A stretch of 38,069 bases of DNA from a virus, in the IMG/VR virus record IMGVR_UViG_3300029985_000089, positions 1 to 38,069 of that record. The stretch is one strand, 5' to 3'. Shown one piece after another: positions 1 through 38,069 of the stretch (the stretch's first letter is position 1; every line of letters starts with the position of its first letter). The notes beneath the pieces are model-generated. The model worked only from the letters and a program-made list of their open reading frames with translations. It did not search any database and was not told the DNA's origin. Made by a program: the position numbers and the translations under genes.

Positions 1-60
1 GTTAAGAGGGCGAACCCCCAGATAGGATGTAGGATTCATTGAAGAAAATTGACTAGACAT
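1..60 (-). CDS. 5' end of a fibre-region protein (partial)
   Basis: A minus-strand ATG at 60 opens a frame that runs off the window edge after 20 codons, beginning MSSQFSSMNPTSYLGVRPLN. It starts 7 nt after the stop of the upstream fibre gene, with AGGTAAAAT just before the ATG, so it looks like the next gene of the tail operon. Short openings of this kind (an xxYLGVxxxNP stretch near the N-terminus) occur in phage tail-fibre and structural proteins, but too little is visible to name it. Simple circular joining to the other window end does not keep the fibre frame there, so sequence is probably missing between the two ends. Confidence 0.6.
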   Translation of the reverse strand, partial: MSSQFSSMNPTSYLGVRPLN

Positions 61-67
61 ATTTTAC

Positions 68-754
68 CTATTGAAGAAGCCCATATAAAGTTATTGTGCC
101 AGATCTGATAGTCCCAGCAGTGAAGGAAAATTTTATGGCATTCCATGTGGCAGCAACTGTATTCGTCCCAGCAGCCTTTTGCCAGTAAATTCCTTCCACA
201 AAAAAATCCCCTTGAATACTAGGGATTGCTGAGGCCCCAAAATTGTAAAGCCAAAGTGTTCCAGAAGTGCCGTACGTATTGAGTGCCCCTGTAAAAAGCT
301 GAAATGTAGTGGTTGAATTTTGGTTGTTCACTGTGGCGCTGTTGTAGGAGAGATACCAGTTCCCCGAGGCATAGTTTGTCGCTGAATAGCTAGATCCATT
401 ATTCGACGAGATCTGCATTTGCAATGTACTTCCAGCAGCTGTAAGCAGAGCGTCAAAGACAACGACGTATGTGGTATATGTACTGGAAATCAAAGAGGTA
501 AAGGAAATTGAAGATGATGTAGAAGCATTTTGAGTCGAAAGTTTTACCCATGTACCCCTATCTGTGAATGTAGGGGCGTTACCAGCCCCATTAGAGGTAA
601 GGACCTGCCCCGCTGTCCCTACAGCTGTTGCGCCAATTGCAGTCGTTGCATTTCCATATAGGACGCCATCAGCTGTGAGGGTTTGTGCTCCTGTACCACC
701 AAACGCAACAGTTATAGGGTTTCCATAATCACAAGCATTTATGGTAGGCATCAT
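68..754 (-). CDS. Tail fibre / receptor-binding-like protein, 228 aa
   Basis: Virion protein of the fibre cluster, probably at the tail tip. Residues about 17-65 carry the low-complexity fibre motif with GGTGAQTLTADGVLYGN, followed by ATAVGTAGQVLTSNGAG and APTF, a segment common in phage tail fibres ahead of a variable tip. The rest (about 66-228) is Ser/Thr/Asn-rich beta-type sequence ending SGTITLYGL, a typical fibre C-terminus. It begins with two ATG codons after AAAGGTGA; either could be used. It lies 6 nt from the upstream fibre gene in one minus-strand operon. The role is inferred from composition and neighbours; the receptor is unknown. Confidence 0.7.
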   Translation of the reverse strand: MMPTINACDYGNPITVAFGGTGAQTLTADGVLYGNATTAIGATAVGTAGQVLTSNGAGNAPTFTDRGTWVKLSTQNASTSSSISFTSLISSTYTTYVVVFDALLTAAGSTLQMQISSNNGSSYSATNYASGNWYLSYNSATVNNQNSTTTFQLFTGALNTYGTSGTLWLYNFGASAIPSIQGDFFVEGIYWQKAAGTNTVAATWNAIKFSFTAGTIRSGTITLYGLLQ

Positions 755-760
755 TCACCT

Positions 761-1348
761 TTAGACAACAGTTATATTACCAATCGACGAGGTGACATAC
801 CACGTGGTATTGGCAACCAAACACACGCATGTTATGCAGTCCCCAGCATTTGTTGAGGCAAGGGACCCACCAACGCCATTTGTGGTATGTGTATTCCCAA
901 AGAATATTTCTTGTCCAGCGGCTTGGGATAGGGTCCATCCAACTGCCATGCCTACAATTGAGAAAATAGAGCCTAGCGCTGCTGTCGCTGGAAGGGTAAA
1001 CGCTGTCGTTCCCCCGCTGTTAGATCCATAGCCATTGTTGACAGCAATCGTTGTAGGAGCTGCCACCACAGACCAGGTAAGGCCTCCTCCTGAGGTTGCT
1101 ATCGTTATCGAGCCTGCCCCTCCAGTGATTGTGACGCCAGACCCTGCGCTCAATGAGGCTGCCACGGGGTCAGCGCCTGTACTGCCTATTAACACCTGCC
1201 CTGATGTTAGGGCTATGTTATTGATTCCGTTGGATGCCGCGCCGATTAAAACATCATGGATACTTGTAGTCGTACTACTAAATGATCCTGCGCCGTCATA
1301 TTTAACTATCCCAGACCCACTTAGATCTATCGCGTTATTAGTTACCAT
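761..1348 (-). CDS. Tail fibre tip protein with repeated C-terminal domain, 195 aa
   Basis: Fibre-cluster protein. The N-terminal half (1-85) has fibre-like Gly/Ser repeats (SGQVLIGSTG, LSAGSGVTITGGAGSITI). The C-terminal ~105 residues form a domain starting at LTWSVV and ending SSIGNITVV, with motifs VNNGY, LPATA, W(T/A)LSQ and VANT. The same domain ends the proteins at 1361-1828 and 2312-3613, so this is one member of a paralogous tip family. SD AGGATAAATT precedes the ATG. It probably contributes to host recognition, by analogy with other fibre tips; no enzyme motif is visible. Confidence 0.7.
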   Translation of the reverse strand: MVTNNAIDLSGSGIVKYDGAGSFSSTTTSIHDVLIGAASNGINNIALTSGQVLIGSTGADPVAASLSAGSGVTITGGAGSITIATSGGGLTWSVVAAPTTIAVNNGYGSNSGGTTAFTLPATAALGSIFSIVGMAVGWTLSQAAGQEIFFGNTHTTNGVGGSLASTNAGDCITCVCLVANTTWYVTSSIGNITVV

Positions 1349-1360
1349 AATTTATCCTAT

Positions 1361-1828
1361 TTAATTTACAAAAATGTTACCAATAGAACTTAAAACTTCA
1401 AACTGAACATTGGCTACTACGCAAACAATCTCTACGCAATCACTTATCTTCGATGCTGTTAGATTTCCAAAAACGCCTGGGGTTGTGGTCTCATCCCCAA
1501 AAATGATTGATTGCCCCGCATTCTGGGCGAGGGTCCATAAATTCCCGAGACCTGCGATCCTGTATGTATCCCCAAAAGACGCGGCTGCCGGAAGGACGAA
1601 GTTGACAACCCCAGCCCCTGCTGCCATATATCCATTGCCAGTCACCAACAATACTGGATTAGAGGCGGCAGTGACGTTGGCCCATGAATAGCCTCCACCC
1701 CCTCCGCCTCCACCAGAGATAGTGATTGTCCCTGTCCCATAGACAATAGTTATCCCAGCCCCAGCGACGAGGGACTCAGCTTTAACATGAGGGGGGACGG
1801 TGTCTTGGACAAGAAGTTTTTGAACCAT
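1361..1828 (-). CDS. Tail fibre tip protein, paralogue of neighbours, 155 aa
   Basis: Short fibre protein: N-terminal segment (about 1-45) with LVAGAGITIVYGTGTITI and an eight-glycine linker, then a ~105-residue C-terminal domain from YSWANV to SSIGNIFVN. That domain aligns along its length with those ending at 761 and 2312 (shared NGY, LPA, WTLAQNAGQ, VVAN and SSIGN positions). The Gly run probably acts as a flexible linker. No strong SD is visible before its ATG, so it may depend on coupling to the upstream gene, which stops 1 nt before its start. Likely virion tip component; receptor unknown. Confidence 0.65.
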   Translation of the reverse strand: MVQKLLVQDTVPPHVKAESLVAGAGITIVYGTGTITISGGGGGGGGYSWANVTAASNPVLLVTGNGYMAAGAGVVNFVLPAAASFGDTYRIAGLGNLWTLAQNAGQSIIFGDETTTPGVFGNLTASKISDCVEIVCVVANVQFEVLSSIGNIFVN

Positions 1829-1829
1829 A

Positions 1830-2297
1830 TTATTGCAATGTTGCTACCCAATAGCAGATTTGTATGTACAACACGTTGTCATTTGCCGCGTTCCCGCCAA
1901 AATTATTGATTGGATTCCATAAGACAACAGAAGTGTTGTTAATTAATCCTGATGCTAAATTTTCATTCGATGTCTGTAAATATCCTGAAATTGAGAAAGC
2001 GTCTGCAGTACCAGTCATAACAGCGTTTGACATTATTGTTGGAAAGATCGATGACGACATGAAATTATTGTATTTAACAGCCAAAAGCCCAGGGCCTGTG
2101 AAAGGAGAAGTCCCACCATAAGAAAATCGAGCTGCAAAAGACTTTGGCACGATGACAGTATTGGTTCCTTGTGCTGGGATTAATACTAAAGGTGATCCTA
2201 CTAAGTTCTTTAACTGTGCAGCTGTAGCTTTAGTATATGTAATTATAGGTAATTGTCTATTTGTTCCTGTCGCAATTATTTGGAGTGGTAATGACAT
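1830..2297 (-). CDS. Small fibre-region structural protein, 155 aa
   Basis: Unnamed protein embedded in the tail-fibre operon. It contains ITYTKATAAQLKNL, VLIPAQGTNTVIVPKSF and a hydrophobic beta-rich remainder, a pattern seen in small phage virion proteins that sit beside fibres. It lacks the glycine-rich repeats and the shared C-terminal domain of its neighbours. SD AAGGAAAC precedes the ATG by about 8 nt. It is flanked 1 nt downstream by one fibre gene and 14 nt upstream by another, so co-expression and a virion role are likely, but its function is unknown. Confidence 0.6.
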   Translation of the reverse strand: MSLPLQIIATGTNRQLPIITYTKATAAQLKNLVGSPLVLIPAQGTNTVIVPKSFAARFSYGGTSPFTGPGLLAVKYNNFMSSSIFPTIMSNAVMTGTADAFSISGYLQTSNENLASGLINNTSVVLWNPINNFGGNAANDNVLYIQICYWVATLQ

Positions 2298-2311
2298 TTA
2301 GTTTGTTTCCT

Positions 2312-3613
2312 TTATACTATTGTAAATGTGCCAGTTGTCGCGATCGCCGTCCAGTGAGTGTTGGCCACATCACAGATCAGTGTCAGCGTGGTGCCAGCTG
2401 TTAGCGAGGTCACCGAACCACCGGGGCCAGGCGTTGATGTAGTTGGACTTATGGTAATTGACTGTAAAACTGCTTGGGATATAGCCCACGACGTAGCTCC
2501 TGCAAGGACAAGCCCTATTTGGGTCCCCACTGCTGCTGTCGCTGGCAAACTAAACGACAGGGCCCCTCCTGAGGTGCACAAATATCCATTGTTAACCGCC
2601 AAAGTTCCTGAAGCCCCTACGGTAGTCCATGTCATTACCCCCTGTATTGCCTTGGCCCCTAATTGGCCTGTAGAGGAGTTTACTGTGACAAGCTGAGAGT
2701 TGGCCGTGGTAACGCCTGTGATGCCTGCCAGCGAACATGTAGTCTGTGTTCCTTGCGTACCTATATGGATAGCATTACTTTCCCCAGTTATCCCAAGATT
2801 TAATATATCAATATTATTTGATTCTGAAGTAGTATAAGCTCCTCCTGAATCGTTACCAATAATTACGTTATTATTTCCGTTAACTAGTGAAACTAAAGTG
2901 CTCACTCCTAATGATATATTGTTGCTGCCTGTGGTTAATGTTTCTTGAGAACCATTTCCTATAGCTATATTTGAATCTGGATTAACTGCACTAAACATAG
3001 CTCTTTCTCCAATAGCGATACATTTCGTTGGTGCTGCCGGATAAGCCCCTTTTAATGCAATAAATCCAATTCCTATATTCGATCCATTGTTATAACCCTC
3101 TGATCCACCAGATACTATATTTACTCCTGCTGAGTTTCCAACAAATGTATTTTCGCCAAAAATAGGATCAGAGAAATATTTTAAACATTGATTCCCTACA
3201 GCAGTATTTCCACTTCCTACTGTCAAACTAGATAATGCCTGATATCCAATTGCTGTATTAAATGCAGAGCTATTAGTAAGATTTCCAGCAGATATTCCAA
3301 GAAATGTATTTTGATCTTCTGATCCTGATGGCCCATAATTGTGCATAAATGGTTCGCCACCCAATGAATACATTCCAGCAGTGCCTGATGCGTTAGTCGC
3401 TGGCTGGGAAATGGAATTATTCAAACAAACCTGGACTGTATCACCTGATCCAATGGTGTTGATATTGATGTCTTGTCCACCAACAGATTTTCCCCCATGA
3501 ATATTGAGGGCTCCAGCAGCTGAATTTGCTGTCCCTGAATCCTCGTGGAATACTGTAGCGCCCCCGCCACCCCCTCCACCTCCTTCTGAATTTATTGATC
3601 CTGCTTGAGACAT
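2312..3613 (-). CDS. Tail fibre with YadA-like head repeats and tip domain, 433 aa
   Basis: Long trimeric-type fibre. After a Gly-rich start (about 8-20), residues about 100-270 contain a ladder of TAIGYQAL, NTAVGNQCL, NTFVGNSAG, CIAIGERAM, SNIAIGNGS, NNISLGVST and NNVIIGNDSG. These are left-handed parallel beta-roll repeats as in trimeric autotransporter adhesin (YadA) heads, also used in phage fibres. A linker with SLAGITGV leads to the ~110-residue C-terminal domain shared with the proteins at 761 and 1361. A strong SD (AGGAGGAGAT) precedes the ATG. No intramolecular chaperone (S74 peptidase) domain is visible. Most likely a host-recognition fibre. Confidence 0.75.
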   Translation of the reverse strand: MSQAGSINSEGGGGGGGGATVFHEDSGTANSAAGALNIHGGKSVGGQDININTIGSGDTVQVCLNNSISQPATNASGTAGMYSLGGEPFMHNYGPSGSEDQNTFLGISAGNLTNSSAFNTAIGYQALSSLTVGSGNTAVGNQCLKYFSDPIFGENTFVGNSAGVNIVSGGSEGYNNGSNIGIGFIALKGAYPAAPTKCIAIGERAMFSAVNPDSNIAIGNGSQETLTTGSNNISLGVSTLVSLVNGNNNVIIGNDSGGAYTTSESNNIDILNLGITGESNAIHIGTQGTQTTCSLAGITGVTTANSQLVTVNSSTGQLGAKAIQGVMTWTTVGASGTLAVNNGYLCTSGGALSFSLPATAAVGTQIGLVLAGATSWAISQAVLQSITISPTTSTPGPGGSVTSLTAGTTLTLICDVANTHWTAIATTGTFTIV

Positions 3614-3621
3614 ATCTCCTC

Positions 3622-3954
3622 CTAATTGGCTATATATTGGGCTACAAGATAGATAGGACCTGTTGAGGCCGTTCCTTTAATATAAAACTGCGTACCTCGG
3701 GCGATAGATAGCCCTCCTTCTCTTGAGGCATTGGCACTCTCGTCATAGAGGAAAAAATTCTCTGCTGGACAAAGGTCCATATCAGTTATTCCATTCGTTG
3801 ATATTGTTATGTCATTTCCTGCTTCATTGATAAATTTTATCAAAAAACAATTGTGAATAAGAGGAGCGCCTATCGCTTGATAAGCTCCAGTTAAAGTGGA
3901 GCTATCCATACTTCTAAGTGGCTCCCAAGCCACTCTAATCCCTAATGAAGACAT
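3622..3954 (-). CDS. Small conserved virion protein of fibre cluster, 110 aa
   Basis: Compact beta-rich protein: N-terminal MSSLGIRVAWEPLRSM, central FINEAGNDITISTNGITD, and a C-terminus RGTQFYIKGTAST then IYLVAQYIA. Small proteins with a RGTxFYxKGT...YLVxQY ending recur next to fibre genes of tailed phages and are probably minor tail or capping proteins, but have no assigned role. It has no signal peptide or membrane segment. It lies 8 nt upstream of the YadA-like fibre and 15 nt downstream of the next fibre gene. Confidence 0.6.
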   Translation of the reverse strand: MSSLGIRVAWEPLRSMDSSTLTGAYQAIGAPLIHNCFLIKFINEAGNDITISTNGITDMDLCPAENFFLYDESANASREGGLSIARGTQFYIKGTASTGPIYLVAQYIAN

Positions 3955-3969
3955 GTTATTACCTATAGG

Positions 3970-4707
3970 TTAGAGCCCTTCGACACAAAGGTAGTTAAAT
4001 GAAGAAATGTCTGTAGCAACAGCTACCCCCGTAGCATCATAGGAGGTGACGGTAAGGGTCCCAGGCACTGAGGTGTCAGCAATGAGAAAGCCTAGGGCTA
4101 GTGATGCATTGAGGGCGCATCTTGAGAGAAAGACTCTCGTGTTGGCATCAACGATGGCAATAGCAATTGATTGAGTCCCTGCTACAAGGGCAGCAGTTCC
4201 AAGAGTTGCATTGGCGCCTTCTGTAATCCCCAATCCAGTGCCAGGTGCATCAAAGTCAAGATTCCCATTTGCAAGAGAAATATTCCCTGCCGTGACTGTG
4301 AGGTCTCCAGATGAAACTATGACTCCCCCAGCGCCCTTAGGGGTAAGAACAAGGTCAATTGCTGCATTTGTCCCAATAGCTGACCAAATATTTCCTGTCA
4401 AATCTGTGGATGTCGCCGCTGTTGACGTAACGAAATGCAGGGCTGTTGCTGCCCCTGTGACTGTTAGAGCTCCTACTACAGGAGTAAAAGAGCCTCCTAG
4501 ACTAAGCCACGAGGCAATTCCGCCAGAATTAGAGGCTAAGGCAAAGATTGTTCCCGCTACTGTATTGTCCCAGATTTGTGCAAAAGGATATCCAGTGTCA
4601 GAGGGGGTTGGGTCTCTGCGGGCGATTATAGGTTTTGGAAATTGATTGACAATAGGCTGAGGAAGGCCATAGAGGGATTCAGCTTGGGTTTGAAGATGCT
4701 TTACCAT
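3970..4707 (-). CDS. Tail fibre / proximal tail attachment protein, 245 aa
   Basis: First gene of the fibre operon. The N-terminal ~75 residues include NQFPKPIIARRDPTPSDTGY and FAQIWDNTVAGTIFALAS, a phrase found at the N-terminus of phage fibres whose remainder describes a generic 'dataset-like' beta repeat (here TVTGAATALHFVTSTAATSTDL, LTPKGAGGVIVSSGDLTVTAGNISLANGNLDF, split over 90-160). The C-terminus is compact (FLIADTSVPGTLTVTSYDATG). SD AAGGAG lies 7 nt before the ATG and a sigma70-like promoter lies 37-65 nt upstream, so this gene probably begins a separate tail-fibre transcript. Confidence 0.7.
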   Translation of the reverse strand: MVKHLQTQAESLYGLPQPIVNQFPKPIIARRDPTPSDTGYPFAQIWDNTVAGTIFALASNSGGIASWLSLGGSFTPVVGALTVTGAATALHFVTSTAATSTDLTGNIWSAIGTNAAIDLVLTPKGAGGVIVSSGDLTVTAGNISLANGNLDFDAPGTGLGITEGANATLGTAALVAGTQSIAIAIVDANTRVFLSRCALNASLALGFLIADTSVPGTLTVTSYDATGVAVATDISSFNYLCVEGL

Positions 4708-4743
4708 AAATACTCCTTGGGTTAGGTGGTAAATTTTTTCTTT

Positions 4744-4772
4744 ACAATACCAGCTAATAGGAGATGTGTCAA
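4744..4772 (-). promoter_or_regulatory. Sigma70-like promoter of the fibre operon
   Basis: Minus-strand -35 TTGACA (4767-4772) and -10 TATTGT (4744-4749) separated by 17 nt. The predicted start near 4737 leaves a ~30-nt leader before the SD and ATG at 4707. The -10 is embedded in GTATTGTAAAGAAAA, which recurs upstream of the portal gene. Confidence 0.65.
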
Positions 4773-4821
4773 AAATAATTTATCAGAGTATTGTGAAGAT
4801 AGGTCATAGGGGGGCCAAAAG

Positions 4822-5013
4822 ATGGATTCTTTAATTTCTGGAATTATATCGTTTGTCAACATTGTCTGTCTTATGGCAGGATTTTACTTTGTCAAAATCT
4901 ATGTGCATAGAGAGCAAGAAGAAATGAGAAAATATAGAAAAATGACAGGGTTGGAAATTACTTTACTGAATAAAAAACTTGAGGGATTAAATGGCGGCGG
5001 TAATCACAGTTGA
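4822..5013 (+). CDS. Small membrane protein (holin-like), 63 aa
   Basis: Begins with ATG 4822 after a weak SD (AGGGGGGCC further upstream). Residues about 4-27 form one hydrophobic segment (SLISGIISFVNIVCLMAGFYFVKI); the rest is charged, with a short coiled-coil-like helix (EQEEMRKYRKMTG and LEITLLNKKLEGL). It opens a plus-strand group of four tiny membrane-protein genes inserted between two minus-strand virion blocks. Size, topology and position fit a holin or lysis accessory protein, but no family was recognised. Confidence 0.6.
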   Translation: MDSLISGIISFVNIVCLMAGFYFVKIYVHREQEEMRKYRKMTGLEITLLNKKLEGLNGGGNHS

Positions 5014-5074
5014 GATTTTGGTTGTGTCTATATGGCTTTGGATGCTATGGTTGCTGATCACTAAAAAGGAGTGA
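4991..5074 (+). CDS. 27-aa single-span membrane peptide
   Basis: ATG 4991 to TGA 5074, MAAVITVEILVV then SIWLWMLWLLITKKE: almost entirely one transmembrane helix with a KKE cytoplasmic-type tail. It overlaps the preceding gene by 23 nt in another frame and ends 1 nt before the next ATG, so translation is probably coupled. Its size is that of the smallest phage lysis or signalling peptides. The evidence is composition and gene packing only. Confidence 0.5.
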   Translation: MAAVITVEILVVSIWLWMLWLLITKKE

Positions 5075-5075
5075 G

Positions 5076-5303
5076 ATGATGGATATAGACTACGCAGTGA
5101 TCACTATCGTTGCAGCCAACGTAGGGTTGGCATGGGGAGTCATATCTTCAACCAGAAATTCTATTCAGGAAAATAGGAAGGAAATGATTTCTCTTTTCTT
5201 ACATAGCGATAAGAAAATAGATGAGATGGCAAAAGAGATGAAGGACTTTCATGGAAAGCTGTGCGAGATTGAAGGAATGAAGAAAATAGGAGACGCGAAA
5301 TAA
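5076..5303 (+). CDS. Small membrane protein with coiled tail, 75 aa
   Basis: Starts MMDIDYAVITIVAANVGLAWGVI: a single N-terminal hydrophobic segment (about 6-25), followed by a long charged helix (SIQENRKEMISLFLHSDKKI and DEMAKEMKDFHGKLCEIEGM). One transmembrane span plus coiled coil resembles small phage holin/antiholin or Rz-like proteins. A strong SD (AAAAAGGAGTG) precedes the ATG and the stop overlaps the next start (TAATG). Unnamed; the role is inferred from the cassette. Confidence 0.6.
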   Translation: MMDIDYAVITIVAANVGLAWGVISSTRNSIQENRKEMISLFLHSDKKIDEMAKEMKDFHGKLCEIEGMKKIGDAK

Positions 5304-5383
5304 TGGAAGCTATAGCACTGTTAGTTGTATTTTTGGTTTTATTCGCATTAGATACATTTACATCATATAGAATTTTTCATTAG
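5303..5383 (+). CDS. 26-aa single-span membrane peptide
   Basis: ATG 5303 overlaps the preceding stop as TAATG and the frame ends at TAG 5381-5383. The peptide MEAIALLVVFLVLFALDTFT plus a short basic/aromatic end (SYRIFH) is one transmembrane helix. It ends 3 nt before the convergent stop of the ejection-protein gene. It completes a set of four overlapping or coupled membrane-protein genes. The length and coupling suggest it is real, but confidence is limited by its size. Confidence 0.5.
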   Translation: MEAIALLVVFLVLFALDTFTSYRIFH

Positions 5384-5386
5384 TAA

Positions 5387-7150
5387 TTATTCAGGCCAAT
5401 CAATATTTTTATATGCTTCAGGATTTTCTTTTTTCATTTTGTCTTTAATTGTTTTTAAAGCAGTAAGAGCCAATTTTGGACTATCTTGCATCATGGCCCG
5501 AGCACTGGTTCTCAAAACCCCCTGCCACCGTGGATTCATTAAAAGCTGATTGGAAAGAAAATCCCTAGCGAATGATACGCCTGCTCCTATGACTGCGCCA
5601 GCAGCTGGATGGCCAATTATTGCCCCACCAGCTCCAGCAAGAATAGTTGCTATAAAACCTTGTGCAGTAGTCCCATGAGCCCAAGATCTTTCCAGATTTC
5701 TCCAACCAACGTTATTAATAAAATCTAATCTTCTTTCATACAATCTATTTCCAAATCTGAAATCTCTTCCTAAATCCCTATCAACATTAGTTATAGTTCT
5801 TGAAATTCTTGTATTAAGAGGCTGTAAAAGATTCATTTGTGAAGGTCTATTTTCTCTAAATACCCTGTTTATCCCTCTGTAAGCTAACATTAGCTGTTCA
5901 GCGTCAACAGGCCCATCCCCTATATCTCTAATTATTGAATTTAAATAATTTACTACAGCCTGGTTGTGTGGCTCGTCTCCAGGTTCTCTCATCAATCTAT
6001 CTCTCATTCTTTCTGCGTAATTTCTCAAAGAATTCGCTTGATTTTGAGGAACAATGACACCTCTACCTCTTTCATGTACAGAATTAATAAATTGACTTGT
6101 CCCTCTTTCAGCCCCTGCGATAGCTGCTCTATTAGCTTCCGTTTCAGCAGTATGTGCTCCAAGCCTTCTGGTTGCCTGCTCACCTTGCAATAAAGGCGTT
6201 AATTCTTCGTCTGTAAGACCAGCACGTTGTCCAGCCGCATAAACAACCCTCTGCTCTCTAGTCATGTCTTCTGGATTTAGTCCTTCGGACAATCTTCCAG
6301 ATTGAGAAACTGCAGCAATTAAGATTCTAGCTGCTGCCTTCTTGTTTGGACTTGCTCCTTGATTTTCCATTTCATCAATAAGTTTTCTAGCAGTGTAAGT
6401 TCCAACGCCGCTCCTAACCATTCGATTAAATAAAGACCTACCAGCCCCAGGACCTAATAAAGACATAAAAAATTCCATGTCTTCTTCTTGCCCTCTTTCT
6501 TTTTTAGACTCAGGCTTAGTGGATGGAAATTTTTCTTCTATTCCCTGTTTTAGCTCTTCGGTGGTAGGAAACCTCCCTCCCTGTGGTTCCAAACCCCATT
6601 TTTTCAACTGGCTCCTGGCTTTTTCTGGATCTTCTCCAAAAGCTTTTGCAATCAAATTTTCGCCAAATTGCTGTGTTGATCCAGCAATACCTAAAGGGAA
6701 AGCAACGCCAACTTTTGCAGCCCTACCTAAAGTTCTTCTATCTTCTTCTTCTTTTGTTCTTGGAGGAGATGAAATAGCTTCTTGGTACCCAGGTTGATCA
6801 AAAAGATAGTTTAACCCCTGCGCTTGATCTTCATGTAGCTTTTGTGCATATTTTGTCGCTTCTTCTGGTGAAGAAAAAATTCCTAAATGCTTTCCAGTCT
6901 GCTGATATTGTTGGATTGTTTCTAAATCAGATAATTTACGACCATCATCGCTAATGGTAGGTAATAAAACTTCGTTACCATCAAAGTTAAAAGATTTTGA
7001 AGCAACTGTGCTTATAGACCCATCTGAATTTTTTACCTTAGGCCTATTTGTAAGATCAATATTTCCAGGTTGTTTATATTGCTCATCACTTTGTGAAGAA
7101 GCATCATTTAACATCAAGTCTACGATTGAAGTATCATTTTTATTTTTCAT
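5387..7150 (-). CDS. Large internal virion / ejection-type protein, ~587 aa
   Basis: Start chosen at ATG 7150, which overlaps the upstream stop by 11 nt; a longer frame reaches 7198 but would lie further inside the upstream gene. Residues about 29-115 carry a conserved phage module: GNIDLTNRPKVKNSDGSIST, VLLPTISDDGRKLSD, QYQQTGKHLGIFSSPEEATK and YAQKLHEDQ. This module is known from large phage structural and internal proteins. Long charged helices follow, then near residues 490-530 a glycine-zipper hydrophobic stretch (ATILAGAGGAIIGHPAAGAV) that could insert in membranes during DNA ejection. Last of three large proteins (5387, 7140, 8665) resembling a podovirus ejection-protein set. Enzyme activity is not evident. 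Confidence 0.65.
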   Translation of the reverse strand: MKNKNDTSIVDLMLNDASSQSDEQYKQPGNIDLTNRPKVKNSDGSISTVASKSFNFDGNEVLLPTISDDGRKLSDLETIQQYQQTGKHLGIFSSPEEATKYAQKLHEDQAQGLNYLFDQPGYQEAISSPPRTKEEEDRRTLGRAAKVGVAFPLGIAGSTQQFGENLIAKAFGEDPEKARSQLKKWGLEPQGGRFPTTEELKQGIEEKFPSTKPESKKERGQEEDMEFFMSLLGPGAGRSLFNRMVRSGVGTYTARKLIDEMENQGASPNKKAAARILIAAVSQSGRLSEGLNPEDMTREQRVVYAAGQRAGLTDEELTPLLQGEQATRRLGAHTAETEANRAAIAGAERGTSQFINSVHERGRGVIVPQNQANSLRNYAERMRDRLMREPGDEPHNQAVVNYLNSIIRDIGDGPVDAEQLMLAYRGINRVFRENRPSQMNLLQPLNTRISRTITNVDRDLGRDFRFGNRLYERRLDFINNVGWRNLERSWAHGTTAQGFIATILAGAGGAIIGHPAAGAVIGAGVSFARDFLSNQLLMNPRWQGVLRTSARAMMQDSPKLALTALKTIKDKMKKENPEAYKNIDWPE

Positions 7151-8660
7151 TTGTAGTCCAAGATAAATATTGATCTTTTGTTGGAATTTTGTACCCAAGA
7201 TTTTTTAAATCATTTAACGCTTCTGCTTTATTTCCATTATGCAATTTGACAAAGGCTGAAAGTTTTTTAGGAGTTATATATTCACCATTTACAGCTTTGT
7301 CTTTTGAATACAGTTGTTCTGCATCAGAAAATTTTTCTTTAATTAAAGAAAATTCATATCCTAATTTTTCATCTCGATCTTTTCTGTATTTATCAAGATC
7401 TTCGTTTACATATTTTCTAATTTTCCCAAGTTTTGATAAAGACTGTCCATATACGTCAGAATATTTATCAAAAAGCTCTATTTCTTTTTTATCGATGTCA
7501 ACATTTCTTTTTAGAGCTGCCAGGACTGTTTCTTGGGAATCTTTTTTTGAACCTACAGTAGGAAACATCGAAGTAAATCTTTGCTCTATCCATTGATTAA
7601 CTCCTTTTGCTGAAAGTTGAGTAAGAGAGCCAATAGTAAACTCTTTTGAAGCTAAATTTAAAAGTTGGCTAGCTGAGGTTCTGGCAGGATCAATGTTCCA
7701 TCTATTAGCAACAAATTGTGACCAAGAATTAGTATCGCCAGACTCAATAGCTGTTTTAGCTAAATTAAGTGAATCTTCTTCCTTTCTAACTCTGCCTCGT
7801 AAAAGATCTACTTCGTCTTTATAGTCTTTAGATACATCTTTTAACTCTTCTCTTTCTGATTTATCCTTATTCCATTGAAATTTTTCTCTATTAAGGTCAG
7901 CGTTTCTTTCTGCAGCAGAAGTATTTCTTTCGCCCCTCTTAGCCGCTTGCTGTCTGTTGTAAGCATCTTCAAGTTGTTTTTGAACCTGCGCAGGCTGTCC
8001 ATCTTTTAAAGCATCCAACTGTTCTATAGACATATCTCCAAGTCTTTTGCCTTGAAAAGAAGCTAAATCTAAGCCATTTCCTTGCCCTTTAGTAGGCTCT
8101 GGAGGTACGACCTCTGCTGGAGTAGCTGCAGGCTCTTCTTGGCCCATGGCAGGTTGATATTGAGGCAAAGGCCCTTGCTGTCCTGGCTGAGCATACTCTG
8201 GCATCCCTGGTATCTGTCCAGGCTCTTGATTCGCCATTCCCATTCTCTGAGCAGCAGCTTGGTTAGCAGCTATTGACTGTGCTGTAGGAGCTGGCTGCTG
8301 TACAGGCTCAGGAGCTTCGAATCTCCCACCATTTATCAATTTAGACAAAACCATAGAAGCTGGCGAAGACTCTGACAATTGCTTGGCTAAATCAATTTGC
8401 TGTGGAGCTTCAAAATTCCCCAACGCCTCAGACCATTCTGGATGTTTGTAAGCTTGAGCAAGCCCTATTGCCTGCTGTTTTCTTAACCTTCCACCTAATT
8501 CAGCTTGCCTATCTTCCTTTTGCTGATCATAATACCCTTGAATAGTATTCTGCAGAGACTTCCCTAGAGACTTCCCTACAGGTTCTAACTGCTGAAAAAT
8601 TTGCTCAGACTTACTTGGTCTTTGCTGTGTAAAATATTCTGGTAAAAATTGAATTGACAT
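7140..8660 (-). CDS. Gln-rich internal virion protein, 506 aa
   Basis: No family is recognised. The N-terminal ~130 residues are helical; residues ~105-200 are Pro/Gln/Ala-rich and disordered-looking (EPVQQPAPTAQSIAANQ, GQQGPLPQYQPAMGQEEPAA); the remainder is strongly helical and charged with coiled-coil character (KDEVDLLRGRVRKEEDSLNL, YGQSLSKLGKIRKYVNEDL). Composition and its place between two other large Q/A-rich proteins fit a podovirus ejection protein stored inside the capsid. It follows the upstream gene by 4 nt and overlaps the downstream start by 11 nt, so the three are probably made together. Confidence 0.6.
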   Translation of the reverse strand: MSIQFLPEYFTQQRPSKSEQIFQQLEPVGKSLGKSLQNTIQGYYDQQKEDRQAELGGRLRKQQAIGLAQAYKHPEWSEALGNFEAPQQIDLAKQLSESSPASMVLSKLINGGRFEAPEPVQQPAPTAQSIAANQAAAQRMGMANQEPGQIPGMPEYAQPGQQGPLPQYQPAMGQEEPAATPAEVVPPEPTKGQGNGLDLASFQGKRLGDMSIEQLDALKDGQPAQVQKQLEDAYNRQQAAKRGERNTSAAERNADLNREKFQWNKDKSEREELKDVSKDYKDEVDLLRGRVRKEEDSLNLAKTAIESGDTNSWSQFVANRWNIDPARTSASQLLNLASKEFTIGSLTQLSAKGVNQWIEQRFTSMFPTVGSKKDSQETVLAALKRNVDIDKKEIELFDKYSDVYGQSLSKLGKIRKYVNEDLDKYRKDRDEKLGYEFSLIKEKFSDAEQLYSKDKAVNGEYITPKKLSAFVKLHNGNKAEALNDLKNLGYKIPTKDQYLSWTTNEK

Positions 8661-8664
8661 AAGT

Positions 8665-10461
8665 TTATCCTAGATCGTTTATTGGTTCGCCCATTTGTCT
8701 TTGAGTAGTATTAATTGGATTAGGCATTTTGAGGTTTACTGGAGGTATAGCCTCGCTACCGCCCATAAGCCCTGCGCCAAGACCAGCAAGGCCGCCAATG
8801 CCTGCTCCCACCCCCCCTCCAATGGATCCTCCAGCTGCCGCCCCAGTTAAGGCTCCCATAAGACCTCCAGCTACTCTTCCTGGAATTGATGATGCATTTT
8901 GCCCCTTAGGAGCAATCACCAAATTTCCCCATTTAGGATTATTCATGATCTGCTGTTCTCTTGCGAAATCAGCGTTGGCGGCATATCGATTCATCTCTTG
9001 TTGCTGCTGTTGAGGATACAACGATGCCATCATGCCCGCTGGTGCCGCTTGTAACTGCTGCTGCCATCTTTGTGCTGGAAGCTGTGTGTATGGTACAGCC
9101 ATGTTGACAGCTTGTTGCCTAAGTGCCGCTCTTTGATTAGGAAGTTGGTTATATGCTAAACCAATATTAGCGTTTTGTTGTTGCAATCCATATTTCTGCA
9201 TTGGAAGTTGCGCATACCCCAAACCTATATTTGAAGCCTGGAGTTGTTGATCTCGAAGCTTGCTAATCATTTGCTCTTTGAGAGCTGCTAGGTTTTCATG
9301 CAATCCAGCTCCAGCCTTACCTAGGGATAAATTAAAGCCTGAACTATCCATAGCGCCCATAGATTGAAATCTATTTGCTAATGATGGGATGGTTTCCTCA
9401 TAAAACTGCCTCATATAGGGAGCTTCAAAGGCTAGAGCATTTTGAAGGGGCCTGCCAGTTAAGCCTTGCCCACCATTTGCCCTCTCTTGAGGCTGTTGTC
9501 CTTGCTGAAACTGTTGCTGCAGAAGTTGTTGCCCTTGTTGTCCCTGTTGCCCTTGCTGAGCTTTATTCCCGTACATGTTAGAGAAATATTCTGAATTAGC
9601 AATCTGATCAGGGGTGGGCTGTTGTCCTTGGTTGTGAACAGCTGTACTTTTTAGGTACGAAGGAAGATCCTGAAATGGTTGACCCTGTGCCGTAGCCTGT
9701 TGCCTTGTTCGTTTAGTAGCGTCTGCTACTTGACGATTAATTTTCTTTTTTGATACATTTGGATATGTTGGATATGAGCGAGAGGGCTCTTGAGGATAGT
9801 CTTGGTCTTGATATTGTCCATGACCAGCTAAAATTTCTTCTGGGCTTTGGCTAAGCATCCTTTGAAGGAAACTATTCCCTGCTCTTTCAGTGGGATGCTC
9901 TGGAAGGCCTTCTTTCATTCCGTGCTTAAGAAATTTTCTTCCAGCTTTTTCCAACGAAGATTTTTTTTCTTTTTTATCTATATCCTTTCTTAGTCTATTG
10001 GTAGCATGTTTTTCTAGTGGATGCTCTGGAGGCCCTTTCCTCCCAGCATGTTGCAACACATGCCTTATGTCTCTAGCAGCCCTAGGCTCCTCCCACTTCT
10101 CTACAGGTTGTTTCTTCCCCCAGTTGCGAAGAATATCTTTTTGTTGTTTGTCTAAAGTTTGTATTCTTTGCAGGTGAGGGTATTTTCTTCCAGCTTCTAG
10201 CTTAATTGATGCTGTATCACTGTCTTTCTCTCTTTTCTCAGCTCTTTTTTCTTTTCTTTCTAATTTCTTTTGATCATGCGTGAGCTCTACTCCCTTTTTC
10301 TTTCTTTTTTCTATATCCTCACGCTGCTTTTGACGTAGGTAAGCAATTTCAGCCTCTTTCCTTCTCTTTCGGCCAAACCCTCCTACAGAAGGGGGAACTC
10401 TCGTATCTTCTTTATGTTTATCTTGCCCATGATGCGCATGGCGACGACTATGTTTTGCCAT
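8665..10461 (-). CDS. Basic, Gln-rich ejection-like protein with glycine zipper, ~598 aa
   Basis: Start placed at ATG 10461 with SD GAGG 7 nt upstream; a TTG four codons earlier overlaps that SD. Residues 1-200 are extremely basic (KHSRRHAHHGQDKHKED, KLERKEKRAEKREK) with two repeats of the form AGRKFLKHGMKEGLPEHPTERA. A Q-rich region follows (GNKAQQGQQGQQGQQLLQQQ) with three repeats of a GLxYxQLPxQ(R/K)xxLQQQ type at about 410-470. A C-terminal Ala/Gly zipper (GGLMGALTGAAAGGSIGGGV and on) is membrane-active in character. A DNA-binding, membrane-penetrating ejection protein is the best inference; no catalytic motif is seen. Confidence 0.6.
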   Translation of the reverse strand: MAKHSRRHAHHGQDKHKEDTRVPPSVGGFGRKRRKEAEIAYLRQKQREDIEKRKKKGVELTHDQKKLERKEKRAEKREKDSDTASIKLEAGRKYPHLQRIQTLDKQQKDILRNWGKKQPVEKWEEPRAARDIRHVLQHAGRKGPPEHPLEKHATNRLRKDIDKKEKKSSLEKAGRKFLKHGMKEGLPEHPTERAGNSFLQRMLSQSPEEILAGHGQYQDQDYPQEPSRSYPTYPNVSKKKINRQVADATKRTRQQATAQGQPFQDLPSYLKSTAVHNQGQQPTPDQIANSEYFSNMYGNKAQQGQQGQQGQQLLQQQFQQGQQPQERANGGQGLTGRPLQNALAFEAPYMRQFYEETIPSLANRFQSMGAMDSSGFNLSLGKAGAGLHENLAALKEQMISKLRDQQLQASNIGLGYAQLPMQKYGLQQQNANIGLAYNQLPNQRAALRQQAVNMAVPYTQLPAQRWQQQLQAAPAGMMASLYPQQQQQEMNRYAANADFAREQQIMNNPKWGNLVIAPKGQNASSIPGRVAGGLMGALTGAAAGGSIGGGVGAGIGGLAGLGAGLMGGSEAIPPVNLKMPNPINTTQRQMGEPINDLG

Positions 10462-10504
10462 ATATAACCTCAATTTTTCTGTATGCTAACAGAAAGGAAA
10501 TTTT

Positions 10505-10969
10505 TTAATTCTTGAAATATTCGAGGATTACCCTACCAGAAAGAATGTTCGGAAATGTTTGCCCTGACTCGATATGAATATGAACGGCAGTCACCCACAC
10601 TGAGAGAAGATCTGTACCCCAAGGCCCTACAGATGGAATAGGACGCCAATCAGGAGTTTCTGTGTAAACAGTACCATAGATGTTTGCCATATCAACTATT
10701 AGAGGGATGTTGTGTGGGATATTAACAATAGTCCCTGTTAAAATAGGCGGCAATTCTATGGCCTTTCTGAAAACAAATCTTTTTATTTTAGGATTTGTCA
10801 GATTGTAAAATTGCTCTCCAGTATTTGTCTCAACCTGTTCATACTGCCCATTTTCCTTGTAATTTATTTGAGTAGCCATTTCAGTATATGTCTGGACCAT
10901 CACCCTGTCTAATTCGGCAGGTTTTGCGACAGGGAAACACTTGTAGGTAGGAAGATAGGTAGAGGTCAT
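10505..10969 (-). CDS. Small virion protein downstream of hub, 154 aa
   Basis: Compact protein with a polar N-terminus (MTSTYLPTYKCFPVAKPAEL), then ATQINYKENGQYEQVETNTGEQFYN and a beta-rich second half ending ILSGRVILEYFKN. Its ATG overlaps the final base of the 773-aa gene's stop (both use 10969), implying translational coupling and a joint function. Small proteins with a 'GEQFYNxxNPxxKRFVFRK' type sequence and such position are probable tail or fibre-base components. No family name assigned. Confidence 0.55.
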   Translation of the reverse strand: MTSTYLPTYKCFPVAKPAELDRVMVQTYTEMATQINYKENGQYEQVETNTGEQFYNLTNPKIKRFVFRKAIELPPILTGTIVNIPHNIPLIVDMANIYGTVYTETPDWRPIPSVGPWGTDLLSVWVTAVHIHIESGQTFPNILSGRVILEYFKN

Positions 10970-13290
10970 TACGGCGTCATCCTAGCATTGGGTGAAAGAT
11001 ATAAGGTCATAGCATGCAGGACAAAGTCATTGTTGTTGATGTCATATGACGACATTTGTGTGGGATTCATAGTCAAATAAAGCTGAAAGTTCTGAGAGAT
11101 AAATGGAGAAAAGAATCTATGCCAGATTTTATCCTGTCGCTGTTGAAAGGGGTAAAGATTTATGTTTTCTGGGCATGAAAGAACTGTATAATCCCCAATA
11201 AGACCTTCATTGGTAGGAACAAGAGGGTTGTTGACAGCATCTGTTACACTGGTATCTCTTTCATTAAGAAACACTAACGCTGAATACTGCCCAGAGGTAG
11301 TTTTATCTGTTAGAAAATCTATGAAGGGAACCCTATTTTGTTGACCACTATCATAGAAAGGGGAAAAGAACTTTGTTTTGATGCTGAAGTTTTGCATTAT
11401 TGTTATGGTCCCACCACCAAGATATGTACCCCCTGCAACCAATGCTACAGGGTTTAAAGTGTTTGTGGCGGGGTCATATAGCTCAAGATAAACATTATCA
11501 AGATCTGGGGAAGGGTTTTTTAGGTGAAAAATATCTGGATTCAAAACTGAGTAATTCAATGTGTCTGGATTATTTGGTCCTAGCCCAATTATCCCATCGA
11601 TCCTAACCCAATAATCTACAACTGCTGTGTTAAAGTTGTGGTTTGGAATTGTTATTTTGACATTGGCCCCAGGAGTTATGGCTACGATAGATAATGATGG
11701 GCTGTTGAGGGTTTGGGCATTCATTATTTCCACAAACCCTTGCTGATTTCCTGCTATGACATTGTCAGACGATGGAGTTATTGCAGGGGGGAATCCAATT
11801 GGCTCTTCAATATAGAAAGTACCAAAGCAAGTGTATGAATCATTAAACCTGGCATAGCTATTGTTTCTATAGTTATATACAAGCACTTGGTTGTTAAAGC
11901 AAGGATTTGCTGGATAAGGAGTAGTAATCTCTACATTCAATGTCTCTAAACCATATGCCCAATACACCAATTCTTTTGCATAGTCTCTTATTCCATAAGC
12001 CCTAAAGGGAGCTGGTTCATTTTTAAGATATTCGTCTGGAATCTTAAGGTCTATTCTCTCTACAGAAGTAGTGTCATCAGTGGTAATGCCTCGATATCCT
12101 ATGGCGTAGACGCCATCATCGAATGGTATTAGGCTAAAAGTTGATGATGCACCAAATTCTGAATTAATCTTTTGAAACGCAAATGGTGTAACTAAATCTC
12201 CAGTATAAATAAGTTTCCAAGATGATGAATTAGACTTTACAAGAATAACGTCCTTTAAATATTCAACAGAAACAATTGTGTCTTGGCTTGGAATGTCAAT
12301 ATATCCTGCCTCTCCTACAGCCTCCAGCCAAAAAGTAGGGTTTATAGGGTCAGCATGGGGGGCATTCCATCGACATCTTTGAGGATAGTTAATAGAAGTT
12401 GGGTGAGCTCCTCCCTGTCCTTCCCATGTATTGAAAGTTAACAAGCAATTTTTAAATGGGAGCATGGCGAGACAGCTATGAAGTTCGTTATTAGCAGCGT
12501 CTACCACTGGAGAAAAATCAGTCCAAGCAGTCCCGTCGTAATATCGTATAGGGTCCCCACCTACAGCTCCATTGAAGTTCGTTGCCCAAAATATAGGATT
12601 TGGAGATCCTGGAAGGCTATAATTTGTTGACCAGAAGAGGTTTGCGTCTGTCCCTGTCCATGTTGTGCCAGGAGCTGTTAATTCCTCAAACTCAAAAGAC
12701 AGATAATTGTATTGATAGGCATATTTTTGATCAAAAGCTATGAGGAAATCAAAATCAACTCCAGGAACTTCATAAAGATTTAACCCCATAACAGGCAAAA
12801 ATGGAAAATACCCAAAGGTTATGTATACGTCTGTAGCTACGCCTAGAGGGGGAACAAAAGCAAGTGTTACAGCGCCAGTGACATAGTTAATAGTGCCTGT
12901 ATTCCCAGCCCCATCTGACAACCCCCCTAAGCCATCATCTACAAAAACGATAGCCCCAACTGTTACAGAGACTGATTTTGGATCAATTTGAGCATATGTC
13001 TCAGAAATAGCTGGAGGAGGAGGAGATCGTACGTTTATGTTGGGGTCAGCAAATATATCCGCAATGGTATATGCAGCTCCATTAGCCTGCGTACTGAGCT
13101 TTATGTCTGTAAGCTCTCTTCTTAACCTTCCTAAAAGGAAAACCCCTCCCCTTCTCTGTACTCTTCCTCTCCAACAGTAAGCATCTTCTAAAAGAGGAAA
13201 AGCCTTCTCAGGAAGCAAAAAGGACTGGAAATAGTTTTCAAGCCCTGTATCCTGTTCATACTGTGAGATGTAATATGGCTGGTATGACAT
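10969..13290 (-). CDS. Large tail hub / DNA-stabilisation-like protein, 773 aa
   Basis: Starts MSYQPYYISQYEQDTGLENY; early basic stretch WRGRVQRRGGVFLLGRLRRE. The body is beta-rich with repeated blade-like turns (LLTFNTWEGQGGAHPTSINY, VYAIGYRGITTDD, VLVYNYRNNSYARFNDSY, CFGTFY) that suggest a beta-propeller platform, as in podovirus tail-hub or packaged-DNA-stabilising proteins. This assignment comes from size, fold type and gene order after the adaptor gene, not from a named family match. Its SD (TAGGA) lies in the 3' arm of a strong hairpin (13293-13345), so its translation may be controlled. It ends one base into the next gene's start. Confidence 0.55.
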   Translation of the reverse strand: MSYQPYYISQYEQDTGLENYFQSFLLPEKAFPLLEDAYCWRGRVQRRGGVFLLGRLRRELTDIKLSTQANGAAYTIADIFADPNINVRSPPPPAISETYAQIDPKSVSVTVGAIVFVDDGLGGLSDGAGNTGTINYVTGAVTLAFVPPLGVATDVYITFGYFPFLPVMGLNLYEVPGVDFDFLIAFDQKYAYQYNYLSFEFEELTAPGTTWTGTDANLFWSTNYSLPGSPNPIFWATNFNGAVGGDPIRYYDGTAWTDFSPVVDAANNELHSCLAMLPFKNCLLTFNTWEGQGGAHPTSINYPQRCRWNAPHADPINPTFWLEAVGEAGYIDIPSQDTIVSVEYLKDVILVKSNSSSWKLIYTGDLVTPFAFQKINSEFGASSTFSLIPFDDGVYAIGYRGITTDDTTSVERIDLKIPDEYLKNEPAPFRAYGIRDYAKELVYWAYGLETLNVEITTPYPANPCFNNQVLVYNYRNNSYARFNDSYTCFGTFYIEEPIGFPPAITPSSDNVIAGNQQGFVEIMNAQTLNSPSLSIVAITPGANVKITIPNHNFNTAVVDYWVRIDGIIGLGPNNPDTLNYSVLNPDIFHLKNPSPDLDNVYLELYDPATNTLNPVALVAGGTYLGGGTITIMQNFSIKTKFFSPFYDSGQQNRVPFIDFLTDKTTSGQYSALVFLNERDTSVTDAVNNPLVPTNEGLIGDYTVLSCPENINLYPFQQRQDKIWHRFFSPFISQNFQLYLTMNPTQMSSYDINNNDFVLHAMTLYLSPNARMTP

Positions 13291-13292
13291 GT

Positions 13293-13345
13293 GAAATCCT
13301 AAAGAATTATATTGCTTAACCGCAATATAATGCCTCTAGGATTTC
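13293..13345 (-). promoter_or_regulatory. Hairpin covering the SD of the 773-aa gene
   Basis: Two nested perfect inverted repeats: outer arms 13293-13301 (GAAATCCTA) and 13337-13345 (TAGGATTTC), inner arms 13306-13315 (ATTATATTGC) and 13322-13331 (GCAATATAAT). In the minus-strand mRNA the arm nearest the gene contains the likely SD (TAGGA, ATG at 13290), so the folded RNA would hide it. It could instead be an RNase processing site. Confidence 0.6.
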
Positions 13346-13369
13346 AATAAAAGACTTGTCTTACAAGAC
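13346..13369 (-). terminator. Probable intrinsic terminator after the adaptor gene
   Basis: Minus-strand hairpin GTCTTGT/ACAAGTC (13353-13369; 3-nt loop, one T-T mismatch) followed by TTTTATT. It sits 17 nt after the stop of the 13386-14513 gene and just before the SD hairpin. The short stem makes it a weak terminator. Confidence 0.4.
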
Positions 13370-13385
13370 TAAAATTAGCGTGAGG

Positions 13386-14513
13386 CTAGAAACCACCAAA
13401 TAGGTTTCCAAATGGCCATTGCGAAAGTCTATCTTGCTCTGAATATATAGTCGCAGCCCTTTCACTTGTCTGCTGCACGATAGTTCTTCTTTGGCAAAGT
13501 TTCAATTGCTCCTGTAACAAGGGACGAAACTTCATCAAATTATCCATATCCCCAGCATCAGCAAATATTTTATCTGCAGCGCCATAGGCTAGGAGTTGCC
13601 AAAGCTCTCGAAGTTGAGGAACAAGGGCGTTATCTCCAGCAGTAGCAGGGGCAACAGCTAAGAAGGCTGTAGGATACTTGTAGGCCTCAAAACTTACTGT
13701 ATAAGCTTGATCTGGCACAGGATAGAGGATAAATTGATCTTGGTAGAAGACTACACTTTGAGGCCTTGAAGCTACATATGGGACGTATTGGCAGTTGATA
13801 GGATTTCCTGCAGCGATCGCCGTTGCAAAGCCTGGAAGAGCGTTGATGGCCACCTGGCCTGTGATGTAGTTTATCGTCCCTCTAGCGTTGGCTGGCAACG
13901 TGGAATTGTCGTTAGGATCAAACAAAAGCCCTATATTGCTATGTCCATTTACAGAAGATCCCCCATCATCGACTAGATTTATGCTTCTGCCAGTAGCGTC
14001 TTGCCCACTAATAAGTACATTCCAATTGACTTGTGAGGCTGGGATGTCAGTACCTGGGACCCCTATAACATAAGCAACAGAGGGAGTGTAGGCCCCAAAA
14101 GGGTTGGGCTTAAACCCTGGCATAACAGGGGTGTTTGTCAACGTAAAGGCATAAGGACCTTTTGTCCCATTTCCCGTCGTCACCTGCTGTTGAAGAAAGT
14201 CAGGTTGTGGAGTAATCCTAAAGAAGTTATTTCTACTCTGAGTCATGTAGCTTTGGTAGCCTCCAATATATACTGGAGGCATATTTGTCAAGTACAATTC
14301 CTTAGGAAAGTCATAAACAGGAGTGTTGGCATTCGTTACAAACTGATAGTTATATCTAAAACTTTCCATCCTCAACTCTTCATTGAGGTCAAAGATGTAG
14401 TATGTATTGATGTATTGATCAATTTGAGCATCAGTGATTTGGGCAGTATTTGGCCTGCCTGTTATCCTTCTGACCTTATTTCTAATATCTAAGAGCGTAA
14501 AAGGGACTGACAT
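13386..14513 (-). CDS. Head-to-tail adaptor / connector-like protein, 375 aa
   Basis: N-terminal helical part (about 1-60): LLDIRNKVRRITGRPNTAQI, TDAQIDQYINTYYIFDLNEE, a helix-turn-helix pattern typical of podovirus head-tail adaptor proteins; then PVYDFPKELYLTN and VYIGGYQSYMTQSRNNFFRI. The middle (about 115-235) is an inserted beta domain (PYAFTLTNTPVMPG, NVLISGQDATG, GTINYITGQVAI) resembling segments of the 773-aa protein (NTGTINYVTGAVTL), so the two share a domain. The C-terminus is helical (LRELWQLLAYGAADKIFADA). Placed between capsid and hub genes, it likely joins the portal to the tail. Exact family not certain. Confidence 0.6.
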   Translation of the reverse strand: MSVPFTLLDIRNKVRRITGRPNTAQITDAQIDQYINTYYIFDLNEELRMESFRYNYQFVTNANTPVYDFPKELYLTNMPPVYIGGYQSYMTQSRNNFFRITPQPDFLQQQVTTGNGTKGPYAFTLTNTPVMPGFKPNPFGAYTPSVAYVIGVPGTDIPASQVNWNVLISGQDATGRSINLVDDGGSSVNGHSNIGLLFDPNDNSTLPANARGTINYITGQVAINALPGFATAIAAGNPINCQYVPYVASRPQSVVFYQDQFILYPVPDQAYTVSFEAYKYPTAFLAVAPATAGDNALVPQLRELWQLLAYGAADKIFADAGDMDNLMKFRPLLQEQLKLCQRRTIVQQTSERAATIYSEQDRLSQWPFGNLFGGF

Positions 14514-14528
14514 AATACCTTAGATGGG

Positions 14529-14975
14529 TTAAGGGAATATTACAGGGTTTAGGGGGTAATTAGGTGATGGAGGAGTGCCAAAAATCTCTGGAACTATATT
14601 TCTATTGTTCACAGTAGCACTTGTCAAGGTGAGCGCTATCTCTCCTACAGGAATTACTTGCCCTACAAATTCATTGTCTTCTGGAAAGCCAATGCCAGGA
14701 GTGTAAGTGTCAAAGGAAGAGGAATCAATTGGCAGTGAGAAGGTTGTAGGACTAAGGACAGTGACTTCCCCCAATAGCCCATTGATTTGTGGCATGCCTA
14801 GATAGTTAACATTTGCCTTGAAAGGAAAATATTCTTTATTGGAAGGGACAAAAACCCTGACTACCAACCCATTCTTGTAATTATGAGGATTGTACGTAGT
14901 TATGATAACAGGCAAGCTCTGGGAGATGGCAGAGATAGCCTGCTGATTGGGATAAAAGTAGTCAGGAGCAGTCAT
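14529..14975 (-). CDS. Virion protein with FCCH-like beta domain, 148 aa
   Basis: Essentially one beta domain: PVIITTYNPHNYKNGLVVRV, then GMPQINGLLGEVTVLS, TTFSLPIDSSSFDTY and VIPVGEI. The same pattern (VIALNVTHYYTVGQQVRI, GMPEINGLQGTIT, IDSSTFTPF, VVPIGEA) occurs in the 15874-16863 protein, so the two share a domain. It resembles the small beta domain often annotated in phage proteins as E1 FCCH-like. Such domains are generally structural. It starts after SD AAGGTT, 6 nt downstream of the previous gene's stop; probably a head or tail accessory. Confidence 0.6.
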   Translation of the reverse strand: MTAPDYFYPNQQAISAISQSLPVIITTYNPHNYKNGLVVRVFVPSNKEYFPFKANVNYLGMPQINGLLGEVTVLSPTTFSLPIDSSSFDTYTPGIGFPEDNEFVGQVIPVGEIALTLTSATVNNRNIVPEIFGTPPSPNYPLNPVIFP

Positions 14976-14981
14976 ATAATT

Positions 14982-15527
14982 TTAACCTTCTGGATCGAAT
15001 ATAGTGCTCTCAAAGCCAAACCTGCGAGTCCACTTGGAAACTCCAAGAATAGGAACTGGAACACCCATATCATCCTCCCTACTAGCTGGCATAGGTTTAT
15101 TGCGGTCCCATTGGAAATTATGAGTGGGCCAAGCACAAGTGTTAGTCTTTGTAGTGCCTCCTCCAGCTGAGGCATCAATACCATTGAGATGTCGCGCCAC
15201 ATATAAAGGAACTTCATACATTTCATTATCAACCATTACTTTATCAAATGGAGGGATTCCTGGATATTTCCTAATCTGAACTCTCAAATTCCCACCTGGA
15301 GCCTCGTAATTACGAAATCGCCCTTTTACGAGTTTGGTTTCTTCTTCAATGAGCTTGTTAAGTTTCTCTTTTGCAAGTTCTTTTTTGCTTGGAAGAGTGA
15401 TGACGATCAGCTCCTCTTTTTTAGTAAATGGGTTAGTTGCTTTAACTTCTTCACTTGATTGTGAAGCCATTTCTTTCGTTTCTACTTCATCTAACTTTTC
15501 AACTACTTCTTTCTTTTGACGCGACAT
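14982..15527 (-). CDS. Conserved capsid-region structural protein, 181 aa
   Basis: N-terminal third (1-75) is charged and coiled (RQKKEVVEKLDEVETKE, SKKELAKEKLNKLIEEETK). The remainder is a compact domain with GRFRNYEAPGGNLRVQIRKY, MVDNEMYEVPLYVARHLNGI and THNFQWDRNKP. A 'GRFRNxExPG...RKYP...YEVPLxVAxHLN' protein is commonly encoded near N4-gp56-type capsids of podovirus-like phages; its role is unknown but virion-associated. The strong SD GAGGTG lies 5 nt before the ATG. The 346-nt leader upstream carries a terminator for the previous gene and a structured RNA element. Confidence 0.6.
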   Translation of the reverse strand: MSRQKKEVVEKLDEVETKEMASQSSEEVKATNPFTKKEELIVITLPSKKELAKEKLNKLIEEETKLVKGRFRNYEAPGGNLRVQIRKYPGIPPFDKVMVDNEMYEVPLYVARHLNGIDASAGGGTTKTNTCAWPTHNFQWDRNKPMPASREDDMGVPVPILGVSKWTRRFGFESTIFDPEG

Positions 15528-15644
15528 GAAACACCTCTTGTTTTAGGTTTCAAGCGCAATATTTCAAATATTCCCTATTTGTGGAAGAAATATTTTACTT
15601 TACATTGGTTGAATACAGAATTTAGCTGGGCATGAGATGGAGGC

Positions 15645-15741
15645 CCTAAATTCGCACAGAATCGAGCTACAATCAATTATCTTGGTCAAGGCAGTATTTA
15701 CCCTGCCAAATCTAGATCGCTTAACCTAGCGCAAATTTAAG
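15645..15741 (-). ncRNA. Structured RNA element, copy I (put-like candidate)
   Basis: 97-nt element in the leader of the 15527 gene. On the minus strand the ends 15729-15741 and 15645-15657 form a 13-bp stem with three G-U pairs, which would be A-C mismatches on the plus strand, so the minus RNA is the folded form. Inside are GGCAG/CTGCC and CTAG/CTAG hairpins. It holds TTCGCACAGAATCGAGCTA (15651-15669, plus strand), identical to 30785-30803. A G-CTCGATT-C stretch mimics a tRNA T-loop, but no canonical cloverleaf forms. Could be an antitermination RNA, riboregulator or decayed tRNA. Confidence 0.55.
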
Positions 15742-15820
15742 CGTATAAATACAATTTTAAAGAGTATTTAAGAGTATCTCCCTCACAAATGTGCTAAAGA
15801 AATTACAAATATCTAAGAAT

Positions 15821-15851
15821 AAAAAAAGGGCCCCTCAGAACGAGAGGCCCT
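15821..15851 (-). terminator. Intrinsic terminator after the capsid operon
   Basis: Minus-strand hairpin with arms AGGGCCTCTC and GAGGGGCCCT (15827-15851; one mismatch, 5-nt loop) followed by seven Ts. It lies 22 nt downstream of the 15874 stop and separates the scaffold-capsid-decoration unit from the following virion genes. Confidence 0.85.
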
Positions 15852-15873
15852 AACAAATCAATCAAATCTAATG

Positions 15874-16863
15874 TTAGATCGACTGTCCTCTACGTGCAAT
15901 CCACTGATATAACTTACCAGCAGTTTGTACGCCTGTGCCAACGATAATCCCTGTGATGGAGATATTTCGTGTAGCATCATCAAGGAGATTACCATATGGC
16001 TGTGCAATCGTATTGATTGCAGCTTCGCCAATAGGTACAACTTCTGGCACCCCTATAGCAAGAGCAGCTGCTGCGCTTGTTGCGAATGCAAAAGGAGTGA
16101 AGGTTGACGAGTCAATATTCACCGTGATGGTGTTTGTCGAGCTCGAAATAGCCGTGCCTATAGCTGTGATGGTGCCTTGGAGACCATTGATCTCTGGCAT
16201 CCCCCATCCAGCTGGCATCGATATACGCACTTGCTGTCCCACAGTGTAGTAGTGTGTGACGTTAAGAGCGATAACTGTTGATACCCCTTGGGTAATAGCA
16301 ACAATTCGACGTATAGGAGGATAATAGCGAGGATTAAAAGGTATAATCCTTACAAAACCAGCTGTTGCGGCAGCAGCGAAACCAGCAGCAATCAAGTTGT
16401 TGATTGACTGTGTGACGCCAGGATTGACAGCAGAAACTGTGAAGTCCCAGCCAGCAATCTGCAGCATTCCTGTGGTCCCATAAAGCCTGATGACATCGCC
16501 AACAGCAGCTGTTGATGCAGACGATACTACAGCAGGAGATGCCGCAGTAATAGCTGTCACTGCAACAGGAGCCCCTGGAGTTTGGATTCCACTATCTTGG
16601 AGGAATGTGAATCCATTCGTTGTGATCATTGACTCAAGAGCCAATGTCGCAGCACCATTTGTCTTCAGGTTGAGATAGGCAGACCCTGCAGGTAGAGCAC
16701 TATATCCTTTCGCTCTCATTACCTGTGTTGTCGCCCCTGCATCGCCAATATCTGAGATGTTGACGAGGTCAAATAAATCATACCCACATGGCAGCGAGAT
16801 GTATCTCGGTAGCCCATCGGAGGTAAATGTACTTGTTAAAAGGCCATGAATAGAAGTACTCAT
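15874..16863 (-). CDS. Capsid-associated structural protein with FCCH-like domain, 329 aa
   Basis: Located directly after the major capsid gene, with a very strong SD (AAGGAGG) 7 nt before the ATG, as expected for an abundant virion protein. The N-terminal ~155 residues are beta-rich (GYDLFDLVNISDIGDAGATT, VIRLYGTTGMLQIAGWDFTV). Residues ~185-275 form the domain shared with 14529-14975 (RRIVAITQGVSTVIALNVTH, GWGMPEINGLQGTITAIG, IDSSTFTPF, VVPIGEA). The C-terminus is DATRNISITGIIVGTG. A decoration/cement protein or second capsid component is likely by position; it has no recognised enzyme motif. A strong terminator follows. Confidence 0.6.
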   Translation of the reverse strand: MSTSIHGLLTSTFTSDGLPRYISLPCGYDLFDLVNISDIGDAGATTQVMRAKGYSALPAGSAYLNLKTNGAATLALESMITTNGFTFLQDSGIQTPGAPVAVTAITAASPAVVSSASTAAVGDVIRLYGTTGMLQIAGWDFTVSAVNPGVTQSINNLIAAGFAAAATAGFVRIIPFNPRYYPPIRRIVAITQGVSTVIALNVTHYYTVGQQVRISMPAGWGMPEINGLQGTITAIGTAISSSTNTITVNIDSSTFTPFAFATSAAAALAIGVPEVVPIGEAAINTIAQPYGNLLDDATRNISITGIIVGTGVQTAGKLYQWIARRGQSI

Positions 16864-16876
16864 TTTTTTATCCTCC

Positions 16877-18418
16877 TTATGCCAATGTGCATCGTAGATT
16901 TAAAAGCCACTGATCGTTGAGGATACGAGGAACCTCAGCGAATACGAATCCCACACTAGCATTTTGGGCTAGAGCGCCGCTAAAAATGGGCGGACGGTAT
17001 ATGAACCGTGCAGAATGCCCATCTTGTTCGATAGCTGCGAAACTTTCTCTGCCACAACAGAAAATATTGTAGCAATCAGCTCCAAGCATTGACGCGTTAG
17101 GAGTTACAGAACCGACACTAGAAAGTAAAAATCTAATATTGGCGCATGTACCCCATTCTGCATCGAGGGTGGACTGTTGATTAGGGTAGTTCCATTTCTG
17201 GGTGAATCCATTGACATTGTCCAACTGCCCTATGAGGTTTGTGTGGCCAAGGCCAAAGTAAGCGTCGCGTACTGGCGCTGTTCCAAATCGATTTTCCCCT
17301 TCGACTCCCGTCAAAAAGCTGTAGGCATTATTCCCACGTAGCGTTCTGACGACGTAGTCTACGTCTGTGCGTGTGATTTCTGTTGGGTTATCACCATCAT
17401 TACCACCGACACAGTTCACTAATGTCGCTGTTGCGCTCAGCATGTCCCGCATCAACTGATCTTCAGTTTGACGGAGAGATACCATTCTGTTACTTTTGTG
17501 ACCAGTCGGTGACAAATCGTCACCTACTGGCGGGCCGACTTCTTCGAATCAGCCTCAGCGATTTTATTTATTGTCGCTGTTCAGACTATCGCATCTCCTT
17601 TCGGAGCTTTCTCATTTAGTCGTTCAGGCTGGATAATTTTTAACAAATCGTTCTTGAACTTTTCTTTGTCACATTTATTATTGTCTGTACATGTGAGGGT
17701 CATACAATAAAAAGCACCACCACCGTGTAAGGTTAATGATAATTCTCTTAAAAGTTCATACATACAATTGTTACATAACATATCCTTGCCCCTTGTCTTC
17801 CATGCTTATGCAGCTTCCTGGAGTTCCAAGTCAATAAGAGAAAGTTTATCCTGGGCATACTTTTTACCCAGCCTTTGCGTAGCTTCATTTAATACAGGAT
17901 CTTGGTTTTGTAAGGTTACCTGCTCGTTGAGCAATATGTAGGTACCGTAAAAATCCATTTTCGCATCAATATTCAATGCGGTCAAATTTTGGGGCGCTGG
18001 GTCTACACCCAAGTTCCCCAACGGCACAGGACAAGTTGCCAATGGATTATACCGTCGCATTCTACAATTTTGTTACTTCCCATCGCTGGGAGGTGAAGCC
18101 TATTGCACTTCACTCACTGCATTTCTGCAATGTTCAGAGCACCGCATCCCCGAAGGGTCTTCTCGCTTGCTACGTTCAGGCTGTATGTGTTATACTTGCC
18201 CCTTGTTGCCTCCAGCATTACCTGGTAAGGTTTTCAAGTCAATCAGAGAAGATTTATCGACCCCTAGACTAGTTAAGGGTCGTACCACCATTACGTGGCA
18301 TTTGCTTCAGTTCGGCCGGGATCTTATGGATCATATAAGGCACAGGAACTGAAAGCAACTTGTACGAGAAGGTCTGCTGGACGGGAGCAGGGAGCGTACT
18401 CGTGGTTGTTATACTCAT
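16877..18418 (-). CDS. Major capsid protein, N4-gp56 family, split by two group I introns
   Basis: Three exons: 18418-18276 (143 nt), 18064-17866 (199 nt), 17482-16877 (606 nt). They join in frame into 315 residues, a normal length for N4-gp56-type capsid proteins (HK97 fold, capsid shell). Exon 1 ends GGTTL, exon 2 reads RMRRYNPLA...YGTYILL...EATQRLG, exon 3 continues VSLRQTEDQLMRDML...CVGGNDGDNPTEITRTDVD. These match the family's successive landmarks (GGKTIxFRRY, YGAYVxxSD, EATQLLG, LTxDxxxRDxL). Unspliced, exon 1 reaches a stop two codons into intron 1 and exon 2 is stopped in intron 2. The start has no clear SD (AAAAGATTAAAAAAATG), odd for a major virion protein; it lies 34 nt after the scaffold gene. 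Splicing is predicted from sequence only. Confidence 0.85.
17483..17865 (-). ncRNA. Group I intron 2 in the capsid gene, 383 nt
   Basis: Self-splicing type intron. P1: exon end CTGGGT pairs with GCCCAG (U-G at the splice site). P3: CTTTCTC with GAGAAAG. P7: GACTA in CCTGAACGACTAAATG with TAGTC in GATGCGATAGTCTGAAC; this R/S pair closely resembles the T4 td intron. P8: CTCC-GAAA-GGAG. P6: GGATA/TATCC, its loop expanded by a 66-codon ORF. P9 region: GGTGAC/GTCACC. The 3' boundary G (17483) is set by reading-frame continuity (RLG|VSLRQ); P10 is weak (GTAT with GTAT, two wobbles). Confidence 0.88.
17581..17781 (-). CDS. Intron-encoded 66-aa cysteine-rich protein
   Basis: Begins at ATG 17781 inside the P6 loop of intron 2 and ends in the intron's S element. 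MLCNNCMYELLRELSLTLHG is followed by FYCMTLTCTDNNKCDKEKF and a basic C-terminus; Cys at 3, 6, 26, 31 and 37 could bind metal. It has no LAGLIDADG, GIY-YIG, HNH or His-Cys motif, so it is not a recognisable homing endonuclease; it may be a remnant or an unrelated small protein. AAGGGGC, 6 nt before the ATG, could act as SD, but it lies in the intron core and may be hidden in the folded RNA. Confidence 0.5.
   Translation of the reverse strand: MLCNNCMYELLRELSLTLHGGGAFYCMTLTCTDNNKCDKEKFKNDLLKIIQPERLNEKAPKGDAIV
18065..18275 (-). ncRNA. Group I intron 1 in the capsid gene, 211 nt
   Basis: ORF-less small group I intron. P1: exon CGACCCT pairs 7 bp with GGGGTCG (final pair U-G). The guide TCTAGGGGTC matches the joined exons GACCCT-TAGA at every position except the U-G, so P1 and P10 both form. 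P3: TCTTCTC with GAGAAGA. P8: CCC-TTCG-GGG. P7: AGCA/TGCT, with a G-C pair beyond a bulged T. P6: GTAT/ATAC. P9-type hairpin TCCCA-GCGA-TGGGA. Ends in G at 18065. Shares TATTGACTTG- and GGGGCAAG-type core blocks with intron 2. Confidence 0.88.
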
Positions 18419-18452
18419 TTTTTTAATCTTTTGTAAAAAAAAGACTCAAAAA

Positions 18453-19169
18453 CTAAGAAGCCTTCATCGCTTGTTGCATTTCCTTCCAAAGCTCCTTTCG
18501 AAGCTCTGGCGTCAGGCCGTTATCGAACTTATGTACTTCGCCTATAGCGCTGGATTTCGTCACAGTTTGGACTGAAACAGGTTTGCGGGAATTTTCTAAA
18601 GCTTTAGCTTTTTGAGGCTGTAATCTTGCCATATCCCCTATCCCTTGTTTCTTGAGCATTTTATAGGCTGCAACGGCCTGAGCGTACGGATCTTGCGCCA
18701 AGGCATATAAAGACATTGCTAGTTCTGGGTCTTGTGATTTCAATGTTTCTACATTTTCTCGAGTTACTACGTCATCGAAGTCTGGGAACCTATTCTTTAT
18801 TCTCTCATCAACTGTCGAAGCATCCTTCTCTCTGATTGCCTCCTCAGCAACTTGTCTGGCCATTTTTTCTGCTAGGCCTCGTGCCTGCTTTGCTGTGACA
18901 ATGTCATCATCTGCCAGCTTTGCCAAGTCATCTTCTTCTAAAGGCTCTTGATGTTGATATTGGAGCCTATTGATAAGTTCTTGTTGTTCTTCAGATCTGC
19001 GTTCTAACTCTTGCATCTTCCTGCGTGCTTCTCTCCAGTTGTACTCTTGATCCTTGATCAGAGGCTCTTGAGGTACTGTAGGGGCCTCTTGCAGGGAGTC
19101 CTGCTGTTCTGATTCAGTGGGGAGAGCGACTTCCACATCTGTAACGCTCTGTTCTACTTCTTCAGCCAT
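18453..19169 (-). CDS. Capsid scaffold-like protein, 238 aa
   Basis: Start set at ATG 19169, 6 nt after SD AAGGA; an ATG two codons earlier abuts that SD. Acidic N-terminus (AEEVEQSVTDVEVALPTESE), long coiled coil (about 45-75: REARRKMQELERRSEEQQEL), helical middle (DIVTAKQARGLAEKMARQVA) and a basic C-terminal tail (LQPQKAKALENSRKPVSVQT, ending RKELWKEMQQAMKAS). This charge layout and its position just before the major capsid gene are typical of phage scaffolding proteins, which bind capsid through a C-terminal helix and leave before DNA packaging. It is the first gene after the capsid-operon promoter. Confidence 0.75.
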   Translation of the reverse strand: MAEEVEQSVTDVEVALPTESEQQDSLQEAPTVPQEPLIKDQEYNWREARRKMQELERRSEEQQELINRLQYQHQEPLEEDDLAKLADDDIVTAKQARGLAEKMARQVAEEAIREKDASTVDERIKNRFPDFDDVVTRENVETLKSQDPELAMSLYALAQDPYAQAVAAYKMLKKQGIGDMARLQPQKAKALENSRKPVSVQTVTKSSAIGEVHKFDNGLTPELRKELWKEMQQAMKAS

Positions 19170-19180
19170 TAGCATTCCTT

Positions 19181-19308
19181 AGGGTTGGGGAACCCTCGTT
19201 ACACCTATTTAAAAAATCCCTTGACTCTGAAGCCAAGGGCTCCCCTTTTGGGGGGATGTTTTGTTGAGTTAGACTTTGCGCAGTCAACGAATGTTTTTAA
19301 CTCAACAA
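19181..19308 (-). promoter_or_regulatory. Structured leader of capsid operon with attenuator-like terminator
   Basis: Minus-strand elements in order. (a) Stem TTGTTGAGTTA/TAACTCAACAA (19298-19308 with 19261-19271, perfect 11 bp), enclosing GACT/AGTC, at the predicted 5' end. (b) CCCC-AAAA-GGGG hairpin (19242-19253). (c) Terminator hairpin CCCTTG/CAAGGG (19218-19239) followed by T6. (d) AGGGTT-CCCC-AACCCT (19181-19196) just before the SD. GGGGAGCCC (19237-19245) can instead pair with GGGTTCCCC (19187-19195), which would break the terminator. Confidence 0.6.
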
Positions 19309-19313
19309 TTTTC

Positions 19314-19342
19314 TTGATAGCTGAAGTGGGGAATTCTGTCAA
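19314..19342 (-). promoter_or_regulatory. Sigma70-like promoter of capsid operon
   Basis: Minus-strand -35 TTGACA (19337-19342) and -10 TATCAA (19314-19319), spacer 17 nt. Predicted start near 19307, at the beginning of the 11-bp stem described above. Confidence 0.6.
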
Positions 19343-19352
19343 ATATTTGTTT

Positions 19353-19375
19353 ACATAGACAGAAACTGTGTATGT
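19353..19375. promoter_or_regulatory. Operator-like inverted repeat between divergent genes
   Basis: Arms ACATAGACAG (19353-19362) and CTGTGTATGT (19366-19375) around AAA, nine of ten positions symmetric. It sits 11 nt upstream of the capsid promoter's -35 and 36 nt before the plus-strand gene at 19411, where a dimeric regulator could affect both directions. No repressor gene is recognised. Confidence 0.5.
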
Positions 19376-19410
19376 GAGTAGACTATGGTGAAAAAAAATG
19401 GAGGGTTTGT

Positions 19411-19650
19411 ATGTGGATCAGCGTTAAAGATCGGTTACCGGAAGAAGGAATTGATGTTTTAACATGTTGTGTTAGCAAGGGAGGTGAAAATACAACATTT
19501 GAAAAATATGAGTCCTATCATGCAATAGATAGACTACTTCCAGTTGGTTTTCGTACGGATGTATTATTTTATGCCACTGTAACGCATTGGATGCCGTTAC
19601 CTCCACTACCGGAGCAAGACAAAAAGATGTTTTCCAGATTGCGGCGTTAA
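19411..19650 (+). CDS. DUF551-like protein, 79 aa
   Basis: [20 protein letters not shown] near the start and [20 protein letters not shown] near the end match the DUF551 pattern (WISVxDRLPEEGxxVL...VTHWMPLP), a small phage/prophage family without known biochemical role. ATG 19411 follows GGAGGG by 7 nt. After the family's end the frame reads only MFSRLRR then stops, while the +1 frame continues into a zinc-ribbon-like sequence, so the original gene may have been a longer fusion. Confidence 0.75.
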
Positions 19651-19741
19651 GCCAGGAGAAGCTCATTTACCAGGTTGCGACGTTGAGCGATGTTCTCAGT
19701 GCGGATTTCAATTTCTAACATGTCGATGTAAAAAAACGTGA
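19629..19741 (+). pseudogene. Out-of-frame zinc-ribbon tail of the DUF551 gene
   Basis: In the +1 frame relative to the DUF551 gene the sequence reads [16 protein letters not shown] then [16 protein letters not shown] and RCKKT, ending TGA 19739-19741. Its Cys pattern (CxxxC, C...CxxC...CxC) and the phrase [20 protein letters not shown] are those of a small zinc-binding phage module. This frame has no start codon. The change of frame lies in CAAAAAG near 19622, where a 1-nt indel, sequencing error or programmed frameshift would fuse the parts. Confidence 0.55.
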
Positions 19742-19753
19742 GATTTTTAGGAA

Positions 19754-19951
19754 ATGACACCTAAAATAACAAAAGAAGAATACCTAAGGGCTATCAGTGA
19801 AGGCTTTGCTCTTGGCCTATGTAAACTTGTTTATAGCGGAACCGATATGCCAGCAAATGATTTCTTTGATTTTCTTCAAAAAGGCGTAGCAGATGGAATT
19901 GAAAGAATTGGTTGTGATAGACAATCATTAAAAGATAATTTACTTGAATAA
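19754..19951 (+). CDS. Hypothetical protein, 65 aa
   Basis: No family recognised. An acidic, helical small protein: MTPKITKEEYLRAISEGFAL, then DFFDFLQKGVADGIERIGC. ATG 19754 follows TTTTTAGGAA, a modest SD. It ends 36 nt before the convergent stop of the 171-aa gene. No signal peptide or membrane segment. Confidence 0.55.
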   Translation: MTPKITKEEYLRAISEGFALGLCKLVYSGTDMPANDFFDFLQKGVADGIERIGCDRQSLKDNLLE

Positions 19952-19987
19952 TGGAGTTTTATGTGCATGAGGAATTGGATTTTTGAT

Positions 19988-20503
19988 TTATTGGAATATA
20001 GACCAATCAAACGAGTAGGAATCCCTATCCATTTTCCTTGTGAAGCACTCCTCAACCCATTTCACGAGCTCAGAGTCATAGTTTTCTGGACATCGTGCGA
20101 TTGACAAGCATTCATCGAAGGAAGGAAGTGACCACAAACACTTGATTTGCCCTTTGTTGCCATCTATAAGATATAAGGTTTTGGTGTAGTTGCTATATTG
20201 CTCCATCATATCGAAGGCATGAGGAGGAGTTTGCCTAGCTACAAACCAGTTCCTGAGAATGTTGTTGGCCCAGAACTCTTTCTTTGTAAGGACAAAAATG
20301 TAGAAAGGACTGTCGAATTTTGCCTGATTTTCCTCAATGGTCTCTTCCATGAACTTAGCATAATCTGGACCAAATGCGTCTAAAGTTTCGCCAACAGTCT
20401 GATCAGCTTGTGGCTTAGAGAGGATGTCATATACAGCTTGGCCTACACGCTTGCCTTTGTATCCAAATCTGTTGTAGGCATATTTGTCAGGTTCTGCGAG
20501 CAT
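19988..20503 (-). CDS. Hypothetical protein, 171 aa
   Basis: Soluble-looking protein with conserved-type blocks YAYNRFGYKGKRVGQAVYDI, FYIFVLTKKEFWANNILRNW, YSNYTKTLYLIDGNKGQIKC and LWSLPSFDECLSIARCPENY. No catalytic motif identified. It begins at ATG 20503 with a very strong SD (AAGGAGG) and overlaps the C-terminal end of the methylase remnant by 61 nt in another frame. It is the last gene of the portal-proximal minus-strand group. Proteins of this kind appear in phage genomes without assigned function. Confidence 0.6.
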   Translation of the reverse strand: MLAEPDKYAYNRFGYKGKRVGQAVYDILSKPQADQTVGETLDAFGPDYAKFMEETIEENQAKFDSPFYIFVLTKKEFWANNILRNWFVARQTPPHAFDMMEQYSNYTKTLYLIDGNKGQIKCLWSLPSFDECLSIARCPENYDSELVKWVEECFTRKMDRDSYSFDWSIFQ

Positions 20504-20836
20504 GGGGCCTCCTTCTTGCCATAGTCAAAACAATTTTCTAATTCATTTCCCCATATGTCCCAGTTAGGAGTTTTTTGTCGAGCAAATAGTTCAATGCGAG
20601 GGAGGTTGCCATGAACGTCAACGATCATGTCACGAAATTCTGCTGGCTTTTCTGAATGATTGCATATTCTTGGCTGTAGAAACCAAGCTGAGTCCTTTCT
20701 TTTGACAAAACCAATTTTCCCCTTTCAAAAGTTCTGAAATCGTCCAACTGCCCCCATCCACTTCCCAAGGAGGATCTGCATAGATGATCTGATAAGTATG
20801 TTTTGGGATTTGGTCAAAGCCAACGATCACTGCCAT
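20443..20836 (-). pseudogene. MT-A70 adenine methyltransferase remnant (internal deletion plus frameshift)
   Basis: ATG 20836 (SD GGAGGAGGGAGC) encodes MAVIVGFDQIPKHTYQIIYA then DPPWEVDGG, the N-terminal catalytic DPPW motif of MT-A70 N6-adenine methylases, but the frame soon degenerates. In another frame comes the family C-terminus: GKIGFVKRKDSAWFLQ, NHSEKPAEFRDMIVDV, LPRIELFARQKTPNWDIWGN. The middle of the fold, roughly 70-80 residues between DPPW and GK..KRKD, is absent, and the two frames overlap without an ATG for the second part. About 130 codons remain of ~200. Probably inactive; a sequencing deletion is less likely because both an indel and a large gap are needed. Confidence 0.75.
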
Positions 20837-20864
20837 GCTCCCTCCTCCTAATCTAGCTAAAGCT

Positions 20865-20999
20865 CTACTTGCCTCTGCCAGCCTTATGGGCCGCTAGCCC
20901 TACCTTTGAACTGACGGGCTTAAATGCTGCGATAGTGGGAAGCTTAGCTGTTTTAACTTTTTTCTTTGCCGACAGCGCCAATGATTTAATTTTAGCCAT
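20865..20999 (-). CDS. Basic small protein, 44 aa
   Basis: MAKIKSLALSAKKKVKTAKL, then PTIAAFKPVSSKVGLAAHKAG: lysine-rich, no membrane segment, likely nucleic-acid binding or virion-packaged. Its ATG overlaps the upstream stop (TAATG), a mark of translational coupling, and the methylase remnant's start follows 28 nt after its stop. Real by packing and coding character; function unknown. Confidence 0.5.
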   Translation of the reverse strand: MAKIKSLALSAKKKVKTAKLPTIAAFKPVSSKVGLAAHKAGRGK

Positions 21000-21178
21000 T
21001 AGCAGCCCCTTTTTCCCTTTTTCATTGAACTCATCAGCTTTTTATCTTCTCTAAAAGCTTTTTTCTCTTCTTTCATGTCCTTAACAAGATGTTTTTCTAC
21101 TTTCTTGCCTGGCATAGCCTTCTTCAGCATGCCGCTAAACATCTTTTTGTCAGCAATAGCGTCGTCATGACCTTTCAT
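20999..21178 (-). CDS. Basic helical small protein, 59 aa
   Basis: ATG 21178 has SD AAGGAC 5 nt upstream. Sequence MKGHDDAIADKKMFSGMLKK, MPGKKVEKHLVKDMKEEKKA, then a Lys-rich end SSMKKGKRGC; about one third Lys/Arg, helical. It is one of a string of five tiny minus-strand genes after the portal. No named family; could be a small virion or DNA-binding protein. Confidence 0.5.
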   Translation of the reverse strand: MKGHDDAIADKKMFSGMLKKAMPGKKVEKHLVKDMKEEKKAFREDKKLMSSMKKGKRGC

Positions 21179-21186
21179 ATTTGTCC

Positions 21187-21318
21187 TTAGTGTTGTAAGT
21201 AAGGGCCTGTTAACACAGTTTTTTCCATCTTTTTCTTCTTAGGAGTTTTAATGCCCTTACTTTTCATTACTTTCTCAAAAATCTTCTGGGCTTTTCCTCC
21301 TGGCCTTAACATGACCAT
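21187..21318 (-). CDS. Small basic protein, 43 aa
   Basis: MVMLRPGGKAQKIFEKVMKS, KGIKTPKKKKMEKTVLTGPY, LQH. ATG 21318 follows AGAGGGC. It lies 8 nt upstream of the next gene and 12 nt downstream of the 63-aa gene, so it belongs to the same closely packed group. Function unknown; positive charge is the only clear feature. Confidence 0.45.
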   Translation of the reverse strand: MVMLRPGGKAQKIFEKVMKSKGIKTPKKKKMEKTVLTGPYLQH

Positions 21319-21330
21319 GATCGATGCCCT

Positions 21331-21522
21331 CTAGTGTTGATTAGAAATGTATTTCTTTGCTTTCCCGACAGACTTATCAATCGTTGAATCGATTTTATCC
21401 ATGGTGTCGTCAAGATCTGCATTCTCATGAGAATTTTTTTCATATTCCTGCATCTTCACTTCTTGTGGAAGATTGTCATATGATGTTTTATCATGCCCAA
21501 AGTCTTTCATTGTTTTTCCCAT
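21331..21522 (-). CDS. Small acidic protein, paralogue of the next gene, 63 aa
   Basis: Contains DKTSYDNLPQEVKMQEYEKN and DLDDTMDKIDSTIDKSVGKA. The order D-TSY-NLPQ-V-...-DDT-...-ID...GK matches the adjacent 75-aa protein, so the two are tandem duplicates that have diverged. SD AAGGAGGAAT precedes the ATG. Short SYxNLPQxV proteins of this kind occur near portals of some phages with no assigned role. Confidence 0.6.
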   Translation of the reverse strand: MGKTMKDFGHDKTSYDNLPQEVKMQEYEKNSHENADLDDTMDKIDSTIDKSVGKAKKYISNQH

Positions 21523-21559
21523 AACCTTATTCCTCCTTAGGAACAGTTTTGTGTATAAT

Positions 21560-21787
21560 TTATTTAGATGCTGTAGGAAATTTGTGAATAGGCTCTAAGT
21601 GCCTAAACTTCGCAGGCTTGCCCTTACCGTGGTCAATGCAAGCTGCTACCCCTGTAAGAGTGTCGTCGTAGTCTTCGTCGAAGGTATTCGACTCATTGCA
21701 TTTTTTTATAATCACATTTTGAGGCAGATTTGAATAAGAAGTGGAGTCATCGCTAAGGTTTTTTTGATCTCCAGACGATTTCGACAT
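21560..21787 (-). CDS. Small acidic protein, paralogue of the previous gene, 75 aa
   Basis: DDSTSYSNLPQNVIIKKCNE and DEDYDDTLTGVAACIDHGKG align with the 63-aa neighbour. SD GAGG lies 6 nt before the ATG. It is the first small gene downstream of the portal; a GTAAAGCAAAAATATT segment in its 126-nt leader resembles sequence near other phage promoters here, but no -35 box was found. Confidence 0.6.
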   Translation of the reverse strand: MSKSSGDQKNLSDDSTSYSNLPQNVIIKKCNESNTFDEDYDDTLTGVAACIDHGKGKPAKFRHLEPIHKFPTASK

Positions 21788-21913
21788 ATTTTCCTCGCTA
21801 ATAATATTTTTGCTTTACAATTTGCAGTCTATTAAATCGAAGATTTTTTTTGCTATCGACAAATGACAAAAACTTAAAAATTGCCAAGGTCTTGAAGTGA
21901 GCAATATTCGTAA

Positions 21914-23995
21914 CTACTGTTGTGGCTGCTGTGGCTGCTGCATCTGCTGTTGCTGCGCCGCCATTTGCTGTGAATGCTGTTGCTGTCGCATCTCCATATC
22001 TTTTTGCTGCATTTCATTTGCTTGATGTGCTTGCTCTTGAGTGTGCATTAATCCCATGACCTTCATAATTTGATCAATGTCAGTGCCTTCGATCTCTTTA
22101 GCAGCAAGGATGAGTTTTAATACAGCCTCAACTTTGTCAGTCTCACCCTTCTCTAACTTGTTGATAGCCTCTGCCTTATCGAGCTGAACCTTGCTCAGCC
22201 TCTCTTGAGCCATGGCATGTTGTGCCTCAGCAAAACCTAGCTTGGTCTCGTTATCAACCTGTGAAGCCTGCATTTGAGCTTGCGCCATGGCCGCGTCTTG
22301 TTGCTGCTGTTGCTCTTGCTGCTGCTGGATAGTTGCCATGGTCTTATCTTTATCGGAGAACTGCACATACTCTAGGACATCGCTCATGGGGATAGGAACA
22401 CCCATTTCGAGAAGATAGAGCCTCTGTTGAAGAGCTAGTCGCTTTTGAGTGGCTGTTAACGGGGCCTCTTCAATCACGGCATCATATTTGCTGAAAGCCC
22501 TGTTGTAGAACTCTTGTGAAGGCTCTTCTCCAAGGATTCTCGAGACTTTTCCTGGGGTCCAATTAGCCTGGATCATCTCCAAATGTAGTTTACCTAACAA
22601 CTTCTGCGATTGATCTAAATTATCAAAAAGTCCTTGAAGTGTTACAAGCCCTGCACCTTGCCGTAGCATTGAAAGGATCCCAGCTTTGTCATCTGTTGCT
22701 GACCCTAGGAGTTCTTCTGAAACCCCAGAGATTTGCTGCAACTCATTGCCTAACATCTCAGACAATTGAAGCATGCTAGGAGGCACTTGTGGAGGCAATA
22801 TCTGCTCTGCATCTGTCATTTGGGCTTCAGACTTGATGGCAAGACCCCTCCCCTGTCCTTGCAAAAATACGTCTTTAGGATTTACTAATGCATTTTCTTT
22901 ATACTTCCAACCTGAGTTAATCTGGCTCTCGAGTATGTCTAGTGAGGTTATGACTCTACGATTGTATAAGTATTGAGCATCTCTAATGCCCCTAGCAACA
23001 CCCTGCACCCTCCAGGGGAAATAAGGAATTTCGGGCATATAGTACGCCCACACAGGCACGAAATTATAATTATCTATGCCCATAGGATTAGGGCCGTGGT
23101 ACATCACCTTGCCTTGGACTACGATAGCGAGTTTTACAGAAGGAATTTCATTTTTTACTACGATAGTCCCTTGATACATATGAAGGAAGTCGCGAAGATC
23201 TTCGTCATCGCCTTTCCACTCAATTGTCTCCCCTGTTTCTGTATCAACAATAACTTGCTGACTGCGAGTAGACATGTACCAAAACTCATCATAAATAAAT
23301 AAATCTTGCTGCCCATAGGCATAGCTCTCAGGCATGAAATTGAACTTGCCATCTTTGGTACCACACCCAGGAAGATTTTTGATTTCATCTTCTCGCCCTG
23401 GAAGAAGGGTCATGATCTGGTTTCGAGTCAAGTATTTTCTTGTTCTCAAAGATTGGCAGTCACTCATATCTTTTTTCTTGAAGTATGGGTCAATGAGATA
23501 TGCTGAGTATCCTACGTTGTCAACCTTGATGTCCCCATTAACAGGGTCTGAGGTGTAGTCTAGATAGGTTGAAAGCAAGTTCATCCCTCCGATGACGGCG
23601 CCCTCAAATGCCTCTGAAATAGTCTCCAGGACGTTGCCATGAGTGTTGACATGATAGAGGAGTTTGGTAAATTGATCAGAGGTTTGCTGTGAGGATTGCT
23701 CGACTGGTGTTACCATCGTACTCTTGCGATGCTGCCGCTGGTACCCTGTGATCATGTTGATGATCCTACGCATACGATTAAAGTTAAATTGACGGCGACG
23801 AAATGCTGGCCCTACCCCATAGACAGAATCAAAAATTGTCTGATCTCCAGCCACAAACCTATGGTCAATGTCACTTTCGCTCCAGAAACTCTGGTTAATT
23901 GTGATGTATTTAGCGTAAGTAGTCTCCATCATCTGCAAGATGTTGTGATCATTATCTACGTAATAAGAGTCTGAAAGTTGAGGAAAGAGTGTCAT
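21914..23995 (-). CDS. Portal protein, P22-like, ~693 aa
   Basis: Dodecameric ring at the capsid vertex through which DNA is packaged and ejected. Seen in sequence: INQSFWSESDIDHRFVAGDQ, AFRRRQFNFNRMRRIINMIT and GYQRQHRKS, then VIDPYFKKKD-type core segments, MPEIPYFPWRVQGVARGIRD, GVSEELLGSATDD and a helical C-terminal arm that is extremely Gln-rich. These are features of the P22-type portal family. Start placed at ATG 23995 (SD TAGGG): the promoter -10 lies at 24024-24029, so the in-frame TTG at 24043 would be upstream of transcription. Portal and large terminase are on opposite strands, 10.8 kb apart, an unusual separation. Confidence 0.88.
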   Translation of the reverse strand: MTLFPQLSDSYYVDNDHNILQMMETTYAKYITINQSFWSESDIDHRFVAGDQTIFDSVYGVGPAFRRRQFNFNRMRRIINMITGYQRQHRKSTMVTPVEQSSQQTSDQFTKLLYHVNTHGNVLETISEAFEGAVIGGMNLLSTYLDYTSDPVNGDIKVDNVGYSAYLIDPYFKKKDMSDCQSLRTRKYLTRNQIMTLLPGREDEIKNLPGCGTKDGKFNFMPESYAYGQQDLFIYDEFWYMSTRSQQVIVDTETGETIEWKGDDEDLRDFLHMYQGTIVVKNEIPSVKLAIVVQGKVMYHGPNPMGIDNYNFVPVWAYYMPEIPYFPWRVQGVARGIRDAQYLYNRRVITSLDILESQINSGWKYKENALVNPKDVFLQGQGRGLAIKSEAQMTDAEQILPPQVPPSMLQLSEMLGNELQQISGVSEELLGSATDDKAGILSMLRQGAGLVTLQGLFDNLDQSQKLLGKLHLEMIQANWTPGKVSRILGEEPSQEFYNRAFSKYDAVIEEAPLTATQKRLALQQRLYLLEMGVPIPMSDVLEYVQFSDKDKTMATIQQQQEQQQQQDAAMAQAQMQASQVDNETKLGFAEAQHAMAQERLSKVQLDKAEAINKLEKGETDKVEAVLKLILAAKEIEGTDIDQIMKVMGLMHTQEQAHQANEMQQKDMEMRQQQHSQQMAAQQQQMQQPQQPQQ

Positions 23996-24023
23996 AAGCC
24001 CTACCGGTTGTATTATTTTCTTT

Positions 24024-24053
24024 ACAATACTAGCCTTGAGCAATTTCTTTCAA
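24024..24053 (-). promoter_or_regulatory. Sigma70-like promoter of the portal operon
   Basis: Minus-strand -35 TTGAAA (24048-24053), -10 TATTGT (24024-24029), spacer 18 nt. The -10 context GTATTGTAAAGAAAAT equals that of the fibre promoter at 4744-4749. Predicted start near 24017 supports the portal ATG at 23995. Confidence 0.6.
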
Positions 24054-24097
24054 AGTAAGTGATTTTTAGCTTGAAAATAAAATTGTGTAGAGGCAAC

Positions 24098-24247
24098 GTG
24101 CGGAAAATATCATCAACTTCCACATTGTCTAAGGAAGAAGAGTATATATATGTATCATCTTCATCAGTCTATGTTGATCCTGTTGACAATGCTCATTCGT
24201 TCACTGAGAAAGACTGTTCAAACCTTTGTCGACAGGTGTTGATATGA
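24098..24247 (+). CDS. Small protein, 49 aa (GTG start)
   Basis: GTG 24098 preceded by AGAGGCAAC, a fair SD; an alternative GTG lies at 24059. The product MRKISSTSTLSKEEEYIYVS then SSVYVDPVDNAHSFTEKDCS is polar and soluble. Its stop overlaps the next ATG (ATGA), making a coupled pair. It opens a plus-strand run of small genes diverging from the portal. Function unknown. Confidence 0.4.
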   Translation: MRKISSTSTLSKEEEYIYVSSSSVYVDPVDNAHSFTEKDCSNLCRQVLI

Positions 24248-24393
24248 AGAGGAGGGAAAGGCTCTTGAAGAAGATTGTCAAGAGAGCCATGAAGATATGG
24301 GACACTCCGAAAGGAAAAGTAAGGTTGTACCATAGATGGAACAAGCCATCAGATCTTGTGCCACCAAACATTGAGGGACTAAAGGGGCTATGA
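24244..24393 (+). CDS. Small basic protein, 49 aa
   Basis: ATG 24244 overlaps the previous stop and its own stop overlaps the next start (ctATGA). MKRRERLLKKIVKRAMKIWD, TPKGKVRLYHRWNKPSDLVP then PNIEGLKGL: strongly basic helix at the N-terminus with a Trp-containing middle. Overlaps at both ends and coding character support a real gene; no family known. Confidence 0.5.
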   Translation: MKRRERLLKKIVKRAMKIWDTPKGKVRLYHRWNKPSDLVPPNIEGLKGL

Positions 24394-24497
24394 AGATAGC
24401 GGCAGATTCCTCTTTTGATTTTTACGAAAGAACCCTAGACTTAGGGCAACGATGTAGCCCTAGGCAACAAAACTTGGAGAAAAAATGGATAAAATAG
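24390..24497 (+). CDS. Small protein, 35 aa
   Basis: MKIAADSSFDFYERTLDLGQ then RCSPRQQNLEKKWIK. ATG 24390 overlaps the previous stop. The FDFYERTLDLGxR.SPRQ phrase resembles a short phage motif seen near helicase and DNA-metabolism genes, but I cannot assign a function. It overlaps the next gene's start by 13 nt. Confidence 0.4.
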   Translation: MKIAADSSFDFYERTLDLGQRCSPRQQNLEKKWIK

Positions 24498-24826
24498 CAA
24501 GAGAAATGACTGATGAGGAAAGAGACTACGTGTCAAAACGATCTGCTGAATACTTGTTAGCAACACTTGAGGCTTATAACAGAGAGCTCGAGCAAGCTGC
24601 CACGACTCCTGACAATGCCGCGAGCGAGGCTACAGCAGCCTGCAACACCCTGCGCCTACTTACCTTGAGCGTTATAGGATCGATCGCTGGGTCACGGGAA
24701 GACACTATCCGATTGTTAATAGTTCATATCGAGGCTTTGGATGAGATATTGCTAAACCTTGAAAATCAGGCAGACTACACAGCCCAAGAAGCCACGGAAG
24801 CAGCCGAGGAAGAAGCTAATGAATAG
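24485..24826 (+). CDS. Acidic helical protein, 113 aa
   Basis: MDKIAREMTDEERDYVSKRS begins an almost wholly helical, acidic protein; the end is very Glu/Ala-rich (YTAQEATEAAEEEANE). ATG 24485 follows GGAGAAAAA. Its last codons overlap the next start (ATG within CTAATGA). It contains no identifiable catalytic residues. The helical, charged make-up and coupled neighbour (24819) suggest a pair that could interact. Confidence 0.55.
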   Translation: MDKIAREMTDEERDYVSKRSAEYLLATLEAYNRELEQAATTPDNAASEATAACNTLRLLTLSVIGSIAGSREDTIRLLIVHIEALDEILLNLENQADYTAQEATEAAEEEANE

Positions 24827-25118
24827 TTATCATAACGCCAACAAGAGAGCATGCTATAGATGTTATGGGGAGGCCCGAGACTTGGTACTCAAAAGGAGGA
24901 ACGAGCTCTTAGATCAGTTTGCAAAGGCAATGTGCGAATCAGCAGGAGATGCCCCTCTGACCGAATCTATAGCTAGGATAAATGCAATAGCATTGCTCGC
25001 AGGCTATGTGCTAAAAGATCTGCACCAACAGGGCGTCGATGTCGGATCTGTATGGCAGAGATGTTCAAAGCTAACGCAAGATACGCTCACGTTAGAGATA
25101 ATGGAGCACGGCGATTAG
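24819..25118 (+). CDS. Helical protein, 99 aa
   Basis: Start placed at ATG 24819, overlapping the preceding gene's last codons, with GAGGAAGAAG upstream; a longer frame exists but lies inside that gene. MNSYHNANKRACYRCYGEAR then helical ARDLVLKRRNELLDQFAKAM and INAIALLAGYVLKDLHQQGV. Cys at 12 and 15 form a CYRC pair. Unknown function. Confidence 0.5.
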   Translation: MNSYHNANKRACYRCYGEARDLVLKRRNELLDQFAKAMCESAGDAPLTESIARINAIALLAGYVLKDLHQQGVDVGSVWQRCSKLTQDTLTLEIMEHGD

Positions 25119-25164
25119 ACTTAGCTCATAGGACAGAGAATAGGAAGCGCCGGAAAAAAGGAAA

Positions 25165-25666
25165 ACAGGAGAAGATAGTGGAGCGCAATAGATCTTTAAC
25201 ATCATTAAAGAAGAAAACATTGAGTCACGGGGAAAGAAAGGCAATAGTATCTATAGCACGGAGCATAGAAAAGAGGCTAGCAGCACCCAAAGATTGTAAA
25301 GAATTTCATTACTCGAAGTCCTCAATTATAGTGGAACTATCTCAATTGCTAGGATCGATCATGGATTATAACATATATGTCCAGACAATCCCCGCACTAA
25401 AATTTGATCCATCATGGGAGGTCAGAATCGTCCCCCCATATATGGGCGCCATGGTAAGGTTCCTCGTGAAAAATAGCGCAGGCCAAGGAGTTAGTGTCTA
25501 TCTTGATTGCCACAATGTCTTAGGTAACGCTGTAGGGCCATACTGGGAGATATATCCCTATCAAGGTGACACCCACAGAGTGCCTATGGATGACACCGAC
25601 GAGCTTATGCGATCTATAAGATATGCCTTAGAACATACAAAATAAGACAGGAGAAGATAGTGGAGC
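25165..25666 (+). repeat. 20-bp direct repeat ACAGGAGAAGATAGTGGAGC
   Basis: Identical copies at 25165-25184 and 25647-25666. Each covers an SD (GGAG), a GTG start and the next codon of adjacent genes. Gene duplication of the start region or a shared translational signal are both possible; the encoded proteins do not otherwise look alike. Confidence 0.8.
25178..25645 (+). CDS. Hypothetical protein, 155 aa (GTG start)
   Basis: GTG 25178 with strong SD (AGGAGAAGATA) is preferred over an ATG at 25052 that would overlap the previous gene by 67 nt: the same 20-nt SD-plus-start block (ACAGGAGAAGATAGTGGAGC) begins the next gene too. The N-terminus is basic (RSLTSLKKKTLSHGERKAIV); the rest contains IIVELSQLLGSIMDYNIYVQ, SWEVRIVPPYMGAMVRFLV and YWEIYPYQGDTHRVPMDD. 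Soluble, no recognised domain. Confidence 0.55.
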   Translation: MERNRSLTSLKKKTLSHGERKAIVSIARSIEKRLAAPKDCKEFHYSKSSIIVELSQLLGSIMDYNIYVQTIPALKFDPSWEVRIVPPYMGAMVRFLVKNSAGQGVSVYLDCHNVLGNAVGPYWEIYPYQGDTHRVPMDDTDELMRSIRYALEHTK

Positions 25667-25818
25667 TAACGCAATCCTTGACAATTTTCTTTTTGAGTTG
25701 CAATATCGTATACTTATACCGCATGATCCATATTTTGGACGCAGAAATCCACGATCTAAAAAGGCAAAACAAGAAATTGTATGAACGCAGACCAGACCTA
25801 TATACTTACACTGAGTGA
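25660..25818 (+). CDS. Small membrane-type protein, 52 aa (GTG start)
   Basis: GTG 25660 preceded by AGGAGAAGATA. Product: hydrophobic segment about residues 4-22 (TQSLTIFFLSCNIVYLYRMI), then a charged helix (DAEIHDLKRQNKKLYERR) ending PDLYTYTE. A single-span membrane protein with a short coiled tail. It overlaps a possible 31-aa frame at 25781 and approaches the convergent HTH gene. Function unknown. Confidence 0.5.
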   Translation: MELTQSLTIFFLSCNIVYLYRMIHILDAEIHDLKRQNKKLYERRPDLYTYTE

Positions 25819-25876
25819 CGGAGAGCAATACTCCTACAGCTTTAGCCACCATATCCCTGCTGAGGTAGGTCTGTAG
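25781..25876 (+). CDS. Possible 31-aa protein
   Basis: ATG 25781 to TAG 25876: MNADQTYILTLSDGEQYSYS then FSHHIPAEVGL. It overlaps the end of the 52-aa gene and, convergently, the end of the HTH gene at 25842. The sequence reads like a small beta protein, but no SD is evident (AAGAAATTGT). Low confidence. Confidence 0.25.
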   Translation: MNADQTYILTLSDGEQYSYSFSHHIPAEVGL

Positions 25877-26237
25877 GCTTTTGAGGCTTGCCTAGATGTG
25901 TGAAATCGCTCTTCTTCTTTGCCGTCACTTCCCATTTCTCAAGGAGTGCCCTCACATCAGGCTCTGAGGACGTAAAGTTGATCTCCTCTTTCTGCCCTAG
26001 ATAAAATTTCCCAAGCCAAATAAGCATCGCAGGATTGCCCTCAAGGGCCTTTTTCCACTGTGCTCGCCGAAGGGATTGTTTGCCTTCTTCTCTGCCAATT
26101 TTGATAACTTCCGAATAACGATTCTCCAGCGTATCAACAGAGCATTTCATTACAGCAGCGATTTCGCCCATTGTGCATTGAATACTCGCCAATTTATGGA
26201 TTTGTCCTTCGTCAAGATCTAATTTAGGTCTAGCCAT
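25842..26237 (-). CDS. HTH protein, possible small terminase subunit, 131 aa
   Basis: Residues about 7-40 form a helix-turn-helix: LDEGQIHKLASIQCTMGEIA then AVMKCSVDTLENRYSEVIKI, followed by REEGKQSLRRAQWKKALEGN and AMLIWLGKFYLGQ. The block 'GRPK...I..LASI.CT..EIA..L.CS.DTL..R...' is found in small phage DNA-binding proteins often annotated as terminase small subunit or transposase-like HTH. No other small-terminase candidate is visible, so recognition of the packaging site is a plausible role, although the large terminase is 8.5 kb away on the other strand. It has its own promoter (26263-26290). Confidence 0.6.
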   Translation of the reverse strand: MARPKLDLDEGQIHKLASIQCTMGEIAAVMKCSVDTLENRYSEVIKIGREEGKQSLRRAQWKKALEGNPAMLIWLGKFYLGQKEEINFTSSEPDVRALLEKWEVTAKKKSDFTHLGKPQKPTDLPQQGYGG

Positions 26238-26262
26238 ATTGTGCCCTCAAGCTATATTTCAG

Positions 26263-26290
26263 AGCATACAAGATTAAAGAATTATGTCAA
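26263..26290 (-). promoter_or_regulatory. Sigma70-like promoter of the HTH gene
   Basis: Minus-strand -35 TTGACA (26285-26290), -10 TATGCT (26263-26268), spacer 16 nt; the ATG is at 26237. Just upstream lies a 4 x 8-bp TCATG repeat (26335-26366), in the shared region with the divergent plus-strand genes. Confidence 0.6.
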
Positions 26291-26334
26291 GAGATTATTT
26301 TTATTCATGTAATGAGACGATATATCTTGCCTTT

Positions 26335-26366
26335 ATTCATGAGGTCATGGGATCATGGGTTCATGA
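26335..26366. repeat. Four tandem 8-bp repeats NNTCATGR
   Basis: ATTCATGA, GGTCATGG, GATCATGG, GTTCATGA in direct succession at 26335-26366, with a further TTATTCATG at about 26311-26319. They lie between the divergent HTH gene and the 26405 gene. Evenly phased short repeats in an intergenic region could be operators or an iteron-like site, perhaps bound by the neighbouring HTH protein. Confidence 0.45.
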
Positions 26367-26404
26367 GCAATGGTGAGTAGCTCATACAAAAAAACGGAGG
26401 AAAA

Positions 26405-26635
26405 ATGAGGAAAAAAAAGGAAAGACTAGAAATGACAGACTTAGAAATGGAAACCCTGTTCGGCCAATCTTTAAGAGAACATTTTGAACAAAAGGATCAT
26501 TCAGAATGGTTTACTTGGAATGAAGACGAATATCGTGAATGCTACAACGAAGACGGAGTGCTGATGTCGATAACTGAGGAAGCGCTCGAAGGCGATTTCA
26601 CTAAAACAGATTTTCAGCCGTTGTGGGCTGATTAA
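26405..26635 (+). CDS. Acidic hypothetical protein, 76 aa
   Basis: ATG 26405 after CGGAGGAAAA, an SD block repeated before the next gene. MRKKKERLEMTDLEMETLFG, QSLREHFEQKDHSEWFTWNE then EALEGDFTKTDFQPLWAD: basic at the start, acidic after. No motif recognised. First of four small plus-strand genes. Confidence 0.55.
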   Translation: MRKKKERLEMTDLEMETLFGQSLREHFEQKDHSEWFTWNEDEYRECYNEDGVLMSITEEALEGDFTKTDFQPLWAD

Positions 26636-26685
26636 ATTGAGGAAAAAATAAAAACGTGTTAAGACAACAAAAAACGGAGGAAAAT

Positions 26686-26904
26686 ATGGACCAAATTAAA
26701 TTTAGCCAAGAGTATACTCGCTCAGGGCAAATCTATTACGAGCCTGCTAACGCGGAGGCGTGGGACTTGATGGATTTCCTCGGGCAAGGATCTGGAGCTC
26801 TGAACGAGATTAGGGCCGAAAAAGTATTTTCTTGGCTAGAAAAGCTAGGCCACGAAATCAAAATTGTACAGTCAAAAGAATATTCAAAAAGTGTGGGGAT
26901 GTAA
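26686..26904 (+). CDS. Hypothetical protein, 72 aa
   Basis: Start set at ATG 26686 with SD ACGGAGGAAAAT; an upstream in-frame ATG (26656) would put the SD inside the gene. MDQIKFSQEYTRSGQIYYEP, ANAEAWDLMDFLGQGSGALN, LEKLGHEIKIVQSKEYSK: compact soluble protein. It ends 1 nt before the next start. Unknown role. Confidence 0.55.
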   Translation: MDQIKFSQEYTRSGQIYYEPANAEAWDLMDFLGQGSGALNEIRAEKVFSWLEKLGHEIKIVQSKEYSKSVGM

Positions 26905-26905
26905 A

Positions 26906-27208
26906 ATGAGAAAAATGATAAAAGGAATTATTTACAATACAAAAGACATGGAATTACTTGGATCTTATAGTAGAGATTGCCTCAGTAATCCCGATGGATC
27001 ATCTATAGCTGCTATCTTAAGCATTTATGAAGAAGGAGAAACAATTATTGGGGTCTATTACACAGTTATGAAAGATTTTAAAGAGTATCAAGACTTGCCA
27101 TTTCTTGATATAAATTGGATTACAGACGAAAAAGACCTTAAAAAACTTTCAAAAGAAATTATGCTTCCAGAAGAATATAAAACAATTTGGGGGAGGGATG
27201 TAAAATGA
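26906..27208 (+). CDS. MKKIINGKxYDT-family protein, 100 aa
   Basis: ATG 26906 preceded by GGGGATGTAAA. MRKMIKGIIYNTKDMELLGS then AILSIYEEGETIIGVYYTVM and PEEYKTIWGRDVK. The opening M.KMI.G..Y.T. matches a widespread small family of unknown function (KKIINGKKYDTETA). The next gene is a paralogue, so the two arose by duplication. Stop and next start overlap (ATGA). Confidence 0.6.
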   Translation: MRKMIKGIIYNTKDMELLGSYSRDCLSNPDGSSIAAILSIYEEGETIIGVYYTVMKDFKEYQDLPFLDINWITDEKDLKKLSKEIMLPEEYKTIWGRDVK

Positions 27209-27453
27209 AAAAAATTATCAATGGCAAGAAATACGACACAGAAACAGCCGAGATGTTAACAGTGGTGGAAAAGATACATGGAACCCACACGCTATATAAG
27301 AAAAAAAGTGGAGAATTTTTTGAACTTTTCTTCTACAAAGCAAGTGGACTTGGCATAGAGTGGACAATAAACCAAGGAGAGTTGCAATATCGGTACGTGG
27401 ACTTCCTGTCAGTCGATGCGTACGAAAAAATATTTGGGGAAGTCCCAGAATAA
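27205..27453 (+). CDS. MKKIINGKKYDTETA-family protein, 82 aa
   Basis: ATG 27205 overlaps the previous stop; SD GGAGGGATGTAA. MKKIINGKKYDTETAEMLTV, LYKKKSGEFFELFFYKASGL, VDAYEKIFGEVPE. The N-terminal block and the KxGEFFxxF core define a small family seen in many phages and bacterial genomes, of unknown biochemical role. Last gene before a hairpin at 27512-27540. Confidence 0.65.
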   Translation: MKKIINGKKYDTETAEMLTVVEKIHGTHTLYKKKSGEFFELFFYKASGLGIEWTINQGELQYRYVDFLSVDAYEKIFGEVPE

Positions 27454-27511
27454 AAACCTGTTGTCTGATAATGTGGTCTGTGTTACAATTCGTCATAGCG
27501 TTGTCCTATTA

Positions 27512-27540
27512 TGGTGGAGGCTTTTTCGCGGCCTCCACCA
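27512..27540. terminator. Hairpin between convergent genes
   Basis: Perfect 10-bp arms TGGTGGAGGC (27512-27521) and GCCTCCACCA (27531-27540), loop TTTTTCGCG. It lies between the plus gene ending 27453 and the minus gene ending 27558. No clean T-run follows on either side, so termination is plausible but not certain. Confidence 0.55.
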
Positions 27541-27557
27541 CTTCATTTCTTTGCCCG

Positions 27558-27929
27558 TCAGCAATCAGCAAAAAACCCTCCTGAGCCATTAGCGCCCTTA
27601 GCCTCAAAAGCCCTCGACAAAACCTCAGCATTATACCCAACAAATACAGCGGGGACCCCAGCATAATTTACGCTGCACAGCCTATGTGCTGGCCCATCAG
27701 CTCCACGGTCATATCCCGTAGGCCCTCTACATCCCCCATCTTGGGGATGAGCTCCAGCCCTGCCGCAGCAATCATATTGCCCTGGGTTGTCGTAGTCTAC
27801 GCGGCCAGCCCCCCAATTCTCGCCGTCCTCGTTAGCCAGGATTTTTGTCACGGCGCAGAAAATCAAACAACTGCAGAGGATAGAAGTCTTTCCTCGTTTC
27901 CAAAAAATATACTTGATCATCGTCTTCAT
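27558..27929 (-). CDS. Putative exported Cys/Gly-rich protein, 123 aa
   Basis: ATG 27929 with GGAG 7 nt upstream. Residues about 4-33 look like a signal peptide (basic FWKRGKTS, then CSCLIFCAVTKILA). The mature part is Gly/Asp/Cys-rich with aromatic residues: RVDYDNPGQYDCCGRAGAHP, GCRGPTGYDRGADGPAHRLC and GYNAEVLSRAFEAKGANGSG. Six or more Cys could form disulphides. It overlaps the upstream 80-aa gene by 98 nt in another frame, so translation from this start is less secure. Role unknown; it may act in the periplasm or outside the host. Confidence 0.45.
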   Translation of the reverse strand: MKTMIKYIFWKRGKTSILCSCLIFCAVTKILANEDGENWGAGRVDYDNPGQYDCCGRAGAHPQDGGCRGPTGYDRGADGPAHRLCSVNYAGVPAVFVGYNAEVLSRAFEAKGANGSGGFFADC

Positions 27930-28074
27930 CTCTATACTCCAGGCTTAGTGTTTTTAGATTTTTTCTCGCAGATTTCATTACCTCGTTGATGCTGTCAAGA
28001 AACTCTTCAGATTTTTGGCTATGCCCTCCGAAATCATTGCATCTCTCATCGGTCTCATTTGGTACTCCTAGCAT
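27832..28074 (-). CDS. Hypothetical protein, 80 aa
   Basis: ATG 28074, SD GAGGCAGAGC. MLGVPNETDERCNDFGGHSQ, FLDSINEVMKSARKNLKTLS, LEYRDEDDDQVYFLETRKDF: acidic, soluble, no signal peptide. It overlaps both the preceding gene (20 nt) and the following one (98 nt) in different frames. Function unknown. Confidence 0.5.
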   Translation of the reverse strand: MLGVPNETDERCNDFGGHSQKSEEFLDSINEVMKSARKNLKTLSLEYRDEDDDQVYFLETRKDFYPLQLFDFLRRDKNPG

Positions 28075-28354
28075 GCTCTGCCTCCATTTTTGTTGTTGGG
28101 AAAAATTCAGGGTTTAAAATATTTATGCAACCCCTTTCAATTTTAAAAAAATTCATTTGCCCTTTTGTTTTGAGAAATGTACATGCTGCGAGATCAAAAT
28201 CTGCAAATTGGCAAGGCTCCCTGATGCTGACAAAATAATAATCTCCATTGACGGCGATATCCAAGGTGACCACGTATGACCTGTCAAATGAAGTGGCAGA
28301 AATGTGGCAAAAATTTAGGCCTGAAACAAGGGCGATGAGAAGGGTCTTAGGCAT
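28055..28354 (-). CDS. Putative exported protein, 99 aa
   Basis: ATG 28354 with strong SD (AAGGAGGATTT). N-terminal residues 1-21 (MPKTLLIALVSGLNFCHISA) form a signal-peptide-like segment; the remainder is small and beta-rich (YVVTLDIAVNGDYYFVSIRE, ACTFLKTKGQMNFFKIERGC), with Cys at 16, 48, 58 and 75. A lysis, superinfection-exclusion or periplasmic function could be imagined; sequence does not decide. First of three overlapping minus-strand genes. Confidence 0.5.
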   Translation of the reverse strand: MPKTLLIALVSGLNFCHISATSFDRSYVVTLDIAVNGDYYFVSIREPCQFADFDLAACTFLKTKGQMNFFKIERGCINILNPEFFPTTKMEAEHARSTK

Positions 28355-28409
28355 AAATCCTCCTTGATTTTGTCATGTCAAATCAAGGAGGATAATTTTG
28401 AGCAGAATT

Positions 28410-28535
28410 TTAGTCGATGTTTTTCTTTGCCATCGAGGAGCGCCAACACGAAATTTTATCAATTAGGCGAGCTTTGACTAAAGACATTATGGCATCTTCA
28501 AGCCATTTGCTTGACATTTTTTTCTTTTTTTTCAT
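28410..28535 (-). CDS. Small basic protein after the helicase, 41 aa
   Basis: ATG 28535 overlaps the helicase stop (TTATGA), so it should be translated by coupling. MKKKKKMSSKWLEDAIMSLV then KARLIDKISCWRSSMAKKNI: very basic with an amphipathic helix. Nothing known; a small nucleic-acid-binding accessory of the helicase is one possibility. Confidence 0.45.
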   Translation of the reverse strand: MKKKKKMSSKWLEDAIMSLVKARLIDKISCWRSSMAKKNID

Positions 28536-29836
28536 AAAATCTCGATAAATTGTGAGTGTTCTTTATCAAATCTTAATCTAACATTCCCCGTAGGCCCATG
28601 CCTATTTTTTAAAATATATACTTGAGCCTCACCTGGACGGTCATGCTCATCGTAAGCATCCCTCCTGCTTAAGGCAATCACAAGATCGCTATCCTGCTCT
28701 ATAGACCCAGACTCTTTGAGATCGCTTAGCTGGGGCAAGTGCCCTACTCTGTCATCAACTTTTCTTGAGAGCTGAGCGAGGCAGATGACGGGGATGTTTA
28801 ATTTTTTAGCGAGGGCTTTGAGGGTTCGGGTGAAGCTTTCGATTTCAAGTCTTCGATATTCTGGCTTGTCTTTTGAAGTGATTAATTCTAGATAATCTAC
28901 AAAAATAGCTGAGATATTAAAAACTTCTTTTGCTCTTTTTGATTTTGACACTATATCATCAATCTTAATTCCACCCTCATCATCAATCAATAACATAGTC
29001 TTATCGATCTCATCCCCAGCTTTGACAATCTGCTCAAAATCATATTCTGTAAGCGTTGCCATGCGGATGCTTTGATGGTCCACTGACGACAATTGAGAGT
29101 ATACTCTGTCTAAAATCTCCTTATAGACCATTTCGATCGAAAAAAAGTACACAGGCTTATGGGCCTTGGCCATTTTTACGGCCATGTTGATAGCTAGCAC
29201 AGTTTTCCCAATACCTGGCCTAGCTGCTATAGTGATAAGTTTCCCGCCCTCTATGCCACCTGTTAGCATGTCCAATGCATCTATGCCTGTGGATAGATAT
29301 ACCTCAGGGCAGTCATCGCTCATTTTTTTTCTCAATTCGTCGACAAACTCTTTTTTCAAATCAAAGAAGTCAGAGCCTAACTTTCCCTCAATGTTTTCAT
29401 CGATTATGTCTATCATTTTTTTGATTTCTCTCAGCATTTCTGAAGCATTTTTTGTGTCTTTCTGCTCTAAAAGCGCTGAGATTCTTTTGGACAAAAGCTC
29501 AAGTACTCTGTAAAGGGAGTAGTTCTTGACAGTTTTTATATAATCTCCCAAATCATCCTTGGTTGCGACATAGGCACCAAATATCTCAGCAAGTCTAGGG
29601 ACCCCTCCCATGCCCTCAAGTAGGCGATGCTCTTTGAGTTTTATAGCTACTTTTTCGAGAGTAGGATGCGATCCAGCCTCATAGAGCTCTCGCAACACAG
29701 AAAATATAATTCCATGATCTAAAATAGCAAAATCTTTTTGTTTTAAATTTTCAATTCCAAAACTTAAATTGTCGTCATTTAAAATCATTCCAGACAAAAC
29801 TAAAATCTCAGCATCTATACAACAATTGTTTTTCAT
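28532..29836 (-). CDS. Replicative DNA helicase, DnaB family, 434 aa
   Basis: Hexameric 5'-3' helicase of the phage replisome. Start set at ATG 29836 with SD GAGG; it overlaps the upstream stop by 4 nt. N-terminal DnaB domain (about 5-95: DAEILVLSGMILNDDNL, HPTLEKVAIKLKEH). RecA-like C-terminal domain: Walker A ARPGIGKT (205-212), Walker B with IFVDYLEL (311-318), VICLAQLSRK and SDLKESGSIEQDSDLVIAL, and the Arg-rich end YILKNRHGPTGNVRLRFDK. Length and order match the family. A loader-like HTH gene lies directly upstream. No primase is seen. Confidence 0.9.
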   Translation of the reverse strand: MKNNCCIDAEILVLSGMILNDDNLSFGIENLKQKDFAILDHGIIFSVLRELYEAGSHPTLEKVAIKLKEHRLLEGMGGVPRLAEIFGAYVATKDDLGDYIKTVKNYSLYRVLELLSKRISALLEQKDTKNASEMLREIKKMIDIIDENIEGKLGSDFFDLKKEFVDELRKKMSDDCPEVYLSTGIDALDMLTGGIEGGKLITIAARPGIGKTVLAINMAVKMAKAHKPVYFFSIEMVYKEILDRVYSQLSSVDHQSIRMATLTEYDFEQIVKAGDEIDKTMLLIDDEGGIKIDDIVSKSKRAKEVFNISAIFVDYLELITSKDKPEYRRLEIESFTRTLKALAKKLNIPVICLAQLSRKVDDRVGHLPQLSDLKESGSIEQDSDLVIALSRRDAYDEHDRPGEAQVYILKNRHGPTGNVRLRFDKEHSQFIEIL

Positions 29837-30612
29837 TGATTTTTCCTCAGATTGCAGCAAATTTTGAACACATAGGGGACGAACTTAGAAATTCTTTTCC
29901 CTTGCCAAGACTCTGTGTGGGCAATTTTTATGGCGTTACATACGAGAGTTTGGGAAAAGCCCAAAAACCAACGAATATCGTTGGGATGGAAAAGGTATTT
30001 TTCGCCTCCGATGGGGATAGGAGACTTCAGCAAGTCGGCAGTCTGTTCGGCCATTTTTTTAGGGCCAGGCGTTGGAGGTGGCCCTTGCATTTGCTGAGAC
30101 AGTTGCTTGGGCAAATTTCTCTCAGAAACTGAGGAGCTGGCCTTCGCTGCAGGCTTTGGCTTCGGAGGCTTAGGCCACTCCTCTATGTGTTTTATGTTCT
30201 TAGTATTATATATATTATCCACCTTATATATAGGGGGTGAAATCCATTTCGTCCCCCCCCCCATGAAATTCATTTCGTCCCCAAAATATTTTTGAAAACT
30301 CATGTCAGGATTGGCGCGTTCCCAGGCAGCAATATGATCTTTTTTCTCAGCAAATGTGGCCTTAGTCCAGATGAGGCGATGGGAACATTTTTCCCTCTCA
30401 ACTATGATGAAATTGAGCGCTTTGAATTTTTCGAGGTATTGCTGAACACGACGAGGGGTCTTTCCAGAAACTTCTGCCAGATATGCATTGGTGGCCCAGC
30501 AGAATCCCCACTCCATCAGCGCTGTTAAGAGGCCGTAGAAAACTCGAGCTCCATCACTAAGCTCAGGATGTGTTGCTATAAATTCCGGGATTGTGCGATC
30601 ATGTCCTGGCAT
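29833..30612 (-). CDS. Winged-helix replication initiation / loader-type protein, 259 aa
   Basis: N-terminal domain about 1-80 is a winged helix-turn-helix: LSDGARVFYGLLTALMEWGF, ATNAYLAEVSGKTPRRVQQY, LEKFKALNFIIVERE, as in phage O-like replication initiators. A Pro/Lys-rich linker follows (PKPPKPKPAAKASSS), then a C-terminal helical domain (DIRWFLGFSQTLVCNAIKI). Coupled by a 4-nt overlap to the DnaB helicase gene, suggesting origin binding and helicase loading. A strong SD (AAGGAG) precedes ATG 30612. The 338-nt upstream leader holds RNA element II. Confidence 0.7.
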   Translation of the reverse strand: MPGHDRTIPEFIATHPELSDGARVFYGLLTALMEWGFCWATNAYLAEVSGKTPRRVQQYLEKFKALNFIIVEREKCSHRLIWTKATFAEKKDHIAAWERANPDMSFQKYFGDEMNFMGGGTKWISPPIYKVDNIYNTKNIKHIEEWPKPPKPKPAAKASSSVSERNLPKQLSQQMQGPPPTPGPKKMAEQTADLLKSPIPIGGEKYLFHPNDIRWFLGFSQTLVCNAIKIAHTESWQGKRISKFVPYVFKICCNLRKNQ

Positions 30613-30732
30613 GGATTAATCTCCTTGTAGTGAGATGGAAGGGATCGCCGCCAAGCAACCAGCCTTCTGTCTCAGGTTTATATGTTTCCCCATTTGTAGC
30701 AGATAAAAAATCTTCAGTCAACGAAGAAGTTG

Positions 30733-30760
30733 GGCCAGGGTTTACAGCCCTGGCCTTTTT
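30733..30760 (+). terminator. Plus-strand intrinsic terminator inside minus-strand region
   Basis: GGCCAGGG (30733-30740), loop TTTACAG, CCCTGGCC (30748-30755), then TTTTT. Only the plus-strand RNA has a T-run. No plus-strand gene lies upstream, so it may block antisense transcription into the replication region. Confidence 0.8.
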
Positions 30761-30777
30761 ATTACCTTCCAAGAATG

Positions 30778-30877
30778 CCTTTATTTCGCACAGAATCGAG
30801 CTAGGTTCAACGATCTCATGTTCATTGGTGTATCGGACTGCCCTAAACTATATAATTCAATGGACAGCGAATAAAGG
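30778..30877 (-). ncRNA. Structured RNA element, copy II (put-like candidate)
   Basis: 100-nt element in the leader of the 30612 gene. On the minus strand CCTTTATTCGC (30867-30877) pairs with GCGAAATAAAGG (30778-30789), 11 bp with one bulged A, extendable by GCC/GGC. It carries TTCGCACAGAATCGAGCTA (30785-30803, plus strand), identical to 15651-15669, while the closing stems differ in sequence but keep pairing. The internal TAG.TTT..GGCAG..GATAC-like blocks are also shared. Neighbour of a RecT terminator on one side and a replication gene on the other. Confidence 0.55.
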
Positions 30878-30882
30878 GCATA

Positions 30883-30945
30883 GAAAAGCCCTTCTTCTCT
30901 ACCACCCCAACCATGGAGTGTATCGGTAAGCAGAAAAGAAGGGCT
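30883..30945 (-). terminator. Intrinsic terminator after the recombinase gene
   Basis: Minus-strand arms AGCCCTTCTTTTCT (30932-30945) and AGAGAAGAAGGGCT (30887-30900), 14 bp with one G-U, loop ~31 nt, followed by TTTT. It begins 6 nt after the bet/recT stop. The large loop reduces certainty. Confidence 0.6.
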
Positions 30946-30950
30946 AAGGC

Positions 30951-31781
30951 TTAAGCGGCGTGTTTGCCCTGCCATCTCATAAAGGCATCGAGGATCGCTG
31001 TTCTATTAGAGGTCAGCAGCGTGTCGATGGTAGGGTACAATGGCTTTATATTTTGCCAATCTGTGAGAAAATCTACCATATCTTTCTCGATGACGACAGC
31101 GTTGAGCGCAGGGTCATTGATCATGATATCTGAGGCCTTATGTGCTAACTTGGCAAGTTCCTCACTTCCTAACTTAGCATGTCCAGAAGATATGATCTTC
31201 TTGCACTCTGCAACATCCTTAGCCTGGACCTCGATAGTCTGCTCTGCCTGCCCTGCATCAAACTCCTCTTGTAGGTACAGCTCGCCAAGTTGCTCAGAAA
31301 AGTTCTCTCTTAAGACCCTAGCCTCTGCACATTTCTCCAGCATGACTTCAGGGTGAGTCTTCCAGCAGCTCCCCTTGTCATTACCTTTGGCATCTTTGCC
31401 ATAGCTAGACCACATCGCAGTACTACAACCTTCTGCCAAGATCCCATTAGGGGTTAGCTTACAGATATATTTAGTAGCGCTCACAAGCTTCCCCTTCTCA
31501 TCATAGACAAACTCTGTCTTCTTCGATGATGGAAAAAACTGCCCTGTCCTATCAGCTATAGACCTCAAGGCTTTGATCGATGTTACATATTGGTTCTTCC
31601 CTCCATACTTGATGACCCAAATGTTTTTCAAGAAAGGATCGAGCCCTAACTTCTTGTGCATCGTAAAGTAAAATAAAAGTTCTTCATCGCTGACGTTAGG
31701 CAACACCTGGTCCCTTATGTAGTCAATGAGTTTGTTATCCCACCCTTGATTTTCAATGATGGCTAATGCTGTTGAGGTCAT
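30951..31781 (-). CDS. bet: Phage recombination protein Bet / RecT family, 276 aa
   Basis: Single-strand annealing protein that pairs complementary DNA during recombination and replication repair. Residues about 25-160 hold the family core: YIRDQVLPNVSDEELLFYFT, MHKKLGLDPFLKNIWVIKYG, YVTSIKALRSIADRTGQFFP, CWKTHPEVMLEKCAEARVLR. Helical C-terminus ends FMRWQGKHAA. SD ACAGGAG lies 8 nt before the ATG. Upstream on the same strand is a PD-(D/E)XK nuclease, likely its partner in a Red-like system; a RusA resolvase diverges from it. Assignment to Bet/RecT is by sequence pattern. Confidence 0.88.
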   Translation of the reverse strand: MTSTALAIIENQGWDNKLIDYIRDQVLPNVSDEELLFYFTMHKKLGLDPFLKNIWVIKYGGKNQYVTSIKALRSIADRTGQFFPSSKKTEFVYDEKGKLVSATKYICKLTPNGILAEGCSTAMWSSYGKDAKGNDKGSCWKTHPEVMLEKCAEARVLRENFSEQLGELYLQEEFDAGQAEQTIEVQAKDVAECKKIISSGHAKLGSEELAKLAHKASDIMINDPALNAVVIEKDMVDFLTDWQNIKPLYPTIDTLLTSNRTAILDAFMRWQGKHAA

Positions 31782-31811
31782 ATAAAATTCTCCTGTCTTT
31801 AATTTTTTTGA

Positions 31812-31840
31812 GCTAGATTTTCTTATCTAGCATTTTTTTT
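31812..31840 (+). terminator. Plus-strand intrinsic terminator upstream of bet
   Basis: GCTAGAT (31812-31818), loop TTTCTT, ATCTAGC (31825-31831), then A and eight Ts. On the minus strand the same hairpin is preceded, not followed, by the homopolymer, so only plus-strand transcription would stop here. Confidence 0.75.
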
Positions 31841-31955
31841 ATGGTGTCTAGTTGAATCTGCATCTTCACATGCTCAATGTTAAGTTTATTGAGGATGATC
31901 CAAATTTCTGCGATATAAGAAATACCCTTTTGGGTATATTGGAAGGCGGCATCAT
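31813..31955 (-). pseudogene. Small frameshifted ORF upstream of bet
   Basis: ATGATG at 31955-31950 with SD GGAGG encodes MMPPSNIPKRVF... and soon ends, but another frame from the same point reads YTQKGISYIAEIWIILNKLN then IEHVKMQIQLDTIKKMLDKK and stops at 31813. The second frame has no usable ATG; a 1-nt change at ATACCCAAAAGGGTAT would join them. Coding character is good only in the joined form. Sequencing indel, decay or frameshifting could explain it. Confidence 0.35.
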
Positions 31956-31994
31956 CTTAACCTCCGTTTTGATGGTTGTCCTTTCGATAGTTTT

Positions 31995-32033
31995 CCCTGC
32001 ATAGACTCACAACAGTCTGTGCAGGGTTTTTTT
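31995..32033 (+). terminator. Plus-strand intrinsic terminator
   Basis: CCCTGCATAGACT (31995-32007), loop CACAAC, AGTCTGTGCAGGG (32014-32026), then T7; one mismatch in 13 bp. As with the sites at 30733 and 31812, no plus-strand gene precedes it. Confidence 0.8.
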
Positions 32034-32035
32034 GT

Positions 32036-32254
32036 CTATTCTTTCTGCTTCTCTCCCTTGTCTCCCTTCCCTCCCTTTTCTTTGCCTTTTTCTGGCAAGA
32101 TCTTGACGAGGATGCAATACTTCCTTAAGGTCTTGATCATCCTCATGGACAAGTTCTTCTGATTAGATACTTCTGCTAACATCTTTGACATCTCGCACAC
32201 GGGCTCATATGTATATTGCCCATGCCAATGCTTTTCCCTGACGGTAACTTCCAT
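32036..32254 (-). CDS. Small basic protein between nuclease and bet, 72 aa
   Basis: ATG 32254, 3 nt after the nuclease stop, SD GAGGAGTAAGG. MEVTVREKHWHGQYTYEPVC, MSKMLAEVSNQKNLSMRMIK, then a Lys/Gly/Glu tail (GKEKGGKGDKGEKQKE). Short basic protein with disordered C-terminus; its position between nuclease and annealing protein suggests an accessory of recombination. No family known. Confidence 0.55.
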   Translation of the reverse strand: MEVTVREKHWHGQYTYEPVCEMSKMLAEVSNQKNLSMRMIKTLRKYCILVKILPEKGKEKGGKGDKGEKQKE

Positions 32255-32257
32255 GCC

Positions 32258-32833
32258 TTACTCCTCTAAAGGGTTAAAATATCTATAACACTCTAACATC
32301 GCCGCCGCTATGCCCATTAATTCTGTGGTGTAGCGAAACTCTCTAGCATGAGGAGGTCTTCCCTCCTTATTCAGCTGGTAAAATATAATCCTATCGCTCA
32401 GATTTGACACCCCATTTTGCTCCAGTAGGTAGTGGTACAATACCCCCTGTAGGGCCCATGTGAGACCTATTCTCTTGGTGTAAGAGGCTGTCGTCTTCCA
32501 GTCTACGATGATAAGTTCGTCATCTTCCTTAAACTTCACAAGGGCATCAATCTGCCCTGTGATCTTTAGCCTATCGTCATAATATCTCCTCTCCATCAGC
32601 TCAACAGATGCTTTGGAGTCCATCATAAACTGACGGAAACTGTCGAAATACCCAGCTGCGTTGTCATCAACTATCACAGGGACACATTCAAGGTACAGGC
32701 TGATAGCATCATGCACCTTGACTCCTATGCATCTCTTATTCTCTAAAACATCCTCAGGAATACCCTTAAAGTCATTCCATGGGGCCAATATCTCTGTCAC
32801 TCTCGTATATCCAGGGCGAATCTGTTCGTCCAT
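32258..32833 (-). CDS. PD-(D/E)XK exonuclease (RecB/Cas4-type), 191 aa
   Basis: Start chosen at ATG 32833 with strong SD ACGGAGGAAAAG; an ATG nine codons earlier has a weaker site. Motifs by residue: GVKVHDAI (His41), KITGQIDALV (Asp96), ELIIVDWKTT (Asp111, Lys113), and QGVLYHYL (Gln129, Tyr133, the QxxxY helix). This is the RecB/lambda-exonuclease-like order of catalytic residues. The product probably digests DNA ends to give single strands for the Bet protein downstream. Length is typical of phage single-domain forms. Confidence 0.85.
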   Translation of the reverse strand: MDEQIRPGYTRVTEILAPWNDFKGIPEDVLENKRCIGVKVHDAISLYLECVPVIVDDNAAGYFDSFRQFMMDSKASVELMERRYYDDRLKITGQIDALVKFKEDDELIIVDWKTTASYTKRIGLTWALQGVLYHYLLEQNGVSNLSDRIIFYQLNKEGRPPHAREFRYTTELMGIAAAMLECYRYFNPLEE

Positions 32834-32970
32834 CTTTTCCTCCGTTATTTTTTGATCCATGAGAATCTTATTTCATGAGCTCATTTCTTCGCAACATCTT
32901 TCGAGAAAAATAAGTTGTTAAATAAATCCTCATCACATATGTCTGGGTAAAATTCAATTTGAGGTTAGCG

Positions 32971-33543
32971 ATGTTGAATCTCAAAATAGATGGACAACCG
33001 ATCCCCTGGCAGAGACCTGGGTATAAGATGCTAAGAAATGGAGATAAAAATATCAGTTTGGTATATGACAAACAAAAAAAAGAAAAGGAAATGATCAGGT
33101 GGCAACTCATGCCACAATTCACCATTCCTAAGATTTCCTCTCCTATAGCTATGGAAATTACCTTTGGCATGCCAATCCCAAAGTCTGCATCTAATGCCTT
33201 GAGGGAGCAAATGATAGCTGGGGAAGTACGCCACATGAAAAGGCCTGACATCGACAACCTTACGAAATTTTACCTCGACACTATGAATGACTTTATCTTC
33301 GTTGATGACTGTCAAATATGCTCTTTGAAAGTAAACAAAGTCTTTTCAGAACAGCCCTCAACCATTATTTTAATAACTCCACTGATAAAAAATGTCTTGC
33401 AGGACAAGGCAGACGAAGTTCTAGAGAGAGAAGATGAATATAATTTACGAGACCCTAGATGGGGAGAAGATCATAGAAGTTGTGTTGACAAAAAAAGATA
33501 TGTTTTTAATACAGGAGAAGATGATCAGGTCAAGCCTGTTTGA
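32971..33543 (+). CDS. rusA: RusA-type Holliday junction resolvase, 190 aa
   Basis: Endonuclease cutting four-way junctions. Start at ATG 32971, SD GAGG 5 nt upstream; a TTG start four codons earlier overlaps the SD. Motif around residues 91-96 (KRPDIDN, Asp93 and Asp95), followed by LDTMNDFIFVDDCQICSLK with the Asp pair 112-113, as in RusA. The catalytic family core ends near residue 135 (STIILITPLI); the remaining ~50 residues overlap the next gene and look unconstrained, so the tail is an unusual extension. Diverges from the nuclease/Bet operon. Confidence 0.82.
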   Translation: MLNLKIDGQPIPWQRPGYKMLRNGDKNISLVYDKQKKEKEMIRWQLMPQFTIPKISSPIAMEITFGMPIPKSASNALREQMIAGEVRHMKRPDIDNLTKFYLDTMNDFIFVDDCQICSLKVNKVFSEQPSTIILITPLIKNVLQDKADEVLEREDEYNLRDPRWGEDHRSCVDKKRYVFNTGEDDQVKPV

Positions 33544-33652
33544 AATTGAAAATGAAGTTTACAACCTAGGTGTGCGCCTAGCAACAAAAGGGGAAGAAGA
33601 AGATGCCACTAATCAGGTCAGGAAGCAAAGAAGCAGTAGGAGAAAACATTAA
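33434..33652 (+). CDS. Hypothetical protein overlapping the resolvase, 72 aa
   Basis: ATG 33434 lies 110 nt before the resolvase stop, in another frame. The sequence MNIIYETLDGEKIIEVVLTK, KDMFLIQEKMIRSSLFEIEN, EVYNLGVRLATKGEEED is protein-like, ending in a basic QVRKQRSSRRKH. GAGAGAAG precedes the ATG. It also overlaps the DUF6496 gene by 50 nt. Role unknown. Confidence 0.5.
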   Translation: MNIIYETLDGEKIIEVVLTKKDMFLIQEKMIRSSLFEIENEVYNLGVRLATKGEEEDATNQVRKQRSSRRKH

Positions 33653-33773
33653 GACTGAAATCAGCGCAGGCAAACCAAAGAAGCAGGCAATCGCCATAGC
33701 GCTGAACACAGCTAGAGAGGCAGGGGCAAACATCCCTACAAAGGGTAAGAAGAAAAAGAAGAGCGCCATATGA
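33603..33773 (+). CDS. DUF6496-type small protein, 56 aa
   Basis: MPLIRSGSKEAVGENIKTEI, SAGKPKKQAIAIALNTAREA, then GANIPTKGKKKKKSAI. The phrase GENIKTE.xAGKPxKQAxAIAL is diagnostic of a small widespread phage family (DUF6496) with unknown function, rich in lysine. SD AAGGGGAAGAAGAAG lies before the ATG; its stop overlaps the next gene's start (ATATGA). It partly overlaps the preceding gene in another frame. Confidence 0.8.
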   Translation: MPLIRSGSKEAVGENIKTEISAGKPKKQAIAIALNTAREAGANIPTKGKKKKKSAI

Positions 33774-34018
33774 AAAAAGAGCAGGACATAAGAGGCGTAG
33801 TGAAGAGGCAGAAAATGTACTCCACACTAGCTCGTAGAGAGGGAAAATATGCCTTGAAGAAAGAGGGGCAAGAGGAAAAAGAGGGCGCTCCTGAGATGGC
33901 GAAGGATAGCGCTAGAGAGGCAAAAATATCATTTGAGTTTGCCAATAAGAGAAAAAAGATCGCCAGTCTGGAAGAGAAAAAATTAAAGAAAAACAAAAAA
34001 ACAAAAAAGAAGAATTAA
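33770..34018 (+). CDS. Lys-rich helical protein, 82 aa
   Basis: ATG 33770 overlaps the DUF6496 stop. MKKEQDIRGVVKRQKMYSTL, ARREGKYALKKEGQEEKEGA, ISFEFANKRKKIASLEEKKL then a Lys/Asn-rich tail. Over 30 percent Lys/Glu, predicted helical, no domain. The pairing with DUF6496 and basic charge point to nucleic acid or virion binding. Confidence 0.55.
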   Translation: MKKEQDIRGVVKRQKMYSTLARREGKYALKKEGQEEKEGAPEMAKDSAREAKISFEFANKRKKIASLEEKKLKKNKKTKKKN

Positions 34019-34020
34019 AG

Positions 34021-34251
34021 ATGACATATCAAGATGAACGCAAGCCTATACAGCCAGTAGAAGTTAGCCAAAAATACATGGCATGGAACATTAAAGAAAT
34101 TAGCGAAAGCCTAAAAGCTATATCTCAGTGGTTAGAACTTTTAGTCAAAGCTCAATTGCAGAAAAGGGCTAGCAACTCTCCTCCTGAAAGGGCTAGCAAC
34201 TCTCCTCCTATCCATACTATGCATGATAGAAATGAAGAACTACCATTTTAA
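34021..34251 (+). CDS. Hypothetical protein with tandem repeat, 76 aa
   Basis: MTYQDERKPIQPVEVSQKYM, AWNIKEISESLKAISQWLEL, then RASNSPPE and RASNSPPI, encoded by two perfect 24-nt copies (34163-34209), and a short tail HTMHDRNEELPF. Helical N-terminal part, disordered C-terminal part. The ATG follows a weak SD (TAAAG). Function unknown. Confidence 0.5.
   Translation: MTYQDERKPIQPVEVSQKYMAWNIKEISESLKAISQWLELLVKAQLQKRASNSPPERASNSPPIHTMHDRNEELPF
34163..34209 (+). repeat. 24-bp tandem duplication in the 34021 gene
   Basis: Unit AAAGGGCTAGCAACTCTCCT plus CCTN at 34163-34186 and again at 34187-34210, identical for 47 nt except the last base. Adds eight residues (RASNSPPE) in frame. Confidence 0.85.
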
Positions 34252-34264
34252 GAGGAGAAAAAAA

Positions 34265-34786
34265 ATGAGATTATTTGAATGGATAAAGGCTAAATGGACA
34301 GGGTTGAACAAACCTACAGAAATTTATTTTACTTTTTTTTGCAATAATGATGAAACAGATTGCAAAGATAATGATGAAACAGATTGCAAAGATGAAGTTG
34401 AGAAGAAACTAGAACAGCTTGATATGTTTTATGAATCTTTGGAAGAAAAGGTAGAGGACCTTAAAACAAGGAAATTGGTTAAAACAGGGACAAAAGTTCG
34501 TAAACAAAGAGTAAACAAAGATTCTTTAGTAAGAAAGTTTAACACAGAAAGAATTGGATATGATTATGATTGTGTTACGACTAGTAATGATATTTACTTA
34601 GATTATTTAGATTGGTGTAAAGAAAGAGGACTAAGACCAAGGACTAAACAAGCGTTGTTTATGTGTCTAAATCATGAATGGAGAAATAAGCCTCCATTTT
34701 CAACCAACATAACAATAGATGGAAAAAAAGATATCCATTCATATGGAAATGTGCGATTAAAGAAAACTCATGAAGAGTGCATTTAA
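34265..34786 (+). CDS. Hypothetical protein upstream of terminase, 173 aa
   Basis: Start at ATG 34265 with SD AGAGGAGAAA; a longer frame from 34223 lies in the previous gene. MRLFEWIKAKWTGLNKPTEI, a duplicated NDETDCKD octapeptide (residues about 28-43), coiled QLDMFYESLEEKVEDL, then basic RKQRVNKDSLVRKF and a compact end WCKERGLRPRTKQALFMCLN, resembling a helix-turn-helix-like tail. Its stop overlaps the terminase ATG (TAATG). It could be a regulatory or packaging accessory; unproven. Confidence 0.5.
   Translation: MRLFEWIKAKWTGLNKPTEIYFTFFCNNDETDCKDNDETDCKDEVEKKLEQLDMFYESLEEKVEDLKTRKLVKTGTKVRKQRVNKDSLVRKFNTERIGYDYDCVTTSNDIYLDYLDWCKERGLRPRTKQALFMCLNHEWRNKPPFSTNITIDGKKDIHSYGNVRLKKTHEECI
34346..34393 (+). 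repeat. 24-bp tandem duplication in the 34265 gene
   Basis: AATGATGAAACAGATTGCAA plus AGAT at 34346-34369 and 34370-34393, perfect copies. Adds NDETDCKD twice in frame. Same unit length as the unrelated duplication 183 nt upstream. Confidence 0.85.
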
Positions 34787-36081
34787 TGCAATCACTCTCT
34801 GACAAACAGCTCTTTTCCTTAAGTGATTCAGACGCAAGAATGAATATTTGGGAGGGAGCTGTTCGCTCAGGGAAGACCTATATCAGTCTTTGGAGATGGT
34901 TAAAGGAACTTACCTTTGGCCCTCCTGGTGAGTATTGTATGATTTCCAGGACCTACGACACATTCAAAAGAAACATTCTACCTCAGCTCATCCATATGAT
35001 TGGATGCCAGGATGTTAGATACTACTCTGGCAAGAGAGAGATGCATATTTTTGGTAAAAATATTCATGTTGTGGGGGCCGACGATGAACGCAGTGAGAGC
35101 AAAATTAGGGGAGCCACCTTCCAATCTGCCTATGTAGACGAGGCCACAATTATTCCTGAAAGTGTATTTAGGATCCTTATCAGTCGGTGTGCGATGAAAG
35201 GGGCGAGGATCTTCGCCACCACTAACCCTGACAGCCCCTATCATTGGCTAAAAAAAGACTTCCTCACAGACAATCCTGACGTCAAAAGCTGGAAGTTCAC
35301 TCTTGATGATAATCCCGAGCTCACGCAAGACGAAAAAGACTACCTCAGAAGACAATATAAAGGCATTTGGCATCAAAGATTTATTGAAGGAAAATGGGTA
35401 CAGGCTGAGGGAGCTATCTATGATTTCTTTGACTCTGACATTCATGTCATTGACTTTCCGCCTGGTCAAGCTGAGTTTTATATTGTTGGCGTGGACTATG
35501 GAACCACTAATCCTTGCTCTTTCGTTCTAATAGGGATAAACAGATCCAAATATCCTAATATCTGGGTTGAAGATGTTTACTACTGGGACAGCAAGGTAAA
35601 GCAGAGGCAAAAAACAGATAGCGAATACGCTGAAGACCTAAAAACCTTCATTCAGGGACTATATGTCAAAGCCATATATATTGACCCATCAGCAGCCAGT
35701 TTCAAGCTGGAACTAGGGCGTGAGGGAATTTCTAACTTATTTGATGCAGAAAATGAAGTACTAGATGGAATTCGCTTAACGAGCAAATTTCTCGCCAACG
35801 GTACATTAAAGATCTGTAGGAAGTGCGAGCCTTTGATCAAGGAGATACAGGGGTATGTTTGGGATCCTAAGTGTGGAAAGACTGGCGAGGATAAGCCTTT
35901 GAAGGACAGAGATCACAGTTTGGATGCGATGCGATATGCGCTCTATACACACTTTTTTGGGAAAGAACAAACGAGGATGACTCCCCAAGACCTAGAAAGG
36001 CTGTATGCTGAAGCCATGGGAGGGCCAGGTCTTCCAGCCCCATTTAGGGACGTGACAGGACTCGAAAATAGGTTTATTTAG
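34786..36081 (+). CDS. terL: Terminase large subunit, 431 aa
   Basis: DNA-packaging motor ATPase and headful nuclease. Start at ATG 34786, which overlaps the preceding stop; a GTG three codons earlier is possible. Walker A GAVRSGKT (24-31), Walker B SAYVDEA (115-120), coupling motif ARIFATTNPDS (~140-150), nuclease Asp in VGVDYGTTNP (Asp237), YIDPS (Asp300) and DHSLDAMRYALY (Asp376, Asp380). Length and order match phage TerL. It stands alone on the plus strand; the portal is 10.8 kb away and opposite. It ends convergently with the 36074 gene, overlapping by 8 nt. Confidence 0.92.
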   Translation: MQSLSDKQLFSLSDSDARMNIWEGAVRSGKTYISLWRWLKELTFGPPGEYCMISRTYDTFKRNILPQLIHMIGCQDVRYYSGKREMHIFGKNIHVVGADDERSESKIRGATFQSAYVDEATIIPESVFRILISRCAMKGARIFATTNPDSPYHWLKKDFLTDNPDVKSWKFTLDDNPELTQDEKDYLRRQYKGIWHQRFIEGKWVQAEGAIYDFFDSDIHVIDFPPGQAEFYIVGVDYGTTNPCSFVLIGINRSKYPNIWVEDVYYWDSKVKQRQKTDSEYAEDLKTFIQGLYVKAIYIDPSAASFKLELGREGISNLFDAENEVLDGIRLTSKFLANGTLKICRKCEPLIKEIQGYVWDPKCGKTGEDKPLKDRDHSLDAMRYALYTHFFGKEQTRMTPQDLERLYAEAMGGPGLPAPFRDVTGLENRFI

Positions 36082-36280
36082 ATATCAATCTGCCAAGTTT
36101 TTTGTCAATTTTAGTAACAGATTTAATCTCTAGATCTTGTAAATGTTTATTTAGAGCGTCACTAGTTGGGGCAGCAGGCTCTTTTTCATTTTTAATTATA
36201 TAGGTAATTCCGGAGGCTACAAGTATCAATACGACGAAAAGAACACATGCCCAAAATTTGGCATTCGAAGGGAGTTCCAT
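36074..36280 (-). CDS. Membrane protein, possible inner spanin, 68 aa
   Basis: Residues about 6-30 form one transmembrane helix (KFWACVLFVVLILVASGITY), followed by IIKNEKEPAAPTSDALNKHL then DLEIKSVTKIDKKLGRLISK, a short charged periplasmic-type helix. It is 8 nt downstream of a lipoprotein gene on the same strand. A type II membrane protein next to a small lipoprotein fits a two-component spanin pair (outer membrane disruption in host lysis), although inner spanins are usually longer. It overlaps the terminase end. Confidence 0.5.
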   Translation of the reverse strand: MELPSNAKFWACVLFVVLILVASGITYIIKNEKEPAAPTSDALNKHLQDLEIKSVTKIDKKLGRLISK

Positions 36281-36288
36281 AATTTCTC

Positions 36289-36453
36289 CTATATAGTTTT
36301 GACAGGGACTTCAACCTCAGCGGAAGCGTCTGTCTTAGCTGTTTCATCGACTAAATCATTAGCATAACCATGAGTGTCAGCGATGGTTATATTGATTGTA
36401 CAGGAACTTAGGATGAGGGATGACAAACCAAAAGCTAAGATAAGAAATTTCAT
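36289..36453 (-). CDS. Small lipoprotein, possible outer spanin, 54 aa
   Basis: Start at ATG 36453, SD GAGGTCAAG; an upstream in-frame ATG would put the SD in the gene. Signal peptide MKFLILAFGLSSLILSSC with lipobox LSSC (Cys18), then INITIADTHGYANDLVDETA and KTDASAEVEVPVKTI. A short lipoprotein with acidic tail is the usual form of an outer spanin. The adjacent 36074 membrane protein could be its partner. Implies a diderm host if it works as a spanin. Confidence 0.6.
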   Translation of the reverse strand: MKFLILAFGLSSLILSSCTINITIADTHGYANDLVDETAKTDASAEVEVPVKTI

Positions 36454-36514
36454 CTTGACCTCGTTTTTCCTTTGGTATATCATCTTCCTGTCTTAATACA
36501 TAGGAGGATTTAAT

Positions 36515-36868
36515 ATGTCCAATATTCAGCTAGAATTATTTGAAATTTCAGAAACTGAAAGACTAAAAGACGAGATTCGAGGATTGGAAAAGAGCCTCGG
36601 GAATGTGCGTAGGGGCATGTTCAGCAGGCATGACGAATTAGAAAAGAAACTTGTGGAGACGAGGGAGAAGTGTGAAAAATTTGAAGACGCGATCCATCAA
36701 ATAACAGAGCGCATGAGGCATTATGAGGAGGCTTTATTCCCTGTGCTAGCAGGGGGAGTTGGAGCTGCTGGTGTTGAGCCAGGGCTGAGTTCTATGTTTA
36801 TGCCTGTCTCTTCTTTTATGAGATCTTCGCAGGCTTCTTCTACAGGATTATTTGCTCCCCAGAAGTAG
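36515..36868 (+). CDS. Coiled-coil phage protein, 117 aa
   Basis: MSNIQLELFEISETERLKDE, IRGLEKSLGNVRRGMFSRHD, VETREKCEKFEDAIHQITER: an N-terminal coiled coil, a type of small phage protein (LELFEISETERL...VRRGLFARH) without known function. The C-terminal ~49 residues (after residue 68) lie antisense to the 36721-36930 gene and are Ser/Met/Gly-rich, so that part may be less constrained. SD AGGAGGATTTAAT precedes the ATG. Confidence 0.65.
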   Translation: MSNIQLELFEISETERLKDEIRGLEKSLGNVRRGMFSRHDELEKKLVETREKCEKFEDAIHQITERMRHYEEALFPVLAGGVGAAGVEPGLSSMFMPVSSFMRSSQASSTGLFAPQK

Positions 36869-36930
36869 ATAGAGAGTAGGCCTACTATGATGCAGGCGCC
36901 TACGATGATAGCTAGAAGAGTAATGCTCAT
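36721..36930 (-). CDS. Small membrane protein overlapping antisense, 69 aa
   Basis: MSITLLAIIVGACIIVGLLS then IYFWGANNPVEEACEDLIKE and ETGINIELSPGS, with a Pro/Ala/Ser tail. One N-terminal transmembrane span, then the motif WGxNNPVEExxExLIKxxTGxxIxLSPG known in small phage membrane proteins. SD GAGGTCTCC lies 5 nt before ATG 36930. Its 3' 148 nt overlap the plus-strand gene at 36515 on the opposite strand; both frames look real. Confidence 0.6.
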   Translation of the reverse strand: MSITLLAIIVGACIIVGLLSIYFWGANNPVEEACEDLIKEETGINIELSPGSTPAAPTPPASTGNKASS

Positions 36931-37002
36931 TTGGAGACCTCATTTGTGAATTTTTTTCATTCTATATGAATCTTAAAGGAAGTACAATGAGAAAGCCTTC
37001 TT

Positions 37003-38069
37003 TTACCCAATGAGCGACACACAGAAAGACGTATATTCGGGAGTCCCATAGACAGTCACATTTTTTACCCCTCCTGCTATATTTATCAGCACTGAGAGCG
37101 TATCATTCACATTGAGATAGCATTGGGTGCTAAGGTTCCAATAATTGCTATGTTGAGCAAGAAGGTCGTAAATCCCTGGATAAGGATTTGATTGCTGCAT
37201 AATTAGACCAGCCCCATTGAGGATGATATAACAGCCTGAAAGGAAGTGGGTGTTGTCAATGTTGTTTGCAGTCACATGCGCTGTTACTGCATAGACACCA
37301 GCCTGGGAAGCCTTAAAGACGCCAGTAGTGTTGTTATAATTTGATTTTGTGTCATATAGGACATTATCAAACACTATCTGATATACAGTGTTGTCCCCTG
37401 TAACTCCTCCAGTAGTGGCATTTCGATAAGCTTTCATCATGGGCTTATCAGGGATGTTTCCTGTTAAAGAAACTTGCCCTGCAGCAACGTTGAATTGTGA
37501 CGCTGTATATGTGCTAACTCCCTTCCCCCCTCCATTCGTTGCGTTGTACGCTGTAATGGTCGAAGTGTTTGTGAGGGCTACGCCATCAACTTCTATGCCT
37601 TGAGTTGTGTCCCCAAGGATCTTAAGGTTTCCTGTGATGTCAGGACCTACGACTACGTTATCATTCCCTTTGACAGTCAGAATTCCAGCAGCTCCAGCGA
37701 TTGCAGAGACGAATCCATTAACAACAGTAAAGTTGGTAGAGTTGAACGATGCTACACCCTTTGTAGCTGTAAGAGCAGTTCCAGCAGTGGCATTAGCAGC
37801 ATTGATTGTGACAGTGTGCCCTGCTAAGTTTCCTATAGTATTTAGCCCTTGATTTGCTGTCGTCAACACATTGATGTTTCCAGCTCCATCTGGAAGTACG
37901 ACGTGCCCATCGTCAGTGGTTAGGGAATCCATGTTTCCTGTCCCTCCTGTGCTGGAGACAAAACCTCCAACCACAGTAAAGTCTGCAGAGTTAAAACAGG
38001 AAACCCCTTTCTGTGCATGGGCGACATCAACTCCTGCAGTGGCGTTTTCTACTGATATAGTGATTTCAT
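37003..38069 (-). CDS. Tail fibre with C1q-like tip (N-terminally incomplete)
   Basis: The frame continues to the window edge, so the start is missing (an internal GTG at 37974 is not it). Fibre shaft: repeated ~70-residue units with ATAGxxxxxxKGVSCFNSADFTVVGGFVSSTG and KGVASFNSTNFTVVNGFVSA, split by motifs such as LTTDDGHVVLPDGAGNI and GNDNVVVGPDITGNL. The C-terminal ~135 residues (YRNATTGGVTGDNTVYQIVF, YAVTAHVTANNIDNTHFLSG, NVNDTLSVLINIAGGVKNVT, FCVSLIG) look like a C1q/TNF-like jelly-roll knob, typically trimeric and receptor-binding. Likely a host-range determinant. Confidence 0.7.
   Translation of the reverse strand, partial: EITISVENATAGVDVAHAQKGVSCFNSADFTVVGGFVSSTGGTGNMDSLTTDDGHVVLPDGAGNINVLTTANQGLNTIGNLAGHTVTINAANATAGTALTATKGVASFNSTNFTVVNGFVSAIAGAAGILTVKGNDNVVVGPDITGNLKILGDTTQGIEVDGVALTNTSTITAYNATNGGGKGVSTYTASQFNVAAGQVSLTGNIPDKPMMKAYRNATTGGVTGDNTVYQIVFDNVLYDTKSNYNNTTGVFKASQAGVYAVTAHVTANNIDNTHFLSGCYIILNGAGLIMQQSNPYPGIYDLLAQHSNYWNLSTQCYLNVNDTLSVLINIAGGVKNVTVYGTPEYTSFCVSLIG

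Follow-up and report, generated by a model that had tools for sequence, protein, structure and literature searches.

A variable islet of small membrane-protein genes in a phage clade and its possible role in superinfection exclusion

The four plus-strand frames at positions 4822-5383 of the window (the whole stretch of 38,069 nucleotides of viral DNA that was analysed) are real genes, each for a protein with one hydrophobic segment, and they lie in an islet whose content is exchangeable at a recurrent place among related, uncultured phages. By analogy, this islet may be an inner-membrane superinfection-exclusion module that works like SieA of phage P22, although no homolog was detected, and we favour this reading tentatively, as plausible but somewhat short of probable. 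The islet and its surroundings comprise the following features:

3970-4707, minus strand: tail-fibre-like gene flanking the islet, its role assigned by reading and with no family; a relative flanks the islet in L003/L019.
4744-4772, minus strand: TTGACA-17-TATTGT, a sigma-70-like promoter for the divergent tail gene; same site in L019.
4764-4815, plus strand: leader, possible islet promoter region; GTGTCAAAAA ... TATTGT/TATGGT ... GGGG, common to the window, L003, L027 and partly L028.
4822-5013, plus strand: gene of a 63-residue protein with one N-terminal membrane helix followed by a charged predicted coil; homologs in L003 (73-74% identical), L027, L028, L031, L042 and L065.
4991-5074, plus strand: gene of a 27-residue membrane peptide, overlapping the 63-residue gene by 23 nt; 78% identity and the same overlap in L019/L003.
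5076-5303, plus strand: 75-residue member of the KDFHGRLCxIEER family, with a membrane helix and a predicted cytoplasmic coiled coil.
5303-5383, plus strand: gene of a 26-residue terminal membrane peptide, entered through a TAATG junction; a tiny hydrophobic ORF is equally placed in 21 of 70 loci, the window included.
5387-7198, minus strand: putative internal virion or ejection protein gene flanking the islet, with an in-frame ATG at 7150; similar placement in relatives.

Four overlapping genes in the window

The original prediction described four overlapping frames of 63, 27, 75 and 26 codons, joined by a 23-nt overlap (63/27), a 1-nt gap (27/75) and TAATG (75/26), and the window reads exactly so. 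A single hydrophobic helix had been proposed for each product, and one hydrophobic segment was found in each; the genes on both sides are on the minus strand, and no endolysin is adjacent to the cassette, again as described. By eye, AG-rich stretches resembling Shine-Dalgarno sites precede the starts of the 27-, 75- and 26-residue genes, with a weak one ahead of the 63-residue gene, and neither a lipobox nor a lipoprotein is seen among the four proteins.

The leader was compared by alignment with L003 and by eye with L027 and L028, and no sigma-70 match is present on its plus strand, that of the islet. Three promoter-like sites were found against 2.8 in shuffled sequences, which is no excess; the promoter of the divergent tail gene is accepted because its site is conserved in L019 and not because of the number of sites. 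On the other flank, the product of 5387-7198 has no Pfam family, and its putative role in ejection is proposed from its place and from the similarly placed genes of relatives.

Homologs of the 63-residue protein occur in seven distinct records, that is, the window (counted together with a 99.99% copy of it) and the six loci given above. In a profile search over the collected loci, for which the 27-residue frames of L003 and L027 were built into the profile, a frame like that of the 27-residue peptide overlaps the end of the 63-residue homolog in six of the seven. The partner in L027 is a 25-residue relative, those in L042 (E 0.0025), L031 (E 0.012) and L065 (E 0.58) are weak and rest partly on position, and L028 has none. 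The closest comparison comes from the sister phage G001 (L003, L019), whose portal is 87% identical to that of the window and in which the 63-residue protein (73% identical) and the 27-residue peptide keep the same overlap. Between the two phages, 8 of 84 bases differ in the 27-codon frame and 47 of 192 in the 63-codon frame. The islet of G001 consists of 63, 27 and 31 residues, a 31-residue membrane peptide standing in place of the 75- and 26-residue products, and no member of the 75-residue family is present in its record, which is linear and may be incomplete. Two further candidates, L004 and L005, were rejected as relatives of the 63-residue protein, their matches being short and lying inside a 333-residue protein. 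A genome scan with alignment A1 of the 63-residue protein gave no confirmed match, and a DNA-level search in phages gave nothing useful.

Other parts of the window were also noted, all on the minus strand. The major head protein gene (16877-18394) is in three pieces (approximately 18275-18394, 17809-18063 and 16880-17500) separated by inserts of about 210 and 300 nt that look like mobile introns, with no Rfam match; this gene is whole in G007 and interrupted at other places in G001. Two adjacent small frames at 20443-20836 together resemble a broken MT-A70 methyltransferase, one of them matching PF05063 below the cut-off, and a tail-fibre-like protein with a C1q-type domain (PF00386, 8e-7) is encoded at 37003-37974. 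At 36074-36483, a 64-residue lipoprotein-like frame and a 68-residue one-helix protein adjoin the large terminase as a possible spanin pair, the lipoprotein family being found in 10 of 25 phage sets and the helix protein in 2 of 25. Finally, a 69-residue helix protein with a motif like NPxEExxExxIKxETG, found in 8 of 25 phage sets, is encoded at 36721-36930.

The KDFHGRLCxIEER family and its variable place

The 75-residue protein belongs to a family of 153 confirmed matching stretches in IMG/VR, searched with a seed in which the window protein was aligned with its relative in G007; the best 80 of the 153 were kept as loci. In members, a single membrane helix at the N-terminus is followed by a coiled coil, predicted to be cytoplasmic, with the motif KDFHGRLCxIEER at the C-terminus. 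In reading this motif a selection effect applies, since KDFHG was the search pattern in IMG/VR and DFHGRLC that of the genome scan, and the member filter demanded R/K/Q/L, hydrophobic, C, any, hydrophobic, leaving free only the choice of R or K and the following E. With this filter, members were found in 76 of the 80 loci, as well as in the window and L022; L031, L034, L041 and L068 have no motif match and stand outside the family counts, and L026 was dropped as a duplicate. The 77 loci without L026 carry one member in 60 cases, two in nine, three in five and five in three.

The motif includes the published trimer motif R-h-x-x-h-E, to which parallel trimerisation is ascribed, with exceptions (PMC3653964). 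Among 100 distinct members, [RK]hxxhE follows the helix in 97 against 5.6 in shuffled sequences, most of the motif being fixed by the member filter; R opens the pattern in 95 members and K in the other 5, and 98 have E as its last residue. Other islet proteins, picked by hand and not motif-filtered, show the same pattern in 17 of 22 cases, against 1.9 in shuffles, and it is present in 58 of 654 other ORFs taken as comparison. F, H, L and C are invariant in the 41 rows of alignment A3, which were chosen with the motif filter. AlphaFold2 models the 75-residue protein as a single helix (residues 6-74, mean pLDDT 92.9), and a simple charge count over the 100 members gives N-out/C-in for 80, the opposite for 15 and an unclear result for 5. 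Both the membrane topology and the trimerisation of these proteins are predicted. A Foldseek search of the predicted model against viral models gave no match, and two family members searched against 50,697 phage records found nothing. Against Pfam and PHROGs, matches are weak and scattered: 41 members touch four Pfam families, and one of the 41 matches the 'hol-like chemotaxis' phrog_2658 at 9e-4, which was judged weak.

In 21 of 70 loci, the start of a hydrophobic ORF of 18-45 codons lies no more than 25 nt from the stop of the last family gene; with shuffled downstream sequence, 1.52 loci would be expected. In a control with ORFs of 120 residues or more, such a neighbour accompanies 8 of 429 stops. 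In L027, a 28-residue frame is equally placed and was judged by eye to be similar to the 26-residue peptide, which itself has no match in PHROGs. The original prediction had been staked on the conservation of its two shortest frames in related phages: the 27-codon frame is conserved, whereas what recurs of the 26-codon frame is its position and character alone. Because the 63- and 27-residue pair is conserved together with its overlaps and the terminal ORF recurs so far above its expectation, the frames are beyond chance. Non-functional debris or chance frames would be in keeping with lengths of 26-27 codons, below the usual calling limits, and with an islet missing in some relatives, but this explanation is contradicted by the conserved pair, by the 153 family stretches and by the terminal ORF, and was rejected as highly improbable.

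Regarding the place of the family, 27 of the 75 other family loci have a tail-fibre-like cluster, 26 of whose 28 genes are upstream and on the opposite strand. In 21 of the 75, a gene of the 455-residue class, also on the opposite strand, is located downstream. The islets listed hold from one to several small membrane ORFs and sometimes, by eye, a small DNA-binding-like ORF. Family copies are also present at other places in several genomes; for example, that of G007 sits between the portal and scaffold genes and not beside a tail fibre. In that relative (L022, 15788-16180, minus strand), the family gene is followed by a 38-residue membrane peptide and an 89-residue lipoprotein-like frame.

The variation of the islet was followed through the portal. 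The portal family phrog_156 is matched by all 47 long records (the window, G001, G007 and 44 family loci), one of them only at 6e-6. Portal matches numbered at least 593; from the best 80, nineteen relatives of 36-41 kb, all those reaching 36 kb, were selected, which hence lie near the window. The 75-residue family is present in six of the nineteen (weakest match 2.5e-5), or in 7 of 20 when L199, left out as already known to carry the family, is counted. Sixteen of the 19 were read. A clear helix-plus-coil islet is present in nine (G288, G290, G291, G292, G293, G294, G296, G297 and G298), its proteins running opposite to the virion genes. In six of the 13 records read without a family match (G291, G292, G294, G296, G297 and G298) these proteins have other tails, such as RLSRLEGAFEERGRWES. 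Six further records (G287, G289, G301, G302, G303 and G304) have a different or unclear islet, and G300 has none; as the records are of the linear class and possibly incomplete, absences are not proof. Given these six islets with other tails and that of G001 without the family, the content is exchangeable at a recurrent place, and the islet is accessory, with several sequence types at one place.

A link to Chlamydiota

The host of this clade is probably a chlamydia-like bacterium, judging from sequence relationships. The family was found in six loci of the genome collection, three assigned to Chlamydiae/Chlamydiia, one to a 'bacterium' of the same phylum, one to Alphaproteobacteria and one to Thermoproteota, and the only two on contigs above 6 kb are both assigned to Chlamydiae (L108, on a 36-kb contig that is itself phage-like, and L110, on one of 81 kb). 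The scan of the whole genome collection serves here as the host control, the phylum-level search covering Chlamydiota alone. Of the 232 genomes in that search, 10 have a family match at E<=0.001, which in four is no better than 2e-5 to 5e-4; a match to the portal of the window is likewise present in 10, with up to 63% identity. The five portal contigs that were read are phage-sized (35-41 kb) or a 5.5-kb piece, for which reason the portal link is a binning link. Stronger host evidence comes from lone family genes in Chlamydiota that lie beside aroB/aroDE (81 kb), rpe/efp/accBC (71.6 kb) and sucCD/ftsY (8 kb), neighbours that were named from reading their translations and not by family search. 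Also in Chlamydiota, L187 (2242-3478, contig 97 of G085) holds three close family-like genes, two with tails ending in CCMIKDSSQLKKVE.

What is linked to Chlamydiota are portal and family relatives, and by extension the window phage may itself infect this phylum. The chlamydiaphages named in a table of a review on Chlamydia trachomatis are all small ssDNA microviruses (PMC8466579). Neither tailed phages of Chlamydiae nor the 75-residue family were seen described in the literature searched, which covered titles and the openings of abstracts, with subscription papers outside it, and a literature search for the family motif gave no match. If the host link holds, these obligate intracellular bacteria would have a large clade of tailed phages, and with it a membrane module to study and a group of phages that yielded no known endolysin.

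Exclusion, lysis and host takeover

The islet would be a swappable superinfection-exclusion, or host-conversion, module of a probably short-tailed phage clade. Its small proteins would sit in the inner membrane, the N-terminus facing outwards and the coiled coil, a trimer, reaching into the cytoplasm. When a second, related phage assembled its ejection proteins into a conduit for DNA delivery, the islet proteins would obstruct it; genes of differing specificity would for that reason be kept beside the ejection and tail-fibre genes. The ejection-protein neighbours, the chlamydia-like host and the exclusion function are steps that we infer. Lone copies on chlamydial contigs fit a protective gene tolerated by the host. 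Since no integrase was found among the scanned window proteins, exclusion would need early expression in infection. Against this proposal, the PHROGs and Pfam matches of the islet proteins name no exclusion family (SieA being compared through such family matches only), and PADLOC gives matches only above E 0.01. Moreover, up to five paralogs per locus are more than exclusion seems to need, seven of the 16 relatives read lack the helix-plus-coil islet or have it in a different or unclear form, and the family gene of G007 is placed elsewhere.

The original prediction offered a holin/antiholin or an exclusion system. The second option fits the position, variability and accessory distribution of the islet better; the first fits poorly, and a plain holin/antiholin pair was rejected in view of the lack of a recognised endolysin in the records examined, the one to five paralogs per locus, the family's presence in 6 of 19 relatives and the lone chromosomal copies. 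No convincing holin family was matched in PHROGs or Pfam, phrog_2658 being the only weak case. One-helix holins and the XhlA/XhlB lysis pair resemble the islet proteins in being small, membrane-bound and partly charged or coiled-coil; the islet proteins differ in lacking a recognised endolysin and a Pfam match and in their N-terminal helix. XhlA, which we take to be PF10779, has its helix at the C-terminus, and PF10779 is not among the four Pfam families touched by the 41 members. Two-component spanins also combine a helix with a coiled coil, and the lipoprotein-like frame after the family gene of G007 recalls them. However, the inner spanin subunit is N-in/C-out, with a periplasmic coil and an outer lipoprotein partner, whereas the islet coil is predicted to be cytoplasmic; spanins were rejected given the N-out/C-in prediction by charge count in 80 of 100 members and the lack of a lipoprotein among the four window genes.

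A broader form of lysis, or egress, would have the helix-plus-coil proteins and tiny peptides oligomerise late and make the inner membrane permeable, in a host with little or no murein sacculus and with no endolysin involved. This reading is possible, if doubtful. Its main support is that none of the 47 long records matches PF00959, PF01510, PF01464 or PF13539 while all match the portal family; 14 control genomes served as the sole control, and each of these four endolysin families is matched in 1 to 8 of them. In addition, no wall hydrolase appears at E<=1e-5 among the Pfam matches of 142 representative proteins from 23 phages (sets A5 and A6), drawn from 293 cluster representatives of at least 95 residues after exclusion of 12 clusters taken for virion genes, the eight commonest and four others; the PHROGs scan and a first Pfam scan, both of set A4, covered 25 of the families matched, and Pfam was repeated on A5 and A6. 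No endolysin is among the matches of the scanned window proteins either, and the endolysin-free status covers recognised types only. The missing endolysin raises the lysis reading, without placing lysis in the islet. Lysis genes also vary at fixed places. On the other side, the islet lies on the strand opposite to the virion genes, paralogs reach five per locus with extra copies elsewhere in some genomes, the family match is missing in 13 of the 19 portal-selected relatives and in G001, lone copies sit on chromosomal contigs, and the spanin-like lipoprotein/membrane pair is located elsewhere, at 36074-36483. According to the title of a cited paper, some chlamydiae do possess murein sacculi. 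A more specific version, in which tailed phages of chlamydia-like hosts would exit without a murein hydrolase, trimeric coiled-coil arrays and tiny peptides dismantling the envelope and chromosomal lone copies giving dominant-negative protection, appears unlikely. Equally, it seems rather improbable that these are membrane-anchored host-takeover or scaffold proteins, neither excluding nor lysing, which would anchor replication or assembly or bind host division or secretion proteins. The number of fixed residues in the tail motif does exceed what the packing of a coiled coil would require, which points to a fixed partner in the cytoplasm; part of this comes from selection by the motif filter. 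Accessory, exchangeable content at a recurrent place would, however, be unusual for a general takeover function. Exclusion is ranked above lysis because of this accessory and exchangeable content, the strand opposite to the virion genes, the multiple copies in some phages and the lone chromosomal copies.

Superinfection exclusion by the islet can finally be compared with two kinds of known system. T5 Llp and the Cor-type exclusion lipoproteins are small envelope proteins with genes near a receptor-binding gene, which that of Llp adjoins, and in this the islet is similar (PMC9586334). In contrast, Llp is described there as a lipoprotein acting on an outer-membrane receptor (PMC9586334), whereas the window proteins have no lipobox by eye. 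The islet proteins differ from SieA in having one helix and 26-75 residues, with several paralogs at some loci, and exclusion is assigned to them by analogy. P22 SieA has several helices. It is also larger, residues 145-157 being cited in its description, which places sieA between ejection gene 16 and tailspike gene 9 and finds it in 22 of 66 P22-like phages as three types about 25% identical (PMC10883804). The likenesses are those of a probably short-tailed phage with an inner-membrane protein (shown for SieA, predicted for the islet), of a gene between ejection-protein and tail-spike or tail-fibre genes (the ejection neighbours of the islet being putative), of an accessory locus with several sequence types at one place (6 of 19 for the family, other types in 6 of 13), and of a conserved motif predicted to be cytoplasmic.
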